Below, one piece after another: positions 1 through 53,905 of a stretch of DNA of 53,905 nt. The translations under genes were made by a program, and so were the position numbers. Origin of the DNA: Nitrospirota bacterium (GTDB lineage Bacteria; Nitrospirota; Nitrospiria; Nitrospirales; UBA8639); assembly GCA_003695915.1 (NCBI GenBank), contig RFGF01000057.1:1-53905 (forward strand). Reading direction: 5' to 3'. Positions within the stretch are counted from its first letter, which is position 1. Each line of letters starts with the position of its first letter. The notes below the pieces were generated by a model, which had not been told where the DNA came from, ran no database searches, and was given only the letters and a program-made list of their open reading frames with translations.

Positions 1-1
1 A

Positions 2-169
2 CAAGACCTCGTAGACAAATATCGTGCAAAGTGCAAAGAACTTCGCAAAGCCATAGAAGACTTTGATAAAGCTCCTGATTCGAGCTCGGAGGACGAGACA
101 CTTAGTGAGTCTGAACCGTTTCTAGAAGCAACACATACCAGCACCAGTACGTCCGACGAGGAATCGTAA
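2..169 (+). CDS. C-terminal end of an unidentified protein (partial)
   Basis: An open frame enters from the left edge and stops at TAA 167-169, giving the last 55 residues of a protein whose start lies outside the window. The visible part begins with a charged, probably helical stretch rich in Lys, Arg and Glu. It ends in a Ser/Thr/Glu/Asp-rich acidic tail (…TSTSDEES). No domain is recognisable, so no function is assigned. It may be a chance frame, although the helical and acidic composition looks protein-like. The 210 bases up to the next gene end (381) hold nothing I can identify. Confidence 0.45.
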   Translation, partial: QDLVDKYRAKCKELRKAIEDFDKAPDSSSEDETLSESEPFLEATHTSTSTSDEES

Positions 170-380
170 GTATCCCCTATCCAAAATCCCGGGCTTATTC
201 TTGAGCGAGCGAAGCGTCGCCCCCGGGGAAGATCGCGATTGAAGTCCGATCGCTTTTCTCGTCTTTCCTTGGATCTTCTCCAGAACTACGCGATTGCAAG
301 CATGGATCAAGAATCCGAAAGCTAAATGGGAAATGGCGTAATCCCCGACACCGCTGCACCGATCGCCGTTCTGTCGAGCC

Positions 381-1463
381 TCACGCGATTCGACGGCCGT
401 CGATGAACACATGAAATTTAGAGAAAGACATGAATACGGTGCATGTCTCTCCTGCCTGTTGGGGTGGCACAGACGACGCCCTGGCAATCAATCGCTGGCC
501 ATCCACGATCAGATAGACTAGACAATCGGCACCGAGGTTTTCGATGAGGTCGATCGTCGCAGGTCGTTCGACAGAGGGGGTCGGCGGCGCGCTCAAGGCG
601 ATGTCTTCGGGCCGAATACCCAAGATAGCGGGTTTGCCATCCAGGCGACTCGCCTCGCCACTGCGTAACGGCAGTCCCAGCACAAAATTTCCGGCTCGGA
701 ATTCGAAGCCTTCCTCCACACATCGGATCTGGCCCTCGATCAGATTCATCGGTGGGCTGCCGATGAAGCTAGCCACGAAGGGGTTGCTGGGCTCCTGATA
801 AATCTGTTCAGGCGCGCCGATTTGCTGAATGCGGCCCTGATCCAGGATCACGATGGTGTCCCCCAACGTCATGGCTTCGACCTGATCGTGCGTCACGTAC
901 ACGATGGTCGCCTGCAATCGCCGATGAAGCTTTTTGAGCTCCACCCGCATGGATGCACGTAGGCGAGCATCGAGATTGGACAGCGGCTCGTCGAACAGAA
1001 ACAGCTTGGGCTTGCGCACGATCGCTCGTCCCATGGCCACGCGCTGGCGTTGTCCACCTGACAGCTCCTTGGGCTTGCGGTCGAGCAAGTCTTCGATTTC
1101 CAGCAGCTTCGCCACTTCCGCCAATCGTGCCTCGATCACCGCTGGCGGTTCTTTTCGCATTTTGAGCCCGAACGCCAAATTCTCCCGCACGGTCAAATGC
1201 GGATACAGTGCGTATTGCTGAAAGACCATCGCGATATCGCGCTCGCGCGGCGGCAGAGCATCGACGATCTCCTCGCCGATGCGCACAGTTCCGCTGGTCT
1301 GTTGTTCGAGCCCGGCAATGATGCGGAGCAAGGTGGATTTGCCGCAGCCGGAGGGGCCGAGCAAGACGACGAACTCACCGTCCGCCGCGTGCAACGAAAT
1401 ATCGTCGAGGACTGTGGTCCGACCGAACATTTTGGAGATATGTTCGAGCCTCAGGCTGGCCAT
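381..1463 (-). CDS. Sugar ABC importer ATPase (UgpC/MalK/MsmK type)
   Basis: Cytoplasmic ATPase that powers uptake by the two permeases encoded just upstream. The 360-residue protein has the normal length of the MalK/UgpC group. Walker A (GPSGCGKST) is at residues 36-44, the Q-loop near 82, the signature LSGGQ at 134-138, Walker B with the catalytic Glu (LFLFDEP) at 154-160, and the D-loop follows. The C-terminal ~120 residues form the TOBE/OB regulatory domain typical of carbohydrate importers (GIRPEDI motif). The ATG at 1463 lies 2 bases after the stop of the upstream permease, which indicates an operon. The open frame continues further upstream, but that part overlaps the permease and is not coding. 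The substrate cannot be read from sequence; di- or oligosaccharides or glycerol-3-phosphate are the family's usual ligands. Confidence 0.95.
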   Translation of the reverse strand: MASLRLEHISKMFGRTTVLDDISLHAADGEFVVLLGPSGCGKSTLLRIIAGLEQQTSGTVRIGEEIVDALPPRERDIAMVFQQYALYPHLTVRENLAFGLKMRKEPPAVIEARLAEVAKLLEIEDLLDRKPKELSGGQRQRVAMGRAIVRKPKLFLFDEPLSNLDARLRASMRVELKKLHRRLQATIVYVTHDQVEAMTLGDTIVILDQGRIQQIGAPEQIYQEPSNPFVASFIGSPPMNLIEGQIRCVEEGFEFRAGNFVLGLPLRSGEASRLDGKPAILGIRPEDIALSAPPTPSVERPATIDLIENLGADCLVYLIVDGQRLIARASSVPPQQAGETCTVFMSFSKFHVFIDGRRIA

Positions 1464-1465
1464 GA

Positions 1466-2293
1466 TCAACCTTTGATCGCTCCAGCCGACAGCCCACCGA
1501 TGATGCCCCGTTGAAACAGCAACACGACGACGATCAACGGTAAAGTGGCCAGAACCGAGGCCGCCGCGATTTCGCCCCAGGGCATCGTGAACTCTCCTTG
1601 GAACAGCGCAATGCCCACGGGAAGCGTATGTTTGGCTGGGTCGGTCAAAATCAGCAAGGCGAAGAAGAATTCGTTCCAGGCATAAATGAACGTCAAGATC
1701 GCCGCGGTAAAGAGTCCGGGGACGGCGAGGGGCAGCATGACATACATCAACGTCTGCCCCGTTGTGCAGCCGTCGATAGAGGCGGCCTCCTCCAGCTCCC
1801 TGGGAAGATCGTTGAAGAACGTCGCCAGAATCCACACGGCCAGCGGCAACGTCAAGGCGACATACGGGAGAACGAGACCCCAATGGGTATTGAGGCCACC
1901 GAGGCGTTCCAGCATGCGCCACACAGGACCCGCAATGACGATTTGCGGAAACATGGCCACACACAACAACCCGCGCAGAATCCACGCCGTGCCCGGAAGG
2001 CGAAGCCGCGCCAGCGCATAGGCTGCCGGCGTCGCCACGAGCAATGCGAGCCCTGTCGTGCTTCCCGCGACGATCGCGCTGTTGATCATATAATCGAACA
2101 GACGATGCTCGAAGAGAACGTTTCGATAAAAGACCAGGCTCCCGTCGGGCCACCAGGTCGGAGGAATGGCTTCGACGTAAATGGGCGACTTCAACGAGGT
2201 CGAAACCAACCAGAGGAACGGGAATAAACTCCCCCCGACGGCCAACAGAATCCCGCCCCAGAGCAAGACGTGCTCGCCGCGCGTTCGGGTCAT
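1466..2293 (-). CDS. Sugar ABC importer inner-membrane permease (MalG/UgpE type)
   Basis: 275-residue integral membrane protein with about six hydrophobic segments. A cytoplasmic loop carries the EAA motif (EEAASIDG around residues 180-190), which docks on the ATPase and identifies binding-protein-dependent transporter permeases of the carbohydrate CUT1 class. The start ATG overlaps the stop of the partner permease by 4 bases (ATGA at 2290-2293), so the two subunits are translationally coupled. With the neighbouring permease it would form the heterodimeric channel of the importer. Confidence 0.93.
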   Translation of the reverse strand: MTRTRGEHVLLWGGILLAVGGSLFPFLWLVSTSLKSPIYVEAIPPTWWPDGSLVFYRNVLFEHRLFDYMINSAIVAGSTTGLALLVATPAAYALARLRLPGTAWILRGLLCVAMFPQIVIAGPVWRMLERLGGLNTHWGLVLPYVALTLPLAVWILATFFNDLPRELEEAASIDGCTTGQTLMYVMLPLAVPGLFTAAILTFIYAWNEFFFALLILTDPAKHTLPVGIALFQGEFTMPWGEIAAASVLATLPLIVVVLLFQRGIIGGLSAGAIKG

Positions 2294-3210
2294 GTGGCCC
2301 TCCGCTCCAGGAGTTTGGATCCCACCATCCGAACGTACAAGAAGGACAGCATGAGAATGACGACAAACACGGTGACGGAAATCGTCGTGCCATAGCCCAC
2401 CCGACCTTCGGTAAAGAGTGTCTTGTAGCCATAGAATTGGATGACCTGCGTGGCGTCACCGGGTCCACCCTGCGTCATGACGAAGACCAGGTCGAACACG
2501 CGAAAGGCATCGATGGTGCGAAACAGGAGCGCGGTCAACAGCGCAGGTTTGAGGAGCGGCAAGGTGAGATGCCAAAAGCGTTGCCACGCCGTTGCGCCGT
2601 CCACGCGCGCTGCGTCGTAGAGGTCGTCGGGTATGAGCTGGAGGCCGGCCAGAATGAGCAACGCCGCAAAGGACGACGTCTTCCATACGTCGGCGAGGAC
2701 GATGATTCCGAAGGCCGACCACGGATCGGCCAGCCAGGGGACATACGCGCCGATGTCATCGCCGAACAAGACGAGATTGATGGCGCCATATTGATCGTTG
2801 GCGAGAAACCGCCACATCTGGGAAGCCACCACCGTGGGAATGGCCCAGGGAACGAGAATGGCAGCGCGGACTCCGCCCCGTCCCACAAAATGTTCATGAA
2901 TGACCAATGCGATGCCCAATCCAAGGAGGAGTTCCAACGCGGTGGAGGCGAGCACGAATCCTGCGGTGACGAGCAAAGCCTGATGAGCGATCGGATCCTG
3001 GAGGAATTCCCGATAATTGTCCAGCCCCACGAAAGGACGTCCCAAACTCGGTAGTCCCAAGAACCAACGATGCAAGCTCAGGAGAAACGAATCCACTGCC
3101 GGATAGAGGGAAAACACGCTCACCACGACCAGCATCGGAAGGATCATGAGCCGGCCGGTGTGCCGATCCGCTTGCGTTCGAGGGGCTCTGGTCAAAGACT
3201 GCATGTGCAT
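2290..3210 (-). CDS. Sugar ABC importer inner-membrane permease (MalF/UgpA type)
   Basis: 306-residue permease with a charged cytoplasmic N-terminus followed by about six membrane segments. The EAA-like loop (DAARVDGATAWQRF) lies near residues 200-215. It is the MalF/UgpA-type half of the channel; the gene order binding protein, MalF-type, MalG-type, ATPase is the usual one for CUT1 importers. An in-frame ATG two codons downstream is an alternative start. The gene begins 34 bases after the stop of the binding-protein gene. Confidence 0.93.
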   Translation of the reverse strand: MHMQSLTRAPRTQADRHTGRLMILPMLVVVSVFSLYPAVDSFLLSLHRWFLGLPSLGRPFVGLDNYREFLQDPIAHQALLVTAGFVLASTALELLLGLGIALVIHEHFVGRGGVRAAILVPWAIPTVVASQMWRFLANDQYGAINLVLFGDDIGAYVPWLADPWSAFGIIVLADVWKTSSFAALLILAGLQLIPDDLYDAARVDGATAWQRFWHLTLPLLKPALLTALLFRTIDAFRVFDLVFVMTQGGPGDATQVIQFYGYKTLFTEGRVGYGTTISVTVFVVILMLSFLYVRMVGSKLLERRAT

Positions 3211-3244
3211 GGTTGGTTCGAGAAGCGGGGTCTGGCCCTCATCG

Positions 3245-4615
3245 TCAGGATTGCAAGGGAACCAGTCGCTCGAATCGCTCGATCATCCGTTGGGCTTCTT
3301 CGGCTTCTTCCCGGATATCGAGACGAGGAAAGGCCAACACCCGGCTGAAATACCGCTGAAGGATATGGGAGATGATCGGATACACGGGCGTGCGTGGCCG
3401 GGGGCGTGCCGTTTGGAATACGGGAAACAACGCGCGGTATTGCGGATTGGCTTGCAGGACCGCGTCATCGCGATAGAGCGCGATCCGTGACGGCGCCAAC
3501 GATGCGTGCATGGCAAAATGGCGCTGCATCTCCGGGCTGGTCATGAACTCGATAAAGGTCCAGGCTTCTTCGGGGTGACGGGAATACGCGCTGATTCCAT
3601 AGAGCCAGCCGCCCAATGCCGACACGCTTTCGCCAAAAGCAAAATGAGGAAGCGGCGCCACGCCGACCTTGCCCACGATGTTGGAGTGCCGCGGATCGTT
3701 GGCCATTCCCCAGGCATAAGGCCAATTGCGGTGGAAGACCGCCTTTCCCTGTACAAACACGGCGAGCGACTCCGGCTCCTGATACGTGAGCACGGCGCGC
3801 GTCGCGAGCGCGTGCACGATCTGCTCTCGCACGAACCGCACGGCCGTCAGCGCATCCGGGCTCGTCAGGGTCAGGAGCGGATTGCGGGCTTCTCGGGCGG
3901 AGGCGCCGTGCAGACTTCCCAGAAATTCCAGCATGTTGCAGACCAACCCTTCGTATTGTTTGAACTGTCCGCTGTAGCCGCGGAGTGCCGGCTGGCGCGT
4001 CCGTTCGCCCGCGACGATCGTGTGGGCTTGCAACACCAATTCATCCCACGTGCGCGGCGGAGCGAATCCATATTGTTCCAGGAGATCCTTGCGATAGTAG
4101 AGCATCCCGCTGTCGATACGCGACGGAATGCCGTAGAGTTCTCCTCGGTACGTCCCGGCTTCAATGGTAGCCTCGAAGAATTTCTGGCGCTCGGACGAAG
4201 GAAACCGCGCCCCTAACGGCAAGGCCCAGCCGGCGGCGGCAAATTCGGATGTCCAAATCACATCCATGAAAAAAAGATCCATGGACGTGTCGCGGTTTTT
4301 GAGTTTTTGCGACAAGAGATCGTGATAGGCCGTGGACGAATGCGGTGCGATTTCGCGTTCAATCCTAATGGTCGGGTGCGCCTGTTCGAAGCGGGCGATG
4401 GCCTCGTCCCACGCTTTGGGATGATCTGGCTTCCAGCTCACGAAGCGCAGCGTGACGCGGTCAGATATGTTGGTTGTAGCGATCAGCGTCGACGTTCGAT
4501 GGGTTGTCTCTCGAGGGCTCTTGAACAGCACCAGCGTCACCATCGATCCAACGAGGATCGCCAAAGCCGCTATCGGCATCAAAAATTGCCGTTTCAGCAT
4601 CCAACCCTTGCGCAT
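3245..4615 (-). CDS. Sugar ABC importer extracellular solute-binding protein
   Basis: About 456 residues: a short basic N-terminus, one hydrophobic signal or anchor segment and a large family-1 extracellular solute-binding domain. The latter shows the typical blocks FVSWKPDHPKAWDEAIARFE near the start of the mature part and SRIDSGMLYYRKDLLEQYG in the middle. It captures the sugar in the periplasm and delivers it to the two permeases. There is no lipobox Cys, so it is either cleaved by signal peptidase I or stays anchored. ATG 4615 is used; ATG 4600, preceded closely by AAGGG, is equally possible, and a TTG at 4627 is less likely because it lies within the predicted -10 box. First gene of the four-gene operon. 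Confidence 0.88.
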   Translation of the reverse strand: MRKGWMLKRQFLMPIAALAILVGSMVTLVLFKSPRETTHRTSTLIATTNISDRVTLRFVSWKPDHPKAWDEAIARFEQAHPTIRIEREIAPHSSTAYHDLLSQKLKNRDTSMDLFFMDVIWTSEFAAAGWALPLGARFPSSERQKFFEATIEAGTYRGELYGIPSRIDSGMLYYRKDLLEQYGFAPPRTWDELVLQAHTIVAGERTRQPALRGYSGQFKQYEGLVCNMLEFLGSLHGASAREARNPLLTLTSPDALTAVRFVREQIVHALATRAVLTYQEPESLAVFVQGKAVFHRNWPYAWGMANDPRHSNIVGKVGVAPLPHFAFGESVSALGGWLYGISAYSRHPEEAWTFIEFMTSPEMQRHFAMHASLAPSRIALYRDDAVLQANPQYRALFPVFQTARPRPRTPVYPIISHILQRYFSRVLAFPRLDIREEAEEAQRMIERFERLVPLQS

Positions 4616-4623
4616 ATCAGAGG

Positions 4624-4652
4624 ACAATAATGGGTGAGGGGAGAAAAATCAA
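4624..4652 (-). promoter_or_regulatory. Candidate sigma70-type promoter for the sugar ABC operon
   Basis: On the reverse strand a -35 like TTGATT (4652-4647), a 17-base spacer and a -10 like TATTGT (4629-4624) stand just ahead of the binding-protein gene. Transcription would begin about 4617, almost at the ATG 4615, so either the leader is very short or the ATG at 4600 is the true start. Confidence 0.4.
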
Positions 4653-4803
4653 AATTGTGTATGACGATCACTGTGGGAGAGAAGCCCGGAATTATCGACT
4701 CGGCTGTCGTGTCAGAACAATGGAAGAAGGGGTCGGCTGAATTGCCGATTCCAAAAGAATGCTTTAGGCTATTTGCGAGTCCATGCTTCGCGAGTCCAGT
4801 CCT

Positions 4804-5587
4804 ATGCGTCCCTATTTTCGAACCAGACATCGTCAGCGCGATCCCGGTGCGATTGACGTCAGTACGATTTTGTTCGTCATCACCGTGGTCGTGATCGCAG
4901 CCGGCGGCCACACTGGGCATTTACGAGGCCTATCAAAAATATATCCACAAACCGCAAGAGGATCAGTCCCTCGAACGCCTTGCACAGGAGGTCGAAAGAC
5001 TCGACCATGCATCACGTACTCTTCAAACGGACATGACAGCGTTGCAAAGCCGGCTCGACGATATGCAGGAAACGTTGGAGCACACTCGGCAGGCGCTTCG
5101 AGAAGCGGAGTTAATCAATCTCGCCCATGGGCTTTCTGATGACCTAACGAATGAGGCCAAACCTGTGTCCCGACCTGGGAATGCGCTCTGGACCACCGAT
5201 TGTTTTTTTCGACAGACTCAACGGTTGCTCTCGGTTATAGCGGCGCGTCCGCCATCTGATCCTCTTTCCCCGTCGGTTGCTGTTCAGCAGGAAAGCGCCA
5301 TTCTCAGGATGTTGGGATCTTCAGACAACCTGTTGGCCCAAGCCCCTCCGTCCCGAATAGACCGAGCCTTTGAAAGTGCCGCGCAAGTGTGTTCGGATGT
5401 CAAAGTCAAGCAACTAGACAGCCGAATAAATCGTCTCGAATGGGAGCGTGCCGTCGTCGAACGGGTACTGGCGTCCTCGTCTCGTTTGTCCGAGTGGGTC
5501 GGTGAGAAATGGAAGGAACCAAGAGCGGCGCTGCGTGATTATCAAGAACACATTCAGGAAAGGACGCGAGAGTTCCAAAAACGCTAG
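4804..5587 (+). pseudogene. Membrane-anchored coiled-coil protein, broken by one extra base
   Basis: Reading from ATG 4804 gives a basic N-terminus, then a single hydrophobic helix (STILFVITVVVIAA, 4861-4902). The frame then leaves the gene. From 4904 the +1 frame continues directly with AATLGIYEAYQKYIHKPQED and a long heptad-rich segment (ERLAQEVERL…LQSRLDDMQETLEH) down to TAG 5587. Removing one G at 4903/4904 joins both parts into a 260-residue protein: cytoplasmic tail, transmembrane anchor, periplasmic coiled coil and a mixed C-terminal region. The break is either a real frameshift mutation or a sequencing error. No known family is recognised. It is followed within 5 bases by the next gene, so the three genes form an operon. 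Confidence 0.6.
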
Positions 5588-5592
5588 ATGAA

Positions 5593-5766
5593 ATGACCGA
5601 ACGGGAAATCGCCCGAATCTGGTCGGAAGAGAACCTTCCCCTCGATCTTGCCGCGTTCACTATGCTGCGCAAAAATCGGAACTTTCTAGGAAAAGCCGCA
5701 AGACGAGGGATAGTGAAAGGCGGCGAGCAATGGCTGGAAATGCTCAAACGGCTGAAACTCTCATGA
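5593..5766 (+). CDS. Small 57-residue basic protein, unknown
   Basis: ATG 5593 to TGA 5766 encodes 57 residues (MTEREIARIWSEENLPLDLA… ending KRLKLS). The protein looks helical, with an acidic N-terminal half and a basic C-terminal half, and has no Cys or signal peptide. Its stop overlaps the start of the SelW-like gene in an ATGA (5763-5766), and it starts 5 bases after the coiled-coil gene ends. This translational coupling is the main evidence that it is real. No function can be proposed beyond membership of this operon. Confidence 0.6.
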   Translation: MTEREIARIWSEENLPLDLAAFTMLRKNRNFLGKAARRGIVKGGEQWLEMLKRLKLS

Positions 5767-6056
5767 GCAGGCAAAAGGAACCCCGCGTCGAAATCGAATA
5801 TTGCACGCAATGTCGTTGGCTATTGCGAGCAGCATGGATGGCTCAGGAATTGCTCATGACGTTCGAAACAGAAATAGGCGAAGTCGCCTTGATCCCAGGA
5901 ACGGGGGGTATTTTCGAAGTGCGAGCGCAAAACAACATGATCTGGTCTCGGTCTCAAGAAGGGCGGTTCCCGGAGATTACTGAATTGAAGCGTCGCGTTC
6001 GAGACATTATCGCACCGGAGAAAGATTTGGGACACATCGACCGCTCCATCGGTTAA
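5763..6056 (+). CDS. SelW/Rdx-family thioredoxin-fold protein (Cys form)
   Basis: 97-residue protein matching the Rdx (SelW/SelT/SelH) family in length and layout. A first beta strand (VEIEY) runs straight into a CXXC redox motif (CTQC at about residues 15-18), followed by an amphipathic helix, then the typical GTGGIFEV strand and a C-terminal helix. The position often occupied by selenocysteine in homologues is Cys here and there is no in-frame TGA. Members act as thiol oxidoreductases of poorly defined substrate. Start ATG 5763 is chosen because it overlaps the upstream stop as ATGA and gives the family's usual length; an in-frame ATG at 5730 lies inside the upstream gene. Confidence 0.8.
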   Translation: MSRQKEPRVEIEYCTQCRWLLRAAWMAQELLMTFETEIGEVALIPGTGGIFEVRAQNNMIWSRSQEGRFPEITELKRRVRDIIAPEKDLGHIDRSIG

Positions 6057-6232
6057 CCGCGCCTGCCGCCCCCTTTTCACCTCGGAATTCGACGCATCTC
6101 GGCCTTTCGCATTGACCCGTCATTCGACCGCCCATTTCGCGCGGATGCATACAGAACAATGCTAGAGCAAACTCCGTTCTCTCGGCTCATCGAGAACCGA
6201 TTGTCTCTGTCCCCTTCAGGCGACATGCTGTA

Positions 6233-6259
6233 TTGCCTGTTGAATTTTATCTGTATTAT
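6233..6259 (+). promoter_or_regulatory. Candidate promoter of the oxidase-like gene
   Basis: TTGCCT (6233-6238) and TATTAT (6254-6259) are separated by 15 bases, shorter than ideal. The element overlaps the furthest upstream possible start (TTG 6233) of the following gene. This favours translation from ATG 6314 with a leader of about 48 bases. Confidence 0.35.
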
Positions 6260-6313
6260 AGATTAGGGCTCAGTAGCTACCCGGGGTTTTTCATCAAGGG
6301 CCTCACGCACATC

Positions 6314-7582
6314 ATGTCTCGGTCGTTTCATCCGGCCACGTTCATCGTGACCGGCCTCATATGGCTGTTTCTTTCGACAGCCGTTGGGTGTGCGCTGCTC
6401 CTCGCAGATGCTCATGGGATCGGCCTTTCGCTCGATCTTCGGCAGGTTCATGGGCATGCCGCGCTGGTGGGCGGTGCGATCCAGATCATCATGGGCTTGT
6501 GGTTCATCCCGATCGCTGGAGAGCGTCCACGCGCCGATTCCCGTCCGGGAATTTATTTCGCCATCAACTTCGGTACCGTGGGCATGCTGCTCGGCTTCGG
6601 GATCGGGCAGCCATTGCTCGTCGGGGCATTCAGTGTGCTGGCCATCGGCGCTATGCTCGCCCTGTTCAAGCACATCCCCAGTCATGCGGCACTCAACATT
6701 CCACGGGGTCTCACGCGTTGGTGGTATGGCACCGCATTGACCGCACTGAGCCTCGGGCTTGCGCTGGGCGAAGGCATGGCCTGGAAACTTGTTCCGCACG
6801 AGCACTTGGGCTGGGTCAAGGTCGCGCACGCACACCTGACTGTCGTCGGGTTCATGCTGCTCGCCCTGATCGGCTTGACGTACTGGCTCCTCCCCGCCAT
6901 CACGGAATCCCTCCAGTTTCATGCCGTATGGACCCGGATCATCTGGCTCGTCATGCCATTGGGTGCCATAATTCTTGCCTTTGGATTGGCGGCTTCAAGC
7001 TTTGTGAGTCAAATTAGCGGCGGGATTCTTTTGATGCTGGGCGTCGGTCTGTATGCTTGTGATTTAGCACGCCAGCGCATTCGGGATGAGTACGGCAGAT
7101 TCCCACGAGCGGTTCCCCTGCTCAGGATAGCCGGGGGTTACCTCGGCATCACGGCGCTCAGCGGGATCGCCTTGGCTGTGAACGCCTTGTGGCTGCCCCC
7201 GCCCGTCCGCATCGGCCAATGGCACCTTCTGGCCTATGCTCATTTGTTTTACCTCGGGTTCGCCGTTCACCACCTCTTCGGCTTGCTCACCGGTCTCCTT
7301 CCGCTCGTCCTGGCCAAAGCGCGAAGCCGAAGCCATAAAAAACGAAAACCCATTCATGCAGAACTGATTGCACTCATGGAGCGCGGGACCTCCATTCAAC
7401 TCGGGATACTGAACCTTGGAATCATGGGACTCGTCGCAATGGCGTCGCTCGTCTGGTGGGTTCCCCTCAAGTCTCCGCTCATTCCCGTCGCTGCGTGGAC
7501 CAGCGCAGCCTTGCTGCTCATTCCATGGCCATTGTTCCTCTTCAATGCGATCGTCGTGCTCAGAACCCCAGCGCGACCATAA
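6314..7582 (+). CDS. Heme-copper oxidase subunit I-like membrane protein (orphan)
   Basis: About 422 residues with roughly 12 hydrophobic helices. Several His lie in motifs that resemble heme ligands of cbb3/NorB-type subunit I: VHGHAALVGG in the second helix, KVAHAHLTVVGFM in the middle and AYAHLFYLGFAVHH towards the end. It is somewhat short for a true catalytic subunit, and no other oxidase subunit or cytochrome c gene is adjacent. An electron-transfer, NO- or heme-related role is plausible but unproven; NnrS-like proteins are the main alternative. ATG 6314 is chosen because the upstream TTG start lies in a probable promoter and the preceding residues do not look like a membrane-protein N-terminus. 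Confidence 0.7.
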   Translation: MSRSFHPATFIVTGLIWLFLSTAVGCALLLADAHGIGLSLDLRQVHGHAALVGGAIQIIMGLWFIPIAGERPRADSRPGIYFAINFGTVGMLLGFGIGQPLLVGAFSVLAIGAMLALFKHIPSHAALNIPRGLTRWWYGTALTALSLGLALGEGMAWKLVPHEHLGWVKVAHAHLTVVGFMLLALIGLTYWLLPAITESLQFHAVWTRIIWLVMPLGAIILAFGLAASSFVSQISGGILLMLGVGLYACDLARQRIRDEYGRFPRAVPLLRIAGGYLGITALSGIALAVNALWLPPPVRIGQWHLLAYAHLFYLGFAVHHLFGLLTGLLPLVLAKARSRSHKKRKPIHAELIALMERGTSIQLGILNLGIMGLVAMASLVWWVPLKSPLIPVAAWTSAALLLIPWPLFLFNAIVVLRTPARP

Positions 7583-7706
7583 CGACCTCGAACCGACACC
7601 AGTCTCTCGTTGCCGGATCTTCGCAAGCTACCCCTTCGCACTCAACCCGAGGCTCGGCCTTCCGTGTCCTCATGATCTATCATGCAACATCGACGCGCAA
7701 TGGCGG

Positions 7707-7874
7707 TCATGGAGAGGATCGGCGTTTGTCGTCCTCCTCGCTTTCATAGATGGTGACTATTCCGTCTCGACCAATCTCGATTTGAGCAAGAACGGTTCTT
7801 CTGCAGATCATCAGATCGCACGAGCGGATCGTCCATTCCGACGAGATGGTCGCGGAACCACTTGCGTTCAGCAT
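7707..7874 (-). CDS. Possible 55-residue protein coupled to the exported gene upstream
   Basis: ATG 7874 stands one base ahead of the stop codon of the 188-residue gene (ATGCTGA arrangement), so translation could be coupled. The product has a central segment resembling a normal folded core (VLAQIEIGRDGIVTIYESEE) and a basic, Ser/Pro C-terminus. No family is recognised. The spacer down to 7583 holds nothing identifiable. Confidence 0.4.
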   Translation of the reverse strand: MLNASGSATISSEWTIRSCDLMICRRTVLAQIEIGRDGIVTIYESEEDDKRRSSP

Positions 7875-8434
7875 CCGAAGCGGGGATCGCAAGGCGGGAA
7901 ACGGAAGGAAGGAGGAGTCCAGGAGGGCACTTCGGATGGCGGACGTTGGAGATCGCTGCTGTCGTAAGGGCGCTCGTTTCCGGTTACGCCGTCTTCGTAA
8001 GGATCGACCCACATTTCACCTTGATCCTGCTCGAAAGTCCCGTTCGCGTTCAGGTCGATCCAATAAAACACGGGTTCGGACATGGTAATCACGACGGGTG
8101 TGCCGAACTCATCCAGCCAAGTTTTGTAAGTCCGCCGTGCCGTCATAAAATCGATCGTCCCCTTGCCAGCGAGGTCGAACCGACGATAGAACATGTTCGT
8201 TCGCCAGTCGTAATAGGCTTCGACTTCGCGGGGATCGAACTCGTCAGGCTCGATGGGCAACTTGATTCGCGGCTGGGAAAAGGAAAATGGGATTGGAAGG
8301 AGCACGAAGACCCCCTCAACCTCTTTCCCTTGAACAACGGGCTGTGCCCGACCCAGGCCCATCTCGCCGCCTGGAGCGAGCACCGCCAAGACCACGCCGG
8401 CCAAAACCATGTATCGCAGTTCTTGGGCCATCAT
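7868..8434 (-). CDS. Exported protein with an EF-hand-like calcium loop
   Basis: 188 residues. A hydrophobic N-terminal segment (residues 7-30) looks like a signal peptide. The mature part contains WIDLNANGTFEQDQGEMW near residue 125-142, a D-x-N-x-N-G-x-x-x-x-D/E loop of the calcium-binding EF-hand/dockerin type. The C-terminus is Pro-rich and ends in two Cys (PPCDPRFGC). An AGGATG ribosome site lies about 9 bases ahead of the tandem ATGs at 8434/8431. The gene is divergent from priA. Function unknown. Confidence 0.65.
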   Translation of the reverse strand: MMAQELRYMVLAGVVLAVLAPGGEMGLGRAQPVVQGKEVEGVFVLLPIPFSFSQPRIKLPIEPDEFDPREVEAYYDWRTNMFYRRFDLAGKGTIDFMTARRTYKTWLDEFGTPVVITMSEPVFYWIDLNANGTFEQDQGEMWVDPYEDGVTGNERPYDSSDLQRPPSEVPSWTPPSFRFPPCDPRFGC

Positions 8435-8508
8435 GCCGGAGTCATCCTTTCTTGGTACGCCGACTGAACCCTATCACGCGCTTCGTTGAGGGTCAAATTG
8501 ACAACGCT

Positions 8509-8536
8509 TTGTCCTCGTTAGGACCGCTGGTACAAT
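8509..8536 (+). promoter_or_regulatory. Candidate promoter of the PriA-like gene
   Basis: TTGTCC (8509-8514), a 16-base spacer and TACAAT (8531-8536). Predicted transcription begins near 8543, which excludes ATG 8535 as start and supports ATG 8562. Confidence 0.45.
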
Positions 8537-8561
8537 GCCGACGGTTCGGACCTTCATCTGC

Positions 8562-10904
8562 ATGTTCGCCGACGTCGTTTTTCCCCAGCGCCGCTACTGT
8601 CTCTTCACCTATACGGTGCCTCCTCGATTGACGGATCGGATCCGTGTGGGCAGTCGGGTATTGGTCCCTCTGGGTCGGCATCTCGTTCCCGGATTCGTAT
8701 TTGCCCTGACAGATCGTCTTTCCGAAGCGAAGCCCGGAATATCGCTTTCAACCCCAACGCTCCGAGCGATCCACGAGCTCATCGACACACCGTTGGACTT
8801 TCCGCTGCATGCTTGCCAAATTGCGCTGGCCAAGCGTGTAACCGATTATTATCTCGCCCCGCCTGCTGCTGGCTTGCGTCTCATGCTCCCCCCGATGCGA
8901 GTCCGGCGTCCCGCTACCCGATACGTCCTCACGGAAGAAGGGAAACGAGCGATCCACGAGCACGCACGGCTGTCCGAATCCGAAAAAAGCCTCCTCGTGC
9001 GATTGCTCCGACATCCCAAAGGATTGACCGCCACGACCCTGTCCAAGACGTCCCCGGATGCGGCACGGATGCTCGCTCGATTGGCGCGAAAGGCATGGAT
9101 TCGAGCGCTCGAAACTGCCCCCCTTATTCGATCGACTTCACACGACCGCCACGAGCAGACATCGAGGTCGAGTGCGACCGAGGTCGAACCTCATTGTCTT
9201 CCTTCTCCCCTTGTTCAGGGGGAATATGGGACTTCATCGCCGACCTGCCCTCCCCATACCGAAAAGCACCTCGATCGTGACGAAGAAGCTGGCGGCAAGC
9301 CAGGATGGTGGAACGCCTTCATCGAGGCGTGTGCGCAGCGCTATGATCGTGCGTTTCTCCTCCAGGCCCTTCGTGAACGACGGAGCACGCTTCTCATCCA
9401 AGCCATCGAGGCTGCGTTGGCCCATGGCCGACCAGCTCTCGTTCTGACTCCGGAAATCGACCAATCGGAGGCATTGGCTCATTGCCTCTGCGGCCGGTTT
9501 GGACAGAGGGTCACGGTTTATCACAGCGAGCTGTCGATCGCCGAGCGCGCGGCCAGATGGTTGGCCGTCCGAAAAGGCATCGTGTCGGTCGTCGTGGGGA
9601 CGCACCTGGCTTTGTTTCTTCCTTTCTCGGATCTCGGGATGATCTGGCTCGAGCAGGAAGAACATCCATCGTTCAAAGCCGAGCAGACACCGTATTATCA
9701 CGCCAGAACGGTCGCCGAGATGCGTGCGGAGATTCACAAAGCTCCTCTCATTTTTTCCACGGCTTACCCTTCTTTGGAAACGTACCATCGGTTTTCGATG
9801 CAGGCAGATCGGGCTGAGGCGACCCTCCCGTCTTCCTGGCCCTGCCCGCGGATCGTCCCGCTTCACGAACTCGCCTTCGACGAAGTGCTTTCGGACGCCA
9901 TGATTCAAGAAATGACGCAAACCCTGGAGGCAGGCGAGCAGGTGATACTCTTCGTCAACCGCAAAGGGTTCGCGCGCACGTTGCAATGTCGTGACTGTGG
10001 TCACATTTTGCGATGCGAGCGTTGCGGGATCGCCCTCGTCTTCCATCAGCACCCGAGCCGATTGGCCTGTCCGTACTGTCCGCGAACGAGATCCGTTCCC
10101 GAAATCTGCCCCAACTGCTTGTCGCCGCGATGGCGATCTTCCGGCTTTGGAACCGAGCGTGTGGAAAGCCGGGTTCGAACCTTGTTTCCATCGGTCGCGA
10201 CTGCCCGCTTCGATCGAGAAAGTGTCCCGAGCCGTGCTCAAGAGGCAGCCATATGTCAGGCATTTGCTCGCGGCGAGATTCGTATCCTGATCGGCACGGA
10301 GTTACTGATTCGCACACAGACGATGCCGCGCGCCTCGTTTGTCGGCCTCCCCTATGCGGATGCCGGGTTGCACCTTCCTGATTTTCGAGCTGCCGAACGC
10401 ATGTATCATGTGTTGAGCGACGTGTTGGGATTGGCGAAGAACCCCGCATCGCGCATCGTACTGCAAACGGCCTTGCCCACCCACCACGTCTTGTGCGCAT
10501 TGGCGGAACGCGACCCCGCTATATTTTATACCCATGAACTGGCCTTGCGCCAGATGTTGGGGTATCCGCCGTTTGCTCAACTCGTCCAACTCACGATGTC
10601 GGGGCGGTCTAAGGATGCCGTCGAAGCGGCGGCCCTGGCCTATGCGGCTCGGCTTCGGGCCCATCTTCGGGAGGCAGGCTGGATTCCTGAATCGGCGTCA
10701 TCTCCGACCGCCGAACCGGTGCTCGGTCCGATTCCGGTCAGACCGCGCTCGACGAATCATCGATGGGTCCTGCTTCTCAAGAACCGCGATCTCGCACTTC
10801 CGATCGGTCAGATTCTTCGCGAGGTGAACAAGGACTGCGAACGACTGCTCAAAACCAAGCATGTCACGTGCGAGATCAACGTCGATCCCTTAGAGATGCG
10901 ATAA
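8562..10904 (+). CDS. priA: PriA-family replication restart protein with degenerate helicase motifs
   Basis: 780-residue PriA homologue. Visible parts are the N-terminal DNA-binding domain (residues 1-110, FADVVFPQRRYCLFTY…VPLG), a winged-helix region, the helicase core and the Zn-binding insertion with four CXXC pairs (Cys 476/479, 485/488, 503/506, 516/519). The whole architecture is kept, but the ATPase signatures are not. The Walker A site is replaced by QALRERRST near 268-276, the DEEH box reads QEEH at 365-368, the GSATP motif reads STAYP, the TKGHDF block reads IRTQTM, and the final QVAGRAGR arginine motif reads DVLGLAKN. Actinobacterial PriA proteins show a comparable loss and are thought to lack helicase activity. 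It may still bind fork structures and recruit the replicative helicase loader. Start chosen from the promoter position and family N-terminus. Confidence 0.88.
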   Translation: MFADVVFPQRRYCLFTYTVPPRLTDRIRVGSRVLVPLGRHLVPGFVFALTDRLSEAKPGISLSTPTLRAIHELIDTPLDFPLHACQIALAKRVTDYYLAPPAAGLRLMLPPMRVRRPATRYVLTEEGKRAIHEHARLSESEKSLLVRLLRHPKGLTATTLSKTSPDAARMLARLARKAWIRALETAPLIRSTSHDRHEQTSRSSATEVEPHCLPSPLVQGEYGTSSPTCPPHTEKHLDRDEEAGGKPGWWNAFIEACAQRYDRAFLLQALRERRSTLLIQAIEAALAHGRPALVLTPEIDQSEALAHCLCGRFGQRVTVYHSELSIAERAARWLAVRKGIVSVVVGTHLALFLPFSDLGMIWLEQEEHPSFKAEQTPYYHARTVAEMRAEIHKAPLIFSTAYPSLETYHRFSMQADRAEATLPSSWPCPRIVPLHELAFDEVLSDAMIQEMTQTLEAGEQVILFVNRKGFARTLQCRDCGHILRCERCGIALVFHQHPSRLACPYCPRTRSVPEICPNCLSPRWRSSGFGTERVESRVRTLFPSVATARFDRESVPSRAQEAAICQAFARGEIRILIGTELLIRTQTMPRASFVGLPYADAGLHLPDFRAAERMYHVLSDVLGLAKNPASRIVLQTALPTHHVLCALAERDPAIFYTHELALRQMLGYPPFAQLVQLTMSGRSKDAVEAAALAYAARLRAHLREAGWIPESASSPTAEPVLGPIPVRPRSTNHRWVLLLKNRDLALPIGQILREVNKDCERLLKTKHVTCEINVDPLEMR

Positions 10905-10921
10905 CCGAAGCGGACAGGCAT

Positions 10922-11377
10922 TCATCGATCGCGCAGCGAGGCGTTCCTTTTACGATCCTGCTGATTCTTCCCTGGTCGAACGCTTCCAGGCTTAACGGAT
11001 GCCGTGGTGTCGGACTGCGATGCTCGTGCCCGTTTGTACAATCCGTAAGAAAAGGTCAGCCAAAATACACCTGAGAAGAGTCCGAACAACACAGCCGTAA
11101 ACAGTCGCTGCAATTCTTCCAAGGGAGGATTCGGGCCCAACTGTTTTGCAGCCACCATTTCGAGAACAGGCCAGATCAGGCTTTCCATTCCGAGCAACAA
11201 GGTCGACACGGCCCACACATGCATGATCGTCGGACAACGCCAAGCCATGACGGCAGCCAATGCCAGCGCAAGCCCGACAGCGACGATGACCGGGAGCGCC
11301 CCTACTAACAACCACAATCCGATCGTGACGACTATGCCACCAAGCACGGCATTGATCGATACCCATCTCTCTGGCAT
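10922..11377 (-). CDS. Small integral membrane protein, four helices
   Basis: 151 residues with about four hydrophobic segments (two between residues 8-45, one near 55-75, one near 95-115) and a basic, Ser/Thr-rich cytoplasmic C-terminus. The start is fixed by a strong GAGGAGGG ribosome site 5-6 bases ahead of ATG 11377. The open frame continues upstream without a better start. No family is recognised. The gene is convergent with priA, with only 17 bases between stops. Confidence 0.65.
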   Translation of the reverse strand: MPERWVSINAVLGGIVVTIGLWLLVGALPVIVAVGLALALAAVMAWRCPTIMHVWAVSTLLLGMESLIWPVLEMVAAKQLGPNPPLEELQRLFTAVLFGLFSGVFWLTFSYGLYKRARASQSDTTASVKPGSVRPGKNQQDRKRNASLRDR

Positions 11378-11542
11378 GATGCCCTCCTCGGCTCCATCAT
11401 CTCCTGAGCGATTCCGTTGTTCCTCGATCGAGGCGCACCATAGCACAAAGCCCAACACGCTGACAGTCGACGAGATGCGGCGGAAGAACCGTTCGGGACC
11501 ATCGTGTCCACACCGTCTTCTCCTGACAAAGCAGGGAACGCC

Positions 11543-12352
11543 ATGAAGTCCCAACGCCGTTTTTCTCGCTCCACTCATCGATCACGGACACGGGCAGCAT
11601 TCCCGTCACGTTTTCCCGACAAAGCCCGTGCTCGGAAGGCCGTGTGGGATCGACTGGCCCGGGAAGGTGTGGCTCGCTTCCCCTTTCCGCCTCACGGCCG
11701 TATTCCGAATTTTGCCGGTGCAGCTGAGGCAGCGGCCCGGTTGTTCCAGATCTCTATTTTCCGCACCGCCCGGTGCTTGAAAATCAATCCTGATGCGCCA
11801 CAACGCCCCGTTCGGGAATTTGCGTTACGTCGAGGCATAACGATCCTCGTGCCGACGCCTCGCCTCCGTGCCGGATTTAGACGATTCGATCCGCGCGAGA
11901 TTCCACCGGAGTGTTATGCCGAAGCTGCTAGTCTTTCCAAAGGCGCACGATGGGGCGAGCTTCTTCCCTTGACGCGCCTTCCCCGCATCGACGCCGTCGT
12001 CGTCGGCTCCGTCGCCGTGACGCGCCGCGGGCATCGCTGCGGCAAAGGCGAAGGCTATGCGGATCTGGAATACGCCGTCCTTCGAGAATTGGGGCATCCG
12101 GCTGTTCCCGTGGCCACGACGATCCATCCTTTGCAGATACTCGAGGAGTTCCCGCGCGACCCGTTCGATCTGCCTCTCACGTTCCTTGTCACGCCTCAGG
12201 AAACGATTCGGGTACACCCTCCACTGAAGGGTTCCACGGGCATCGATTGGGACCGCCTCACGGATGAGCAATTCGAAGCCATGCCTCTTCTCCGCGAGTT
12301 GCGCGGATTCGGATATAACTCACGTCGTGCGCCTGTGAAAAGACGAACGTGA
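11543..12352 (+). CDS. 5-formyltetrahydrofolate cyclo-ligase-like protein (MTHFSD type)
   Basis: 269 residues. The N-terminal block KARARKAVWDRLAREGVARF followed by FPPHGRIPNFAGAAEAAARL matches the archaeal/eukaryotic MTHFS-domain branch of the cyclo-ligase family. Further blocks are KINPDAPQRPVRE, VPTPRLR, and the Gly-rich GKGEGYADLEYAVL near residue 175-190, which corresponds to the family's G-x-G-x-G-x-x-D nucleotide-binding segment. Classical cyclo-ligase converts 5-formyl-THF to 5,10-methenyl-THF using ATP, but for this branch the substrate is unproven. ATG 11543 has a CAGGGA ribosome site; an in-frame ATG at 11504 is an alternative. It lies in the same stretch as folK and panC, though on the other strand. 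Confidence 0.8.
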   Translation: MKSQRRFSRSTHRSRTRAAFPSRFPDKARARKAVWDRLAREGVARFPFPPHGRIPNFAGAAEAAARLFQISIFRTARCLKINPDAPQRPVREFALRRGITILVPTPRLRAGFRRFDPREIPPECYAEAASLSKGARWGELLPLTRLPRIDAVVVGSVAVTRRGHRCGKGEGYADLEYAVLRELGHPAVPVATTIHPLQILEEFPRDPFDLPLTFLVTPQETIRVHPPLKGSTGIDWDRLTDEQFEAMPLLRELRGFGYNSRRAPVKRRT

Positions 12353-12455
12353 TGCGTTTCCCTCCAGCGAGAGTGTCAGCCCCCGGATACGAACGGAATG
12401 CTCTCGCGATGAGTGTCTCTCATCGGTTCAGGCGAGACACGAAGCATATGGAACG

Positions 12456-13163
12456 TTAATTGTGGGAAGGTGAAAATTTGGCGAACATGACTTCGCCGGG
12501 ATGCATCAAGAGAAGGGATTCGGCATCAACCGGATCTGTATGGAACAAGGCGTAGATCGGAAACACTTGCGGAATCGGCTCCGGGGGAAAGGTGAGGAGC
12601 ACCGGCACTTCCACCAATGGCGTTGGGTCTTTCAGGCAGGCGAGACGTAAGCGAACAGCCATCAACACATCTCGGATTCGTGCCTCGCACTCTTCATCCG
12701 AAAGTTCGGGGTCGGGTTCGATGCCAAAATCCCAAAGCGGTCTAGTCATTCCTACCGCAAAGTTCAACCCCAGACGTTGCGCCATGGGAGTGACATCCAA
12801 CAGAACGCCGGCTTCGATGGCTTCCCGTCGAGACCGGAGTTGCATGCGCGATGGATGATCGTGCGACGCGGCTGTTTCCGTTGTCATCTGTTGCGATGAA
12901 CGACCTTCGCCTTCATTGCCTTCTATCCGTTCCAGACCGGCCATCCTTACGGCGGGACCATTCCTCCCAGCCTCAGCCGGCTCCGATTGGAGTTCGATGT
13001 CAGTCGGGACAACCGGCGAATTGCCCTTTTTTGCCATGGCCTTCACGATTCCGTCATAGACGGCCCGCGCCGATTGAGACCATGACGGATCAAAGGGCAG
13101 TCCGCGAAAGGCAGCTTCCGAGGCCTTACGTTCATCATGAGTCAGCGGTCGATCCGATTTCAT
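12456..13163 (-). CDS. Hypothetical protein with a DUF6573-like C-terminal half
   Basis: 235 residues in two parts. The N-terminal ~50 residues (LTHDERKASEAAFRGLPFDP) are followed by a low-complexity charged linker. The C-terminal half begins RREAIEAGVLLDVTPMAQRLGLNFAVGMTRPLWD and contains an acidic SDEECEARIRDVL stretch. That opening resembles DUF6573 proteins, whose function is unknown. It is cytoplasmic, with no signal peptide or membrane segment. The identification is tentative. The 289 bases between this start and the next forward gene hold no supported feature. Confidence 0.6.
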   Translation of the reverse strand: MKSDRPLTHDERKASEAAFRGLPFDPSWSQSARAVYDGIVKAMAKKGNSPVVPTDIELQSEPAEAGRNGPAVRMAGLERIEGNEGEGRSSQQMTTETAASHDHPSRMQLRSRREAIEAGVLLDVTPMAQRLGLNFAVGMTRPLWDFGIEPDPELSDEECEARIRDVLMAVRLRLACLKDPTPLVEVPVLLTFPPEPIPQVFPIYALFHTDPVDAESLLLMHPGEVMFAKFSPSHN

Positions 13164-13452
13164 GGCGATTTCAATAATCCTTGCATCGCGAGAGTCAAGG
13201 GGTCGATGTCAACAATTCCATCGAATCTTTCTCTCGACTTTTTACTAGAATAGCACAGGCAGCGACAGTCTGCTCAAGCAGTCGTTTCGACGCTCCCGAC
13301 AGGTTGAGGGGGAATCCCTGGGCATGTTATGGGACTGTCTGATATACCTTAGGATGACCGGCCAGGAAGGTGTTTTCGCGACACTCAGCGTTGATGCCAT
13401 TCTCATTCCGGAAATGGACCTGTTTCGCAGTTGGTTCAAGAGCTAAACTCCC

Positions 13453-14016
13453 ATGACGGAGCCTGTTGCACTCGTCACACTGGAATCGCGCATCATTTAT
13501 GCTCACGAGATTCACAGGCTTCGTCGCACGTATGGTTTTTCAGCGCTGGATGCGCCGACTGGAGCTGCGCTCGCTCGCTCGGGTCTCGCTCCTCGTCGAT
13601 TTCGATCAGATCTTCCCGAACCCTTGCAGCGCCGGATCATTGAGCGGACCGTCCGAGAATGTCCAGCGTGCCGGCAAAATCCAGAAGGCTCGTACCTCAC
13701 AAATCTTTGGCACGCCTTCCTTACGGTTTTGGCGTTGCGCACCACGACCCCCACGCTGGGCAGCAGCCATCGACGCAAGCCGCATCCCCGCTACGAGTCG
13801 ATGTGCGATACGGCGTTTCGACTCCGCGTCCACCGGATCTGTTGCGAAGTCTGGCCGTTGTTTTGCCTCGCGCAATTTCTGGAACTCTCGCCCATCGAGG
13901 TTCTGGAGTTGTCGGCAGAAGACTGCTCGGCGATCCTTCGCCTGTTGCAGATCGGTTCCGATGATCGCGAACCGCATCGAGAGCCGATGCGCATGATTTC
14001 TCGTCACACACGATGA
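13453..14016 (+). CDS. Hypothetical protein, Cys-containing helical
   Basis: 187 residues, no signal peptide. It has a short CPAC pair near residue 70 and a well-balanced hydrophobic C-terminal half (CCEVWPLFCLAQFLELSPIEVLELSAEDC), which supports a genuine folded protein rather than a chance frame. No ribosome site is evident ahead of ATG 13453. Competing frames on both strands are Arg/Ser-rich and look like shadows. No family is recognised. Confidence 0.55.
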   Translation: MTEPVALVTLESRIIYAHEIHRLRRTYGFSALDAPTGAALARSGLAPRRFRSDLPEPLQRRIIERTVRECPACRQNPEGSYLTNLWHAFLTVLALRTTTPTLGSSHRRKPHPRYESMCDTAFRLRVHRICCEVWPLFCLAQFLELSPIEVLELSAEDCSAILRLLQIGSDDREPHREPMRMISRHTR

Positions 14017-14354
14017 CGGGTCACCGCTCTTCACCGAATGGTGGTACCTACGCACTGGCATCCTACGAGGACACAAGAACTGCAGACTGAGCTTTCGTAG
14101 TTTTCCACGCTCCCTACAGTATCCTCGGATTCTTGCTCCTACGGCCCGACGCGTTGCATTCGGATGCATCCTGATTTTCTCGTTAGCAGGACTGCGTGTC
14201 TCTGCGTTGGGGCTCGATGCCTTTTGCCTGGACGAAGGGTTCACGAACGGTATCCGATCGTGATGGCTGGCGCAGAAACCCTGCACCGCAAAGCGGCTTT
14301 CCGACGACCATGGCGCAAGCAATGCTGCCTCGTTCTTGCCGATGGAGGTGACGA
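14017..14354 (+). other. Stretch without a supported gene
   Basis: One frame stays open from 13997 to the TGA at 14261-14263 and encodes a membrane-like segment (RRVAFGCILIFSLAGLRV). It has no ATG, GTG or TTG in a sensible position, so it may be the remnant of a decayed gene. Nothing else is seen. Confidence 0.3.
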
Positions 14355-14660
14355 GTGGAAGATGAGCTGGCGGACCAAATTCCCTCACTTTTTTCGTGTC
14401 GCACAGGCCCGCCCGCTGCACCTTCACAGGACTTTGCAAGGCCCTGGACTTCGTCGCAGGCCGAAGGGATCGATGCATGTGCCATTCTCGCAATCGAGGG
14501 CACCGCATCGCCCGGACGATCCATCCCGTATGCCCATCATCGTGAAGCTTTGCCATGTGGAGCATTGGTTGAATCCCGAGATCCCGCCCTTTCAGCCCTT
14601 CACTGGATTCGAGCTTCGGAAGCAAGCGACGCACTCGCGATCATGTCCGTCGGCCAATGA
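14355..14660 (+). CDS. Hypothetical 101-residue protein, GTG start
   Basis: The frame begins at GTG 14355, preceded by a strong GGAGGTGA ribosome site at the right spacing, and ends at TGA 14658-14660. The stop overlaps the ATG of the next small gene as ATGA, typical of coupled genes. The product has balanced composition (EDELADQIPSLFSC at the start, ALHWIRASEASDALAIM near the end), two to three Cys and no membrane segment. No family is recognised. The longer frames overlapping it on both strands are Arg/His/Pro-rich and look non-coding. Confidence 0.5.
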   Translation: MEDELADQIPSLFSCRTGPPAAPSQDFARPWTSSQAEGIDACAILAIEGTASPGRSIPYAHHREALPCGALVESRDPALSALHWIRASEASDALAIMSVGQ

Positions 14661-14836
14661 GTCGATCCATGACGTTCCTGCGGGTCGGGGTGCTCGAAGC
14701 CGGCTTTACCGCTTGCATCGCGCGCGCCATTTCCGCAAGCGGATTGGTCGCACGCGTGGCCGGTTTCGCATGGTTGAACGTTCTCGTCCTGATGTCGACG
14801 AAAAGCCAAGACCCCGGAGCCTTGGGGCCAATCTAG
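14657..14836 (+). CDS. Small 59-residue hydrophobic protein
   Basis: ATG 14657 overlaps the preceding stop (ATGA). The product contains one long, moderately hydrophobic segment (FTACIARAISASGLVARVAG then FAWLNVLVLM), compatible with a membrane helix or helical hairpin. It stops at TAG 14836, 4 bases inside the end of panC on the opposite strand. It could be a chance frame; the overlap with its well-initiated upstream partner is the argument in favour. Confidence 0.4.
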   Translation: MSRSMTFLRVGVLEAGFTACIARAISASGLVARVAGFAWLNVLVLMSTKSQDPGALGPI

Positions 14837-15687
14837 CGCGGAGCGCGTACCAGAATATTGTCGATCAACCGAACGCTCCCTAATCGGACGGCGCCCAGCA
14901 GCACAAGACGGGCTCCACGAATCGTCGTCGCCGGCTCCAACGTCCCGGCATCGGCGACCGCGATATACTCAATCGTGAGTTCCGGCGTGTCCTGTAAGAG
15001 TTCGGTCATAGCTCGCTGAATACGCTGTGGGGATCGCTGCCCGTTTCGGATCATTCCTTGACCCAACCTGAGTGCACGATACAAGGCTGGCGCATGCCTT
15101 CGTTGTATCGGCGTCAAATAGCGGTTGCGCGAACTGAGCGCCAATCCATCCGGCTCCCGCACGGTCGGACACATGACGAGCGCAGTCGCGAAGTTCAAAT
15201 CTTTCACCAATTGGCGGATGACCACATATTGTTGATAATCCTTCTGTCCGAGAACGGTCCATTGGGGTTGGATCAAATGCAACAACTTGGTCATGACCGT
15301 AGTCACGCCTTGGAAATGGGTTGGCCGGCAGGCCCCTTCCCACCGCTGGGCCAAGCGGCTCACCGTCACTGAGGTTTGAAAATCGGCAGGATACAGGGCT
15401 TCCGTGGACGGAAGAAACACGAGATCTACGCCGACATCTCGGCACAGCGCGAGATCGGCTGCACGGGTTCGGGGATACTGAGCAAAATCCTCCGAAGGAC
15501 CGAATTGTAACGGATTGACGAAAATGCTTACGACGACCACATCGCTCATGCTTCGCGCTCGCTGGAGGAGCGCGCGATGGCCGGCATGCAGGGCCCCCAT
15601 GGTCGGAACATAGCCGATCCGCTGAACAGAAACCGATGGAGCCTGCCGCCATTGCCGCAGGGCACGGATTGCACGAACGATTCGCAT
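14833..15687 (-). CDS. panC: Pantothenate synthetase
   Basis: Condenses pantoate with beta-alanine, using ATP, in pantothenate (vitamin B5) and CoA synthesis. The 284-residue length is normal for the family. The HIGH-type nucleotide motif is present as PTMGALHAGH (about residues 27-36). Other family blocks are SIFVNPLQFGPSEDFAQYPR, VTTVMTKLL, GQKDYQQYVVIRQLVKDLN and the KMSKS-like loop GLALSSRNRYL. ATG 15687 gives the canonical MRIVRAIRALR start and lies one base after the folK stop, so the two genes are co-transcribed and probably coupled. An upstream in-frame extension overlaps folK and is not expected to be translated. Confidence 0.96.
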   Translation of the reverse strand: MRIVRAIRALRQWRQAPSVSVQRIGYVPTMGALHAGHRALLQRARSMSDVVVVSIFVNPLQFGPSEDFAQYPRTRAADLALCRDVGVDLVFLPSTEALYPADFQTSVTVSRLAQRWEGACRPTHFQGVTTVMTKLLHLIQPQWTVLGQKDYQQYVVIRQLVKDLNFATALVMCPTVREPDGLALSSRNRYLTPIQRRHAPALYRALRLGQGMIRNGQRSPQRIQRAMTELLQDTPELTIEYIAVADAGTLEPATTIRGARLVLLGAVRLGSVRLIDNILVRAPR

Positions 15688-15688
15688 G

Positions 15689-16246
15689 TTACACGGGGAA
15701 GGAAGGGCGACAGCTAGGACGAGATGCTCCGCACCGTCCGGGCACCAGCGCGAGTCTACGCACTCGCGCAGGGTCGTCGAGGCGAGCACACAAGTCGGTC
15801 ATCGTAAGATGCAATTCGGGATGCCGCCAGGTTGGAGCCAGTTCCATCATCGGTTCCAAGACAAATCGACGAAAATGGAGGCGGGGATGGGGAATCGATA
15901 AGGTCGATTCGCGAATGACCTGCTGCCCATAGAACAAAATATCGAGATCGATCGTGCGCGGACCCCGACGATTGTGATCGTCACGGCCCAATGCGCGTTC
16001 CGTTTCCCGACAGATGAGGGCCAGACGTTGCGGGGCAAGCGTCGTTTCGATCTGCACCACCCCATTGTAAAACCACATGGGACCGAGGCAGCCATCGGGG
16101 TCGATCGGTTCGGTTTCATAGTACGAGGACACATCGATGTATCGCGAGTGCGGCAGCAATTTCATTAGCACGACAGCCCGCTCGCAAAAGTCGAGTCGGT
16201 CTTCGACATTGGAGCCGAATCCGATAAACACCGTTTCCGTTTTCAT
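15689..16246 (-). CDS. folK: HPPK, 6-hydroxymethyl-7,8-dihydropterin pyrophosphokinase
   Basis: Transfers pyrophosphate from ATP to 6-hydroxymethyl-dihydropterin in folate synthesis. It is 185 residues from MKTETVFIGFGSN. The motif GFGSNVEDR is at residues 8-16, SSYYETEPI is near 47, and the catalytic signature RALGRDDHNRRGPRTIDLDIL is near 95-115 with the metal-binding DLD. PHPRLHFRRFVLEPM completes the fold. It sits directly ahead of panC in a vitamin-biosynthesis pair. Later in-frame Met codons would remove the conserved core; upstream ones add non-conserved sequence. Confidence 0.95.
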   Translation of the reverse strand: MKTETVFIGFGSNVEDRLDFCERAVVLMKLLPHSRYIDVSSYYETEPIDPDGCLGPMWFYNGVVQIETTLAPQRLALICRETERALGRDDHNRRGPRTIDLDILFYGQQVIRESTLSIPHPRLHFRRFVLEPMMELAPTWRHPELHLTMTDLCARLDDPARVRRLALVPGRCGASRPSCRPSFPV

Positions 16247-16354
16247 GCGCTCAGCATGTTGTGCGCCATCAGTACGCTGTGGCATAGCCGGACACCAGAC
16301 CTTCGAGACGACTCGTGCATTGTTCGCTGCACGCATCCTCACTCCAAACTTTCG

Positions 16355-17530
16355 CTACCATCCCACTTTTCGGATTCGTTCCACCGCCTCAGCCAACCGA
16401 TCTTTGGAAGTGGTCAACGTCATTCGGATATACCCCTCGCCCGGCTCGCCGAATCCGTTGCCGGGCGTTGTCACGATCCCAGCATGTTCGATTAAATGTG
16501 CCGTAAACGAAGCGGCCGTAAATCCCTCGGGAACCTCGACCCACGCGTAGAAGGTGGCGGCTGGCTTGCCCACTGCCAGCCCGAGTTGCTGAAGCCCGGG
16601 AATCAACACGTCTCTCCGTTCCTGATAGATGCTGCGGATCCGGTCGGTGAATTGGGTGTCGAGCTCCAGCGCCGTGATGCCCGCTTCTTGAATCGCTTGA
16701 AAGACTCCGGAATCGATGTTGGTCTTGACCTTTCCCAGTCCTGCGATCACTTCGCGATTCCCAACGGCGAACCCGATTCGCCAGCCGGTCATATTGAACG
16801 TTTTGGAGAGCGAGTGGAATTCGATGCCCACGTCTTTGGCTCCCGCTGCTTCCAAAAAACTCGGCGGACGGTGGCCATCATAATAAATCTCCGAATAGGC
16901 GGCGTCATGGCAGATGATAATCTCGTAGGTCCGGGCAAATTCCACCACCTGCTCAAAAAATTCTTTGGACGCTACAGCCGCAGTCGGGTTGTTGGGCGAA
17001 TTGAGAAACATGAGCTTGGCGCGGCGAGCCACATCTGACGGGATAGCAGACAAATCCGGCAGAAAGCCGTGTTCTTTGCGGAGCGGCATGACATAGGGCG
17101 TACCGCCGGCAAAGCTGGTTCCCACCGGATAGACGGGATAGCCCGGGCTGGGCACCAAGGCGACATCGCCAGGATCGAGAAATGCCAACGGCACATGCCC
17201 GATCCCTTCTTTTGAGCCTATCAGCGTCAAGACTTCCGTTGCTGGATCCAGATCGACACCGAAGCGGCGGCCATACCACTGTGCGACCGCCGTACGAAAT
17301 GACAGCAGGCCATCATAGGAAGGATACTGATGATGACGAGGATCCATCGCGGCTCGCTGCAAAGCCTCGATGATGGGCGTGGGCGTGGGCAAATCGGGAT
17401 CGCCGACGCCTAAATTGATAATGTCCATCCCGCGCTCGATCGCTTTCCGCTTCATATCATCGATGGCGGCGAACAAATACGGGGGCAACGTTCGAATGCG
17501 TTCGGCATACGTAATAGGAAAAGCGGACAT
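16355..17530 (-). CDS. dapL: LL-diaminopimelate aminotransferase (class I/II PLP enzyme)
   Basis: 391-residue PLP-dependent aminotransferase of fold type I. Asp209 and Tyr212 (CHDAAYSEI) contact the cofactor, Lys243 ([15 protein letters not shown]) forms the Schiff base, and Asn178-Asn181 lie in the LNSPNNPT block. The opening [20 protein letters not shown] and [10 protein letters not shown] match the DapL2-type enzymes, which make LL-diaminopimelate from tetrahydrodipicolinate in lysine and peptidoglycan synthesis. Specificity among close aminotransferases cannot be proved by eye. A strong GAAGGAG ribosome site precedes ATG 17530. It is followed after 108 bases by folK on the same strand. 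Confidence 0.85.
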
Positions 17531-17733
17531 GACTCACTCCTTCTCGTTCTTGCTCTCGTTCAGGATTCGAGGTACCCGGTCCCGAACGGCTGCACGCTTC
17601 GATTCGCACGCTCGATCCAGACTCAGAAGACCCAGGGCAGCAACCCCGCTCACCGGCTGACGTCGTACAGGCAGGGGGTTCGCCGGATTTGATCACGGAC
17701 TCAGGCGGGTATAGCAGAGCATCGGGCAGTTGA

Positions 17734-18423
17734 TCAAGGGAGATGGGCCACTCTGGCGACGACCCTCTCGGCCATAGCGTGCAAGAGAGGCAGATGGGAA
17801 CCGGCGACAGTAAGTATCGTTTCCTCGGAGAGGCCGCCTCGACGTAAATCATCCGGACATTCCCGGCACAGAGTCCGAATGCCTTGTTCATCCAGCTCCA
17901 CATGAAACACAAGACCATAGACGCGGTCACTGTACCGGAACGCTTGAACGGGATAGGCCTCGGACATGGCCAAAATCGTTGTATCCGGTGGAGGATCGAA
18001 TCCTTCCCCGTGCCACTGGAACACGGTCAGCGGAGACTGGACCGCAGCGAAGAGGGGGTCTTGTCTTCCAGCTTCCGTCACGATGACGGGGAGGAATCCG
18101 ACCTCGAACGTCGGACCCGGCTTGACGACGGCACCCAAAGCACGCGCAAGGAGTTGCGCGCCCAAGCAAACTCCTAAGATAGGCACATGCCGATCGATCG
18201 CACGGCGAATAAAGGCGAGTTCTTCAGAGATCCATGGAAGCGGATCGTTGACGGACATGGGCCCGCCCATGACAAGCAAGCAATCCCCCGGATCGATAGG
18301 AAGGCCTTCGTCGGGAACGAGCCTCCGGGCCACCCTATACCCGTAACGTTCCAGCAGTGGCTCAAAGATTCCCGGTCCCTCGAATGGGACATGTTGAAGG
18401 CAAACGGCGGTACTCACATGCAT
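17734..18423 (-). CDS. Class I glutamine amidotransferase-like protein
   Basis: 229 residues with the GATase-1 triad: nucleophile Cys86 in ILGVCLGAQLLA, and His174 with Glu176 in YGLVFHVELDE. The GGPMSVND block is at 53-60. It is a stand-alone amidotransferase of the GMP-synthase-like (GuaA N-terminal-like) group found in many bacteria. No synthase partner is adjacent, so its acceptor is unknown; a gamma-glutamyl peptidase role is possible. The stop is 203 bases from the start of dapL. Confidence 0.85.
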   Translation of the reverse strand: MHVSTAVCLQHVPFEGPGIFEPLLERYGYRVARRLVPDEGLPIDPGDCLLVMGGPMSVNDPLPWISEELAFIRRAIDRHVPILGVCLGAQLLARALGAVVKPGPTFEVGFLPVIVTEAGRQDPLFAAVQSPLTVFQWHGEGFDPPPDTTILAMSEAYPVQAFRYSDRVYGLVFHVELDEQGIRTLCRECPDDLRRGGLSEETILTVAGSHLPLLHAMAERVVARVAHLP

Positions 18424-18564
18424 CAGTGTGGGAAAACGCCTCGATCCGTGACGTTCAATACCAGCGCTTCATTCCTGCTGGGAGCAAGGTCGCAGACATC
18501 GCATCGCGGAACAACACAGGAGCAAGGCAGCGCATAGGCGCGGCCGGATCGGACATTGCCGTCA

Positions 18565-19203
18565 TCACCCAACGGGTTGGTGGCCGTTTTTTTGGTTGAC
18601 GCATTCGACGAGATGCCAAAAGCGGAGCGGATTGACCTTTTGTTTGCGGGCGACGATCAGCGAGGTGCCTTCCAATACCGTGTTGAGCGAGAGGTCGGTC
18701 CGAAATCCGATGTGCTTGCAGAGAGGGGAAATCATTTTTTCGACCGCGGCGATGACTTTGTTCCCATTGCTAAAATGATTGAGCATCACAATCCGTCCCC
18801 CCGGTCGGCAGACGCGGATCATCTCGTTGACGACTTTTCGATAGTCGGGAACCGCTGTGACCACATACGCGGCCATGACAATGTCAAAGGCGTCATCGGG
18901 AAGATCCATCTGGCCGGCATCCATCAGTTTGAGCGTCACATGATCGAGTCGATGCTCTCGGACACGGGCTTGCGCCTTTTTCAACATGCCCGGCGACAGA
19001 TCGATACCGAGGATTTCGCAATGCCTCGGATAGAGAGGAAGAGCTTCCCCTGTTCCCACGCCGACTTCCAAAATTCGATCGCCCGGCTTAATGGGAAGCC
19101 CTCGCACAGCGAACTCGCGAGACTGTTGAAAGACGCGTCCAAAGGTTTGGTCATAGACACCGGCATACGTCGTGTACACCCGTTCTACTTTTTTCAGGTC
19201 CAT
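18565..19203 (-). CDS. SAM-dependent methyltransferase, PmtA-like
   Basis: 212 residues. Motif I LEVGVGTGEALPLYP (about 46-60) binds S-adenosylmethionine, followed by acidic GIDLSPGMLKKA (motif II region) and MDAGQMDLPDDAFD. The opening VERVYTTYAGVYDQTFGRVF and the C-terminal HIGFRTDL resemble phosphatidylethanolamine N-methyltransferases of the PmtA type, which make phosphatidylcholine. General ubiquinone/menaquinone-type methyltransferases are the alternative. A GGAGGTGCT ribosome site directly precedes ATG 19203, fixing the start. Confidence 0.82.
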   Translation of the reverse strand: MDLKKVERVYTTYAGVYDQTFGRVFQQSREFAVRGLPIKPGDRILEVGVGTGEALPLYPRHCEILGIDLSPGMLKKAQARVREHRLDHVTLKLMDAGQMDLPDDAFDIVMAAYVVTAVPDYRKVVNEMIRVCRPGGRIVMLNHFSNGNKVIAAVEKMISPLCKHIGFRTDLSLNTVLEGTSLIVARKQKVNPLRFWHLVECVNQKNGHQPVG

Positions 19204-19594
19204 AGCACCTCCCTTGCTAATTCACGATTACTTGACACACGTTGACACGTCTGAGTCGTTAGGACATGACGAACACGAAAAAGAGGATGGGATCCTTCGA
19301 AGCAGGCGGGGGACCCGGATGTGCCGTGTCGGGACGGCCCACCTTTTGTTCAACACGCGGTGCAAATTTACCCCAGTTTTCGGGGAGAGTCAACACTCTC
19401 CTGCCGAGGCAGCTACGTATTCAGACGGATAGGTCGATCCCATGGCGATCATGCGCTTCGACGAGACACAACATGGTTGGGCCGGGGATTGCAAAGCACT
19501 CGATCCTGCTCTACAATTGCCACCTCTCAACGCTGCGCGTTTGCCAACCATTCCCCGCAGTCCGCCACTGGGTCGCTGCGGCGAGGAGGATGTC
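19204..19594. other. Divergent intergenic region
   Basis: 391 bases between the methyltransferase (reverse) and an exported protein (forward). Two TTGACA-like boxes lie close together at 19230-19246. A short perfect inverted repeat (GGAGAGT-CAAC-ACTCTCC) lies at 19384-19401. No gene with a plausible start and composition is seen. Confidence 0.4.
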
Positions 19595-20257
19595 ATGGGT
19601 TTCACATCTGCATATGCATGCCTGTCGCTCAGAAAGATCGTTGTAGCAGCCTGGTTGCTCCTGATCGTTTCACCCCCCGCATTCGCCATCGAAGTGAACA
19701 TGACCATGGAATCCGCAAAAGCCGCTCTGGCAGAAGGACGGGCGTCGATGGAACAAGCATCGGATGTCGAATCGGTGGCCACCGTGATGAAAGCTCTCGA
19801 GCAACGATATCGGGTCGGCGCCAATCCCGAAGAAGATCCCTGTGGTCCCCATGCCATTCTGCGCACACGTCGATACTGGTTGGAATATTTCGGTCGACGG
19901 GAAGCCGCCGAATCCAAACGATTGAATCGGCCGATTCGCATGCCCGAAAACAAAATCCAAGAAATTTTGAACATGCCGTACTTAGAAGTCGAAGTGCGGC
20001 TGTGCGGAGACGAAGAATTCTTCGCTGAAGGCGCAGAGATTGCCCTTCAACAAGGGTCGAACATCATTCGCCCTGTGGACGTCGGGCCAGCCGAACGAGG
20101 GCGCAAAAACCCCGGTCCCGCTCCGAGTTATCGATCTCGCTTTACGGCACGGTTCGCCTATGCGGACTTCGATCCACAGGGGAAAAGCATCCTGGCGGTC
20201 TTTTTCCCTGACGGCAAACTCATCAACATCGAAGCCGATTTTTCCAAAATTCCCTGA
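19595..20257 (+). CDS. Exported hypothetical protein
   Basis: 220 residues with a clear signal peptide (basic LSLRK, hydrophobic IVVAAWLLLIVS, likely cleavage after AFA near residue 31). The mature part is charged and helical at first (MESAKAALAEGRASMEQASDVESV), then mixed, with two Cys (DPCGPH and VRLCGDEEF) that could pair in the periplasm. A GAGGAGG ribosome site precedes ATG 19595 and rules out the longer upstream frame. No family is recognised. It ends 146 bases before the convergent ABC exporter gene. Confidence 0.75.
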   Translation: MGFTSAYACLSLRKIVVAAWLLLIVSPPAFAIEVNMTMESAKAALAEGRASMEQASDVESVATVMKALEQRYRVGANPEEDPCGPHAILRTRRYWLEYFGRREAAESKRLNRPIRMPENKIQEILNMPYLEVEVRLCGDEEFFAEGAEIALQQGSNIIRPVDVGPAERGRKNPGPAPSYRSRFTARFAYADFDPQGKSILAVFFPDGKLINIEADFSKIP

Positions 20258-20402
20258 CTCTCTCCTCATTCACTCGGCGCCTGCTCTTCGCTCCGCATCA
20301 TTGCACCATTTGTCCGCGGCCAATTCGCTTACGCGGTGCGTGCGCTTGGGATGTCTTCGGCAAAGGGCATTGCACGGACACCGTTCCCCACGCCGTCATG
20401 GA

Positions 20403-22157
20403 TCAGACCAGTGGATGATGCGGGCTTTCGAGTTCGACCATTTTCAGCGTGTACAAATGATGGTAGAGCCCCTGTCGGGCCAAGAGCTCCTCATGTGATC
20501 CTTCCTCGACGATTCGCCCGTGGTGAAGCACGAAAATGCGGCTCACGGCCTGAATGGTGCTGAATCGATGCGCAATGATCAGCGTGGTTCGTCCAGCCAT
20601 CAGCCGATTGAGGGCCGATTGCACTAATAATTCTGTTTCCGCATCCAACGCGGACGTCGCTTCGTCGAGAATCAGAATCCGCGGGTTTTTCAAGACCGCC
20701 CGTGCAATCGCGATCCGCTGCCGCTGGCCGCCTGATAAATTCACGCCTTTTTCGCCCACCATCGTCCGATATCCATCGGGAAGACTCACAATAAATTCGT
20801 GAGCATGCGCTTCCTGGCTTGCGCGAACGACCTCGTCGTCGGTTGCATCCATGCGACCATAGCGAATGTTGTCGAGGATCGTCCCTCCGAACAGTATCGT
20901 ATCCTGGGGAACCAAGGCGATTTGCCGATACAGGCTCTCGAGCGTGACCGTCCGAAGGTCGTATCCATCGATGGCAACGCATCCCTGTTGAGGATCATAC
21001 AACCGATGCAGCAGATTGACGACGGTGGTCTTTCCCGATCCTGAGGGCCCAACCAAAGCGACGCGCTCGCCAGCGCGAATGGAAAATGATACGTCAGACA
21101 GTACCGGATGCCGCGGATCGTAAGCAAAGCTCACACGGTCAAATCGCACGTGGCCCATGACGGGAGGCAGTTCGATCGCATCGGGAGCATCGCGGATATC
21201 CGGTTGGGCATCCAGCAGTTCGAACACGCGCGCCATCGCGCCTTGGGCTTCTTTGACCTGAGCGAACACGCGGGCCACCGAACCGAACGGACCGATGAGA
21301 ATTCCGGCAAACAACACAAAGGCGAAGAGATCGCCTGGCGACATGTAACCGTCCACCACTTGCTTCCCGCCATACCAAAGGACGGCAATGCCCATTATGA
21401 ACGTCAAGACCGTGATCACGGGAATGAACACCGCAAGGGTGCGAGCTCGCCGAAGCGTTGTGGCCAGCAAAGCATGGAGCGCTGCATCGACTCGCTGCTG
21501 TTCACGTTTTTCTTGAACAAACGACTTGACGATCCTGATGCCCGATATGACTTCTTCGAGAATCGTGGTCAACGTCGCGGTGTGATCTTGAATATGCATG
21601 GACAACGTTTTCAGCCGCCGGCCAAAGAGCCGGGCCACGAGGGCAAGAAGAGGGAGGAAGACCACAATCAAGACGCATAAGCGCCAATTCATATACAGCA
21701 GAAACCCGATACCGCCAACGGCCGTCACCACATGCTTCATCAAATCCAGAGGGGTATCGGTGAGCAGGCTTTGGATGACGCCCACATCGTTCATAATGCG
21801 GGACAAGATTTCTCCGGTTCGTCGAGTGGAAAAAAATCGGAGAGAGAGTCGTTGGAGATGCGCGAAGAGTCGGGAGCGAATATTCGCAACGACGTGCTGG
21901 GAAATCCGCGCTGCCAGATAACTGTGTCCCATGGAAAAGCACGCTTGAACAAGCACCAATCCCGCTAAAAGCCAGGCCGAATCCGTCAACGCCGCAAGGC
22001 TTTGATCGACCGTGATGACATCCCACAGGCGCCCCGCCAACCGGATGAGCATTAAATTCAGGGCTGCGACACCCATAACCAATAGGGCCGCGAGAACCAT
22101 CTGCGGCAAATGCGGTCGCAAAAATGGAAACAGTCGTGACACACTCATCTCATGCAC
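20403..22157 (-). CDS. MsbA-type ABC exporter (fused membrane and ATPase domains)
   Basis: 584-residue half-transporter. Six membrane helices occupy residues 15-310, and the ATPase domain occupies 335-575. Walker A GPSGSGKTT is at 370-378, signature LSGGQ at 474-478, Walker B with Glu (ILILDEATSALD) at 494-505, and the switch His in IAHRFS near 530. It would work as a homodimer exporting lipid-A-like lipids, lipids or drugs; MsbA and multidrug exporters cannot be separated by eye. ATG 22157 is used, and ATG 22148 (MSVSRLF) is an equally good alternative. No lipid-A gene is adjacent. Confidence 0.92.
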   Translation of the reverse strand: MHEMSVSRLFPFLRPHLPQMVLAALLVMGVAALNLMLIRLAGRLWDVITVDQSLAALTDSAWLLAGLVLVQACFSMGHSYLAARISQHVVANIRSRLFAHLQRLSLRFFSTRRTGEILSRIMNDVGVIQSLLTDTPLDLMKHVVTAVGGIGFLLYMNWRLCVLIVVFLPLLALVARLFGRRLKTLSMHIQDHTATLTTILEEVISGIRIVKSFVQEKREQQRVDAALHALLATTLRRARTLAVFIPVITVLTFIMGIAVLWYGGKQVVDGYMSPGDLFAFVLFAGILIGPFGSVARVFAQVKEAQGAMARVFELLDAQPDIRDAPDAIELPPVMGHVRFDRVSFAYDPRHPVLSDVSFSIRAGERVALVGPSGSGKTTVVNLLHRLYDPQQGCVAIDGYDLRTVTLESLYRQIALVPQDTILFGGTILDNIRYGRMDATDDEVVRASQEAHAHEFIVSLPDGYRTMVGEKGVNLSGGQRQRIAIARAVLKNPRILILDEATSALDAETELLVQSALNRLMAGRTTLIIAHRFSTIQAVSRIFVLHHGRIVEEGSHEELLARQGLYHHLYTLKMVELESPHHPLV

Positions 22158-22390
22158 AAATATACCGGAACTGCGAGGAACGAGGGATCATCGATTCGAG
22201 GTTCTTCCAAGGAAGCGCATTCTGGTTCGTTTGCGGTCTACGAATCCCCTTCCAACAGAATGGTGCCTTCTCGTGGCCTGTTCGTCGACCTTGGAGAGGA
22301 AGAGTATCTCGAGCGCGAACCTTGCCCCATATCCAGAAACGATCAGGAGCAGCTAATGGTAGCGATGGCAGGGAACAGCGCGGCGGGACG

Positions 22391-22612
22391 CTAATCAAGC
22401 TGGGTGACAGATTCGATCATGTTTTTGTTCAACGCCACAAAATCGGCATGATCTGTGTCGTTAATGGTGACGTTGGTCAAGTTGATAAACAACACCGACT
22501 CGTCGTTCAACACATCAGAAATTCGATTCCGCATCGGAGGAATCAACAAATCGCCCACGTAGGTGCTTAGGGATGATCGAACACGAATACGGATTTTCTT
22601 GCCCTGCGTCAT
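22391..22612 (-). CDS. Small conserved-looking protein, DUF6812-like
   Basis: 73 residues: a basic beta-strand opening (KIRIRVRSSLSTYVGDLLIP), then MRNRISDVLNDESVLFINLTNV and DFVALNKNMIESV. This layout resembles small DUF6812 proteins, but the match is from memory. It is cytoplasmic with no Cys. It starts 24 bases after the stop of the bS22-like ribosomal gene and so probably shares its transcript. No obvious ribosome site. Function unknown. Confidence 0.6.
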   Translation of the reverse strand: MTQGKKIRIRVRSSLSTYVGDLLIPPMRNRISDVLNDESVLFINLTNVTINDTDHADFVALNKNMIESVTQLD

Positions 22613-22636
22613 TTCAGAGCATCCGGAGGTATATTA

Positions 22637-22732
22637 TTACGATCGCCGTCGCGCGAACTTCATTCGGCGACGAAGTTTTTTATGTTTATGCTTGCGCATT
22701 TTCTTTCGCCGTTTTTTGACCACGCTGGACAT
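22637..22732 (-). CDS. 31-residue bS22/mS38-like ribosomal protein (AURKAIP1/COX24 domain)
   Basis: ATG 22732 to TAA 22637 encodes 31 residues: MSSVVKKRRKKMRKHKHKKL followed by RRRMKFARRRS, more than half Lys/Arg. The opening SVVKKRRKKMRKHKHKKL is the hallmark of AURKAIP1/COX24-domain proteins. These include mitochondrial mS38 and the mycobacterial small-subunit protein bS22, which binds 16S rRNA near the decoding centre. An AAGGAA ribosome site lies 6 bases ahead of the ATG. A candidate promoter lies about 105 bases upstream. It is too short for most automatic gene callers. Confidence 0.85.
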   Translation of the reverse strand: MSSVVKKRRKKMRKHKHKKLRRRMKFARRRS

Positions 22733-22844
22733 ATCGGATTCCTTCGATGCGTTACAGTTCAGAGTTTTGCCTACAGATATCCGCGTCCTCATACGAGGAC
22801 GAGATCACCAATCGCTCAGCAAACGTCATGCGCGGCACGCAGGG

Positions 22845-22873
22845 TAAGTAGCATATGAACGAGGGAGAGTCAA
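22845..22873 (-). promoter_or_regulatory. Candidate promoter for the bS22-like gene
   Basis: Reverse strand: TTGACT (22873-22868), an exact 17-base spacer, TACTTA (22850-22845). Transcription would run into the 31-residue ribosomal gene with a leader of about 105 bases. The leader contains a small perfect hairpin (GTCCTC-4 bases-GAGGAC, 22785-22800). Confidence 0.45.
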
Positions 22874-22902
22874 GAAAAGCACCAAATCTCGGTCGACACA
22901 GC

Positions 22903-22940
22903 AAGCCGGAAGGTTCGACATGCTCTCAACCTTCCGGCTT
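22903..22940. terminator. Perfect 13-bp inverted repeat, possible terminator
   Basis: AAGCCGGAAGGTT (22903-22915) and its exact complement (22928-22940) enclose a 12-base loop. It lies 125 bases beyond the stop of the exported gene that ends at 23066 and just upstream of the bS22-like promoter, where a transcription stop would be sensible. No T-tract follows on either strand, so it is not a textbook intrinsic terminator. Confidence 0.45.
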
Positions 22941-23065
22941 CAATTCTCCTTCGGTGACAGCTCATCTTGACTACAGGCTCAGCTTTGATGAGAATGCCGG
23001 CCACCCGCTTTTTGCCTGTCCCGTCAAGAGACCGTTCATTCCTACGATTTCAATTTCTCTCGAGT

Positions 23066-23821
23066 TTAATTTCGTGAAGGGGCAATTTGGATATCTCCGC
23101 TCGCTAGAGGCCCCATACCATGCGCAATACGTTGGCCACGGCCATTGAGAACCACAAACCCTACCACATCTGCCGTTTGATCGGGCGACCCGAAGGCATT
23201 ATCGCCTTCCTGATTATCAGCGAGCGCCATCCAAAACCGGCAGCCGCTGAAGGGGTTGGGGTCCGGCACTGGCCCCGGCACGACGGGATCCACCGGCAAC
23301 TCTATGGGGTCGGTGATCTGCGCGTCCAAGGACGGAGTCTGTCTGAGTCCATTCGGAGGAACGTCAGGAATGGGTCCGACGTGGCGAATCCGACACCGCC
23401 CGCTCAGAAACGCCATAGGCGAGCGCCCGCCAGACGAGGTAACTTGATCGATTGTTGTCGACATCACTATGCCATGCACACTCGAGTCCGTCATGTGGAG
23501 ATCGACGATGGCAACTTTACCTTGAGGATAGCCAACCTGTGGATCACAATTGACTTCTACCTGGACACCAAACGTGCCGGGACGAGTGGAATCCTCACGG
23601 CTCCCGAGATGAACCTTGGCCCGAGCCTCAATTTTTGTCGCATTGCAGACCTGCAGCGTGGGAATCTGCGGTTGGATTGCCGAGGCAACGGAGCTTGGTC
23701 CCAATAAAAAGACACACGAAACGCCCAGGATGATCAAGGCAGCACACCGACGAGGGCGAGTTGGGAGATGACCAAATCGTTTTGGGCGCATTTCAGTCTC
23801 TGGCATGGCATGTCTGAACAT
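23066..23821 (-). CDS. Exported hypothetical protein
   Basis: 251 residues with a basic N-terminal region and a signal peptide around residues 27-48 (ALIILGVSCVFLLGPSSVAS, likely cut near SAIQ). The mature part is beta-rich and contains four spaced Cys (VCNATK, VNCDPQ, GRCRIR, SGCRFW) that could form two disulfides, a Pro-rich linker (DPVVPGPVPDPNPF) and a C-terminal GFVVLNGRGQRIAHG segment. A perfect AAGGAGG ribosome site ahead of ATG 23821 sets the start. No family is recognised. Confidence 0.7.
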   Translation of the reverse strand: MFRHAMPETEMRPKRFGHLPTRPRRCAALIILGVSCVFLLGPSSVASAIQPQIPTLQVCNATKIEARAKVHLGSREDSTRPGTFGVQVEVNCDPQVGYPQGKVAIVDLHMTDSSVHGIVMSTTIDQVTSSGGRSPMAFLSGRCRIRHVGPIPDVPPNGLRQTPSLDAQITDPIELPVDPVVPGPVPDPNPFSGCRFWMALADNQEGDNAFGSPDQTADVVGFVVLNGRGQRIAHGMGPLASGDIQIAPSRN

Positions 23822-24511
23822 AGGATGCCTCCTTTGGTGTAAGTGAAAAGACTTATGGCCGGACAACGCACGATCTCAATGCGATCGCCCAAAGCCTCTG
23901 ACAATATTCAAACGCTGCTGACCTAACGCGCATCGATGAAAAGCGTTGACACATCTGTATTCCACTCCAAGAACCATTCGAGGGATATTCCGTTTTTTTT
24001 TATTGAATTTTCTTGAAAATCATAACTGCAGGAATCCTCCTACAGCTTTAACAGTTCCATCGAGATCGGCTTAGGACCTGAACAATAAATTTGAAAAAAA
24101 TCTAATACAAAAATCTAATATATTGAGGTATCGACTTTTGCATCCATACTTTTTCTCATACGCTCGCAATATTTATACCGCGCTTTATTGTGCAATGATT
24201 TAACAATGTGGCGTTCATCGCCATTAGCGGCTCAACTACCTATAAATCTCTCATCGATGCTATGCGGAGTGATTGATGGAGTTTTTCTACGTTCACGTCA
24301 TCTGGCCTCGCCGCACGACCAGACAACGTTGATGCATGCAAAGGGGGGAAAACGACAGAGCGCGAGGAAGACGAGCGAGTATGCTCGAACAGGAGAAGGA
24401 ACGCCTCTCAGGCAAACATGAATCGTGGATCGATCATCATGGCAATGAATGTAGCAAGAGCGTTTTTGCTTGGAATCCTTTCTTCACATCGGTTCACAAA
24501 GAGGCATCCTA
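23822..24511. other. AT-rich gene-poor spacer next to an insertion sequence
   Basis: About 690 bases, clearly richer in A+T than the surroundings, with a nine-base T run near 23993-24001 and several A/T tracts. No frame has both a plausible start and protein-like composition. It is likely non-coding or decayed DNA, and it is the landing site of the ISL3 element. Confidence 0.6.
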
Positions 24512-24519
24512 TAAAAAAA
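24512..24519. repeat. Left 8-bp target-site duplication of the ISL3 element
   Basis: TAAAAAAA immediately left of the left inverted repeat; identical to the eight bases right of the right repeat (25823-25830). Eight-base AT-rich duplications are typical of the ISL3 family. Confidence 0.85.
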
Positions 24520-24543
24520 GGTTCATCAGGAAGTTGTGTGGGT
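24520..24543 (+). repeat. Left inverted repeat of the ISL3 element
   Basis: Starts GGTTCATCAGGAAGT and ends TGTGGGT. It pairs with the complement of 25799-25822 at 17 of 24 positions, including eight in a row at the inner end. Confidence 0.8.
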
Positions 24544-24593
24544 AACTGACCCCGCTTGCGCTATGCTCGGCCCCTCGAAAGGAGGACCCAGCG

Positions 24594-25816
24594 ATGCGCG
24601 ACTTTGCACGCTATCAAGCTGTGCTGGGGCTGCAAGCCCCCTGGACCGTGGTCAACGTGGAGCTGGATGTGACGGGGCAGCAGGTCACCGTGACCGTCGA
24701 GGCTGGACCTGGGCCCTATCCCTGCCCTGAGTGTCAGGAGCGGGTCCCGGGCTATGATCGCAAGCGCCGCCGGGGGCGGCATCTGGACACACCTGCCAGT
24801 TCACGACGTGGATTCAGGCTGCTCTCCCCCGCGTGCACTGTCCGACCCATGGAGTCAAGCAGATCGCGGTGCCCTGGGCCAACCCCGGCAGTCAGTTCAC
24901 CGCCTGGTTCGAGCGCCTGGCTCTTGACGTGCTCCGGGAGTGCTCGGTGAAGGGGGCCGCCGGGCTGCTGCGTCTCACGTGGGATGAGGCCTGGGGCATC
25001 AAGGCGCGGGGGCTCAGGCGCCGAACCCAGGACGTCGTCGCGCACCTGGGCGTCGATGAGAAGGCGATCGCGAAGCGGCACCGCGACCTCACCGTCGTGG
25101 CCGATCTTGAGCGCGGTCGGGTGCTCTACTGGGCCGAAGACCGGCAGCAAGAGAGCGTGGATGGCTTCTGGGGCACGCTGACGCCTGAGCAACGGGGGAG
25201 ATTGAGGCCATCGCGATGGACATGTGGGAGCCTGACATCCAGTCGACCCCGGCGCACCTCGATGGGGCCGAGGCCAAGATCGTCTTCGATAAGTTTCATG
25301 TGGCCAAGCCTCTCCACGAGGCTGTGGACCGGGTGCGGCGGACGGAACACCGGAGGCTCAAGCAGACTGGCGACGGACGCCTGACCGGCACCAAGTACCG
25401 CTGGCTGATGCGCCCCACGGACATGACGGCCGAGCAGCAGGCTATCTTCCGCACGCTGCCGCGTGGTGATCGCAAGGTGGCGCGGGCCTGGACCCTCAAG
25501 GAGCGCGTCCGCCAGTTCTGGGACGATGCCTCCCCGGGTGCCGCGCGGACCGTCTTCGCCAGCTGGTTCTGGCGCGCCCCGCACAGCCGGCTGCGGCCCA
25601 TGGCGGCGGTGGCCCACCTGATCCGGCGGCATCTCCCGAACGTGCTGACCTATCTGACACATCGGGTCACCAACGCGGGGCTGGAAGCGGTCAATGCGAC
25701 GATCCAGGAGGGTCAAGAAGACCGCTCGCGGCTTCCGCAACGTCGAGCACGTCAAGACGGCGATCTATTTCCATTGCGGAGGGCTGGATCTCTATCCAAC
25801 CCACACGAAAGCGTGA
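24594..25816 (+). pseudogene. ISL3-family transposase with three frameshifts
   Basis: Reconstructed length is about 407 residues, normal for ISL3. Piece 1 starts at ATG 24594 behind an AAAGGAGGA ribosome site and holds the N-terminal zinc finger (CPECQERVPGYDRKRRR). Near 24788 an AC duplication shifts the frame. Piece 2 (to about 25195) carries LGVDEKAIAKRHRDLTVVAD, including the first catalytic Asp. A second shift leads to piece 3 with MDMWEP and FDKFHVAKPLHEAVD (second Asp region) and the NAGLEAVNATIQ catalytic Glu block. A third shift near 25707 leads to KKTARGFRNVEHVKTAIYFH and TGA 25816. The DDE triad is recognisable but split across frames, so the gene is inactive unless the indels are sequencing errors. 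Confidence 0.88.
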
Positions 25817-25822
25817 AGAGCC
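25799..25822 (-). repeat. Right inverted repeat of the ISL3 element
   Basis: Reverse complement begins GGCTCTTCACG and ends TCGTGTGGGT. GGCTCTT is the usual outer end of ISL3 repeats. It overlaps the last codons of the transposase. Confidence 0.8.
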
Positions 25823-25830
25823 TAAAAAAA
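25823..25830. repeat. Right 8-bp target-site duplication of the ISL3 element
   Basis: TAAAAAAA, identical to 24512-24519. Confidence 0.85.
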
Positions 25831-25850
25831 GTTGCACCTCTCTAATCGTC

Positions 25851-25878
25851 ACAGCTGAACGCTTACAGCTGAACGCTT
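25851..25878. repeat. Two tandem copies of a 14-base unit
   Basis: ACAGCTGAACGCTT occurs at 25851-25864 and again directly at 25865-25878, just outside the insertion sequence. Probably a replication-slippage duplication. Confidence 0.75.
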
Positions 25879-25950
25879 ACGTTCCATCATGTTCAATGTT
25901 CGAGCTCAACACATTATTCAATGATTGGCAGTCCTTTTTTATTGCTTTAA

Positions 25951-26805
25951 TTACTCCACATCCTTTGCGCAGCGAAATCCCGTGGAATGATTGCGTTCGC
26001 GCGGATCGCTTTTGATCCGTGTGAAAATCCGGACTTGGGGCGTTTCCACCTGCCAGCCAGAACTTCTAACCACCTTATGGGTTCCTGTTTCCGGTCCTTT
26101 GGGATTCTTGAATGGACTCTTGGCATAATACTCGGGATCATACCAATCGGCGACCCACTCCCAGACATTTCCGGCCATATCATACACACCGTAGGGGCTT
26201 TTCCCGGCTTCGTAAATCCCCACAGGCACTAACGTGGCTTCTCCCCGCCAGACTTGATTGAAATTCAAATGGCGATCCGTCGGTTCGACGTTGCCCCAAG
26301 GGAATCGCCAATCGTTCGGTCCTTTGGCCGCTTTTTCCCATTCCGCTTCAGTGGGCAGCCGCTTGCCGGCCCAGCGACAATACGCCTCGGCATCGTACCA
26401 ATCGACATTGATCACGGGTAAATCGACGATCGATTCCGGCATCATGTTGCCGTTCCACAAATTTTTCGATGGATCAGTGGGGTGTAGAGGAGGACGATGC
26501 CCGGTTTCCGTCACGAACCGGAGATAGCGCCCATTTGTCACCTCATATTTGTCGATATAAAAGGCATCGACATACACCTCGTGGTTGGGTCGTTCATCCA
26601 ATCCGCCATCGCGCGCTCCTTTGGGAACACCCATAGGAAACACGCCCGCAGGAACCAAAACCATCGGCGCACCATCCTTACCGATAATCTCTTTGGGGAG
26701 CGACGTCTCATCGGCCGCCATTCCATGGGTGTTTCCAAAACCCAGCAACAGACACAATGCGATCAATTGAAAGCCCATACCCCATCCTCCCGTTCGACCA
26801 TTCAT
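25951..26805 (-). CDS. Exported SUMF1/FGE-domain protein without the FGE active-site Cys
   Basis: 284 residues: a signal peptide (residues 10-30, GFQLIALCLLLGFGNTHGMA) then a complete formylglycine-generating-enzyme-like fold. Landmarks are MVLVPAGVFPMGVPKGARDGG, PNHEVYVDAFYIDKYEVTNGRYLRF, PVINVDWYDAEAYCRWAGKRLPTEAEWEKAAKG, PYGVYDMAGNVWEWVADWYDPEYY and GFRCAKD at the end. In true sulfatase-activating enzymes the late GGS…C…C segment holds the catalytic Cys pair; here the region reads VVRSSGWQVETPQVRIFTR and has none. A generic periplasmic SUMF role (binding, or a different oxidative chemistry) is likelier. GAGGAGG precedes ATG 26805, excluding the longer frame. Confidence 0.85.
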   Translation of the reverse strand: MNGRTGGWGMGFQLIALCLLLGFGNTHGMAADETSLPKEIIGKDGAPMVLVPAGVFPMGVPKGARDGGLDERPNHEVYVDAFYIDKYEVTNGRYLRFVTETGHRPPLHPTDPSKNLWNGNMMPESIVDLPVINVDWYDAEAYCRWAGKRLPTEAEWEKAAKGPNDWRFPWGNVEPTDRHLNFNQVWRGEATLVPVGIYEAGKSPYGVYDMAGNVWEWVADWYDPEYYAKSPFKNPKGPETGTHKVVRSSGWQVETPQVRIFTRIKSDPRERNHSTGFRCAKDVE

Positions 26806-26933
26806 GTCATCATCCTCCTCGAATTGTTGCCGCGCCCATTGTTTCATCGCGAAACCACAGCACTTAGCATATCACACGCTGAGGGGTAGCCTGAAAGCAC
26901 TGAGACGCGATGAAAGAGGGCATGTGCCCGAGC

Positions 26934-26962
26934 TTGCTCCCTTCTCTGCCTCTCGTTATGAT
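26934..26962 (+). promoter_or_regulatory. Candidate promoter of the VOC gene
   Basis: TTGCTC (26934-26939), 17-base spacer, TATGAT (26957-26962). Predicted leader of about 40 bases to ATG 27011. Confidence 0.5.
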
Positions 26963-27010
26963 TTGGCGTAGACAGCGACCACCTTCACATCGAAAAGCGT
27001 GTGTCACGAG

Positions 27011-27421
27011 ATGACCCCTACCGGTATACGAGGCCTGCGGCATGTGGCACTGAACGTCAGCGATATCCGCACCTCGCAAACCTTCTACGAACGAATCTTC
27101 GGCATGCGCGTGGTGTGGCAACCCGATGCCACGAGCGTGTATCTCAGTTCCGGCATTGACAATTTAGCCCTTCATCAACTTCCTCCTGACAAGCTCCCGG
27201 CCTTTCACGGGGACCACGGACAGCGCCTCGACCATTTTGGATTCTTGATGGAATCCCCTGAAAGCGTCGATGCCATGTTCCGCTATGTGCAAGCCGAGGG
27301 CGTTCCGGTGGTCAAACCACCAAAGCGTCACCGTGATGGAAGTTATTCTTTTTATATCTCGGATCCCGACAATAACATTGTGCAAATCTTGTTCGAACCC
27401 ACTGTGAGTCAACACAAATGA
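27011..27421 (+). CDS. VOC-superfamily (glyoxalase/dioxygenase-like) protein
   Basis: 136 residues forming one complete vicinal-oxygen-chelate module pair. Probable metal ligands are His in LRHVALNVSDI (first strand), His in QRLDHFGFLM (centre) and Glu in NIVQILFEP (last strand). The repeated layout and the FYERIFGMRVV and YSFYISDPDNN blocks are typical. Substrate unknown: glyoxalase, dioxygenase or resistance protein. An in-frame ATG four codons upstream (26999) is an alternative start. It precedes the MBL gene on the same strand after 85 bases. Confidence 0.85.
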   Translation: MTPTGIRGLRHVALNVSDIRTSQTFYERIFGMRVVWQPDATSVYLSSGIDNLALHQLPPDKLPAFHGDHGQRLDHFGFLMESPESVDAMFRYVQAEGVPVVKPPKRHRDGSYSFYISDPDNNIVQILFEPTVSQHK

Positions 27422-27506
27422 ACGCTCATGTCGGCCTCCGCACTTCCTCGGGCTCTGCATCGAGGACCATTCGAGAGACCCGTATCCCCATCGAACGGTG
27501 TCAGAC

Positions 27507-29126
27507 ATGAAGAGTTGGGACGCCTATCCACCCGATCATTACGTTAGTTTGTATCCATGGGTATGGGTGCAATTGGAGAGCGCTGAACCTCCTGGACCTT
27601 TTCCGTTTCTGGGCGGCGTCTCGCCGGATGTCGTCGCCAGCCTGCATCAGGTCCACAGCATTTTGCAAAGCGCGGTGGAAACGGCCATCAGCGACATCAT
27701 CGCTGAACGGGCTCCACTCCGCGATCCCGCCTTACCTGCCCGGTTGGAGGATGCCTACGCCGAGGTCGTCCATTCGCGTCCCCATCTCCAACGCCACATC
27801 CGCTGCGGGCGTCAAAACACCGGTTCATTCCAGTGGAGCTTTGAAAAAGATCCGCATGCGTCGGCAACGATGACCTATGACGGTCTTCGAATTTTCAACG
27901 CCGTCACGCGCCAAGCCATCCCGTTTCGATTCGAGCGGCCCTTGTGTGCTCCGATCGTCGGCGAATTTCTCGGTCTGCTCGATGGCACACGAACGGTGGC
28001 TGATCTGCGTCGAATGGTCCATGCTGGCCCTCCAGACGTTGTCCTTCAGCTCACGACATTGTTCGACCTACTTCATGGTCACCATTGCTTGGCGAGTTCA
28101 CCACGGACGAGCATCGGCGCGCATTGGCTTGCCGCCACTCGCGATCGAGACGTCGTCCATCTCGGACACGCAGCCTTGCTGTATCGTCAGCGCGAGCAAT
28201 TTTTTTGGTTCGACCCCTGGCTCATGCCGTGGTTTGCCGAATCGCCGGTTCCCTCGCTATGGACGACACTTTTGCCTAAACCTGCCGCCATTTTCTTAAC
28301 GCACGACCACGACGACCACGTCGATCCACGGACTCTTTTTCACATCCCGAAAGACACACCCGTTTTCGTCCCCAGTCGAGCGAATCGCAAAGACTTGTAC
28401 TACGACTATCCCGCTTTGCTTCACGAATTGGGGTTCACGCGCGTGACCGAATTGGCTCACGGCGAACGGTGGGCCTTCGAAGGCGGAGAAGTGGTCGCGG
28501 TGCCGTTCTACGGAGAAGACCCGTGCGACGTCGAATTGCCGAGAAATTGCTATCTCATCGTCGATCGCGGCGTCAACACGCTGATTCACGCCGACAGCGG
28601 TCCCACCAACGATGGCCGATCAGCCCTCAAGGATGGGGTCATTGCCGGGCTCGTCTCGCGCTACGGTCCTATCGCGTCGGTGTTCGCCTCCCAACAACAG
28701 CTCAAAGAAGTGCGAAGCTTCGCTGCGTATGCGTGCCTGTCACCCCCCGGGCGATGGCTCGAGGTGGGAGAAAATGGATTTCTCACCAATCACTATCTCA
28801 CTGAACTCTGTACCGAAGCGCAAGCCGTCCAATTCTTTTCGTATGCCACCGGTGGGGCCGATTGGTATCCGGATCATCTCTCGTTCATGTTCAGCCATCG
28901 GAATCCCGCGCGCACGGCCTTATTGACGGCGCATTGGGATCAACCGCATACACTCGAAGCCATGCTTCGCCCTCTCGGATGTCGGTATCATTACGGGCAG
29001 GCATTGGATCTCGTGCGCGTCCATGAAGGGCCTCAAGTGGAAATTATTGCCGCCCAAGAGCGCCTCGCCCCCTTGCGCCTGTTTCAGCTCGATCACGAAC
29101 TCCCACCCGTTTTGCGCCGCTCATAA
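27507..29126 (+). CDS. MBL-fold hydrolase with a PqqD-like middle region
   Basis: 539 residues in three parts. Residues 1-135 are unrecognised. Residues ~143-195 (APIVGEFLGLLDGTRTVADL … LTTLFDLLHGHHCLA) look like a PqqD/RiPP-recognition-element type winged helix, where LLDGTRTVADL is the family-like turn. Residues ~212-500 form a metallo-beta-lactamase fold of the UlaG-like type, with HDHDDH at 266-271 and later VNTLIHADSGPT. The protein is cytoplasmic, without a signal peptide. ATG 27507 is preferred over GTG 27498. The joining of a peptide-binding-like domain to a metallohydrolase suggests action on a peptide or protein substrate, but no precursor or radical-SAM gene is adjacent, so this is inference. 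Confidence 0.75.
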   Translation: MKSWDAYPPDHYVSLYPWVWVQLESAEPPGPFPFLGGVSPDVVASLHQVHSILQSAVETAISDIIAERAPLRDPALPARLEDAYAEVVHSRPHLQRHIRCGRQNTGSFQWSFEKDPHASATMTYDGLRIFNAVTRQAIPFRFERPLCAPIVGEFLGLLDGTRTVADLRRMVHAGPPDVVLQLTTLFDLLHGHHCLASSPRTSIGAHWLAATRDRDVVHLGHAALLYRQREQFFWFDPWLMPWFAESPVPSLWTTLLPKPAAIFLTHDHDDHVDPRTLFHIPKDTPVFVPSRANRKDLYYDYPALLHELGFTRVTELAHGERWAFEGGEVVAVPFYGEDPCDVELPRNCYLIVDRGVNTLIHADSGPTNDGRSALKDGVIAGLVSRYGPIASVFASQQQLKEVRSFAAYACLSPPGRWLEVGENGFLTNHYLTELCTEAQAVQFFSYATGGADWYPDHLSFMFSHRNPARTALLTAHWDQPHTLEAMLRPLGCRYHYGQALDLVRVHEGPQVEIIAAQERLAPLRLFQLDHELPPVLRRS

Positions 29127-29165
29127 TCGAAGGTTCGTACAGTGCATGCCTGGTATGCCGTCATC

Positions 29166-29194
29166 TTGGCCTTCGTCCGATAGTCAGGTATGAT
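29166..29194 (+). promoter_or_regulatory. Candidate promoter of the RicT/PSP1 gene
   Basis: TTGGCC (29166-29171), exact 17-base spacer, TATGAT (29189-29194); leader of about 75 bases to ATG 29276. Confidence 0.5.
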
Positions 29195-29275
29195 ACGTGT
29201 TGGCCGCACCAAGAGTTGCGCCGATACCGTACTAGGCGGTCGCTGATCGTCAGATCGAGGGAAGGACGATTTCGC

Positions 29276-30022
29276 ATGACGGAGACCTCAGACATCCATG
29301 AAGTCTACCCTGAGCGCGTCGCAGTAGTGGGCGTGAAAGTCCGTGGCCTGGGAGAATCCAAAACCACCCGCACCAACGATGTCTCGCTCAAGGTTGGCGA
29401 CTATGTGATTCTCGAGTTAGACAACGACGAAACGTTCGGCGTCGTGACCTCAACCCCTTATATCCTGCCCTTTACCCCGCCGATGCGAATGATGAAGGAG
29501 GTGCTCCGGAAAGCGACGGAGGAGGACCGCCAGTGCATTGCACGCCATGAAACACTCGTGCGAGAAGGATGGGCGTTTTGCCTGGAGCGAGTGAGCGCTC
29601 TGGGTCTGCAAATGAAATTGGTCGAAGTGTACGGGGCGCTTCGTCGGAGGCTTTTGACCTTTACCTACACGGCCGACGACCGTGTGGACTTCCGACAACT
29701 CGTCAAAGATTTGGCACGCCGATTCGGATGCCGGATCGAGATGCGGCACATTTCGACTCGGGACGAGGCCCGTCGCTTGAGTGGTGTGGATACATGCGGG
29801 CTGATCCTGTGCTGCGCCACGTTTCTGACCGATTTCAAACCCGTGTTGCCCAAGAATCGCAAAGGCGATCCGGCCATTGTGGACCCCCACCGCATTGGCG
29901 TCTGCGGCCGCATCAAATGCTGTTTGCTGTTCGAAGAAGCCGACTGGACGGCCACCCCCCGTCCCTCTTCTCCCTTGATTCATCCGAACCGCCGGCGAGC
30001 CAATTCTACCCGAGAACGGTGA
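29276..30022 (+). CDS. RicT/YaaT-like PSP1-domain protein
   Basis: 248 residues. The PSP1 core includes VGDYVILELDNDETFGVV early, YTADDRVDFRQLVKDLARRF near 130-150, and two Cys clusters, VDTCGLILCCATF (Cys174, 179, 180) and GVCGRIKCCLLFE (Cys210, 215, 216). In Bacillus RicT these Cys join RicA and RicF to hold iron-sulfur clusters that promote mRNA maturation with RNase Y. All equivalent Cys are kept here. RicA and RicF partners are not in the window. Start ATG 29276 follows GGGAAGGA at suitable distance. Confidence 0.87.
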   Translation: MTETSDIHEVYPERVAVVGVKVRGLGESKTTRTNDVSLKVGDYVILELDNDETFGVVTSTPYILPFTPPMRMMKEVLRKATEEDRQCIARHETLVREGWAFCLERVSALGLQMKLVEVYGALRRRLLTFTYTADDRVDFRQLVKDLARRFGCRIEMRHISTRDEARRLSGVDTCGLILCCATFLTDFKPVLPKNRKGDPAIVDPHRIGVCGRIKCCLLFEEADWTATPRPSSPLIHPNRRRANSTRER

Positions 30023-30122
30023 CGCTATGTTTGGGGGGCACGGTTTGCGCGAATGCTGGTATAGCGGCTCCTTCTTTCTCGTCGAGCAGTCATCGGTGCG
30101 CGTTCATGAACATTCCTGAGTC

Positions 30123-30542
30123 ATGAATCATCCTCCTCGATTCATCATCTTTGCCCATAACGCAACCTACGACAAACTGCACCAAGTCGCGACCATAGGA
30201 CTGACCGCTGCGGCTATGGGTAAAGATGTGACGGTTGTGCTTTTATTTTGGACCATCAAAAAATTGGCAGAAGGGCGGATCAACGAGCTGGACTTTCCCC
30301 TCGAATACCAAGCCCATGCATCGGAAATTGCCCGGCTCATCAAAGACCGAGGAGTCCCGACCATCACCGAAATGTTCGAGGAAGCACGCAAGGTGGGAAG
30401 GTTCAAGCTCGTCGCCTGTAGCGCAGGACTTGAATATATGGGAGTGGATGCTCAGGTCGTTCAGGACAATGTCGACGAAGTATTAGGGCTACCCGCCATC
30501 CTGACTCTGGCCAAAGGGGCGGAGACGACGTTGTTCATTTAG
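30123..30542 (+). CDS. DsrE-like small sulfur-relay/peroxiredoxin-family protein
   Basis: 139 residues with the DsrE/DsrF-like fold: FIIFAHNATYDKLHQVATIGLTAAAMGKDVTVVLLFW at the start and LVACSAGLEYMGVDA near residue 100, the place where family members carry the sulfur-carrying Cys. It could take part in persulfide transfer or be a membrane-associated regulator; no dsr or tus genes adjoin. It ends 3 bases from the convergent lipoprotein gene. Confidence 0.78.
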   Translation: MNHPPRFIIFAHNATYDKLHQVATIGLTAAAMGKDVTVVLLFWTIKKLAEGRINELDFPLEYQAHASEIARLIKDRGVPTITEMFEEARKVGRFKLVACSAGLEYMGVDAQVVQDNVDEVLGLPAILTLAKGAETTLFI

Positions 30543-30545
30543 TCG

Positions 30546-31589
30546 TTATTCTTCGGAGGCCGGGATCAAAGGCAGCCGCTCCCACGTTTCTCCACCATCC
30601 GTGGTCCGGTAGAGCCCGCCTCCATTCGTTCCCACATAGAGCGTCAGCGGATCGAGAGGGCTCATCTGAATGGTGCGAATGCTCGTGGCTTCCAAGCCAG
30701 CGCTCATCGATCGCCAGGTTTGCCCGCCATCCACGCTCTTGTAAACACCCTGACTCGTCGCCACATATAAAATCTTCGGATCGGTGGGATCGATCTGCAT
30801 GCCGCTGATATACCTGTCATCCAGCGATTTCACCCATGTCCATTGATCTCCTTGGTTCGACGATCGATAGAGGCCTTGAGTTGTACCGGCATACACGACA
30901 TCGGTATCGACCGGATCGATCACGATGACATTGACCCCGATCGCCATCGATGCCATTTTGGCATCGAACGCCACCATACCGGTGGTGACTTTTTCCCACC
31001 GTTCGGTGGCATTGCGAGTGCGATAGACACCGCCCGTCGTTCCAGCATATAAAATATACGGGCGCGCTGGATCGATGGCCAAGCACACGACAAAGTTGAC
31101 CTCGCTCATTCCGTTCGTCCGTTCCTGCCATGTTCGTCCACCATCCGTGCTCCGGAAGACGCCAACCGTCGTCGCGGCATACACGAGATCGGTCGCTCCG
31201 GGATCAAACACGATTTGATTGACAATGGCGGAAATCGTGCTTTTTTGTATTCCTTTCTTAAAATGATGCCAAGTCCGTCCGCCGTCGGGACTTTTATATG
31301 TTCCGTCACCCATTGTCCCGGCAAAGATCGTGGCCGGGAATTTCGGATGGATTGCTAAACTGATAACCCGCGTCCGTTTCAACTCGCTATCGAGTCGTAT
31401 CCACGTCCGTCCACCGTCCCGAGTCTTGTACACAGCTTCATCGGTCGCCACATACAGAATGTGGGGTTTCGTCGGGTGTAGCGCGATCGAAACAATGGTA
31501 TCGCTTCGTGACCCACAGGCGCCCAGCATGAGCGCGCAAACGAGCCATCCCCAAAGAATCGGCCTCCAACTTCGGCGTTGCTTTCCCAT
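30546..31589 (-). CDS. Lipoprotein with seven Asp-box (BNR) repeats
   Basis: 347 residues from MGKQRRSW. A lipobox (ALMLGACGS) gives a lipidated Cys near residue 25, so it is anchored to a membrane in the envelope. The mature protein consists of seven repeats of about 43 residues, each ending in an Asp-box. Five are intact (TRDGGRTW, SPDGGRTW, STDGGRTW, SVDGGQTW, TTDGGETW) and two are degenerate (TRNATERW, SSNQGDQW). They form a sortilin/Vps10- or Ycf48-like beta propeller. Such propellers bind partners or glycans; no catalytic sialidase residues are evident. The second Met is chosen because it directly precedes the signal sequence. Confidence 0.85.
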   Translation of the reverse strand: MGKQRRSWRPILWGWLVCALMLGACGSRSDTIVSIALHPTKPHILYVATDEAVYKTRDGGRTWIRLDSELKRTRVISLAIHPKFPATIFAGTMGDGTYKSPDGGRTWHHFKKGIQKSTISAIVNQIVFDPGATDLVYAATTVGVFRSTDGGRTWQERTNGMSEVNFVVCLAIDPARPYILYAGTTGGVYRTRNATERWEKVTTGMVAFDAKMASMAIGVNVIVIDPVDTDVVYAGTTQGLYRSSNQGDQWTWVKSLDDRYISGMQIDPTDPKILYVATSQGVYKSVDGGQTWRSMSAGLEATSIRTIQMSPLDPLTLYVGTNGGGLYRTTDGGETWERLPLIPASEE

Positions 31590-31697
31590 CGGTGCGAGAC
31601 GCCCTATGGGTTCCCCGACCGTGTCATGCCACGGAAAGCGTTGCACCAAAACTCGGGTGTTTTCTTGTTTCACAAATAGATTATTCACCAGGTTGCT

Positions 31698-32846
31698 TCA
31701 GGGGAGGAACTGCAACGGTTCCGCATAGCCTGTCAGTTCGACGTACCCACGTCCCCGCACGCTGTCCCCGTTCATCGTCCCCTGGATATCTACGGCCCCT
31801 TCCCAATACGTCACCTGTGTGCTTCGAGACGTGCGAAGTTCTTGCTCGACGAGAACAGGTGTCACTTCGATCTGGAGTGCGAAGGGAAGAATCTCGAGAC
31901 GCCAACGGATAGGATAGCGTGCGCCGCTGTGCGGGCTCATCCAGGTATCGAGGACGGTCAGACGCATCGCATCGCGCGGAACATTGCGGGCCGTTCCATC
32001 GGGGAAGACCAATGTTCCACTGGAAGCCGCATCGAAGGTCCCATCGGCTCGCCGAAGCCAATACACCATCAACTCGTAACGGTTCTCGAATTGCACACTG
32101 AACCAATCCCACCCCACGAGGTCGCGGCTCAATGTACCAGCTCCAAACTCATGATCCATCCAACTTTCCCCTTTCACCGAAAGTCGGTCATCTCCGAGTC
32201 GAACGTGCCCGGTTGTCTGGAGTCGAGTTATGGAATAGTAATGCGAAGCCTCGCCATTCTGTCCTTTGAGACTGATACCTTGCGGTCCATGGATGACCGG
32301 CGACTTGAGAGGCCGGAGCGTGAAATCAATGGCCCAATCATCAGCCGACGCAGAGAGCTGCCATTCTCCATGGTCGGGTCGGCTCGCTCGGAGAAACCAA
32401 TTATCGATCCAGGTCTCGAGCCTCCCGCTTTCGGCGCCGGCCTTTCCCAATGCAGCACGGCTGAGTTTTTCGTCATACCGGAACGTTCCAGTTTCTGCAT
32501 CTGTCAGGGCAGCATGAGCCAGATACACCTGACGAATGGCCCATCGGGACGGATGTTGCCAGACTCGCTCATCGCCGACCGCCCGACGAAAAAATGTCAG
32601 TTCGTACCCAAACCGACGATGGTCGGCGGTAAAGACATGCCCGGTCACATACCACCACTCCAACACAAATGCATCGTGACTGCCATGATCTCGAGGAAAT
32701 TCATATACATAACCCGGCTGGGCAGCTTGAAACGAGGGCATCGTCGCCACCCCCGATTGATGGCCGATCGGGATCATCGCCAGCATCCACCAGGCGGAGA
32801 CAAAGCGATTGGCGATCCATGATCTCAATCCATGTAGTATCGGCAT
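31698..32846 (-). CDS. CrtC/AttH-type lipocalin-like exported protein
   Basis: 382 residues with a hydrophobic N-terminus (signal or anchor around residues 15-35). The body is the two-domain lipocalin-like fold of hydroxyneurosporene synthase (carotenoid 1,2-hydratase) relatives, marked by LEWWYVTGHVF, RRFGYELTFFRRA, HYYSITRLQTTGHVRLGD, GESWMDHEFG and WDWFSVQFENRYELMVYWLR. CrtC hydrates carotenoids, while AttH homologues occur with lipid-exporting ABC systems. No carotenoid gene lies nearby, so the function stays open. The start is 180 bases from the divergent LonN gene; the stop is 108 bases ahead of the Asp-box lipoprotein gene, so they may be co-transcribed. Confidence 0.83.
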   Translation of the reverse strand: MPILHGLRSWIANRFVSAWWMLAMIPIGHQSGVATMPSFQAAQPGYVYEFPRDHGSHDAFVLEWWYVTGHVFTADHRRFGYELTFFRRAVGDERVWQHPSRWAIRQVYLAHAALTDAETGTFRYDEKLSRAALGKAGAESGRLETWIDNWFLRASRPDHGEWQLSASADDWAIDFTLRPLKSPVIHGPQGISLKGQNGEASHYYSITRLQTTGHVRLGDDRLSVKGESWMDHEFGAGTLSRDLVGWDWFSVQFENRYELMVYWLRRADGTFDAASSGTLVFPDGTARNVPRDAMRLTVLDTWMSPHSGARYPIRWRLEILPFALQIEVTPVLVEQELRTSRSTQVTYWEGAVDIQGTMNGDSVRGRGYVELTGYAEPLQFLP

Positions 32847-32991
32847 CTCTCAAGCTCTCCTAGCCTCTCTCCCTTTCTCTCATACCCGGTTCTTGGTGGC
32901 TTATAGCACGCACCAGACAGCCCTGCAATTGATACGAAGCGATGCGGCACGCCTCGAGGTCAGACACAGCCCGCTCAGCATCATCTGAGCG

Positions 32992-33021
32992 TTGACTTTC
33001 TCAAAAATCCTCGGCTATCGT
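32992..33021 (+). promoter_or_regulatory. Candidate promoter of the Lon-N/ABC operon
   Basis: TTGACT (32992-32997), 18-base spacer, TATCGT (33016-33021). ATG 33027 follows after only five bases, so the transcript could be leaderless. Confidence 0.4.
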
Positions 33022-33026
33022 AGCCT

Positions 33027-33692
33027 ATGCCTTCAGAGTCGTCTTTTGCTTCTTTCGAACCATATCCCATTCCTGAGATGATCCCAGTTTTTCCCCTTCC
33101 ACATGTGGTCTTTTTTCCTCGAACTTATCTCCCCCTCCATATCTTCGAGCCCCGTTACCGGCAAATGGTGAAGCAGGCTATGACAAGCGGACAGTGCATC
33201 GGCATGGCCCTCCTCAAAGAAGGTTGGGAAGACAATTATTACGGAAAACCCGCGTTCTATGAAATAGGATGCGTGGGCCGATTGGTGAGAGTCTACAAGC
33301 TGCCCGATGGACGATATAACATCGTTCTTCACGGGCTCGAACGATGCCGATATCGCGAAGAGCCAATGGAGTCGAGCTGTCGCTGGGCCAAGATCAGCTT
33401 GCATCCGATGGAAGGAACCTCCCTTGATCCCCAGCTTCGCCGCCGACTGTACGAAACGGTCGAGACCTATGCCCGCGCTCACCAGACGGAGACGCTCATC
33501 GACCGGAGTGCGATGCAACGGGCGACGGATCCGGTGTTGGTCCACAGCCTTTCGGCCGCTTTGGATTTCACCCCCACGGAAAAACAATTTCTGCTCGAAT
33601 CCGAGACTCTTACCCAGCAAACTCGGCGTCTCATCGATCTTCTTCGGCTGAAACTCTCGGCGACGAATGCCGCCCAAGGACAGGACGTATGA
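33027..33692 (+). CDS. Stand-alone Lon N-terminal (LAN/PUA-like) domain protein
   Basis: 221 residues. The opening MIPVFPLPHVVFFPRTYLPLHIFEPRYRQMVKQA is the classic start of the Lon substrate-recognition domain, followed by IGCVGRLVRVYKLPDGRYNIVLHGLERC. There is no ATPase or protease domain. Such free-standing proteins are widespread; their role is not settled. It overlaps the next gene by an ATGA (33689-33692), so it is translated together with the ABC-2 transporter genes. Confidence 0.88.
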   Translation: MPSESSFASFEPYPIPEMIPVFPLPHVVFFPRTYLPLHIFEPRYRQMVKQAMTSGQCIGMALLKEGWEDNYYGKPAFYEIGCVGRLVRVYKLPDGRYNIVLHGLERCRYREEPMESSCRWAKISLHPMEGTSLDPQLRRRLYETVETYARAHQTETLIDRSAMQRATDPVLVHSLSAALDFTPTEKQFLLESETLTQQTRRLIDLLRLKLSATNAAQGQDV

Positions 33693-34675
33693 ATGCCGTC
33701 ATAGCTGTCGATGTCGTAGGCTTGGGAAAAACCTACGACGGGTTTACCGCGATTCGCGATATTTCCTTTTCCGTTCAGAAAGGGGAAATTTTTGGACTGC
33801 TCGGCCCCAATGGAGCCGGGAAAAGCACGACGCTTCGCATTTTGATCACCACGCTTCGCCCGACCACCGGGCGGGCGACCATTTTCGGACACGATGTGAT
33901 CCGCGAAGCGACGACCGTGCGACGACAAATCGGCTACGTTCCTCAAGAGCGAGCCATCGATCGATTTCTCACCGGGCGCGAGCATCTCGAGCTCTTGGGG
34001 GCGCTGTATCATCTTCCGAAGTCCGTCCTCAAGCAACGCATTTCCGAATTGCTCAAACTGGTCGAATTGGACCAACATGCGGACCGAGTGGCGAAGACCT
34101 ATTCCGGCGGGATGAAGCGCAAATTGGATATTGCCTGCGGCTTGCTTCCGAACCCCAGCGTGTTGTTCCTCGATGAACCGACGCTAGGGCTCGACGTCCA
34201 AAGTCGCCTCACCATTTGGGAGTATGTGAAGCGATTGCGGGATCAGGGGATGACCATCGTCATGACCACGAATTATCTCGACGAGGCCGATCAACTTTGC
34301 GATCGACTCGCGATCATCGACCACGGTCAAATCCGCATTATCGGATCTCCGCAGGAGCTGAAAGCCGGACTTGGCGGGGATGGACTGACGGTAACTCTCG
34401 AGCACCCTACTCCCGAGATGCTCGAACGACTCGAACACGAAATCCGGTCGCTCTCGTGTGTTCGCTCGGTTCACGCACGATCGCAAGGCGTTCATGTTCG
34501 GATCGATGCTCCAGAAAAAGCGCTGGTGGCCATAATGGAGGCTGCGAGTCGGATTGGCGGACGAATTGCGAGCGTCGAATATCATCGTCCCCGTCTCGAC
34601 GATGTCTTCATGGCCTACACTGGTCACCCGTTGGAACAACCAGATCCCGTTTCGTCAGGATCATCCTCCTTGTAG
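33689..34675 (+). CDS. ABC-2 exporter ATPase (DrrA-like)
   Basis: 328 residues. Walker A GPNGAGKST is at 39-47, signature YSGGMKRKL is near 140, and Walker B LFLDEPTLGLD follows at about 160-170, then the switch region TNYLDEADQLCD. The C-terminal extension of about 90 residues is typical of daunorubicin-resistance-type ATPases (DrrA/CcmA group). Together with the permease gene 104 bases downstream it forms an exporter of unknown substrate. Start overlaps the Lon-N gene as ATGA. Confidence 0.93.
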   Translation: MNAVIAVDVVGLGKTYDGFTAIRDISFSVQKGEIFGLLGPNGAGKSTTLRILITTLRPTTGRATIFGHDVIREATTVRRQIGYVPQERAIDRFLTGREHLELLGALYHLPKSVLKQRISELLKLVELDQHADRVAKTYSGGMKRKLDIACGLLPNPSVLFLDEPTLGLDVQSRLTIWEYVKRLRDQGMTIVMTTNYLDEADQLCDRLAIIDHGQIRIIGSPQELKAGLGGDGLTVTLEHPTPEMLERLEHEIRSLSCVRSVHARSQGVHVRIDAPEKALVAIMEAASRIGGRIASVEYHRPRLDDVFMAYTGHPLEQPDPVSSGSSSL

Positions 34676-34779
34676 AGGCAATTGCAAAACGGGGCTCAGG
34701 GTTCGGCCGATGGGGTCTCGGATTTCATCTCCATGAACAAACGACTGCTTCTTTCTTCCGAGGAGATGAGGAGTGATGA

Positions 34780-35559
34780 ATGCGTGAATACCTCCAAGAA
34801 ATCCTGGCCTTGACGATGCGTTGGGTCCGCCGACTCAGCCGGGAAAAGTTCAGCATGCTGTTCACCTTGGTGCAGCCCATGCTGTTTTGGCTGATTTTTT
34901 TCGGAAACCTGTTTCAGCGCGCAGCCGATACGCAGGTCGTTCAAGCACCAAACTACATGAGCTTTCTCACCGCCGGAGTCGTGGTCATGACGGTGTTGAA
35001 CAACGGGTTGGCCGGTGGAGTCGATCTGCTCTTCGACAAAGAAAACGGATTCTTGGAACGCCTGATGGCCACACCGATTCATCGGACGTCGATCATCGTG
35101 AGTCGGTTTTTGTTTGTCATGGGCATTACCGCACTGCAAATTCTCGTCATTCTCGGGGTGGCCTCCTTTTTCGAGGTGCGTCCTGCGACCGGCATTCCGG
35201 GGGTGGCTGTTATTCTCGGGATCGGCATGCTCTTCGGCATCGGACTCACGGCGATTTCGATGGCCATGGCCTTTTCGGTGCGGAGTCACGGTGATTTCTT
35301 TTCGGTGCTCGGCTTTTTGTCCCTGCCCATGATTTTTCTGAGTTCGGCCTTGGTACCGCTCGCCGCAATGCCGACCTGGATGAAAACCTTGGCGCTCTTC
35401 AATCCGATGACCTGGGTCATCGACGCCGTCCGCCCACTAATTTTATCCGGATGGGACGCCGCCATTCCGTCGGTCTTAGCCGCACTTGGGCTCCTTTTAG
35501 TGTTCGACGCGCTTTGTCTTTATGGGGGTGCCCGAGCATTCCAGCGGGCTGTCGGGTAA
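34780..35559 (+). CDS. ABC-2 exporter permease
   Basis: 259 residues with six hydrophobic segments. It has the ABC-2 membrane-protein signature region (ENGFLERLMATPIHRTSIIVSR near 85-107, SLPMIFLSSALVPLAAMPTWM near 180-200, NPMTWVIDAVRPL near 210). It is the membrane partner of the DrrA-like ATPase. GAGGAGATGAGGAG upstream gives a strong ribosome site for ATG 34780. Confidence 0.92.
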   Translation: MREYLQEILALTMRWVRRLSREKFSMLFTLVQPMLFWLIFFGNLFQRAADTQVVQAPNYMSFLTAGVVVMTVLNNGLAGGVDLLFDKENGFLERLMATPIHRTSIIVSRFLFVMGITALQILVILGVASFFEVRPATGIPGVAVILGIGMLFGIGLTAISMAMAFSVRSHGDFFSVLGFLSLPMIFLSSALVPLAAMPTWMKTLALFNPMTWVIDAVRPLILSGWDAAIPSVLAALGLLLVFDALCLYGGARAFQRAVG

Positions 35560-35628
35560 ACAACGATTCACGCCTGGACAGGATGCGAGAGCTTTTCGAA
35601 CTCCGAGTCCGCCTCTCCCGAGCAATCG

Positions 35629-36474
35629 ATGTCTACCACGAATGAAACCCGGATCCGTGCCTTGATGTATTTGCTCTCGGATCCTGATGAGCGTATCGCA
35701 CAGATTGTTCATGACCAATTGGTCCAGATTGGCTCATCGGCGCTTTCCTATCTTCAATGCATGGGGCAGCAGAGACCTGAACTGGCTTTACGCCTGAATG
35801 CCGTCAAAGAGGCCATATGCTTCCGCCAGCTCTTGCAAGAGTTTCAGGATATCTGCCATTCACCGAGCCAGCCCCTGGACCTCGAAGCCGGGGCGTTTCT
35901 CATTGCTCGCACGGCTTACCCGGACCTCGATCCCCAGCCGTATATCCACATGCTGGATGACATGGCCGAAGACCTTCGTGCGCGGCATGTCGGCGAGAGT
36001 TCGATCGAAGAATCGTTGTTGACGATCAATCGTTACTTGTTTGACGAACAAGGGTTCGTGGGCAACCGCGAAGACTATTACGACCCCGACAACAGCTTTT
36101 TGCATCGCGTCATCGATCGGCGCAAGGGGATTCCGATCTCGTTGTCAGTGTTGTATTTGCTAGTCGGTGTCCGGCTCCGCTTGCCGCTCGCCGGGGTGAG
36201 TCTCCCCGGACATTTCATGCTGACCGTCAAAGACCATCAGCCTGCAATCTTCATCGATTGTTTCAATAACGGTCAGTTTTTAACGGAAGAAGATTGTGCG
36301 CTGTTTTTGAACGAGGCCGGGATCGCATTTCGGCCACGTTTTCTTCGCCACAGCTCCCACGACCAAATTTTGGCTCGCATGTTGCGCAACCTGATCGGCA
36401 TCTATCAAAGTCGGCACGAGCGCTCTTGTGTTCGTCGATTTCAAGCCTTGATGACGATTATCGACCCGACATAA
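35629..36474 (+). CDS. SirB1/transglutaminase-like family protein
   Basis: 281 residues. The central part EESLLTINRYLFDEQGFVGNREDYYDPDNSFLHRVI and the following DRRKGIPISLSVLYLLVGVRLRLPLAGVSLPGHFMLTV form the SirB1 (transglutaminase-like core 2) signature. The N-terminal ~80 residues are helical and may form HEAT-like repeats. Family members are mostly of unknown role, and the usual catalytic Cys of true transglutaminases is not evident. It starts 69 bases after the ABC permease and may be in the same transcript. Confidence 0.83.
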   Translation: MSTTNETRIRALMYLLSDPDERIAQIVHDQLVQIGSSALSYLQCMGQQRPELALRLNAVKEAICFRQLLQEFQDICHSPSQPLDLEAGAFLIARTAYPDLDPQPYIHMLDDMAEDLRARHVGESSIEESLLTINRYLFDEQGFVGNREDYYDPDNSFLHRVIDRRKGIPISLSVLYLLVGVRLRLPLAGVSLPGHFMLTVKDHQPAIFIDCFNNGQFLTEEDCALFLNEAGIAFRPRFLRHSSHDQILARMLRNLIGIYQSRHERSCVRRFQALMTIIDPT

Positions 36475-36535
36475 CGAAGACCTCCGAAAGCGCATCGGGC
36501 GTTACTCGCATCTATCAGGCTGAAAGTCGGCCTCT

Positions 36536-37294
36536 CTATACGGTCACCCGCATCAAATCGCGCGCGCAGTCGATCGTCCCAGAAAACACTTGCCCAGCTT
36601 GGGCTGCAACATCGTATCGATCTGCGATGGGATAAAAATGGGACAGAATCAGTCGTTGTACCTGTGCTTCCTTCGCCACCTTCCCGCATTCGCCTGCATG
36701 CATATGTCCGACGCCGGGATGGTCTTGAGGAAACGAGCAGTCGAGCACGGCCACGTGGGCCTGATGACACAATTGCACTAAGACCGGAGCAAGGCACGCA
36801 TCGCCCGAATACGCCAACGTGCGTCCTTCGTATTCGATCCGATATCCTAAACAGATTTGTCGCTCGGTATGCACCATGGGCCGAGGCGTGATTTTCGTCT
36901 GCCCGAGAAACCATGGGCGGGTCGTGATTTCCCGAAACGCAACCGGAAACGGTGCGTCTGAGAAGCTGGGAAACGTGCGAAGGATGGTCCCGAACAATCG
37001 TTTGGTTCCTGGTGGACCGATGATGGTCAAATCGGCCCGCGGTGCGACAAACTGCGAATGGCACACCGCATCGAAGAAAAACGTGATAAAATCCGAAAAG
37101 TGATCGGCATGATAATGCGTAAAGAGCAGATACCGAATCCGATGCCGATCGATTCCGGTTCGAAGAAGATTGCTGAGCGTGCGGGGACCGAAATCCAAAA
37201 GAAATACATGATCCGTTTCGACGAGATATCCTGCTGCAGCACGCGTCGGATGAAGATTGGTGCCCGAACCGAGAACCGTCAGATGCATCGGCAT
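36536..37294 (-). CDS. RNase Z-like MBL-fold metallohydrolase
   Basis: 252 residues. Metal motif HYHADH (LLFTHYHADHFSDF) is near residue 58-63, preceded by LLDFGPRTLSNLL and followed by GYRIEYEGRTLAYSGDACLAP, VAVLDCSFP and a late H (LILSHFYPIAD). This is the ElaC/RNase Z-type subgroup by fold. The long flexible arm of tRNase Z is not obvious, so a nuclease function is uncertain; phosphodiesterase is an alternative. GGGGTGG precedes ATG 37294. Divergent from the HEAT-repeat gene. Confidence 0.85.
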   Translation of the reverse strand: MPMHLTVLGSGTNLHPTRAAAGYLVETDHVFLLDFGPRTLSNLLRTGIDRHRIRYLLFTHYHADHFSDFITFFFDAVCHSQFVAPRADLTIIGPPGTKRLFGTILRTFPSFSDAPFPVAFREITTRPWFLGQTKITPRPMVHTERQICLGYRIEYEGRTLAYSGDACLAPVLVQLCHQAHVAVLDCSFPQDHPGVGHMHAGECGKVAKEAQVQRLILSHFYPIADRYDVAAQAGQVFSGTIDCARDLMRVTV

Positions 37295-37341
37295 GTTTCC
37301 ACCCCGCGAACTTTTGCGTCAGCTATTTTCGAGGTATCTCG

Positions 37342-37980
37342 ATGGCATCCCGGTCGCCGACGTCGAAACCCGTAAACCTGTTTGCTGGCTTGATGGTCGT
37401 TGGCCTCGCCGTCGCCGGCATTTGGGTCTGGAATCATCTTCCGTTCGACACGCAGGATTACATTACCGACGAAATCGTGCCCATGCTCATGACTGGGACG
37501 GGCGGAGGGCTAGCAACCTGGCTTCTCATTCGATCGATCCGTCGCCGTCGCCATCGTCTCCGCCAGCGAGATGCCTTAATCGCGCAATTTCAGCAGGAGC
37601 GCTCGCCGCAAAAACGGTTGGAATTGGCTTTTGAACTCGTCGAACTCAATCGGTATGAACTGAAAGGCTTGGAGCCCGTTGCCGAATCGATGGCCCAGTT
37701 GTTTCTCGCCACCCTGAAAACCGCGCTCGGCGACAAACAACATCGTATTCGCGGCATGGCCGCCAGCTACCTCGGCGTGCTTCAGTATCGCGCAGCGATC
37801 CCCTCGTTGATCGCTGCGCTCGAGGACGAACATGCCCATGTTCGCGCCTGTGCCGCGTTGGCCCTTGGCAGGATGCGCGCCTCGGAAGCCAAGCACAAAC
37901 TCCAAGAAAAAATGAAAGAGGATTGGGATCAAACTGTCCGAAGTCGGGCTCGGGAAGCCGTCGAGCGCATTCCCGGGTGA
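37342..37980 (+). CDS. Membrane-anchored HEAT-repeat protein
   Basis: 212 residues. Two hydrophobic segments near the N-terminus (LFAGLMVVGLAVAGIWVWNH and a second around residue 50) are followed by a basic stretch and then two or three HEAT-like repeats (IRGMAASYLGVLQYRAAIPSL, VRACAALALGRMRASEAKHKL). It is probably a scaffold for protein contacts at the membrane. No enzymatic motif is seen. It ends 28 bases before the convergent exported gene. Confidence 0.75.
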   Translation: MASRSPTSKPVNLFAGLMVVGLAVAGIWVWNHLPFDTQDYITDEIVPMLMTGTGGGLATWLLIRSIRRRRHRLRQRDALIAQFQQERSPQKRLELAFELVELNRYELKGLEPVAESMAQLFLATLKTALGDKQHRIRGMAASYLGVLQYRAAIPSLIAALEDEHAHVRACAALALGRMRASEAKHKLQEKMKEDWDQTVRSRAREAVERIPG

Positions 37981-38008
37981 ACGACCTCCACAGATCCTCA
38001 ACGGGCCA

Positions 38009-38650
38009 TTAGTGAAGCTCGCGATTCAGAACCTGTTGATCGGCATTCGTAAACCGATAGCCCTTGCTGTATAGGACATCCATGCTCTTCATCAAAATCG
38101 ACAACGCCCGCGCTTCGTAGAGCGTATCGAATTTATCGGTCAGAGCAAGAATATAGCGAGACGAAGGCAATCGGTCCTCGAAAACTAACCCGATCGACTC
38201 CAGCAGGTCGCGCAATTCCACAAGACTATATCGCCGATCGTCATCTCGATCTCCGACCAATGCGAATTGAAAAAATGTCAGACTGAGCGACAAGGATTGC
38301 TGCGTGCGCCCAAAATCTTTTCGGGCACTTTCAAGTCCTTCTGGGTATTGCTGCGGACAATCCCGGTCTTCCGACGCTTCGATCATCCGATGGAACGCAA
38401 TTTTTTCGACTCTCGGAGGCTTGGCCATCTCGCGCATCTGTCGGTAAAACCACACGGTACAATCCTGAGCCGCCACGAAGTCGAATTTATCTTTTTCAAT
38501 CTGCCGACTGATGTGTCGGGTAAAGCCGTCGAATATCTCTTCCCCCGTGCTCGACGCTTCCACCATCGAAGCGCTACCTAACGCGAGAGCGATGCCGACC
38601 AACGCAGCCACTCCCTGATTCAAAACTTTTCCATTCCATTGCGCGCGCAT
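38009..38650 (-). CDS. Exported helical hypothetical protein
   Basis: 213 residues with a signal peptide (GVAALVGIALALGSASMVEA, cut near residue 33). The mature part is charged and helical and has two Cys (AQDCTVWFYRQM and EDRDCPQQYPEGLESARK) that may pair. AGAAGGAGGAG precedes ATG 38650, and an extended -10 promoter lies 32 bases upstream, so expression signals are strong. No family is recognised. Confidence 0.75.
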   Translation of the reverse strand: MRAQWNGKVLNQGVAALVGIALALGSASMVEASSTGEEIFDGFTRHISRQIEKDKFDFVAAQDCTVWFYRQMREMAKPPRVEKIAFHRMIEASEDRDCPQQYPEGLESARKDFGRTQQSLSLSLTFFQFALVGDRDDDRRYSLVELRDLLESIGLVFEDRLPSSRYILALTDKFDTLYEARALSILMKSMDVLYSKGYRFTNADQQVLNRELH

Positions 38651-38681
38651 GTTTACGCTCCTCCTTCTGTAATTGACAATT

Positions 38682-38690
38682 GCATTATAT
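38682..38690 (-). promoter_or_regulatory. Extended -10 promoter of the exported gene
   Basis: Reverse strand TGATATAAT: a perfect TATAAT preceded by TGN. No good -35 is seen, which is tolerated by extended -10 promoters. Confidence 0.55.
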
Positions 38691-38812
38691 CATCAAGATT
38701 TTTGAAGAACCACGATGCGCGCCGGAGGACGGCGTTCTTTTCGCGCGCACCCCCTCCTGTCGCCCGCGGGCAATCCGATACCCTCTCCCACCAAACATGG
38801 TATGATAAGGTC

Positions 38813-40060
38813 ATGGCTTCTGAAACCGTCATCTTGGAAGGGCACATCATCGATTCGCTGATTTTGGCGAAGGTGCTCGATACTATCGTCATGCTGGGCG
38901 GGACGTTTGATCTCACCGATGTCGAAATCGGCAGAACGCGAGCCGATATCTCGCGCGTCGCCATCCAGATTCATGCAGAATCTGCAGGCCTGCTCGATGC
39001 CATTCTGGCGGCCATCCAACCGCATGGGGCGATTGTCAGCCGAGCGCAAGATTGCCGCCTCGAACCCGCTCCCGCCGATGGGATCTTGCCGGATCAGTTC
39101 TATGCGACCACTCATCTCCCTACACAAATCCGCCTCAACGGCACGTGGATCGACGTGGACCATATCGAAATGGACCTTGCGATTCGGGTCAATTTGAATC
39201 CCCCCTCCGCACAGACCGTTCCCATGGCGGAGGTCAAAGCCGGAGACCTTATCGTTGTGGGTCGCGAGGGGGTGCGCGTCTTTCCGCTGGAACGGCCCAA
39301 GGAACACGATATTTTCGGGTTCATGGAAGCTCAGGTCTCGCCCGAGCGCCCGTTTCACCATGTCATTGCCGACGTTGCCACTCGAATGGAAAGGATCAGA
39401 ACCAAGCGAGAGCATCATCACCCTCCTCCCAAGGTCCTGCTAGCCGGGGGCCCCGCCATCGTACATGCTGGAGGGCGCGACGCGTTAGCGTGGCTCATTG
39501 ATATGGGCTATATCCATGTGCTCTTTTGCGGGAATGCGCTCGCAGCCCATGATATGGAAGCGAGTCTGTTCGGCACGTCCCTCGGATACAATCTCGGCGC
39601 GGGGCGCACGGTTCCACATGGACATGAGCACCACTTGCGTACCATCAATAAAATTCGAGCTATCGGGAGTATTCGCAAAGCGGTCGAAATCGGCGTTATT
39701 CAAACCGGGATTATGGCCGCTTGCATCCGTCGAGGAGTCCATATGGTAATAGGCGGGACGATCCGCGACGATGGACCCCTACCGGATGTCATTACCGATG
39801 CTCTCGCCGCTCAAGCGGCCATGCGTGCGGCGATCCCACAGGTGGAATTGGCCCTTCTCGTCGCCTCGACCCTCCACGCCGTAGCCACGGGAAACTTACT
39901 GCCAGCGACAGTTCCCACGGTCTGTGTGGATATCAATCCCGCTGTTCCCACGAAGCTGACAGACCGGGGCAGCTTTCAAGCTGTCGGTCTCGTCATGGAT
40001 GCCGCGTCCTTTTTGCGAGAGCTGGCCAGACGGTTGGGATGGAAAGAGGACGTGGCATGA
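38813..40060 (+). CDS. Ornithine cyclodeaminase, TIGR00300/LOR-SDH type
   Basis: 415 residues of the TIGR00300 family. The N-terminal domain begins ETVILEGHIIDSLILAKVLD, with a Gly/Asp-rich VMLGGTFDLTDVEIG. The second domain (about residues 200-415) is Rossmann-like with VLLAGGPAIVHAGGRDAL and GYIHVLFCGNALAAHDME, then NKIRAIGSIRKAVEIGVI and MVIGGTIRDDGPLPDV. Archaeal members of this length, and the C-terminal half of cyanobacterial AgrE/ArgZ, convert ornithine to proline and ammonia. The next gene overlaps by ATGA and encodes the matching arginine dihydrolase. ATG 38813 is the start consistent with the family. A TATGAT box at 38801-38806 may be a -10 of a nearly leaderless promoter. Confidence 0.87.
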   Translation: MASETVILEGHIIDSLILAKVLDTIVMLGGTFDLTDVEIGRTRADISRVAIQIHAESAGLLDAILAAIQPHGAIVSRAQDCRLEPAPADGILPDQFYATTHLPTQIRLNGTWIDVDHIEMDLAIRVNLNPPSAQTVPMAEVKAGDLIVVGREGVRVFPLERPKEHDIFGFMEAQVSPERPFHHVIADVATRMERIRTKREHHHPPPKVLLAGGPAIVHAGGRDALAWLIDMGYIHVLFCGNALAAHDMEASLFGTSLGYNLGAGRTVPHGHEHHLRTINKIRAIGSIRKAVEIGVIQTGIMAACIRRGVHMVIGGTIRDDGPLPDVITDALAAQAAMRAAIPQVELALLVASTLHAVATGNLLPATVPTVCVDINPAVPTKLTDRGSFQAVGLVMDAASFLRELARRLGWKEDVA

Positions 40061-40854
40061 CTCGATTTCTCGTCTGTCCCCCTGATTATTTCGGCATCGA
40101 ATATGAAATCAATCCCTGGATGCGAATCAGCAATGCGTCCGATCCTCAACGGTCGGCTCAACAATGGCATGCCCTTATGCGCCAACTCGAAGCTGTGGGG
40201 GCGAAGCTGGAACGGATGGAACCCGTCAAGGGACTGCCGGATTTGGTCTTTACCGCCAATGCCGGGTTCGTTGCTAACGGAATCGCCGTGCCGAGCCGGT
40301 TCCGACATCCCGAACGCCAACGTGAAGAAGAACACTTTACTCGCTGGTTTATTCAACATGGCTTTCGGGTTATCACACTCGACCCGACAATGTATTTTGA
40401 AGGAGCGGGAGATTTACTCGGATTCCCGGATCTTTGGTTTGGCGGATACCGGCAGCGCAGCGACATCCGGGCCTATACCGTGTTGACGGACATCTTTCAT
40501 CAAGAAATTCTTCCGCTGGAATTGGTCGATAGCCACTTTTATCATTTGGATACGTGCTTTTGCCCGCTAAGCGGAGGCGAGCTCTTGTATTATCCTCCGG
40601 CGTTCGATAACTACGCTCAGACGGTAATCAACGATCGCGTTCCCTCTCATCGGCGGTGGACGGTCCCCCGAGCCGAAGCCGTTCGTTTCGCGTGCAATGC
40701 CGTGTGCGTGGATCGGCACGTCGTCCTTCCTGCTGGCTGCCCCCAAACCATGGAGTGGCTGACGGCCCATGGGTACGAGCCGCATCCTGTAGAGTTGGAC
40801 GAATTCATGAAAGCCGGCGGCGCGGCCAAATGTCTGACGTTGGCATTGGATTAG
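40057..40854 (+). CDS. Arginine dihydrolase-type amidinotransferase-fold enzyme
   Basis: 265 residues of the DDAH/arginine-deiminase fold. Candidate active-site residues are Asn19 (YEINPWM), Asn68 (TANAGF), Glu115 and Asp119 (YFEGAGDLL), His163 (SHFYHLDTCFCPL) and the nucleophile Cys259 (GGAAKCLTLAL). Their spacing matches the N-terminal domain of cyanobacterial ArgZ/AgrE, which turns arginine into ornithine, CO2 and two ammonia. A dimethylargininase function is the alternative annotation. The gene overlaps the ornithine cyclodeaminase-type gene by 4 bases, so together they would convert arginine to proline with ammonia release. Confidence 0.85.
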   Translation: MTRFLVCPPDYFGIEYEINPWMRISNASDPQRSAQQWHALMRQLEAVGAKLERMEPVKGLPDLVFTANAGFVANGIAVPSRFRHPERQREEEHFTRWFIQHGFRVITLDPTMYFEGAGDLLGFPDLWFGGYRQRSDIRAYTVLTDIFHQEILPLELVDSHFYHLDTCFCPLSGGELLYYPPAFDNYAQTVINDRVPSHRRWTVPRAEAVRFACNAVCVDRHVVLPAGCPQTMEWLTAHGYEPHPVELDEFMKAGGAAKCLTLALD

Positions 40855-40909
40855 CGTTGGTTCTCGGATCGAAGAGCCACGGGAGAGAGCCCTCGCTTGC
40901 AAATCCTGC

Positions 40910-42196
40910 CTAGTGCACGACAGGAGCAAAGCGCTGACGAAAGGCCTCAGGAGTGAGGTTGAGAGAAGCAGCGACGCTCGCCACGAACGCCTCGTTCTTG
41001 AGATCCTGAGCCGTAAGCCGGACCATATAGTCGCGGGCTATGATATAGGACTCCGATTGGATATCGACCATCCGCACCTTGGTCCGTCCCGTTGCAGGAT
41101 CCAACATTTCTTTAAAAGGCAAAGGGGAAAATCGCCCATTGTTATCGACGGTGACCATCGCTGCACTGCCCCCATCCAAGAGATATTGGGCCGCGCAATA
41201 CCCTAAATCCCTGGTATACTCCATATCGAAGGGAATCGGATCTGCACAGCGAAGTTCGTAGCCGATATTTTTCGACACGATGGTCATCTTGATCCCGGCA
41301 CGATCGAGCGCATGAGCAACTTCCTGCTTGACCATCCGCCCCAGATCGAGCTCCGACAACCGAAGATGGCCGTGTTCATCGCGCTCCACATGGCCCAACC
41401 GTTCCAATTCTTCCTGGTCCAATAACTCGACCAATCCTTCCGCTAACACCACCACGCCGTCCATCCTCCCCATGTGCAGCCGCTTTGCTATCGCCCCGAC
41501 CACAATGTTCGCCAGATCGGACAATTTGATCCGACCATCTCGATCATGGACAAATTCTTCCGGAATGACCGTGAGCGTAGCTCCGGCCGCTTTACCGATC
41601 CCGAGGGCGAGGTGTCCAGCCTTTCTCCCCATGGTGACCACGACATACCATCGGGACGTGGTTCGGGCATCCACCATCAGGTTTTTGACAATCTCCACTC
41701 CCACATGCCGGGCCGTTTGAAACCCGAACGTGGACATGCCATGCGGAAGACACAAATCATTATCGATGGTTTTCGGTACATGGACGACACGCAATCGATC
41801 TTGCGCCGCCTGCTCCACCCGCATCGCCGAGAATGCCGTATCGTCTCCCCCGATCGTGATCAATCCTTGAATGCGAAGTCGATCCAGGGTCGACACCACT
41901 GCCGATAGGGAGTGTGCATCTTTAGTTGGATTCGCACGGGATGTTCCGAGAAACGATCCACCTTGAAAATGAATCCGGCTGACCGTGTCATAGGTCAGCG
42001 GTCGGATCCGCGACGCGTCGCCGCGCATCAACCACTTGAATCCATCTTGGATGCCGACGACTTCGACACCGCGCAAGAGGCTCCGAATCGTCGCGGCTTC
42101 AATGACGCTGTTGATTCCCGGTGCTGGGCCTCCACCCACTAAAATTCCGATCTTCGTCACGGCCAAAGGCGATCCAAGGTGGTTATGAAGGGTCAT
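40910..42196 (-). CDS. 6-phosphofructokinase, PPi-dependent type
   Basis: 428 residues. The catalytic PKTIDND is at 141-147 and the phosphoryl-donor site GGDDT at 116-120. The second Asp of GGDD marks pyrophosphate-dependent enzymes (ATP types have Gly there). Further family blocks are GGGPAPGINSVI, GDDTAFSAMRVEQ and VVTMGRKAGHLALGIG. It interconverts fructose-6-phosphate and fructose-1,6-bisphosphate reversibly, saving ATP. A GAGGAAGG sequence stands just ahead of ATG 42196. It is convergent with the arginine dihydrolase gene; no other glycolytic gene is adjacent. Confidence 0.9.
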   Translation of the reverse strand: MTLHNHLGSPLAVTKIGILVGGGPAPGINSVIEAATIRSLLRGVEVVGIQDGFKWLMRGDASRIRPLTYDTVSRIHFQGGSFLGTSRANPTKDAHSLSAVVSTLDRLRIQGLITIGGDDTAFSAMRVEQAAQDRLRVVHVPKTIDNDLCLPHGMSTFGFQTARHVGVEIVKNLMVDARTTSRWYVVVTMGRKAGHLALGIGKAAGATLTVIPEEFVHDRDGRIKLSDLANIVVGAIAKRLHMGRMDGVVVLAEGLVELLDQEELERLGHVERDEHGHLRLSELDLGRMVKQEVAHALDRAGIKMTIVSKNIGYELRCADPIPFDMEYTRDLGYCAAQYLLDGGSAAMVTVDNNGRFSPLPFKEMLDPATGRTKVRMVDIQSESYIIARDYMVRLTAQDLKNEAFVASVAASLNLTPEAFRQRFAPVVH

Positions 42197-42281
42197 CCTT
42201 CCTCATTGTATCGGATATTGTATCGGATCCGCATATAGTCGGTTGGCTTGCTCCCATATGTTTGCTGTCGTCCACTCTGGC

Positions 42282-42500
42282 TTATGATCCTTTCACCCGC
42301 TTAGATTCAGAAGTATCAATTCCCAACAGTTTCCACGCAGGGCAAAACCCTACCGCGCCGGTAATCACCGCGATCATGCCCACGACCAAGACGAGGACCG
42401 TGCCCCAAGTTGGAAGCTCGGCCATGCCAGCAAGGGCAAGCAACACCACGCCGACCCCGATTCGAATTAACCGCTCTGTCATGCCAAGATTGCAGGTCAT
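42282..42500 (-). CDS. DUF2892 inner-membrane protein
   Basis: 72 residues, two membrane helices. The opening CNLGMTERLIRIGVGVVLLALAG and the final GFCPAWKLLGIDT are the DUF2892 (YgaP C-terminal-like) signature, including the conserved CPAWKLLGI. Often associated with rhodanese or sulfide metabolism; no rhodanese here. GGAGGTGAG precedes ATG 42500. Confidence 0.87.
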   Translation of the reverse strand: MTCNLGMTERLIRIGVGVVLLALAGMAELPTWGTVLVLVVGMIAVITGAVGFCPAWKLLGIDTSESKRVKGS

Positions 42501-42601
42501 GACTCACCTCCATCAAGATCAACTATTCGCCTGATCATATTACGATCGAACACGCAAGGACCGACCTCCATACGTTTGCGACCACGCAAAACTTTGCTTT
42601 T

Positions 42602-42985
42602 TCATTCATCGCATGCGAAATCCAATTCGCCCCTCGCAACCCGCAAGGCCCCAATGACCTTTTCCATTTGTAACGGCCTGCCAGGGATCTGAAGCGCTCC
42701 CAGTCGAAACGCCTCCGGGGTGAGACTTTCGACAGTTTGCCCACCTAAGAGTATGATCTTTCCTCTATACCCTTGAGCACGCAATCGACGGACAACATCG
42801 AGCCCTTCGGGCTGCTGAAGATACAGATCCACAATCACCAATTCCGGCTTCGCGCGACGAACATGCGCAAAGACTTCCTCTCCCGATTCCGCTTCAAGAC
42901 ACGTCTCTCCATGTTCGAGGAGCCATTGTTTTAACTGACCCCGAAACACAGTATCCGGTGTGGCTACCACAAGGACCATGACCAT
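42602..42985 (-). CDS. Degenerate response-regulator receiver domain
   Basis: 127 residues, a single CheY-like domain with no output domain. The phosphoacceptor is probably Asp53 (LVIVDLYLQQPEG). The acidic pocket at the first strand is reduced (VVATPD), the switch Ser/Thr position reads GG, and the conserved Lys of the KP motif is Arg (PGRPLQ). Phosphorylation may therefore be impaired, giving a pseudo-receiver. The start is uncertain: ATG 42985 is used, but a GTG at 43048 keeps the frame open. No kinase is nearby. Confidence 0.7.
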   Translation of the reverse strand: MVMVLVVATPDTVFRGQLKQWLLEHGETCLEAESGEEVFAHVRRAKPELVIVDLYLQQPEGLDVVRRLRAQGYRGKIILLGGQTVESLTPEAFRLGALQIPGRPLQMEKVIGALRVARGELDFACDE

Positions 42986-43282
42986 ATGCTTTGCACCGGG
43001 CTTGATGCCGGCCACACAAGGCCCAGCTGTCCGCACTCCTTCCGACACCTCTTATCTTCATTCCACAATCAAGACAAGAATCATGCCATTGAGATGTTCC
43101 GCCAATTACTCGTATAGCCAGCATTGAGAAACGCGGGCTGGTATTTTCATGCCCCTCAACTCCACAATCGAATGATGAGGATTGTCCCAAAAAGCGTCAT
43201 ACTTTTATACCAGCCTTCTCCGAGCAAGGGACCATGTTCAGATTTAGTGCCCGATGGATTGGGCGGCTATCTCCGCTCGATG

Positions 43283-43612
43283 TTATGGCTCAAATCGCTC
43301 TTGCAGGCGGCGTTCTAATTCTTCGATGCGATCCAAGAGATCCAAAACGACGCTTACACCAGCCCAATTCAAACCCAAATCTCGCCAAAGCCGTAATCCA
43401 CGACCGAGGCGTTCAATCGCCTCTACGGGGACGAGCCGTTCTCCCTCCGGCTCTGTTTCAAAGGGTTGAATAATCTCCCACTGGAGACACAGCTCCAACA
43501 CATCCTGCCCGATCCCGAGCCTCGCACACAGTTCTTCCAAGCGGATACCCTGTTGCGGGGCCCAGTCCGCCGTGACATATTCTATCAATTCTTCATGATG
43601 GTTCTCAGCCAT
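43283..43612 (-). CDS. CbpM-like chaperone modulator
   Basis: 109 residues, MerR-like helix-turn-helix fold without a DNA-binding partner domain. The blocks [24 protein letters not shown] and [35 protein letters not shown] match CbpM, which binds the J domain of CbpA and inhibits it. Start ATG 43612 lies 8 bases inside the end of cbpA, as in other cbpAM operons. Confidence 0.85.
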
Positions 43613-44561
43613 AAGCGGCCCTCCTGAGAAGTTCTGCCCGAGGATCGGCATGAGGAAATTTGCGCAATTGTTCGTACACAGATTTTTCTTCCGTCGAGAT
43701 CGAGGAAGGGACCACGATGTCCAACACAGCAAATTGGTCGCCGACTGAACCCGTTCGAGTCGGAAGCCCTTTTCCTTTCAATCGCAGCTGCTGCTTGGAT
43801 TGACTGCCTGGCGGAATTTTGAGCTTGACCGGTCCTGTCAGCGTGGGGACTTGCACCTCGGCGCCGAGCACCGCTTCCCAGGGCCAAATGGGGAGCGTTA
43901 GCCAAATATCGGAACCCTTTCGTTGAAAGACCGGATGCGGCACGATATGGACATGCAAATACAAATCGCCAGGAGGCCCCCCGCGAACACCGGGGGCTCC
44001 TTTCCCTTTCACACGCAAACGCTCGCCGTCTTGAACGCCTTTGGGAATCCGAACTTCAAGGGGTTGCGGCCGCCCGGTAGCGTCCACGATCTCGAGTCGA
44101 CGTGTCGTGCCCGTACACACTTCTTGAAGTGTGACTTGAACGGTCGCTTCCAGATCGGCCCCGGGCATGGCGAAGCCACTGAATGACGGACCTTCTCGTC
44201 GTCGTCCAAAGAGACTTTCGAAGAGATCGCTGAAATCGCCGATATCGCCTTCGGTAAAGACGTTCCATTCTCCCGCCGGTCGTCCGGCTCCTGCAGCCTC
44301 ACGTGCTTGCTCGTAGGCCTCCGCTTCTTGCCACCGGAATCCGTACTTATCGTATTTCTTCCGCTTTTCCTCGTCGCCCAACACCTCGTAGGCTTCGGTC
44401 AGCTCCTTGAATTTCTTCTCCATTTCTGCTTTTTTGGCTCCAGGATGCAAGTCCGGATGGTATTGCCGAGCAAGTCGGCGATAGGCCTTTTTAATCTCTT
44501 CTGGGGTCGCAGACTTGGAGACTCCTAAGACCTCATAATAATCGCGTTTGTGTTCCGCCAT
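43605..44561 (-). CDS. cbpA: DnaJ-type co-chaperone CbpA
   Basis: 318 residues. The J domain occupies residues 6-72 with HPD at 35-37; next is a Gly/Phe-containing linker ([14 protein letters not shown]), then two beta-rich substrate-binding domains ([40 protein letters not shown]) and a C-terminal helix. There is no zinc-finger, so it is a class II (CbpA/DjlA-like) DnaJ that stimulates DnaK. AGAAGGGG precedes ATG 44561. It is followed by its modulator cbpM in the same operon. Confidence 0.92.
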
Positions 44562-44987
44562 GTTACCCCTTCTCTTGTGCGAGATGATGAACGATCGTCG
44601 GATTCCTTTTTTTTATTATCAGCATAAATATATCCGCTTTGTCGACGAATCAAGTTACCCAATAGCTAATAGCATTATTTCTTTTTATATCCCTCCTCGA
44701 TGCGGAAAATCGCCACATACCATTGTTCGATGATAAATGAGGACTGAACGAGCGATCGTTTCCAATGAACAATTTTTGAAGATGAGCGAAATGCTCGAAA
44801 AAATGGCATGCACTTTGTAAAGCTAGAACTACACAGCCTGAAATATTTCGGGCCATAACCTCGGCTTGGTAAGATGCAGCTCACCGAAATTACCGTGCGA
44901 CGCCGTTGTTAGATCGCCGATTATCCAAATGGTCACTGAGGCCATACGATTGAAGCGTTATCTCCTCTCAAAAAAGAAAGGTTTCGA
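44562..44987. other. AT-rich divergent intergenic region
   Basis: 426 bases between cbpA (reverse) and the cupredoxin gene (forward), with A/T tracts near 44610-44700. Short open frames are present on both strands but have no ribosome site and no protein-like composition. It presumably carries divergent promoters, but no element is clear enough to call. Confidence 0.45.
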
Positions 44988-45914
44988 ATGATGAACAGAA
45001 AGATGAACGGATTCATGGTGACAAGTTTCGTTTGGTTGTTGAGCTTCGTCAGCCCCGCCTGGCCCTATACCGAAATCTCTGTAGAGCATGGCGGCCAGAT
45101 CACGGGTCAGGTGATCTTAAAAGGACAAGAACCGCCAGCCAAAGCCTTCAATCTGGTGACCTTTCCGGATCCGGTCTATTGCGGGCGGATTTCGACCGGT
45201 ACAGGATGGCGCCTCGTGGATGAATTCCAAGTGGCTCCGGATGGAGGCCTCAAGAATGTGGTCGTCTTCCTCGAAGGAGTCGAAGCTGGCAAACCGTTCA
45301 CCACGGAATCGCTCACCATCAAAGCACAGGACTGTGTGTTTACCCCTTCGGTGCTGGTCGTTCGCGATCAGCAACCGATTCGAGTCGTGAACATGGATCC
45401 GATCATCCATGAAGTGCAACTGTACGAAACGGCTCCCTTCGGTTCCGAGGTCATGGTCCATCGCCCGCTTCGCCTCAACCCCTACCATCCCAAGGGTCAC
45501 GTAGAGAATCACGAGCACCGAGCAGGCGAACCGCTTGTCGATACGATCCGTTTTTCCAAAGGACGCAGGATTTTCTACCTCGAATGCGGGTTCCACCCCT
45601 TCATGCAAGCGTGGGGTATCGCCGTAAACAATCCGTATTACGCGATCACCGATGACCAGGGGCGCTTTACACTCACGGATATTCCAGAAGGCGTGTACAC
45701 GCTCTATGCGTGGCATCCAGGGCTTCGTGGGGTCCTCGATATGCAAGTCGTGGTGCTGGCAGATGACATCCTAAAAACTCGGATCGAATTCGAGGCTCCT
45801 ACAAGAGAACAAAGCCGTCATACGACTTTGGTCGAAAAACATCATTTTGGGCTGGGCGCGCTCGGCGAACCCTTGGACATTCGTCCGACACATGAAGTCC
45901 AAACGCCTCGCTAA
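44988..45914 (+). CDS. Secreted cupredoxin/carboxypeptidase-regulatory-domain protein
   Basis: 308 residues with a signal peptide (residues 8-26, VTSFVWLLSFVSPAWP). The central cupredoxin-like domain has a plausible type-1 copper set: His141 (MDPIIHEVQL), Cys200, His203 and Met206 (FYLECGFHPFMQAWG). The C-terminal segment DDQGRFTLTDIPEGVYTLYAWHPGL is a carboxypeptidase-regulatory/DUF4198-like beta domain. It is likely a periplasmic copper protein for electron transfer or copper binding. AGAAAGG precedes the tandem ATGs at 44988/44991. No cytochrome is adjacent. Confidence 0.8.
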   Translation: MMNRKMNGFMVTSFVWLLSFVSPAWPYTEISVEHGGQITGQVILKGQEPPAKAFNLVTFPDPVYCGRISTGTGWRLVDEFQVAPDGGLKNVVVFLEGVEAGKPFTTESLTIKAQDCVFTPSVLVVRDQQPIRVVNMDPIIHEVQLYETAPFGSEVMVHRPLRLNPYHPKGHVENHEHRAGEPLVDTIRFSKGRRIFYLECGFHPFMQAWGIAVNNPYYAITDDQGRFTLTDIPEGVYTLYAWHPGLRGVLDMQVVVLADDILKTRIEFEAPTREQSRHTTLVEKHHFGLGALGEPLDIRPTHEVQTPR

Positions 45915-45984
45915 ACTCTCCCTGTCGAAGATGGTGGCGTCCGCGACCCGAAAAGGAACGCATTTCTCTGCTCCTTCGGCTCGA

Positions 45985-46344
45985 CTAGCTTTCCATCATT
46001 TCGAGTCGCGGATCGAATTCATGCCCGCATTGCGTACAGCGAACGCACTCGGTATCCACCAATGGCTCTTCATCCCGAATAGCCATTCCTCCGCAATCCG
46101 GACAAGGGACGACGTGAATGACGTCGTCATTGACCGTCTCATATTGGGTGCCATGCAAACAAAAGACGAGCTGCCCATCCAACAACCACGGACGACCGGC
46201 CTTATCAACGACAGGTAGCACCATATAATGGTGATCGACATATTGTTCAACAGCTTCGCGAGTCGTCAAACCATCCTTGATCAAGACCCCTGTTTTCGCG
46301 TCATAAATCGCATCGTCTTTGACGATCACTTTTCGCGGACCCAT
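45985..46344 (-). CDS. Small zinc-ribbon protein
   Basis: 119 residues. The N-terminal half (DDAIYDAKTGVLIKDGLTTREAVEQYVDHHYMVLPVVD) resembles part of a CBS-like module but is too short to be one. The C-terminal part has CPDCGG and CVRCTQCGHEF, a probable four-Cys zinc ribbon. AGGGAGGG precedes ATG 46344. Its start overlaps the non-coding N-terminal extension of the stress-protein frame on the other strand. Function unknown. Confidence 0.7.
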   Translation of the reverse strand: MGPRKVIVKDDAIYDAKTGVLIKDGLTTREAVEQYVDHHYMVLPVVDKAGRPWLLDGQLVFCLHGTQYETVNDDVIHVVPCPDCGGMAIRDEEPLVDTECVRCTQCGHEFDPRLEMMES

Positions 46345-46570
46345 AGCGAGAACCCTCCCTGGAGAACATGATGAACGAAGCGAGACAATGGATGTTCCTG
46401 ACAATTCTAGCACACGACGATCGACCTGTTCCTCTTCAACCAAGGATCACTTCGTCGAAGCCTCGACCCGACTCGAGCAGTTCGAGCCTGTTGTGTCATG
46501 GGTACTGAGGCCCGAATCTTCAATGCGAGAGGGCATACCGGCGAGCGACTCGTTTCATGAACCAATCTCT

Positions 46571-47425
46571 ATGACGAACGACTGGCCCCATCCTCATCGC
46601 TTAGAACTTGGGCATATCTTTCATCCAACGGATTTTTCGTCGGCACCGGATGTCGCATTTGCTCATGCACTAAAATTGGCGCTCGCGACGAAGGCCAAGC
46701 TGACGATTTTCCACGTCAACGAAGAGCTCGAAGAAACGAGTTGGGAACATTTTCCCCATGTCCGGGCCACGCTGGCGCGATGGGGACTCATTCCGCCCAG
46801 ATCTTCTCCCCACGACATCGCTAACCTCGGTCTGTCTGTCGAAAAAATCCTGGCTCGGGGCGACGATCCGACAGCCGCCATTCTCGAGTACCTCTCACGC
46901 CATCCCGCCGATCTTGTGGTCCTTGCAACTCATCAGCTTGGGGGGCAACCGTTTTTTCAATCGGTCGCGGAACCTGTGGCTCGGGAATCGGGCGCGATGA
47001 CGCTGTTTATCCCTTCACAAGGTTGGGGATTCGTCCGGGTTGATGATGGAACCTTCCATTTCCGGAAGATTCTCGTGCCCATCGATACCTCTCCTGCTCC
47101 GTTTCCTGCCGTTCAAGCCGTATCGAGTTTGAGCTGTACCTTGGCATGCGAACATGTGGCGTTTACCCTTCTTCACGTGGGCAAAGAAACAACGATGCCT
47201 TTCCTACGAACACCTCGCCAATCGGGATGGACTTGGCACATCACACTCCGCCGAGGCGACGTGGTGGAACAAATTCTGAACGTTGAACGCGAGGAGACTC
47301 CAGAGCTCATTGCGATGACCACGCAAGGGCATCAAGGATTTCTCGATGCCCTTCGAGGAAGCACGACGGAGCGAGTCCTTCGTCTCGCTCATTGTCCTCT
47401 TCTGGCTGTTCCGGCAACGAAATAG
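46571..47425 (+). CDS. Tandem universal stress protein (two UspA domains)
   Basis: 284 residues from ATG 46571. Domain 1 runs from IFHPTDFSSAPDVAFAHALKLALATKAKLTIFHV to HPADLVVLATHQLGG; domain 2 from ILVPIDTSPAP to ELIAMTTQGHQGFLDALRGSTTERVLRLAHCPLLAVP. The domain 2 G-x2-G-x9-G(S/T) segment is partly kept (TQGHQGFLDALRGSTTER), compatible with nucleotide binding. The start is uncertain because ATG 46523 is also in frame and neither has a strong ribosome site. Confidence 0.8.
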   Translation: MTNDWPHPHRLELGHIFHPTDFSSAPDVAFAHALKLALATKAKLTIFHVNEELEETSWEHFPHVRATLARWGLIPPRSSPHDIANLGLSVEKILARGDDPTAAILEYLSRHPADLVVLATHQLGGQPFFQSVAEPVARESGAMTLFIPSQGWGFVRVDDGTFHFRKILVPIDTSPAPFPAVQAVSSLSCTLACEHVAFTLLHVGKETTMPFLRTPRQSGWTWHITLRRGDVVEQILNVEREETPELIAMTTQGHQGFLDALRGSTTERVLRLAHCPLLAVPATK

Positions 47426-47457
47426 AAGGGCCAAACCCGCCCGACGCCACAACGCGA

Positions 47458-48150
47458 TTATCGCGCTTCGATCGATGCGTGCAAATGAGCACCGGTCAAT
47501 CCAAAATAGGCCTCGTCGACGGTATTCACCGGAGAGACTTGCATGAGGAACGGAACCCGCCAATCCCCATCTCGGACATCGTATTCCTGGGGGATCAACA
47601 CGCGGCGCAAATGACGGGCATAGGCCGCTTGCACTTTCAACGGCACGCCGCCGACTTTTCCGATATGACCGTCTTCTGTAATGGTGCCGGTCAGCGCCCG
47701 CCCTTGGAGGATCGAGTCGCCCTTGGCTAACGCGACCACGCTCAGTGCGACCATCGCCGAGAGACTTTTGCCATACAGGGTCAGACCGGAATAGGGAAAT
47801 ATGACGGTAACTGTCCAGGAATCGGTGGAAAGCTGCGCTCGCTTGGAGGCCCGCACGATGGCCTGATAAATCGATTGGCGAGCCAACAACGAAAACCGAC
47901 CAGGCGTCGTACCGTATTGCACGCGCAACCCCTTCCGATCCGTGCGTTTTTCAAAATGAATGATCACTCGAGACACGACACCCACCGGTCGGCGAGTCGG
48001 ATCGACCGACACACCGAGAATCGGAACCACCAGCTCCTGCACGCGAGGCAGATAAAAGCCTGCCTGCACGCTTCCCGTGAGCAGGATCACAAAGAGCAGA
48101 GCGAGCACACAACTTCGATGGATAATCCGTTTGACCTGAGCGATTCCCAT
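47458..48150 (-). CDS. Exported Lon-type (S16) protease domain
   Basis: 230 residues with a signal peptide or anchor (residues 10-30, SCVLALLFVILLTGSVQA). The C-terminal half is a Lon proteolytic domain without an ATPase. The Ser nucleophile is probably Ser129 in YGKSLSAMVALSVVALAKG and the Lys general base Lys172 in GHIGKVGGVPLKVQAAYARH, followed by RRVLIPQE. The GGVPLK block is closer to archaeal LonB (GGVTPK) than to bacterial LonA. It would act in the periplasm independently of ATP. It is convergent with the stress-protein gene. Confidence 0.8.
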   Translation of the reverse strand: MGIAQVKRIIHRSCVLALLFVILLTGSVQAGFYLPRVQELVVPILGVSVDPTRRPVGVVSRVIIHFEKRTDRKGLRVQYGTTPGRFSLLARQSIYQAIVRASKRAQLSTDSWTVTVIFPYSGLTLYGKSLSAMVALSVVALAKGDSILQGRALTGTITEDGHIGKVGGVPLKVQAAYARHLRRVLIPQEYDVRDGDWRVPFLMQVSPVNTVDEAYFGLTGAHLHASIEAR

Positions 48151-48342
48151 TGCCGTCTTCTGTCGCGTTCGCGTCTCAACCTTAGTATATCCGATTGCAC
48201 GCGGGCAACTTCAAACCACGGGTTTCGAAGGGCAGAGCGGGCTCGCATCTGTCCAAAGCGCCTCCCAACGTTCTTCAAAGCTGCCCCTTTGCACAAGGAA
48301 AGGGCTATATGACAAGATGCAGGGAATTAACAGGGCAATCCC

Positions 48343-48597
48343 ATGTGCCTGGCCATCCCTGGACAAATCCAATACATCGATGATGACGAATTGCGAACGG
48401 GTCTCGTCTCGTTCGGAGGGATCAGCCAGGAAGTTTGCCTGGCTTTGGTTCCGGAAGCCAAGGTTGGCGATTTCGTGATCGTTCACGTCGGCTTCGCCAT
48501 TAGCCGCGTGAATGAGGAAGCGGCCCGTGAGACGCTGAAGCTCTGGGAGACAACACAACATTCCCCGCACTCGCGAGAAGAACCATCGTCCTCATGA
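48343..48597 (+). CDS. hypC: Hydrogenase maturation chaperone HypC
   Basis: 84 residues starting MCLAIPG; Cys2 is the essential residue that, with HypD, carries the Fe(CN)2CO unit for the [NiFe] site. The small OB-fold body ([35 protein letters not shown]) is complete. The gene overlaps hypD by ATGA at 48594-48597. No hydrogenase structural gene lies in the window. Confidence 0.96.
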
Positions 48598-49712
48598 AAT
48601 ACGTCGACGAATATCGCGATGCCCGTCTCGTCCGCACACTCGCTCGTGCGATTCGGGAAACGGTGCAGCATCCATGGACGATCATGGAAATCTGTGGTGG
48701 GCAGACGCACGCCATTGTCCGATTCGGCCTGGATCGCCTCTTGCCACCGGAGATCTCGCTGATTCACGGCCCAGGCTGCCCGGTCTGCGTGACCCCCATC
48801 TCTGCCATCGACGCCGCCATTCGCTTGGCCTCGTTGCCCCATGTCACACTCTGTTCCTTTGGGGATATGCTGCGCGTCCCGGGATCGGCCGATGATCTCC
48901 TTGGCGTCAAAGCCCGAGGAGGAGACATCCGCACCATGTATTCGCCCTTGGAAGCCCTGAAACTCGCGCAAACCATGCCCTCGCGCGAGATCGTCGTCTT
49001 TGCCGTGGGATTCGAAACTACAGCGCCGGCACATGCCATGCTGGTCCTGGAAGCCCAACGAGCCGGGCTCACCAACCTCAGCCTCATCGTCGCCCACGTC
49101 CGTGTACCGCCAGCCATAAAGGCTATCCTGGCCTCTCCGGAAAATCGGGTGCAGGGATTTCTGGCTGCTGGGCACGTGTGCACGGTCATGGGCTATGAAG
49201 AATACGAAGAACTCGTTCGGACCTTTCGCGTCCCGATTGTGGTCACGGGATTCGAACCCGTCGACATCTTGGAAGGCGTGCTCATGCTCGTGCGACAATT
49301 GGAGGCCGGGGAGGCCAGCGTTCACAATCAATATGCGCGCTCCGTCGATCGAGCAGGCAATCGCAAAGCCCAGCATCTGGTCGACACGGTTTTTGAACTC
49401 GGCCCGCAACACTGGCGCGGGATCGGCGAATTACCCTCCAGTGGGCTGCGACTCAAACCCCGATTCGCACATTTCGATGCCCTGCAACGCTTTGCCGCTT
49501 CTCTGCACCCCAGCGCTGCCACCGTTCACGAAAAGTCCGAATGCTACAGCGGGCTCGTCCTGCAAGGGCGACTCAAGCCGCACGAATGTCCCTCGTTTGC
49601 CGCTCGATGCACGCCCGACCACCCACTGGGAGCGCCGATGGTCTCCAGCGAAGGCGCCTGTGCAGCCTATTATCGCTATCGTCCACCGACCTCTTCTGCA
49701 GCTCGACCATGA
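48594..49712 (+). CDS. hypD: Hydrogenase maturation protein HypD
   Basis: 372 residues. Catalytic and binding Cys are Cys34 ([11 protein letters not shown]) and Cys62/Cys65 ([11 protein letters not shown]). The [4Fe-4S] cluster Cys lie in the C-terminal part ([34 protein letters not shown]). HypD assembles the Fe(CN)2CO group together with HypC and HypE. Start and stop overlap the neighbouring hyp genes by 4 bases each, so all three are coupled. Confidence 0.97.
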
Positions 49713-50773
49713 GCGAGCCTTCTCCGTGCACCATGCACTGCCCCGTCCCTTCTCCGGAAGCAGACACGATTCGCCTTGCCCATGGAGGTGGCGGGCGATT
49801 GACGCACGCGCTCACACAGGAGGTGTTTCTTCCTGCGTTTGAGAACCCGGTTTTGGCTTCCCTCCACGATGGTGCCCTTCTTTCGCTAGGCAACGGGCGA
49901 CTCGCGTTCACAACGGACTCGTATGTGGTACAGCCCTTGTGTTTTCCCGGTGGCGATATCGGCAGTCTAGCGGTTCATGGCACCGTGAACGATCTCGCCA
50001 TGTGCGGTGCCCAGCCACGCGCGTTGAGCGCCGGGTTCATCATCGAAGAAGGGCTCTCTAAGCGTATGCTCGAGCAGATTGTGGCGTCGATGGCCCAGGC
50101 CGCCAAGGCGGTCGACATCCCTATTGTCTGCGGGGATACCAAAGTCGTCGATCATGGCAAGGGCGATCAATTGTTTATCACCACGTCGGGCATCGGTATC
50201 GTGCCAGACGGCATCGAGATCGCACCCTCGCGAATTCGTCCTGGAGATCGGATTCTGCTCAGCGGAGATATCGGGCGACACGGGATTGCTGTCTTGAGCT
50301 CGCGCGCCGGATTGACCTTTGCCGGCGAGATCGCCAGCGATTCAGCCCCGCTTCACACGATCGTCGCGGATGTGATCGCCCATGGGATCGACGTGCATTG
50401 CCTTCGCGATCTGACCCGCGGCGGATTGGGCAGTGCGCTCAACGAACTGGCCATCTCTGCAGCCGTGTCCATGGTCATTGACGAAGCGCACATTCCCGTG
50501 AGCGATGCCGTGCGCGGCGCCTGTGAAATTCTGGGACTCGATCCGTTATATGTGGCGAACGAAGGGCGATGCGTCCTGTTCGTGCCTCCCCAAGATAGCT
50601 TGCGGGCGCTTTCTGTCCTTCGAAGGCACCCTGTTTCGCAGAACGCCGCGGACATCGGGGAAGTGCATCACGCCCCTGCCACCCCTCATGCCCGTGTCAT
50701 CCTTCAGACCATCATCGGAACCCACCGAATCGTGGAATTTCTTTCCGGCGAACAGCTTCCGCGGATTTGCTGA
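49709..50773 (+). CDS. hypE: Hydrogenase maturation protein HypE
   Basis: 354 residues of the AIR-synthase-like family. Landmarks are [66 protein letters not shown] and [15 protein letters not shown]. The C-terminus is PRIC, whose last Cys receives the carbamoyl group from HypF and is dehydrated to thiocyanate. ATG 49709 overlaps the hypD stop; the upstream open frame is a shadow of hypD. hypA, hypB and hypF are not seen in this window. Confidence 0.96.
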
Positions 50774-51050
50774 TGACAGAGGAACGTCGAGACGTGCCCA
50801 CCTTGGTGATGCTACCCTGCTCGGATCGGGAAGAGACTTGAACTGGAATGGGCCATGTGCAACGTCTTCAGCGATATCAGAAGCCGAGGCTCGTCGAAGC
50901 ACAGCGATCGATGGGATCGCCTTCACCCTTGAACGCAGCCATGACCCATTCGCTCGCATGTTCCATTGTCTTCTGCATGATTGCGTTGAGGGCTTTAATC
51001 GGCTAAGCTTTTCGCCATGTTCTTTTTTGCAGCGTTCCGGCTTAAGATCC

Positions 51051-51410
51051 ATGCTTGAAGGATCTCACCATCGCTTCTATCACGGACTCGCCTTAGCCCT
51101 GCTGATTACAGTCACGATCTGTGTTGCGCTAGGGTCGTTCTGTCCCATGGGCTCATTTGCCTTCACAAATGAGACCCCGCGCTCCTCTTCACATCAGAGC
51201 CATCCGTTCAACGGGCACTGTCCGGAGCAACTCACCAACGAGGTCGGCCTTTGGCTCAAACCGGTTCCTGGTGTGTTGCTTACGGCCATGGACATTCTTC
51301 CTTCCCCATGCGCCACGACGACCGTCTGCACCTCTCTTTCGAGCGATCCTCCGTTTCCTCGTTCTTCCTCCCCTCTCCCTTACTTGCTGTTTCGCGTTCT
51401 GCTGAATTGA
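51051..51410 (+). CDS. Small exported protein ahead of a metal-efflux operon
   Basis: 119 residues with a signal-anchor (LALALLITVTICVALGSFCP, residues 13-32), then a His/Ser/Cys-containing stretch (SHQSHPFNGHCPEQL), a hydrophobic region and a C-terminal PYLLFRVLLN. The composition suggests a small periplasmic or membrane protein, possibly metal-binding. It lies 88 bases ahead of the TolC-like gene, so it probably belongs to the same efflux unit. No family is recognised. Confidence 0.6.
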   Translation: MLEGSHHRFYHGLALALLITVTICVALGSFCPMGSFAFTNETPRSSSHQSHPFNGHCPEQLTNEVGLWLKPVPGVLLTAMDILPSPCATTTVCTSLSSDPPFPRSSSPLPYLLFRVLLN

Positions 51411-51498
51411 ACGCACGCCTTCTTTGCCCGTTCGTCTTTCGTTCGTTTCAGTCGTCAGGTACATAGCCCCTTCATTCACTTAGCATCGCGGAGGGACA

Positions 51499-52767
51499 AT
51501 GAAAGACATCTCGTACCCGGTCATCGCCTTGTCCTGTCTTCTCGTCTCCCAGCTTCTGCTCGGGGACATGGTCGTTTCCACAGCTCGCGGAGCGGAGCCC
51601 CCGCTCGGGCTCGAGACGCTACTCCACGAAGCCTTACAACGTAATCCAGAAATCTTGGCCGCGCGGCAACGATGGGAGGCGGTCAAAGCCACCATTCCGC
51701 AGGCCGAAAGTCTCCCGGATCCTGTAATCGCCTTTGCCTACCGTGGGCCCGAGATCATGCGAGAAGGCCGGGTGGCCATTCAACAGGAGTTTCCCTTTCC
51801 TGGAAAACTCAGACTCCGCGGCGAAGTCGCCAGCAAACATGCAGAAGAAGCGCGGGAACGATACTTGGCCGTGGGCTTGCGAATTGTGGCGCAACTCAAA
51901 GCCGCGTATTACCGCCTCCACTTCATTCACGAATCTCTGGACATTGTCGAGAAAAACATCAAAATCCTCCAGCAGTTCGAGCAAACCGCTCAAGCGCGAT
52001 ACAAGGTGGGCAAAGGCATTCAACAAGATATTTTTCGAGCCCAGGTTGAGCTGTCACGGGAACTGGAACGGTTGACAACGCTGGAGCAGGAAAAAGAAAC
52101 CCTTCATGCCGATATGAACCGAATCTTGAACCGCCCACCGTCTGCGCCATTCGGGAGGCCCGCTGAGCCCTCATTGACCGTCCTGTCGCTCACTCTGGAC
52201 CAACTCAATGATCTGGCGCAACAGCATTCGCCCATACTGAAGGCCCAACGCAAAAGCATCGAGCGCGGGCAATCCGCTCTCGATTTGGCACGCCGTGAGT
52301 ATTATCCGGACTTCTTCGTCAATCTTGGAGCCATGCAGTCCTTCCGTTCTAATGAGCTGCAGGACGCCTTCGGCATGGTGGGGATCAGAGTCCCGCTGTA
52401 TTACACGACCAAACAGCGTTATGGCGTAGAAGAAGCCCTCGCAGAACTGGAAGGGGCACGGCAGGATCATCGCACGGCTCGGCAGGACATCTTGTTCCGC
52501 GTTAAAGACAATTTTGTGCGCATCCAACGATCTGCCCGATTGGTCAAGCTCTTGGAAACCGCCATCATTCCTCAGGCCTCCCTTGCCTTGGAATCGGCCA
52601 TTGCCGGATACGCGGTGGGGAAAGTCGACTTTCTGACGATGCTCGATAATCTGCTCCGCCTGCAACGCGACGAGATCGAACTCCATCGAGAGCGCGTGGC
52701 ACATGAGATCGCCGTGGCCCGGTTGGAGGAAGCCGTGGGAATTCCGTTACAAGGACACAAACCATGA
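51499..52767 (+). CDS. TolC-family outer-membrane efflux channel (CzcC/CusC-like)
   Basis: 422 residues: a signal peptide (residues 7-33, VIALSCLLVSQLLLGDMVV) and two internally repeated helical hairpin halves typical of outer membrane factors. Landmarks are LETLLHEALQRNPEILAARQ (start of half 1), FPFPGKLRLRGEVAS, ERGQSALDLARREYYPDFFV (half 2) and LDNLLRLQRDEIELHRERVAHEIAVARLEEAVG (end). It forms the outer-membrane tunnel of a tripartite heavy-metal RND pump. GCGGAGGGA precedes ATG 51499; the stop overlaps the next gene by ATGA. Confidence 0.93.
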   Translation: MKDISYPVIALSCLLVSQLLLGDMVVSTARGAEPPLGLETLLHEALQRNPEILAARQRWEAVKATIPQAESLPDPVIAFAYRGPEIMREGRVAIQQEFPFPGKLRLRGEVASKHAEEARERYLAVGLRIVAQLKAAYYRLHFIHESLDIVEKNIKILQQFEQTAQARYKVGKGIQQDIFRAQVELSRELERLTTLEQEKETLHADMNRILNRPPSAPFGRPAEPSLTVLSLTLDQLNDLAQQHSPILKAQRKSIERGQSALDLARREYYPDFFVNLGAMQSFRSNELQDAFGMVGIRVPLYYTTKQRYGVEEALAELEGARQDHRTARQDILFRVKDNFVRIQRSARLVKLLETAIIPQASLALESAIAGYAVGKVDFLTMLDNLLRLQRDEIELHRERVAHEIAVARLEEAVGIPLQGHKP

Positions 52768-53905
52768 CGCGCACATCGATGCCACCCGAAGGTGCCGATC
52801 CCTCAGCGCCAAACGCTCCCCCCTCATCACCGGCAGAACCTTTGCCTTCTAAGAAAAGCCGCGCTTTTTTTCAACGGCCGCTGATCCGCTTCGCGGTGCT
52901 GGGAATTATCGCGATCATTGCAGGAGGCCTGCTGTACCGGTTCGGGGATCTGGGAATCCGTCCATCACAACAGGAATCTTCCCGCACGACCAAGCCAACC
53001 CCACCGTCGGTCGCCTCGCAAGCGCCATCGGCGCCTCCGCATCAACCGCAATTCATCCGAGTCAGCGCGGAGCGGCGGCAGCTCATCGGTGTCGAAACGG
53101 CCAGTGCGGAACAGCGATCCTTGACGCGGTCCATCAGGACCGTCGGGCTGGTGGAGGTCGATGAACGCCTGTTGGCACATGTCCATATCAAACTCAGCGG
53201 ATGGGTAGAGAAACTGTATGTTCGCTTTGTCGGCGAGCAGGTAGACAAAGGGCAAAAGCTGTTCGAGATCTACAGTCCGGACCTCGTGGCGACCCAAGAG
53301 GAATATCTCCTCGCGTTGAAAGCAGTCAGAACGTTGGGGAGTGCCGAGTTTCCGGAGGTCGCGGAAAGCGCCAAACGCGTGCTCGAATCGACGCGGCAAC
53401 GATTCGCGCTCTGGGATATTACGCCTGACCATATTCGGGATCTGGAGCGAACGGGCACAGTCCTGCGCACCTTACCCCTCCATGCCCCTATCTCAGGCTA
53501 TGTCCTGGACATGCAAATGCGAGAGGGCATGTACGTGACCCCGAACCTCGATTTGTATACCTTGGCCGACCTCTCCAAGGTCTGGGTGCTTGCGGATCTG
53601 TACGAATATGAAATCCCGTACATTGAACTAGGTCAGGAAGCCACGATTACCCTTCCGTATTTCCCCGGCGAGGTCTTTCACGGCACCGTGACCTATATTT
53701 ATCCCGTCCTCGAGCCCAAAACCCGGACGGTCAAGGTTCGCTTCGAACTTCCCAATCCGCAATGGAGACTCAAGCCGGGCATGTTCGCCAACGTCGATAT
53801 TCTTATTCCGCTCGGCGTACGCCTCGTCGTCCCTGCTACGGCGGTCCTCGATTCTGGAACGGAGCAATTGGTGTTCGTGGATCACGGAAACGGTCTGTTC
53901 GAGCC
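52764..53905 (+). CDS. Heavy-metal RND periplasmic adaptor (CusB/CzcB-like), partial
   Basis: 380 residues are visible and the window ends before the stop. After a Pro/Ser-rich cytoplasmic tail there is one membrane segment (FAVLGIIAIIAGGLLYRF, residues 46-63) and a second Pro-rich linker. The adaptor follows: a barrel-sandwich half (HVHIKLSGWVEKLYVRFVGEQVDKGQKLFEIYSPDLVATQEE), a short helical hairpin, the second half (LHAPISGYVLDMQMREGMYV) and the beta-barrel (LKPGMFANVDI). It links the inner-membrane RND pump, presumably encoded beyond the edge, to the TolC-like channel. Start by ATGA overlap. Copper/silver or cobalt/zinc/cadmium are the usual substrates. Confidence 0.93.
   Translation, partial: MTRTSMPPEGADPSAPNAPPSSPAEPLPSKKSRAFFQRPLIRFAVLGIIAIIAGGLLYRFGDLGIRPSQQESSRTTKPTPPSVASQAPSAPPHQPQFIRVSAERRQLIGVETASAEQRSLTRSIRTVGLVEVDERLLAHVHIKLSGWVEKLYVRFVGEQVDKGQKLFEIYSPDLVATQEEYLLALKAVRTLGSAEFPEVAESAKRVLESTRQRFALWDITPDHIRDLERTGTVLRTLPLHAPISGYVLDMQMREGMYVTPNLDLYTLADLSKVWVLADLYEYEIPYIELGQEATITLPYFPGEVFHGTVTYIYPVLEPKTRTVKVRFELPNPQWRLKPGMFANVDILIPLGVRLVVPATAVLDSGTEQLVFVDHGNGLFE

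Follow-up and report, generated by a model that had tools for sequence, protein, structure and literature searches.

The window, meaning here the whole 53,905-nucleotide stretch of Nitrospirota DNA that was analyzed, carries two adjacent genes related to the two parts of the cyanobacterial enzyme AgrE/ArgZ, which raises the questions of whether they act together on arginine, how widely they are kept together, and which cofactor the first of them uses. In cyanobacteria, one CO2 and three ammonium are released as AgrE converts arginine to proline, which PutA in turn converts to glutamate (PMC8262935). Judged from the sequence comparisons described below, the pair is quite probably an arginine catabolism unit of two translationally coupled genes, an unfused counterpart of AgrE/ArgZ.

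Structure and relatives of the gene pair

The features of the pair are as follows.

38813-40060, forward strand: ocd, predicted ornithine cyclodeaminase of the TIGR00300 family, 415 amino acids (P0001), assigned by profile, domain, and alignment matches; its product comprises an N-terminal LOR/SDH region (residues 4-101), the first ArgZ-like C region (103-185), and a Rossmann region (187-404)
40046-40049, forward strand: GAGG ribosome-binding motif of adh, 7 bases 5' of its ATG
40057-40060, forward strand: ATGA stop/start overlap of ocd and adh
40057-40854, forward strand: adh, arginine dihydrolase-type guanidine-modifying enzyme, 265 amino acids (P0002), with N68, E115, H163, and C259 kept

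Both open reading frames lay where the original prediction had placed two overlapping genes (38813-40854) and share the 4-base ATGA, an overlap that likely reflects translational coupling. Between these genes and their relatives, divergence was ∼60% at third codon positions and 15 to 26% at positions 1 and 2, indicating that both are under protein-level selection. Next to the pair, positions 38009-38650 (reverse strand) encode a conserved protein without any Pfam match, and this neighbor recurs in both families of the order. The same window also contains hydrogenase maturation genes, with HypD adjacent to a HypE-like AIRS protein (48594-50773, forward strand), and a remnant of an ISL3-family transposase (25216-25845, forward strand).

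The cyclodeaminase type proposed for the first gene was confirmed, as P0001 exceeded the cutoff of the NCBIfam profile TIGR00300 (460.8 bits against 410.8; E = 3.8e-138) over positions 1 to 404 of 407 and kept the motifs GNALAxHDxE, GHxHH, IRDDGPxP, and TKLxDRG of solved relatives. It also matched three Pfam ArgZ-C/LOR-SDH domains, that is, all three regions of the C-terminal half of AgrE/ArgZ, and is very probably an ornithine cyclodeaminase of the TIGR00300 family. The archaeal members (MMP1218, 3c2q; MJ1480) have the same family assignment and domains, with 43% identity between P0001 and MMP1218, but they are free-standing, whereas ocd is coupled to adh, and the bacterium carrying them encodes ProB and ProC as well. 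The ODC_var proteins (NF052526), for example, that of Acetoanaerobium, have a related cyclodeaminase core (34% identity) but lack the N-terminal LOR/SDH region, and no dihydrolase gene was seen beside the Acetoanaerobium one. Separately, open reading frames of ∼350 amino acids in G018, G145, G121, and other genomes weakly matched positions 184 to 257 only of TIGR00300 and are possibly GSU2086-type or deoxyhypusine-synthase-like proteins.

Homology to AgrE (Anabaena Alr4995) and ArgZ (Synechocystis Sll1336) extends over the full length of both parts, P0002 being 46% identical to the N-terminal domains of both and P0001 40% identical to the C-terminal part of AgrE; catalytic residues are kept, and the same pathway feeding PutA is expected. 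In contrast to AgrE/ArgZ, two proteins are encoded here and the cyclodeaminase gene comes first, so that any channeling would need a complex. Against the profile of the bifunctional enzyme (NF052231; cutoff, 1025 bits), the scores were 373 and 283 bits, and the one-chain, dihydrolase-first layout is absent. The pair is an unfused version of known enzymes and not a new kind of system.

Distribution and gene order in the Nitrospirota

To describe the distribution of the pair, 148 Nitrospirota genomes were surveyed by profile searches, with a carrier defined as a genome having a full TIGR00300 gene over the cutoff. There were 36 carriers, all in the class of the window, including 5 from its own family (its genome among them), 30 from the sister family that includes Nitrospira (Nitrospiraceae), and 1 from a third family. 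Every carrier (36/36) had an adh-type gene adjacent on the same strand, with the cyclodeaminase gene first, and when 30 pairs were compared at the base level, the exact 4-base overlap was found in 23, a larger overlap in 2, and a gap of 4 to 255 bases in 5. Such order and near-overlap in every relative examined exclude chance. The pair is common to almost all sampled Nitrospira-type bacteria and is a general trait of the Nitrospirales; the reversed order relative to AgrE/ArgZ, which the original prediction had pointed out, is a lineage trait and not an oddity.

The description of the pair as "split" stands insofar as two separate genes are present, but its implication of a broken fusion is probably wrong, since both enzymes exist in free-standing forms. 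Dihydrolase-type genes occur without a cyclodeaminase gene in G131 and in family f13, while the cyclodeaminase is free-standing in archaea (3c2q of Methanococcus) and has a shorter variant in Acetoanaerobium. The two-gene state is probably not a broken fusion, and the cyanobacterial fusion appears more likely to be the derived form. Outside the phylum, plasmid records yielded a single variant of the cyclodeaminase, from Acetoanaerobium, together with dimethylargininases of actinobacteria, too few for a cross-phylum statement.

Dihydrolase assignment and role of the pathway

Consistent with the dihydrolase type and the intact catalytic residues predicted for the second gene, the nucleophile C259 and residues H163, E115, and N68 were all found in P0002 and were invariant across 20 aligned relatives; N68 corresponds to the Asn (Asn-71 equivalent) mutated in 6juz and C259 to the Cys mutated in 6jv1. 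P0002 shares its fold and catalytic Cys-His-Glu with Mtb-type dimethylargininase (NF045659) and canonical DDAH, and the second gene could instead encode a dimethylargininase (or an arginine deiminase-like enzyme) that yields citrulline, which would place the two genes in different pathways. P0002 reached 283.4 bits (E = 1.5e-84) with the Arg_dihydro profile NF052232 and 241.3 bits with NF045659, under the curated cutoffs of 450 and 300, respectively, and no gene in any of the 148 Nitrospirota genomes exceeded the NF052232 cutoff in the profile searches. The homologue in G119 even scored slightly higher with the Mtb-type family (294.7) than with Arg_dihydro (290.4), N68 is shared with the actinobacterial dimethylargininases and does not discriminate between the two activities, and in a small tree of dihydrolase-type proteins most forks stayed open and P0002 was not placed. 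However, the best solved relatives of P0002 by both sequence and fold were the N-terminal domains of ArgZ/AgrE, with E values of 2.9e-71 by sequence (6e-8 for dimethylargininase) and, for the structural model, 13 best matches that were all ArgZ/AgrE chains (1e-22 to 1e-26; best dimethylargininase, 3e-14). Among 50 alignment columns separating ArgZ/AgrE from two actinobacterial dimethylargininases, the Nitrospirales proteins agreed with the former in 11 and with the latter in 5, and P0002 has the ArgZ-like motifs FEGAGD, CFCPL, and KCLTL, not NEGxGD, ALxVL, and KCCTL. Moreover, its partner in the invariant pair consumes ornithine, which is the product of a dihydrolase and not of a dimethylargininase. 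Considering the motifs, the fold comparison, and this fixed partnership, a dihydrolase is favored, though not settled by sequence, and a dimethylargininase is unlikely.

By analogy with ArgZ/AgrE, P0002 would hydrolyze arginine via a covalent Cys259 intermediate, yielding ornithine, CO2, and two ammonia, and P0001, like TIGR00300 enzymes, AgrE, and the archaeal enzymes, would convert ornithine to proline with release of a third ammonia; the proline could enter protein or pass via PutA to glutamate. Thus, the proposed formation of proline and three ammonia without urea or carbamoyl phosphate holds as a plausible route, with both activities predicted from homologues. The cyclodeaminase family includes archaeal enzymes with a role in proline synthesis, and because the end product here would likewise be proline, the unit might serve that purpose, as has been suggested for methanogens that lack the glutamate route, and not catabolism. 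Against this, ProC, ProB, and a PutA-type proline dehydrogenase were all found in the genome of the window, and ProB and ProC in nearly all genomes of the order, so that the pair is not the sole proline route; proline auxotrophy was rejected as an explanation on the same grounds. The gene order, the pairing with an arginine dihydrolase, and the presence of ProB, ProC, and PutA argue for arginine catabolism (arginine, ornithine, proline, glutamate) over obligatory proline synthesis, which we consider very unlikely.

For arginine catabolism, the most likely role suggested by these genes is nitrogen recovery from arginine. The reduced Nitrospiraceae genome G105 (2.0 Mb) is without the cyclodeaminase, the dihydrolase, and PutA together, while LarC is kept and an ammonia monooxygenase (AMO) gene is present; in this single case, the joint absence fits one shared pathway. 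The link to an energy metabolism based on reduced nitrogen, also put forward in the original prediction, is weak, as a search found no AMO gene in the 99%-complete genome of the window, and a comammox explanation for this genome was discarded accordingly. Cyanophycin was likewise rejected as the arginine source, with no cyanophycin synthetase over the cutoff in 58 genomes of the order. Literature searches combining Nitrospira and ornithine cyclodeaminase gave nothing related, and the papers on Nitrospira and arginine dihydrolase appear unrelated by title and abstract.

Cofactor of the cyclodeaminase and implications

In NCBIfam release 20 (2026), TIGR00300 is labeled nickel-pincer-nucleotide (NPN) dependent; given this label, NAD-binding residues, on which the cyclodeaminase was originally to be judged, may be the wrong test. 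The cofactor would probably be NPN, for whose synthesis the genome encodes LarB, LarE, and LarC, and possibly NAD. LarB and LarC exceeded their cutoffs side by side on contig C3 and LarE on contig C120, and a profile search of this genome found no LarA. LarC was present in all 36 cyclodeaminase carriers and LarA was missing in 25 of them (the accompanying Fisher value of 2e-6 ignores kinship), and among 14 control genomes, both TIGR00300 carriers (M. jannaschii and H. volcanii) had LarC without LarA. Approximately 15% of genomes, many of them cyanobacterial, have larB, larE, and larC without larA, for which other NPN-binding proteins have been suggested (PMC11796402), and the genomes here with Lar genes but without LarA add to this group. 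Each of the 30 Nitrospiraceae genomes that carry the pair has larC on the pair's strand, a median of 6.0 kb downstream.

The family label, the occurrence of LarC in all carriers and in both control carriers, and the published survey stand against a cyclodeaminase that uses NAD only, with the nearness of larB-larC being inherited synteny without functional meaning, a reading that nevertheless has an appreciable chance of being correct, though short of even. The AgrE crystal 6lrg is a ternary complex with NAD+ and ornithine, which by itself does not fit a nickel-pincer cofactor, and the AlphaFold model of P0001 (pLDDT of 66, a low confidence that allows a coarse fold match only) resembles NAD-using deoxyhypusine synthase. 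In the Nitrospiraceae, GpsA, a zinc-ribbon gene, and another reading frame intervene between the pair and the lar genes, and in the window's family, its own genome included, the gpsA-larB-larC-pdxA block is intact but away from the pair, indicating that the linkage represents one inherited arrangement; as cofactor evidence, it is suggestive only. LarC without the cyclodeaminase occurs in 71 Nitrospirota genomes, nearly all also without LarA, indicating that Lar genes serve other purposes as well; further nickel-pincer clients are implied in these genomes. None of the papers searched joined nickel-pincer nucleotide and cyclodeaminase. We therefore put forward only tentatively, and as a somewhat doubtful proposal, that the Nitrospirales unit is an unfused, nickel-dependent arginine-to-proline system in which the cyclodeaminase is a main NPN client, the two proteins form an ornithine-channeling complex, and the arrangement ocd-adh-gpsA-larB-larC marks cofactor supply beside its client.

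The locus offers an independent genomic setting for testing the assignment of NPN to the cyclodeaminase family, and its naturally separate AgrE/ArgZ domains are material for testing whether fusion or channeling matters. Its bearing on nitrogen use in the Nitrospirales and on the nickel-pincer question is of modest weight. For Nitrospira-type nitrite oxidizers and comammox bacteria, the pair probably opens a route to the nitrogen of arginine that involves neither urea nor carbamoyl phosphate.
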